A stretch of DNA of 12,715 nucleotides. It comes from Dehalococcoidales bacterium. GTDB taxonomy: Bacteria; Chloroflexota; Dehalococcoidia; Dehalococcoidales; UBA2162. The notes beneath the pieces are model-generated. The model worked only from the letters and a program-made list of their open reading frames with translations, made no database searches and was not told the origin of the DNA. The position numbers and the translations under genes are program-made. The DNA is taken from NCBI GenBank assembly GCA_016932435.1, contig JAFGCW010000037.1, positions 1-12,715 on the forward strand. Direction: 5' to 3'. This document shows, in pieces, positions 1 to 12,715 of this stretch; position 1 is the first letter of the stretch, and each line of letters opens with the position of its first letter.

Positions 1-66
1 CTCAAGTGCGTGATTTACGAAAGCGCAGAGAAGATAGGTCAGGTAGGAGACTGGAAAGACCTCTAG
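1..66 (+). CDS. C-terminal end of an unidentified protein (5' end outside window)
   Basis: The first frame is open from base 1 to a TAG at 64-66 and encodes 21 residues ending in QVGDWKDL. The peptide has ordinary composition. The stop lies 41 bases before a strong intrinsic terminator pointing the same way, which is what the end of a transcription unit should look like. The other open plus frame (from base 3 to TAA at 174-176) runs straight through the terminator and gives a very basic, unnatural peptide, so it was not chosen. I do not recognise the family from so short a tail. The gene is convergent with the redox operon, so it need not be related to it. Confidence 0.45.
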   Translation, partial: LKCVIYESAEKIGQVGDWKDL

Positions 67-107
67 TACATCAAGTTAAAAAATATTACAATAATCTGGA
101 ACTGATC

Positions 108-145
108 AGGAGGAATGTTGAACTAACATTCCTCCTAAACTTTTT
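108..145 (+). terminator. Rho-independent terminator of the left-edge gene
   Basis: A perfect 12-bp stem (AGGAGGAATGTT at 108-119 with its complement at 125-136) closes a 5-base loop and is followed by AAACTTTTT. The T-run is on the plus-strand 3' side only. Read on the minus strand, the hairpin is not followed directly by a U-tract, so it probably does not serve the operon arriving from the right. Confidence 0.88.
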
Positions 146-201
146 AGAGAATTATTTGGTTAAAGCGTTAACGTAAGAAAGACCCTTTCAAACGTTACAC
201 T

Positions 202-3200
202 CTAATCCTCGTCTCTTTCTTCTTTATCGCAGCGGAGGCATCGGTTCGCCTCTTCTATAGCATCCTCTCTCGAATAGCAGGCTTCGACTTCAGCAAAGCT
301 TTTAATCCGTTGGGAAACAGGCAATATGGTAATATCCGGGCGGCGTTGCTCCTCTGCTTCTTCAAGTAGCGGCAGTTCCTTTTCCGGCGGAGTGAGTGTC
401 TGATCGATCTCTCCATTCCCACCGAGATATTTGTCAATCGAGACTGCCGCCTGTCTTCCATGGGCAATCGCTTCGATAACGGAAGCCGGTCCGCTAACGA
501 CATCACCGCCGGCGTAAATGCCTTTTTTACCAGTAGCCAATGTGTACTCATCGACAACAACAGTATTCCCCTGACCGACCGGCAGATCGAACTGTTCCGG
601 GATCTCCGGCTGCTGACCAATAGCCTCGATGATATTATCGAAAATCATCTTGAATTCACTTCCCTCTATCGGTTCAGGTCGTCTACGACCGCTGGAGTCT
701 ATAGTACCCAATTGCATACGGATACATTCGACTTCCAGTGTATCGTCTGCCTTCGATATCCGGACAGGATTAACCAGGTATTCGATTTTAATCCCTTCGT
801 CAATAGTCTGGACAACCTCCTCAAAGCTGGCCGGCATTTCTTCTGCCGTTCTCCTGTAAAGAATCGTTACTTCTTCAGCACCGAGTCGCAGTGCAGAACG
901 GGCAGAGTCTATAGCGGCGTTACCACCGCCGCATACAGCCACCCTTTTACCTATATTTTTCGACTTACCAAGACTGATATCACGGAGGAACGTGACACAA
1001 TCCTCAACTCCGGGGTTATCTTCACCTTCGATTCCCAATTTGGTTCCCTGGTGAGTACCGATAGCTACGAATACAGCATCGAATCCCTCCTCCAGCAAAC
1101 TCTCGGGAGAGGTAACCGTAGTATCGGTTTTTATAGTGACACCAAGGTCTTCAATTTCTTTAATCTCATTTTTGAGAATATCCTTTGGTAATCTATAATC
1201 CGGGATACCAACCCTCATCATTCCTCCGGCTTCCGGTAGAGCTTCGAACACTGTGACGTTATGACCCAGTACCTTCAGGAAATACGCGGCTGTAAGTCCA
1301 CTCGGACCGGAACCTATCACTGCAACACTCTTACCTGATGACGGCGCTATGGTAAGGTTCTGTTTCCACATATCACCGCCGTTTTCGCTCGCATACCGTT
1401 TCAGCATTCTAATAGCTATAGCCTCATCAAGTTGACCGCGGCGGCACTTCGACTCACAGGGATGGAAGCAAACCAGACCGCAGACAGACGGGAATGGTAT
1501 CTTCTCTCTAATCACCGCCAGTGATGCATCGAAATTACCATCGGCTATAAAACGAATGTAGCGTGGTACATCAATACCAGCCGGGCAGGTGTGGCTGCAG
1601 GGAGAGCTGACAATACTCTGGCAAACAGCTGCTTCACAGTGATGCCATTTAATGTGGTCTTCATATTCATTAAGAAAGTACTGTAAGGTAGTCAGCACAG
1701 GATTGGGGGCTGTCTGACCTAATTGACACAGCGAACCGGCCTTGACCTGCAGACAAAGATCTCTCAGAATCTCTATATCTTCCATCTTACCTCTGCCGGC
1801 ACAGATATTCTCCAGTATGGTAAGCATTTGTTTCGTTCCCAGGCGGCACATTACGCATTTGCCACATGATTCATCCTGAGTGAACGACAGGAAATATCGG
1901 GCAATCTCTACCATACAGATGTCTTCATCCATGACCACCATACCGCCGGAACCAACGATAGCCCCGGCTTGTACCAGTGTTTCATAATCGACAGGAAGAT
2001 TAAGATGTGTTACGGGAAGACAACCACCGGACGGGCCGCCGGTCTGTACTGCCTTGAACTTTTTACCGTCCGGAATTCCACCGCCAATGTCATAAATTAT
2101 GTCATACAGTTGAGTCCCCATGGGGATTTCAACCAGTCCGCTGTTGGCTATCTTCCCGGTCAAAGCAAAAACGGTAGTGCCTTTACTCTTTTCGGTACCG
2201 ATTTGAGAGTACCAGTCAGCACCTTTAGAGATGATAACCGGAATTGAAGCAAGAGACTTGACGTTGTTGATATTGCTAGGCTTGCCCCAGAGACCTGATT
2301 GAGCCGGGAATGGAGGACGTGGCCTTGGCATACCCCGCCTGCCCTCTATAGATGCCATTAAAGCGGTTTCTTCTCCGCAAACGAAAGCGCCAGCTCCTTC
2401 TTTAATGTGTATTTTAAAACTGAAATCAGAGCCCATCAGGTTATCACCGAGTAGCCCTTTTTCTTCAGCCTGCTTAACGGCAATGCGTACTCGTTTGACA
2501 GCCAGCGGATATTCGGCCCGGATGTAAATATACCCTTCCGAAGCGCCTATTGCATAGGCGGCGATAGTCATACCCTCGATAACGGTGTAAGGATCCCCTT
2601 CCATGATGCTGCGGTCCATGAACGCACCGGGATCACCCTCATCGGCATTGCATATCATGTATTTCTGGTCGCCCTCCGATTGACGGCATAGCTGCCATTT
2701 CGTACCTGTAGAAAAACCGGCACCACCCCGACCACGCAATCCTGATTGTTTCACCTCATCTATCACCTCGTCCGGTGTCATCTCGAACAGGCATATTTTC
2801 AAAGCTTCAAAGCCATCGGCGGCTATATAATCTTCAATTCTTTCAGGATTGATATGACCACAGTTCCTGAGTATTAAACGCTGCTGTTTCTTATAGAAGT
2901 TCACATCCTCGTAATACTGGATTCCTTCACCGGTAACCGGGTCCTTGTAGAATAACCGTGAAACCGGTTTGCCGTCCCTGAGGTGTGATTCAGCAATTTC
3001 TTCAACGTCTTCTACTGTAACGTGGGTGTAGAATACTCCCTCGGGCTCAACAACCGCAATCGGTCCTTGCTGGCAGAAACCATGACATCCGGTGAAATCG
3101 ACATCTACATCCGTTAATCCGAGTTCGGCTACTTTTTTCTCCATAGCCTCCCGTATTTCGAAGGCTTTACCCGAAACGCAACCGGTACCATGGCAGAATT

Positions 3201-3243
3201 TTATAGTCAGACGGCTATTCGGTGCTTTCTCTTTTTCTATCAC
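202..3243 (-). CDS. nuoF: NuoF/HydB-type NADH:FMN subunit fused to a GltD/NfnB-like NADPH:FAD domain
   Basis: This is a flavin and iron-sulfur subunit of a soluble NAD(P)-linked complex, 1013 residues from the GTG at 3243. Numbering below is from that start. An N-terminal thioredoxin-like [2Fe-2S] domain has Cys17, 22, 53 and 57. The NuoF core holds the FMN/NADH motifs RGRGGAGF (about 170) and CNADEGDPGAF (about 198), and its [4Fe-4S] ligands are Cys460, 463, 466 and 506. The HydB linker CEAAVC (536-541) then passes directly into a GltD-type two-cluster domain, SSPCSHTCPAGIDVP and VCGLVCFHPCESKC (Cys549-600). Next come an FAD Rossmann fold GSGPSG (644-649), an NADPH fold CGGGNAA (771-777) with YRRT (796), the second FAD motif GGDV (about 913) and a terminal CLRC. 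Plain NuoF is about 430 residues and HydB about 600; GltD is about 450-480. The gene overlaps nuoE by 29 bases. No clear terminator is visible downstream. The domain calls are firm; the role as an electron-bifurcating or transhydrogenase subunit is inference. Confidence 0.92.
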   Translation of the reverse strand: MIEKEKAPNSRLTIKFCHGTGCVSGKAFEIREAMEKKVAELGLTDVDVDFTGCHGFCQQGPIAVVEPEGVFYTHVTVEDVEEIAESHLRDGKPVSRLFYKDPVTGEGIQYYEDVNFYKKQQRLILRNCGHINPERIEDYIAADGFEALKICLFEMTPDEVIDEVKQSGLRGRGGAGFSTGTKWQLCRQSEGDQKYMICNADEGDPGAFMDRSIMEGDPYTVIEGMTIAAYAIGASEGYIYIRAEYPLAVKRVRIAVKQAEEKGLLGDNLMGSDFSFKIHIKEGAGAFVCGEETALMASIEGRRGMPRPRPPFPAQSGLWGKPSNINNVKSLASIPVIISKGADWYSQIGTEKSKGTTVFALTGKIANSGLVEIPMGTQLYDIIYDIGGGIPDGKKFKAVQTGGPSGGCLPVTHLNLPVDYETLVQAGAIVGSGGMVVMDEDICMVEIARYFLSFTQDESCGKCVMCRLGTKQMLTILENICAGRGKMEDIEILRDLCLQVKAGSLCQLGQTAPNPVLTTLQYFLNEYEDHIKWHHCEAAVCQSIVSSPCSHTCPAGIDVPRYIRFIADGNFDASLAVIREKIPFPSVCGLVCFHPCESKCRRGQLDEAIAIRMLKRYASENGGDMWKQNLTIAPSSGKSVAVIGSGPSGLTAAYFLKVLGHNVTVFEALPEAGGMMRVGIPDYRLPKDILKNEIKEIEDLGVTIKTDTTVTSPESLLEEGFDAVFVAIGTHQGTKLGIEGEDNPGVEDCVTFLRDISLGKSKNIGKRVAVCGGGNAAIDSARSALRLGAEEVTILYRRTAEEMPASFEEVVQTIDEGIKIEYLVNPVRISKADDTLEVECIRMQLGTIDSSGRRRPEPIEGSEFKMIFDNIIEAIGQQPEIPEQFDLPVGQGNTVVVDEYTLATGKKGIYAGGDVVSGPASVIEAIAHGRQAAVSIDKYLGGNGEIDQTLTPPEKELPLLEEAEEQRRPDITILPVSQRIKSFAEVEACYSREDAIEEANRCLRCDKEERDED

Positions 3244-3700
3244 TGAAAATCTCCCCAACTTTTTTTGTGGTCATTTGCCCGTGCACATCGATATTAATCG
3301 TAAGATTAGGAGCTAATGCGCAAGCGCCAATACAGGCAACGGTCTCCAGAGAATACTCCATATCTTCGGTGGTTTCTCCAGGTTTAATCCCGAGTTGCCG
3401 TTCGACTTCTTTCAGTATCCTTGTTCCACCCCGGACGTGGCAGGCCGTCCCCCGGCAAACCGAAACGGTCGTTCTACCTGAAGGTACACGCTTGAACTGG
3501 GCGTAAAACGTAGCTACTCCGAGTACTACTCCCGGAGAGATGCCAAGAAAACTGGCTATCTTCTGCATTGCTTCAGGAGGTAGGTACCCCAGTGCTTCCT
3601 GTGTTTCCTGTAGAATAGGTATCAGATCATCTCTCTGAGCCGCAGTATGGTTCGCAAGAACCTTTTCCATGGTATCTTTGATCTCACATTCACATGTCAT
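3215..3700 (-). CDS. nuoE: NuoE-like [2Fe-2S] subunit (24-kDa type)
   Basis: The protein has 161 residues, typical for NuoE/HndA/HydC-type subunits, which relay electrons next to the FMN-bearing NuoF subunit. The N-terminal helical half carries the family pattern around LIPILQETQEALGYLP and LGISPGVVLGVATFYAQF. The thioredoxin-like half holds the four cluster ligands Cys82, Cys87 (CRGTACHVRG), Cys123 and Cys127 (CIGAC). The start is ATG at 3700, with GGAG 8 bases upstream. It lies 91 bases after the molybdopterin subunit gene and overlaps the start of nuoF, so the three form one operon. A cytoplasmic location is expected, since there is no signal peptide or membrane segment. Nothing in it is unusual. 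The name nuoE follows the family; no membrane Complex I subunits are present in the window. Confidence 0.93.
   Translation of the reverse strand: MTCECEIKDTMEKVLANHTAAQRDDLIPILQETQEALGYLPPEAMQKIASFLGISPGVVLGVATFYAQFKRVPSGRTTVSVCRGTACHVRGGTRILKEVERQLGIKPGETTEDMEYSLETVACIGACALAPNLTINIDVHGQMTTKKVGEIFSDRKRESTE
3251..3256 (-). promoter_or_regulatory. Ribosome binding site that fixes the nuoF start at GTG 3243
   Basis: GGGGAG lies 7 bases before the GTG at 3243-3241, an ideal spacing. The longer reading from TTG at 3258 overlaps this site and has only an A-run before it. The GTG start removes five residues and places the first residues directly before the conserved [2Fe-2S] domain. The site lies inside the end of nuoE, which suggests translational coupling. 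Confidence 0.75.
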
Positions 3701-3791
3701 TTGTTTTTCTCCATCCCAAGCTGTAATAATATGGCTATAAATTCACTATCGATAACAGACATTACAAATTCTAATCAGCCGGTCATGTATG

Positions 3792-6464
3792 TTACGTATT
3801 ATTTTTTTCAATTCTAATACTGCACGGAGTATATTTCGGCAGTTTGAAAACAGGATCAATATCCGGATCATTTAGTAAACCAGTCTGAGTATTGACCAGC
3901 GGGAATACCATGAAGGCAGTGCCCTTTGGCAGACCTTCGGTTATCTTTGCCTTCGCTGCTACCTCACCATGCTGGGAAATAATCTTTACACTCTCACCCT
4001 CTTCGATTTGCAGCAAGCTGGCATCCTCAGGATTTATCTCCACTGTTTCCTCACCCCGAAGCATGACGAGACCATCAACTTTCCTCGCCAGTGTCCCGGT
4101 CTGGGAGTAAAACAAACTCCGTCCCAGGATGAGAGCCAGTGGGTAATTGTCATCTGACGGTTTCCCGGATGGCTTATACTCCAGAGGGATAAACCGTCCC
4201 TTTCCTTCACCGAATGCTTCACTATACAAGACCGGTGTACCTTCGCTTTGTTTGTCAGGGCAGGGCCACTGTAAACCGGCATCTTCCAGGCGATCGTATG
4301 AAATACCACCGTATATCGGTGTAAGACTGGCAACCTCCGTCATAATATTGGAAGGAGTATTAAATGCGAAACCTTCTTTACCCATCTTCTGAGCAAGTTG
4401 ACAGATGATTTTCCAGTCATGCCAGGAGTCACCGGCAGAATCGACGGCTTTTCTTACCCTCTGTATCCTGCGCTCGGTATTGGTAAAGGTACCTTCTTTT
4501 TCAGCGAAGGTTGTTGCCGGCAGTACAACATGAGCCAATTCGGCTGTTTCTGTCAGGAAGACGTCCTGGACTACCAGAAATTCCAGAGCTCCCAATGATT
4601 TTTTTATCCTGTCAGTATCCAGTTCGCCCAGCACCGGATTGCTTCCGATGATATATAATGCTTTGATCTCTTTCTTGCTTGCAGCATCGAGTATCTCGGT
4701 AAAATTCAATCCTTGCGAGGAATTAAGAGAACATCCCCAGGTGGATTCGAATTTTTCTTTTACCGAAGCATCACTTACGGATTGGTAACCGGGATAATAG
4801 TCAGGCAATGCTCCCATATCACACGCACCCTGAGCGTTATTCTGAGCAACCAGAGGACATATACCGGATGAAACCTTTCCAATATTACCGGTAAGCATTG
4901 CCAGGTTAGCGACAGCACTTACTCCATCAGTACCATTCCCACTCCTGACAAAGTCCGTTCCATAGAGAATAGTAGCAGGACTGCTTGTAGCGTATATTGT
5001 AGCTGCTTCAGATATTTTTTCCACGGACACACCGGTAATTTCTTCGATGTCATTCAGAGAAATGACTTCGAGTGATTTCTTAAAAGTGTCGAAGTCTTTA
5101 CACTGCTTCTCAATGTAATCTGAATCGAGAAGCCCTTCATCAACGATAGCCTTCATCATTCCTATGAGTAATGCTACTTCTGTCCCCGGCTCGATTTGCA
5201 GCCATAAGCCGGCAAAACGATTCAGGTCGATGTCTCGTGGGCTGACAACGATAAGTTTTGCTCCATTACGTACCGCATTTTTCACCTTAAGACCGATTAT
5301 GGGATGAGTTACTGTCAGGTCGATATCAAGAACTAAAATGCCGCTTGCTTTGCTAATCTCTTCTATCGAATTAGTCATCGCCCCGATGCCAAAGCTGTTA
5401 GCGAGACCTTCAAAGCTGGGCAATAATGATAAACGGGCTGAATTATCGATATTATTGGTACCCAGTGCGACTCTGGCGAATTTCTGGGTAACATACGTAT
5501 CTTCATTCGTGCATTTAGCTGAAGCAATCACTGCTATCTCATCCGGTTTATAACTGCTGAATTTACCGGCGACAAGGTCGATCACTTCATCCCAGCTTGC
5601 TTTATCCATTTCCCCATCTTTCTTTATCAGGGGGGAAGTCAGCCGTTCAATGTTATGGAGAAATCCCGGAATGCCGAATCGGCCTTTTACACAAAGACTT
5701 CCGTTATTTACCGAATCCTCTTTTTTACCATGGGCAGTGACCACTTCAGTCTGGCGAATGCCTAGATTTATACTGCAACCTACTCCGCAATAAGGACATA
5801 CCGACTCGACTTCTCTCCCTGCTTTTCTGGTCTCTTTAGGATGGAGAGTATATACCGGACAATGGTCCAGACATTCACCGCACGATTCACAGTTCGATTC
5901 TATTAATAGACCGTCCATTCCAGCGCTGACCCTGGCTTGATAACCACGATTGGTTAAATTAACTGCATTGACACCGCGGATCTCATCGCACGCACGAACG
6001 CACTTACCACAGAGAATGCAATAATTTCGGTCGATATTGAAAAAAGGATTACTTTTATCGATCGGCAGGTCTTTGGTCATGGTCTGAAAACGTGCCTTGG
6101 CAGCATCGAGAAGAGCCTCCATCATCTGAAGTTCACACTGCTGATTCTTGGGACAGGCATCACAATCAGTTGGATGGTCACTTCTTATCAACTGGATAGC
6201 AGTACGGCGTATATCATTAATTTCCGGAGAATCCGTGTGCACTACCATACCCTCGGTAGCCGGTGTAGTACAGGAAGTAGGAAAGCCGCGAGTTCCCTCA
6301 ATTTGTACGACACAAAGGCGGCAAGCTCCGTATGGTTTCAGGTCAGGATCGGAACACAGCGTAGGTATAAAAAAGCCATTCTCTTCCGCTACCTCAAGCA
6401 CGGTCATCCCTTCCGTTGCTTCAATCTCTTCTCCATCGATAGTCAGTTTGATTGTATTATCCAA
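3792..6464 (-). CDS. NuoG/formate dehydrogenase alpha-like molybdopterin subunit with altered active site
   Basis: This 890-residue iron-sulfur molybdopterin protein has the domain order of NAD(P)-linked formate dehydrogenase alpha chains and NuoG. It starts with a [2Fe-2S] ferredoxin domain (Cys37, 48, 51, 65) and a His-Cys [4Fe-4S] site (His97, Cys101, 104, 110). A two-cluster ferredoxin domain follows (Cys149-159 and 192-202), then the molybdopterin-family [4Fe-4S] site (Cys223, 226, 230, 258) with Lys260. The cofactor-binding body runs to the end (NNAQGACDMGALPD at 542, GSNP at 607, VLPATTFAEKEGTFTN at 647). Aligned by eye to E. coli FDH-H, catalytic Sec140-His141 become Ser346-Leu347 (NNIDNSARLSLLPSFEGL), and Arg333 becomes Val539 (GICPLVAQNNAQG). 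Formate oxidation is therefore unlikely. The start is TTG at 6464, with AGGAG 8 bases before it. There is no Tat signal, so it is cytoplasmic. Automated pipelines would probably call it formate dehydrogenase alpha. It may be a structural electron conduit or act on another substrate. Confidence 0.9.
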   Translation of the reverse strand: MDNTIKLTIDGEEIEATEGMTVLEVAEENGFFIPTLCSDPDLKPYGACRLCVVQIEGTRGFPTSCTTPATEGMVVHTDSPEINDIRRTAIQLIRSDHPTDCDACPKNQQCELQMMEALLDAAKARFQTMTKDLPIDKSNPFFNIDRNYCILCGKCVRACDEIRGVNAVNLTNRGYQARVSAGMDGLLIESNCESCGECLDHCPVYTLHPKETRKAGREVESVCPYCGVGCSINLGIRQTEVVTAHGKKEDSVNNGSLCVKGRFGIPGFLHNIERLTSPLIKKDGEMDKASWDEVIDLVAGKFSSYKPDEIAVIASAKCTNEDTYVTQKFARVALGTNNIDNSARLSLLPSFEGLANSFGIGAMTNSIEEISKASGILVLDIDLTVTHPIIGLKVKNAVRNGAKLIVVSPRDIDLNRFAGLWLQIEPGTEVALLIGMMKAIVDEGLLDSDYIEKQCKDFDTFKKSLEVISLNDIEEITGVSVEKISEAATIYATSSPATILYGTDFVRSGNGTDGVSAVANLAMLTGNIGKVSSGICPLVAQNNAQGACDMGALPDYYPGYQSVSDASVKEKFESTWGCSLNSSQGLNFTEILDAASKKEIKALYIIGSNPVLGELDTDRIKKSLGALEFLVVQDVFLTETAELAHVVLPATTFAEKEGTFTNTERRIQRVRKAVDSAGDSWHDWKIICQLAQKMGKEGFAFNTPSNIMTEVASLTPIYGGISYDRLEDAGLQWPCPDKQSEGTPVLYSEAFGEGKGRFIPLEYKPSGKPSDDNYPLALILGRSLFYSQTGTLARKVDGLVMLRGEETVEINPEDASLLQIEEGESVKIISQHGEVAAKAKITEGLPKGTAFMVFPLVNTQTGLLNDPDIDPVFKLPKYTPCSIRIEKNNT

Positions 6465-6472
6465 CTAAAATT

Positions 6473-6478
6473 CTCCTA
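6473..6478 (-). promoter_or_regulatory. Ribosome binding site supporting the TTG start at 6464
   Basis: TAGGAG lies 8 bases before TTG. The next residues (DNTIKLTIDGEEIEA) are the usual beginning of the ferredoxin domain, so the TTG start is well supported. The TAG of this site is also the stop codon of the small upstream ORF, which would couple their translation if that ORF is used. Confidence 0.7.
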
Positions 6479-6664
6479 CCTTAAGACTTGTGAAATGTCG
6501 GAAATAGGTTTCCCGGCATTTATTAACAAAGTGCATTCAGGACAATCTTCATGATTACTTAGAAAAAACTCCTGGTTCAATCCTGAATATTGGGGCACCA
6601 TACCCTTTTCAATTCGGTAATATGTTGTATTTACTACAAGTTTACAGGTCTGATTTCCAAACAT
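6476..6664 (-). CDS. Possible small Cys-containing protein or leader ORF upstream of the molybdopterin subunit gene
   Basis: A 62-codon frame runs from ATG at 6664 to TAG at 6476. An upstream in-frame TTG at 6670 overlaps the proposed -10 box and is unlikely. I do not recognise the product. It is soluble-looking, with cysteines at about residue 7 and in a CPEC motif near residue 40 (HEDCPECTLLINAGK), which could hint at redox or metal binding. Its stop codon is part of the downstream gene's ribosome binding site, as expected for a coupled operon gene. Against it, no Shine-Dalgarno precedes the start, and 62 open codons can occur by chance. If the promoter call is right, transcription would start at or next to the ATG, making it leaderless; otherwise this is simply a 5' untranslated region of about 200 bases. 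Confidence 0.33.
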   Translation of the reverse strand: MFGNQTCKLVVNTTYYRIEKGMVPQYSGLNQEFFLSNHEDCPECTLLINAGKPISDISQVLR

Positions 6665-6669
6665 TCCCA

Positions 6670-6678
6670 ATTATACCA
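6670..6678 (-). promoter_or_regulatory. Extended -10 promoter for the redox operon
   Basis: On the minus strand TGGTATAAT is a perfect -10 hexamer with the TGn extension. No TTGACA-like -35 is found 16-18 bases upstream, which is usual for extended -10 promoters. Transcription would begin near 6663, about 200 bases before the molybdopterin subunit gene. The absence of a -35 element and the adjacent dyad suggest an activated or repressed promoter. Confidence 0.45.
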
Positions 6679-6680
6679 AT

Positions 6681-6695
6681 ACGAATATCATTCGT
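6681..6695. promoter_or_regulatory. 15-bp inverted repeat next to the operon promoter (candidate operator)
   Basis: ACGAAT-ATC-ATTCGT is a perfect 6-bp dyad with a 3-base centre, placed directly upstream of the extended -10. Its position over the -16 to -30 zone fits a DNA-binding dimer that controls the redox operon. No regulator gene is present in the window to name it. Confidence 0.35.
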
Positions 6696-7103
6696 CGTGA
6701 ATCTGGAATTGGTAGCGTACAGTCCAGCCATAATACCTGCTTTCAGCCTTAGGACACACATCCCGCTCAGAATATGAGCTTCATTACTAACTACTGTTGA
6801 GGTTTTACCTTCATGCTGATATTATTTAAGTCCATATACTTATAACAGACATCATCCCGAGATCAGTGATAGTTATTTAACTGTAAATATTAACCAGCAA
6901 CGATTAGCCGGATTTTTCTATCCCGTACCCACAAGTAATGATATGTAAAACTGGTCGGATTTTTTACTTTATGTAACCTGCTTTATACGGCCTGAATATC
7001 TCGCCAGAATACAAAATAACAGCCTGCCAACCGAAATTAGTATAAAACTTTGTATATTTGAAGTCAACCGGAAACAATGGTTAACCTCGAAACATACCAT
7101 CTA
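6696..7103. other. Intergenic stretch without a recognisable gene
   Basis: About 400 AT-rich bases separate the divergent redox operon and trpB2 leader. I see no convincing ORF, RNA gene or mobile element. Small features only: CGGATTTTT occurs twice, at 6909-6917 and 6956-6964, and an imperfect dyad GTCAACC / GGTTAAC (7063-7069, 7079-7085) lies about 20 bases before the trpB2 promoter. None is strong enough to name. Confidence 0.5.
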
Positions 7104-7133
7104 TTGACAATAATCCTGGTATTGAAGTAGAAT
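7104..7133 (+). promoter_or_regulatory. Sigma70-type promoter of the T-box/trpB2 transcript
   Basis: A perfect -35 TTGACA (7104-7109) is separated by 18 bases from TAGAAT (7128-7133), one mismatch from TATAAT. The predicted start near 7140 is just ahead of the first T-box helix, so the whole leader would be transcribed. Confidence 0.72.
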
Positions 7134-7149
7134 CAATGACAATCAAATA

Positions 7150-7483
7150 AAACCATAGGCCGTGAACAAGACTAGTAACCTTCGAAGCGAGTCTCAGAGA
7201 GTCGGAAAGCAGTATTCAATACAATGAATACTCGAGGTGCGAACCGATGTCAGCGCAGCAGGTGAATGGGCTTGGGAGCCGCAAACCGAACGCCCGGGTA
7301 ATCCGGTTTTAGTAGGCTTTGCCGCAGGGGAAGCGTTATCAGATCCCAGGGTATTGAGTTACTAAACTTAGGCCATTATCAGTACCTGTAAAAGATAGTC
7401 GGTTCATATACAGAACAGGCTAAGAAGGGTGGCACCGCGGAAAATATATCCCCGCCCCTTTAAGGGCGGGGATTACTATTTTT
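7150..7483 (+). promoter_or_regulatory. T-box leader (tRNA-Trp responsive) controlling trpB2
   Basis: The conserved T-box sequence AAGGGTGGCACCGCGG is at 7425-7440, followed by an intrinsic terminator. Stem I is recognisable. An AGTA motif (7174-7177) faces GAA-TGG-G (7264-7270) as the specifier loop. The loop is closed below by CAAG/CTTG (7167-7170, 7271-7274) and above by ACCT/AGGT (7178-7181, 7260-7263). AGAGAG is at 7196, and a 7-bp hairpin AGTATTC/GAATACT is at 7211-7232. The specifier is UGG at 7267-7269, the tryptophan codon. The UGGN element at 7430-7433 ends in C, which pairs with discriminator G73 of bacterial tRNA-Trp. Uncharged tRNA-Trp should stabilise the antiterminator and allow trpB2 expression. 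The left border is approximate. Confidence 0.93.
7450..7483 (+). terminator. T-box attenuator terminator
   Basis: CCCCGCCC (7450-7457) pairs perfectly with GGGCGGGG (7464-7471) around a 6-base loop and is followed by ATTACTATTTTT. It lies 9 bases after the T-box motif and 75 bases before the trpB2 start, so reading through it is the decision point of the riboswitch. Confidence 0.9.
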
Positions 7484-7558
7484 AGGGATGGTAAATATTC
7501 TAATACCAGCCTTAGGTCTTATATAAAAGAAGACACGCTAAAACGATAAGGAGGAAAT

Positions 7559-8926
7559 ATGGACACAAGAAGGTTTTTCCTTGAACAGAAGGATATGCCT
7601 ACACAGTGGTATAACGTCCAGGCTGACCTGCCTGAACCGCTGCCGCCGATGCTGCATCCGATGACAAAGGAGCCCCTGACCCCACCTGACCTGGCACCCC
7701 TCTTCCCGATGGAACTTATCATGCAGGAAGTCAGCCAGGAACGCTACATAGATATTCCGGAAGAAGTCCAGGATATCTTAGCCACATGGAGACCGACCGT
7801 ACTCCACCGTGCCTACAACCTTGAAAAGGCGCTGGATACACCGGCCAAGATTTTTTATAAATACGAGGGAACAAGCCAGGCAGGCAGTCATAAACCGAAT
7901 ACAGCCGTAGCCCAGGCATATTATAACAAGAAAGAGGGCATCAAACGCCTTACCACCGAGACAGGAGCCGGACAGTGGGGAAGTTCCCTGTCATTCGGCT
8001 GCAAGCTCTTCGACCTTGAACTCAAAGTTTACATGGTCAAAGTTAGTTATAACCAGAAACCCTACCGCAGAATGATGATGGAGACCTGGGGCGCTACCTG
8101 CGTCCCCAGCCCCAGCCCGGATACAAAAGCCGGACGTGATATGCTTGCCCAGGACCCGGACTGCCCCGGCAGTCTCGGACTGGCCATCAGCGAAGCTGTC
8201 GAAGACTGCATGATGAGAGATGATACTCACTATTCACTTGGCAGCGTAGTCAGCCATGTTCTGCTGCACCAGACCGTAATCGGTCAGGAAGCAATGAAGC
8301 AAATGGAGATGGCCGGATACTACCCGGATATCATCATCGGTTGCGTAGGCGGCGGTTCGAACTTCGCCGGTATGTTCCTGCCATTCGTTAAAGACAAAAT
8401 CAAAGGCAGCAAACCTGACCTGCGTATCATTAATGTCGAACCGGAAAGCTGTCCTACCCTTACAAAGGGACTTTACGCTTATGACTTTGGTGATGTTGCC
8501 GGAATGGCGCCTATCGCGAAGATGTTCACTCTCGGCCACACCTTCATGCCGCCGCCGGTACATGCCGGAGGTCTGAGATATCATGGTATGGCCCCGCTTA
8601 TCTGTCACCTTCATAAACTTGGATATGTTGAAGCAACTGCCGTTCCTCAGATAGCGACCTTCGAAGCCGGTATACAGTTCGCCAGGACCGAGGGTATCAT
8701 AAGCGCGCCGGAAACCAACCACGCGATAAGGGTTACTATCGACGAAGCCCTGAAATGCAAAGAAACCGGTGAGTCAAAAGTAATTCTCCTGGCTCACAGC
8801 GGTCATGGTCATTTCGATATGGCGGCCTATGAAGCGTATCTCGGAGGAAAACTCACGGATTATGCTTATCCCGAAGAGAAAGTGAAAGAAGCCCTGTTAA
8901 CCTTACCCGAGATACCCGGGCAATAA
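7559..8926 (+). CDS. trpB: Tryptophan synthase beta chain, TrpB2 type
   Basis: This PLP enzyme condenses indole with serine to give tryptophan. The 455 residues and the long N-terminal extension with KDMPTQWYN (11-19) mark the TrpB2 branch; TrpB1 is about 400 residues. The PLP lysine is Lys112 in [16 protein letters not shown] (134-141) contains the family's catalytic Glu region, GGGSN (264-268) is the phosphate-binding loop, and SGHGHFD (414-420) is the TrpB2-type C-terminal motif. The start is ATG at 7559, with AAGGAGG ending 4 bases before it. No trpA or other trp gene is adjacent. TrpB2 enzymes often act without tight TrpA binding, and some have been proposed to salvage indole or serve other roles. 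The tryptophan-specific T-box directly upstream argues that this copy makes tryptophan. It is a single-gene transcript with its own terminator. Confidence 0.95.
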
Positions 8927-8949
8927 AGCAAACGTAAAGTAATCATATG

Positions 8950-8982
8950 GGGGCTGGTGTATCGCCAGCCCCTGTTTATTTT
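8950..8982 (+). terminator. Rho-independent terminator after trpB2
   Basis: GGGGCTGG (8950-8957) and CCAGCCCC (8965-8972) form a perfect 8-bp stem with a 7-base loop, followed by TGTTTATTTT. It sits 23 bases after the trpB2 stop and isolates trpB2 from htrA. Confidence 0.88.
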
Positions 8983-9036
8983 CCCGTTTATAATCTTTAT
9001 AAAAAGCAGAAACCATCCGTGCAAATAAAAACTCGA

Positions 9037-9064
9037 TTAATATTAACTTAACATTTAGTATGAT
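9037..9064 (+). promoter_or_regulatory. Weak candidate promoter for htrA
   Basis: TTAATA (9037-9042) and TATGAT (9059-9064) are 16 bases apart. Both deviate from consensus, and the implied start near 9071 leaves only about 7 bases of leader. The region is AT-rich throughout, so chance matches are likely. The terminator upstream means some promoter must lie between 8983 and 9077. Confidence 0.22.
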
Positions 9065-9077
9065 AAAATAGAAGAAG

Positions 9078-10187
9078 ATGAAAAGAATTGCATATTTAAT
9101 AATAACTCAGTTGCTTCTTTTATCACTGGTCTTGGGTACCGGTTGCTCGATTATAGCAAGCGAGGTTGCAGAGGAAGAAACCTCATCCACCGAAAACACC
9201 ACCGGTGCCAAAACCGAACCGGTAGTTATCCCTACTTCATCACAACTGCAGGCACTACCAAGTATTGCTGATGTCGTAGCCCTCGTTAAGCCATCAGTTG
9301 TCGCAATCAACACCGAAATTACGATAACGGATTTCTTCGACCGTCAAAGCACCCAGGAAGCAGCCGGCTCCGGCTGGATAATATCCGAAGACGGTTTTAT
9401 CGTCACCAATAACCATGTTGTCGCAGACGCTGAGACTATCACCGTTGTACTCGACGACGGTCGGGTATTTGATGCTGAAATAGTAGGCACCGATCCCCTA
9501 TCCGATCTTGCCGTTATCAAGATAAATGCTGAAAACTTACCTGCCGCGCAGGTAGGTGATTCATCGCGACTGAGAATCGGTGACTGGGTAGTAGCGATCG
9601 GTAATTCACTGGGACTGGGGATCAGGGCTACCCAGGGAATAATCAGCAGGACAGACGTTTCTCTCCAGATAGACGCTAACCAGGTATTATACGGCCTGGT
9701 CGAGACAGACGCAGCTATCAATCCCGGCAACAGCGGCGGTCCGCTGGTAAACCTGGCGGGGGAAGTCATCGGTATTAACAGTGTCAAGCAGGTCCAGGTT
9801 GAGGTTGAAGGCGTCGGCTACGCGATCAGCACTGAGGAAGCTGTCCCGATTATCGAGCAACTGATCAACTACGGAGAAGCTTCCCATCCGTATCTCGGCG
9901 TCAGTCTTTATCCGGTCGACCAGTACGTAATATCAAACTTCGGCCTGACGATCGATCACGGAGTGTTTGTAGTAACCGTTGGAGATAACAGCCCGGCAGA
10001 TGAAGCAGGACTCCAACCGGAGGACGTGATACTGCGTTTTAACGGCCAGGAAATAGAGACAATGGACGACCTTGTTATCGGTATTCGCTCCGCCGAAATC
10101 GGCGAAGAAGTAGAGATCATTTACTGGCGTAACGATAAAGAAAATACTACCACCGCCACACTTATAAAAAGACCGACTTTGCCTTAA
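9078..10187 (+). CDS. htrA: HtrA/DegP-like serine protease with one PDZ domain
   Basis: This is a 369-residue envelope protease that degrades or processes misfolded exported proteins. The N-terminus is a signal sequence (basic MKR, hydrophobic core to about residue 20). It ends in GTGC with Cys23, a lipobox-like site whose -3 residue is Gly rather than Leu, so lipidation is possible but uncertain. A Thr/Ser/Glu-rich linker (about 27-55) precedes the trypsin-like domain. The catalytic triad is complete: His113 (TNNHVV), Asp143 (LSDLAV) and Ser219 (NPGNSGGP). One PDZ domain covers about residues 270-365 (from YLGVSL). Its short length and single PDZ match DegS- or YkdA-type members rather than two-PDZ DegP. 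The start ATG at 9078 has only a weak GAAGAAG before it. The gene stands alone, and its stop overlaps that of convergent ileS. Confidence 0.94.
   Translation: MKRIAYLIITQLLLLSLVLGTGCSIIASEVAEEETSSTENTTGAKTEPVVIPTSSQLQALPSIADVVALVKPSVVAINTEITITDFFDRQSTQEAAGSGWIISEDGFIVTNNHVVADAETITVVLDDGRVFDAEIVGTDPLSDLAVIKINAENLPAAQVGDSSRLRIGDWVVAIGNSLGLGIRATQGIISRTDVSLQIDANQVLYGLVETDAAINPGNSGGPLVNLAGEVIGINSVKQVQVEVEGVGYAISTEEAVPIIEQLINYGEASHPYLGVSLYPVDQYVISNFGLTIDHGVFVVTVGDNSPADEAGLQPEDVILRFNGQEIETMDDLVIGIRSAEIGEEVEIIYWRNDKENTTTATLIKRPTLP
10184..10187. other. Overlapping convergent stop codons
   Basis: The tetramer TTAA holds the TAA of htrA (10185-10187, plus) and the TAA of ileS (10184-10186, minus). No hairpin terminator is visible between the two genes, so their transcripts probably overlap at the 3' ends. 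Confidence 0.95.
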
Positions 10188-12715
10188 TCGACTTTCTTCA
10201 CACCGAGTAACACTTCATGGCCACTCAACTTGAATGTTTCCTGGTAATCGACTCCGTCAGGCAAGCCTTCTGTCAATTGTTGTGAAAGCGTTTCCTGTTT
10301 AATGTAGCCTGCGGTCGTATCTGCAGTCATTACCCCACGGACATATTCATCGGCGTCATAGTATGTTTCAATATGATCGGCAATATCGAATCCGGCCGAT
10401 CGACGCATAGTCTGCAATCGATGAACGATTTCACGGGCCATTCCCTCTGCTTCAAGTTCCGGTGTTAATTCTGTATATATTGCTGAATTAACATTTCCTT
10501 CGGCTACAACGATATAATTCTCCCGACCTTCGAGTTCTTCTATTTCCTTGAAGGATCTTACTTCCACCGACTTCACGTTCAACTCATCGAGGACCATCTG
10601 CATTATAGATTCACTCTCAAGAGCACGTTTTTCTCGATCGGTTCCTACACCTACATAATTGACCGACAGTGGCTGTCTGACCTTGATACCAGCTTTGCTT
10701 CTGGCTGCCCGACCAAGGCTGGAGACCTTCATTGCCAGTTTGTTAGCTTCCGAAAGCTGAGCATCTATCTTGCTCTCATCGGCCACAGGGAAATCAGCCA
10801 GGTGAACGCTTTCAGGGTTATCTCCTCCAGGTGAACCTGCCAGGTTCCGGTATAACTCTTCGGCAAGGAAAGGAGTAAACGGAGCCATAAGCTTGGTCAG
10901 TGTTATGAGACATTCATAAAGAGTATTGTACGCCGATAGTTTATCGGTATCATTCTCACTCTTCCAGAACCTTCTCCTGCTTCTGCGGACATACCAGTTT
11001 GAGAGCTCATCGATAAATTCCGCTATCTGCCAGGCTCCGGTACGTGGATCATAGTTTTCCAGGGCATTATCAACATCCAGGATCAGCTGGTTCAGTCCCG
11101 ACAGTATCCACCTGTCGAGTTCAGATTGAGTTTCTCCTGTTTCCTTCTGACCGGGAACATACTCATCGATATTGGCATAGGTAACGAAAAATGAATATAC
11201 ATTCCAGAGAGTCATAAAAACACGTCGAGATATTTCGGCTATCGCCTTTTCATCGAAACGCATCGAACTTCCCATCGGAACTGCTGTGTAAATATACCAC
11301 CTAAGTGCATCAGCACCATACTTGTCCAGCATGTCCTGGAGACTGACCACGTTACCCTTGGTCTTACTCATTTTCTGGCCTTTGGGATCCTGTATATGAC
11401 CGTGGCATATTACGTTTCTGTATGAAGGCTGATCGAAAAGCAGCGTCGATATGGCGTGAAGGCTGTAGAACCAGCCACGAGTCTGGTCAATTGCTTCACA
11501 GATAAAATCAGCCGGAAATCCGCCGTCTTCAAGTAACGTCTGGTTCTCGAAAGGGTAATGCGACTGTGCAATAGGCATGGCGCCTGAATCGAACCAGCAA
11601 TCGATTACTTCCGGCACCCGTTTCATGGTACCGCCGCATTCCGGACAGCTGAACGTGATTTCATCTACGAAGGGCCGGTGCATATCAAGCGGTTCTTCGA
11701 ATTCGTTTACTCCGGGACGATTCTTCAGGTCCTCGACACCACCGATACACTCCATTGCATTGCAGGAAGGGTGAGTACACTTCCAGACCGGCAACGGCGT
11801 TCCCCAGTACCGTTCTCTCGACAGAGCCCAATCGACATTGTTTTCAAGCCAGTCCCCAAATCGACCGAATTGTATATAATCCGGATACCATTTGATCTCT
11901 TTATTGCCTGATATCAGACTTTCTTTTACTTCAGTGGTTTTTATGTACCACGTCTGTTTGGCATAGTAAAGTAGAGGTGAATCGCATCTCCAGCAAAATG
12001 GATAAGTATGTTTGATCGTTTCCACCCGGTAGACAAGCCCTTTCTTTTTAAGGTATTCCAGAATTAGCGGATCGGCTTCCTTGACGAACTTACCTCCGCC
12101 CGGGATGTCTGTCATCGACATGGACGGCATAAGCGAGACCGGAGTTGTTCCACCTCTGCTTTTCTGTGCGTATTCCCTGGCACTCGGCGTCGAACTGATT
12201 ACCATACCGGTAGTAATCGTTCCATCCAGGTTTACCGTATTTACCAGGGGGAGGTTCTCTTTCTCACCTACCTCATAGTCGATTTCTCCGTATGCAGGTG
12301 CGATATGAACGATTCCGGTACCGTCATCCATCGATACGAAATCGCCGGCAACGATACGATAAGCCTTCACATCATCCGGGGCATACTGGATATTTATCTC
12401 GAATAACGGTGTGTAATGTATCCCTACCAGTTCTTCACCCTGCAATTTCTCTACGATCTTATACTCATCGTTAACCGATACTCCCAGTAATGAAGAAGCC
12501 ATGATAAGGTATTCGTTTTCCAGTTCAGCTACGGCATACTCCGCGTCAGGAGCTACCACCAGGGCTACATTACCCGGCAGCGTCCAGGGAGTAGTCGTCC
12601 AGGCAAGGAAATAGGCCGGCTTATCTGTCGATCCAAGTAATTCGGCAAGCCTGCTTTCTCCAAGCGATGATTGCACGACTTTAAACTTTATGTAAATCGA
12701 TGGATCTTCGGTATC
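10184..12715 (-). CDS. ileS: Isoleucyl-tRNA synthetase, type 2 (N-terminus outside window)
   Basis: IleS charges tRNA-Ile with isoleucine in the cytoplasm. The frame stays open to the right edge; the extra residues read DTEDPSIYIKFKV, the usual entry to the editing domain. The GTG at 12676 is therefore not the start, and 843 codons are visible. The HIGH motif lies beyond the edge. The CP1 editing domain shows WTTTPWTLPGN and GTGIVHIAPAYGEIDY. Then come RERYWGTPLPVW, a Cys-rich likely zinc site (CTHPSC with SCPECGG) and CWFDSGAMP. The second signature is KMSKT (11360-11374), one change from KMSKS. The anticodon-binding domain contains NWYVRRSRRRFW. These motifs match the eukaryote-like IleS2 class, in which mupirocin tolerance is common. 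The C-terminus lacks the zinc finger seen in E. coli IleS. IleS2 assignment is by motif recognition. Confidence 0.96.
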   Translation of the reverse strand, partial: DTEDPSIYIKFKVVQSSLGESRLAELLGSTDKPAYFLAWTTTPWTLPGNVALVVAPDAEYAVAELENEYLIMASSLLGVSVNDEYKIVEKLQGEELVGIHYTPLFEINIQYAPDDVKAYRIVAGDFVSMDDGTGIVHIAPAYGEIDYEVGEKENLPLVNTVNLDGTITTGMVISSTPSAREYAQKSRGGTTPVSLMPSMSMTDIPGGGKFVKEADPLILEYLKKKGLVYRVETIKHTYPFCWRCDSPLLYYAKQTWYIKTTEVKESLISGNKEIKWYPDYIQFGRFGDWLENNVDWALSRERYWGTPLPVWKCTHPSCNAMECIGGVEDLKNRPGVNEFEEPLDMHRPFVDEITFSCPECGGTMKRVPEVIDCWFDSGAMPIAQSHYPFENQTLLEDGGFPADFICEAIDQTRGWFYSLHAISTLLFDQPSYRNVICHGHIQDPKGQKMSKTKGNVVSLQDMLDKYGADALRWYIYTAVPMGSSMRFDEKAIAEISRRVFMTLWNVYSFFVTYANIDEYVPGQKETGETQSELDRWILSGLNQLILDVDNALENYDPRTGAWQIAEFIDELSNWYVRRSRRRFWKSENDTDKLSAYNTLYECLITLTKLMAPFTPFLAEELYRNLAGSPGGDNPESVHLADFPVADESKIDAQLSEANKLAMKVSSLGRAARSKAGIKVRQPLSVNYVGVGTDREKRALESESIMQMVLDELNVKSVEVRSFKEIEELEGRENYIVVAEGNVNSAIYTELTPELEAEGMAREIVHRLQTMRRSAGFDIADHIETYYDADEYVRGVMTADTTAGYIKQETLSQQLTEGLPDGVDYQETFKLSGHEVLLGVKKVD

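Follow-up and report, generated by a model that had tools for sequence, protein, structure and literature searches.

Three uninterrupted open reading frames (ORFs) lie in a row on the minus strand of the window, by which we mean the whole analyzed stretch of 12,715 nucleotides. Gene 1 (3792..6464) encodes an FDH-alpha/NuoG-like subunit of 890 amino acids, recognized from the ORF, Pfam, TIGR01591, and a structure model with a fold match to formate dehydrogenases (FDHs). Gene 2 (3215..3700) encodes a NuoE-like [2Fe-2S] subunit of 161 amino acids with Cys 82, 87, 123, and 127. Gene 3 (202..3258), whose start overlaps the end of the NuoE gene, encodes a NuoF-GltD fusion of 1018 amino acids (ORF, Pfam, model, fold match). 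Start codons follow the ORF-tool listing and are putative, with TTG for genes 1 and 3. ORFs and Pfam thus confirm the layout of NuoE, NuoF-GltD, and FDH-like/NuoG subunits that an earlier note on this DNA had described.

The three genes form a closed operon. It ends after the fusion, since a hairpin (108..136, no strand assigned; terminator-like on the plus strand, with a similar form in locus L150) and the end of a convergent gene (1..66, plus strand) come next. L150 belongs to a Dehalococcoidia metagenome-assembled genome, G001, with which 8,997 bases including the operon align at 85.9%; identity is 93% for the fusion and 86% for the FDH-like protein. From this likeness, the window probably originates in Dehalococcoidia. 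In L150, a homologue of the convergent gene follows the operon; the protein encoded there matched no Pfam family. As the earlier note had it, there is no H-cluster or membrane subunit by Pfam among the three operon genes, and a comparison of the flanks of the window and L150 found no partner genes of the window type.

Elsewhere in the window, a T-box leader (RF00230; 7153-7462, plus strand; 78.6 bits, E 3.5e-17, below the gathering score of 93) precedes a gene for a TrpB-like PLP enzyme (7559-8926). An HtrA-like protease is encoded at 9078-10187 (plus strand), and a long ORF at 10184-12676 (minus strand) reads, by eye, like isoleucyl-tRNA synthetase.

The fusion joins a HydB/NuoF half to a GltD half. 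Residues 1-540 (1639..3258, minus strand) carry a thioredoxin-like [2Fe-2S] domain, an FMN/NAD(H) domain, SLBB, and a [4Fe-4S] site; residues 541-1018 (202..1638, minus strand) carry two [4Fe-4S] clusters, FAD, and an NADP(H) motif. The Pfam order is PF01257, PF01512, SLBB (PF10531; 24.9 bits, below the cut-off of 27), and PF10589, then PF14691 and Pyr_redox_2; past residue 541 there are only PF14691 (Fer4_20) and FAD/NAD(P) domains. We take PF01512, PF10589, and PF10531 to be the InterPro entries for the FMN-binding, NuoF 4Fe-4S, and SLBB domains of the BfuB definition. The NuoE ORF matches PF01257 and scores above the cut-off of NF005722. The fusion has at least 120 homologues, each spanning 96-100% of the query among the matches listed, and matches covering both halves occur in 82 of the 393 genomes of class Dehalococcoidia. 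Thus, the fusion is no assembly accident. Nor is it the new layout that had been proposed: it is common in Dehalococcoidia, and the accessible text of PMC11406978 describes a NuoF-GltD fusion in [FeFe]-hydrogenases of Hydrogenedentota, as BfuB sub-type I.

The NuoF half resembles bifurcating enzymes. Its best sequence match is HydB of a bifurcating [NiFe]-hydrogenase (7t2r_B, 803 bits). The ligands of the bifurcation-specific B2 cluster given in the available part of PMC9304861 (C438, C476, H525, C531, and C536) align with window C448, C486, H535, C541, and C546, whose codons lie within 1621..1917 on the minus strand (alignment with 7t2r_B, conservation). C448, H535, C541, and C546 are present in 106/106 fusions examined by class; residue 486 is either Cys or, more often, Thr, which is found in most classes other than that of the window. 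The same source, as far as available, reports Cys/Thr variation at this position for BfuB in general. We rejected Cys486 as a mark of the window class, since Cys is found there in 50 of the 101 other database fusions P0020-P0120. Also present are the ligands of B1 and B5 and, in NuoE, those of C1. As read from these domains and ligands, a bifurcation-type HydBC core (FMN domain, B1, B2 including its His, B5, and C1) is retained.

The GltD half, an FAD/NADPH module, occupies the place of the ferredoxin-like domain of HydB and StnB. The usual ferredoxin site is therefore missing, and ferredoxin would need another entry route. The operon had been said to supply the parts needed to link NADH, NADPH, and ferredoxin; the parts list stands, but the HydB/StnB site for ferredoxin has given way to GltD. 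We also looked at a circular permutation of GltD relative to NfnB and put no weight on it, because the matching piece alone (GltD-half residues 440-471 against 4ylf_B 13-43) scores 12 bits (E 0.71).

The loss of formate chemistry in the FDH-like subunit is well supported by alignment. Pfam matches Fer2_4, NADH-G_4Fe-4S_3, Fer4_7, Molybdop_Fe4S4, Molybdopterin, and Molydop_binding, so that the full molybdopterin domain noted earlier is present, and the score against TIGR01591 (Fdh-alpha) is 729.7 bits for a cut-off of 666.25. The cofactor sites comprise a [2Fe-2S], a His-ligated [4Fe-4S], two ferredoxin-like [4Fe-4S], the FDH [4Fe-4S], and the molybdopterin fold; the structure model matches the FDH fold, with low confidence for the Fe-S residues 126-212. 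The catalytic trio Sec/Cys-His-Arg is replaced by S346 and L347 (codons at 5424..5429, minus strand) and V539 (4848..4850, minus strand; coordinates computed from the ORF). As a statement about sequence, "inactive FDH" is therefore accurate. Several such inactive proteins bear the source name "formate dehydrogenase alpha"; this warns that, if our reading is right, the annotation cannot hold for many proteins that carry it in these genomes.

The window subunit belongs to a clade of 28 rows in which the Fe-S sites are strictly kept. All 20 ligands of the A1-A5 wire are present in 28/28 rows, as are Lys260 and the [4Fe-4S] ligands. A serine metal ligand is known in DMSO reductase, and the whole molybdopterin fold persists; the subunit might then still be a Mo/W enzyme, with Ser346 ligating the metal as in DMSO reductases and a new substrate. 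We regard this as very improbable. In the clade, Ser, Tyr, His, or Gly fills the catalytic Sec/Cys position, which weakens Ser346 as a new metal ligand, and of the 18 C-terminal pterin-domain columns that are invariant in active FDHs, a mean of 62% is kept. The loss of the entire trio might instead suggest decaying or mis-assembled genes without function, but this is scarcely credible given the open frames in both the window and L150, dN/dS values of 0.05-0.16, and a 28-row clade that keeps every Fe-S ligand. Cluster N7 of bacterial NuoG is a precedent for Fe-S ligands kept for structure, and all 20 ligands here could likewise be structural only.

The window clade (SH-aLRT 100) is nested among active FDHs, a placement that recurs under a mixture model. 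The FDH tree holds 97 of 122 collected rows, and the mixture-model tree and approximately unbiased (AU) test 46; row collection excluded database proteins shorter than 840 amino acids and three of four Cys-His-Arg ones. The basal row, P0150, has kept the Cys and lost the His and Arg, as in an intermediate. For several neighboring active FDHs, the gene follows those of NuoE and NuoF-GltD; other FDHs (e.g., L014, L015, and L020) are paired with unfused NuoF. The most direct reading of the trees is that the window unit derives from an NAD(P)-linked FDH that lost its active site. A phylogeny of the fusion returns the window fusions as one clade and places it among fusions paired with active FDHs. 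That database fusions P0001-P0019 pair with inactive FDHs is taken from tree position, not from seen loci; for P0007/P0127 and P0016/P0147, it is also taken from the equal size of the source contigs.

We found a window-type unit in 1/393 genomes of the class and 1/156 of the order, and scans of the family, order, and class found no inactive-type homologue above 60% identity beyond G001. Only two loci of this type are readable in context, the window and L001/L150.

FDH-like subunits with part of the trio occur in L157 (4922-7606 and 2113-4917), L158, L159, P0150, P0201, and P0230. In L157, a Cys-Ala-Phe copy lies beside a Sec-His-Arg copy; other part trios read Cys-Val-Arg, Cys-Asp-Arg, Cys-Gln-Trp, and Cys-His-Ser. 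These are possibly intermediates or sequence errors. Another NuoF-GltD fusion in G001 (L277, contig C89) has a downstream FDH-like gene that reads Gly-Arg-Ser at the trio, and it lies close to a Sec-type FDH and an 842-amino-acid GltD protein.

NuoF-GltD serves as a shared module. It is found with active FDHs, [FeFe]-hydrogenases, [NiFe]-hydrogenases, and FDH-like lineages without an active site. Our census covers 118 fusion places, including three duplicates (L001/L150, L002/L152, and L004/L155). An active FDH lies downstream in 21 (19 distinct), MetV in 38, and a NuoG-like gene of ~640 amino acids in 21 (L247 and L115 by partial matches); three (two distinct) are of the window type. Two have an FDH-like gene upstream without room for MetV, three have part of the trio (CAF, CVR, and CDR), and one reads GRS. 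Among the remaining 29, which are unassigned, six have an [FeFe]-hydrogenase motif, confirmed by Pfam in one. The class order placed MetV first; where an FDH-like gene lay downstream, MetV was never within 4.5 kb. The genome search proposed earlier for the three-gene layout recovers the window type in G001; elsewhere, NuoE and NuoF-GltD also pair with active FDHs.

Most of the ~640-amino-acid NuoG-like genes precede genes clustering with HoxY- and HoxH-like proteins. These loci look like a [NiFe]-hydrogenase with a GltD-fused diaphorase, in the order NuoE, NuoF-GltD, the NuoG-like gene where assigned, then HoxY- and HoxH-like genes (L185, L239, L240, L243, L244, L246, L249, L251-L254, L257-L259, L261, L262, L264-L268, and L271). 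The basis of this reading is two ORF clusters, with 23 and 20 loci, and the Pfam matches of one representative from each.

A separate FDH-like lineage without an active site precedes MetV in the 38 MetV loci, in the order FDH-like, NuoE, NuoF-GltD, MetV, and MetF. MetF follows MetV in 37/38; the FDH-like gene is seen upstream in 34/38, and the other four begin at most 955 bases from the contig start. Where residues could be read at the catalytic places (31 loci), Cys/Sec or His occurs in none and Arg in one. The representative proteins of L005 match PF12225 (MetV) and PF02219 (MetF), and MetV relatives in the class at 63% identity or more are mostly at these loci. In this lineage, it is apparently MetV-MetF that the FDH-like arm serves, and not ferredoxin. 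The operons are candidate electron-input complexes for methylene-THF reductase (L005 3840-11691, L021, L151, L168-L170, L172-L174, L176-L180, L183, L187, L219-L233 in part, L236-L238, L241, L242, L248, L270, and L274). They would offer a concrete candidate electron donor of this enzyme in uncultured Chloroflexota, a question treated as open in the available part of PMC5736913 (low-potential acceptor, "could be NADP or Fd"). In the openly licensed PMC texts covered, we found no account of an inactive FDH, or of MetV-MetF, combined with NuoF-GltD.

Immediately upstream, the MetV-type operon is repeatedly preceded by genes that resemble response regulators and sensor kinases (L005, L151, L169, L172, and others). 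Their clusters hold 15 and 13 loci and were annotated by eye.

The MetV lineage raises the question of whether the window unit, too, is the electron-input module of an enzyme encoded elsewhere, such as methylene-THF reductase, with the FDH-like subunit as a docking hub passing on electrons from NADH and NADPH. G001 holds the window type (L150) and the MetV type (L151) together, and the third terminus is an enzyme in every class of NuoE/NuoF-GltD module with a known partner. Nevertheless, we find this rather unlikely: neither MetV-MetF nor another enzyme is encoded in the window operon or within ~6 kb behind it in L150, and by the trees the two lineages appear to have lost the active site separately. 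A single origin of all FDH-like subunits without an active site is disfavored (AU p 0.0125, in a test with short-search trees, a group defined once the first tree was known, and the other long-branched row, L181, excluded).

We favor a free-standing complex for the window unit. The interpretation in the earlier note is partly supported: the transhydrogenase that it proposes is one of several outcomes of the shared module, because related units pair with active FDHs, with hydrogenases, or with an inactive FDH and MetV-MetF. On balance, and by a narrow measure, we expect that the three subunits form a soluble complex that links NADH and NADPH to a third carrier. This carrier would be diffusible, would reach the complex by way of the Fe-S wire in the FDH-like subunit, and is most probably ferredoxin: with no partner enzyme in the operon, that is the most economical choice. 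Electrons would pass between NAD(H) and NADP(H) in this flavin/Fe-S complex, the NuoF half binding NAD(H) at its FMN and the GltD half binding NADP(H) at its FAD. One arm would run FMN - C1/B2 - GltD clusters - FAD - NADP(H), and the other FMN - B1 - A1...A5 - carrier. Conformational gating of the HydBC core would couple the exchange energetically, so that NADH and reduced ferredoxin yield NADPH, or the reverse. The forward direction would be favorable at the potentials in the accessible Table 1 of PMC9304861 (NADH -280, NADPH -380, ferredoxin -500 mV). The ancestor of the complex would be an NAD(P)-linked formate dehydrogenase, in which loss of the formate site freed the arm for another partner.

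Bifurcation and ferredoxin use by the window unit are our inference. The core may have lost bifurcation, since its B3/B4 domain is gone and, in the available text of PMC11406978, the HydABC of Syntrophomonas wolfei, with a HydB lacking B3 and B4, did not bifurcate. The missing HydB ferredoxin domain and this report on Syntrophomonas wolfei would also suit a non-bifurcating NADH/NADPH oxidoreductase that has no third carrier and in which the FDH-like subunit is a structural remnant. NuoG of complex I is an example of an FDH fold that persists without a catalytic role. Against this, the B2 ligands are all kept, His included, and so is the complete wire in every row of the clade; we consider such an enzyme unlikely.

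More broadly, two Dehalococcoidia-type lineages may each have retired an FDH on a NuoE and NuoF-GltD core and reused its Fe-S arm. One would have become a free-standing NADH/NADPH/ferredoxin transhydrogenase of reversed Stn topology, with NADPH on the ferredoxin branch, and the other the electron input of MetVF; in both, NADP(H) would sit at the place of ferredoxin in HydABC-type enzymes. We offer this combined account tentatively, as possible but doubtful in full. If true, an Stn-like transhydrogenase could be built along a second and independent route, in which an enzyme is disabled instead of a domain being moved. It would also suggest that NADP(H) can serve HydABC-type cores in a role for which ferredoxin had been considered obligatory.

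Known systems share parts of this architecture. With the NAD(P)-linked Mo/W FDHs (FdsA and FdhF; 6tg9, 7qv7, and 1aa6), the window has the fold, the proximal [4Fe-4S], and the Fe-S wire in common, but where those enzymes have the catalytic Sec/Cys, His, and Arg, it has Ser, Leu, and Val. In SfrAB of Geobacter, a GltD-like chain works with an FDH/NuoG-like chain, as in the window, a likeness drawn by description. This NADPH-dependent Fe(III) reductase is named in the accessible text of PMC7483475. NfnAB has a PyrK-like NfnA beside NfnB; Pfam finds no NfnA among the three window operon genes. The MetV lineage has MetV and MetF behind NuoF-GltD, where the window has the convergent gene. Like that lineage, and unlike the window, Moorella-type MetVF complexes have an electron-input complex beside MetV-MetF; this is HdrABC-MvhD in the available portions of PMC5736913 and PMC7325909, and NuoE and NuoF-GltD with an FDH-like subunit (34 seen) in the 38 loci.

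The window unit also resembles the HydABC-type Bfu family, as defined in the available part of PMC9304861. FMN, B1, B2 with its His, B5, C1, and the A1-A5 ligands are common to both. The FMN-binding and NuoF 4Fe-4S domains are present, and the SLBB domain falls just under its cut-off; the B2 pattern Cys/Cys(Thr)/His/Cys/Cys is there, as are a BfuC-type NuoE with C1 (PF01257 and its four Cys) and a BfuA-type subunit with A1 and A2. The 4Fe-4S ferredoxin-type domain of BfuB (IPR017896, B3/B4) is absent. BfuB sub-type I, in the accessible text of PMC11406978, has the same replacement of this NuoF domain by DPD_II and an FAD/NAD(P) domain, but its third subunit is a catalytic [FeFe]-hydrogenase, whereas that of the window is an FDH homologue without an active site.

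The window topology is that of Stn turned round, as its domain order reads. In StnABC of Sporomusa ovata, GltD resides with NuoG in one chain, StnC (PMC7483475 and PMC10482914, in the parts available), and StnB has a ferredoxin-like C-terminal domain; in the window, GltD is on the NuoF chain, which is without such a domain. The earlier note had drawn this contrast, and it holds. Compared with both StnABC and the NfnABC of Thermococcus sibiricus and Caldicellulosiruptor, the window GltD, fused to NuoF, replaces its ferredoxin domain, and a full-length FDH homologue takes the place of a GltD-NuoG chain as third subunit. Features of Stn-type GltD are nonetheless present, namely K620 near the FAD-side cluster and the C-terminal Cys pair C1007 and C1010 (StnC numbering counted by hand on the alignment). 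The window unit is best placed as a variant of HydABC/Stn-type machinery, with the MetV-MetF operons as a second, and perhaps more important, lead.
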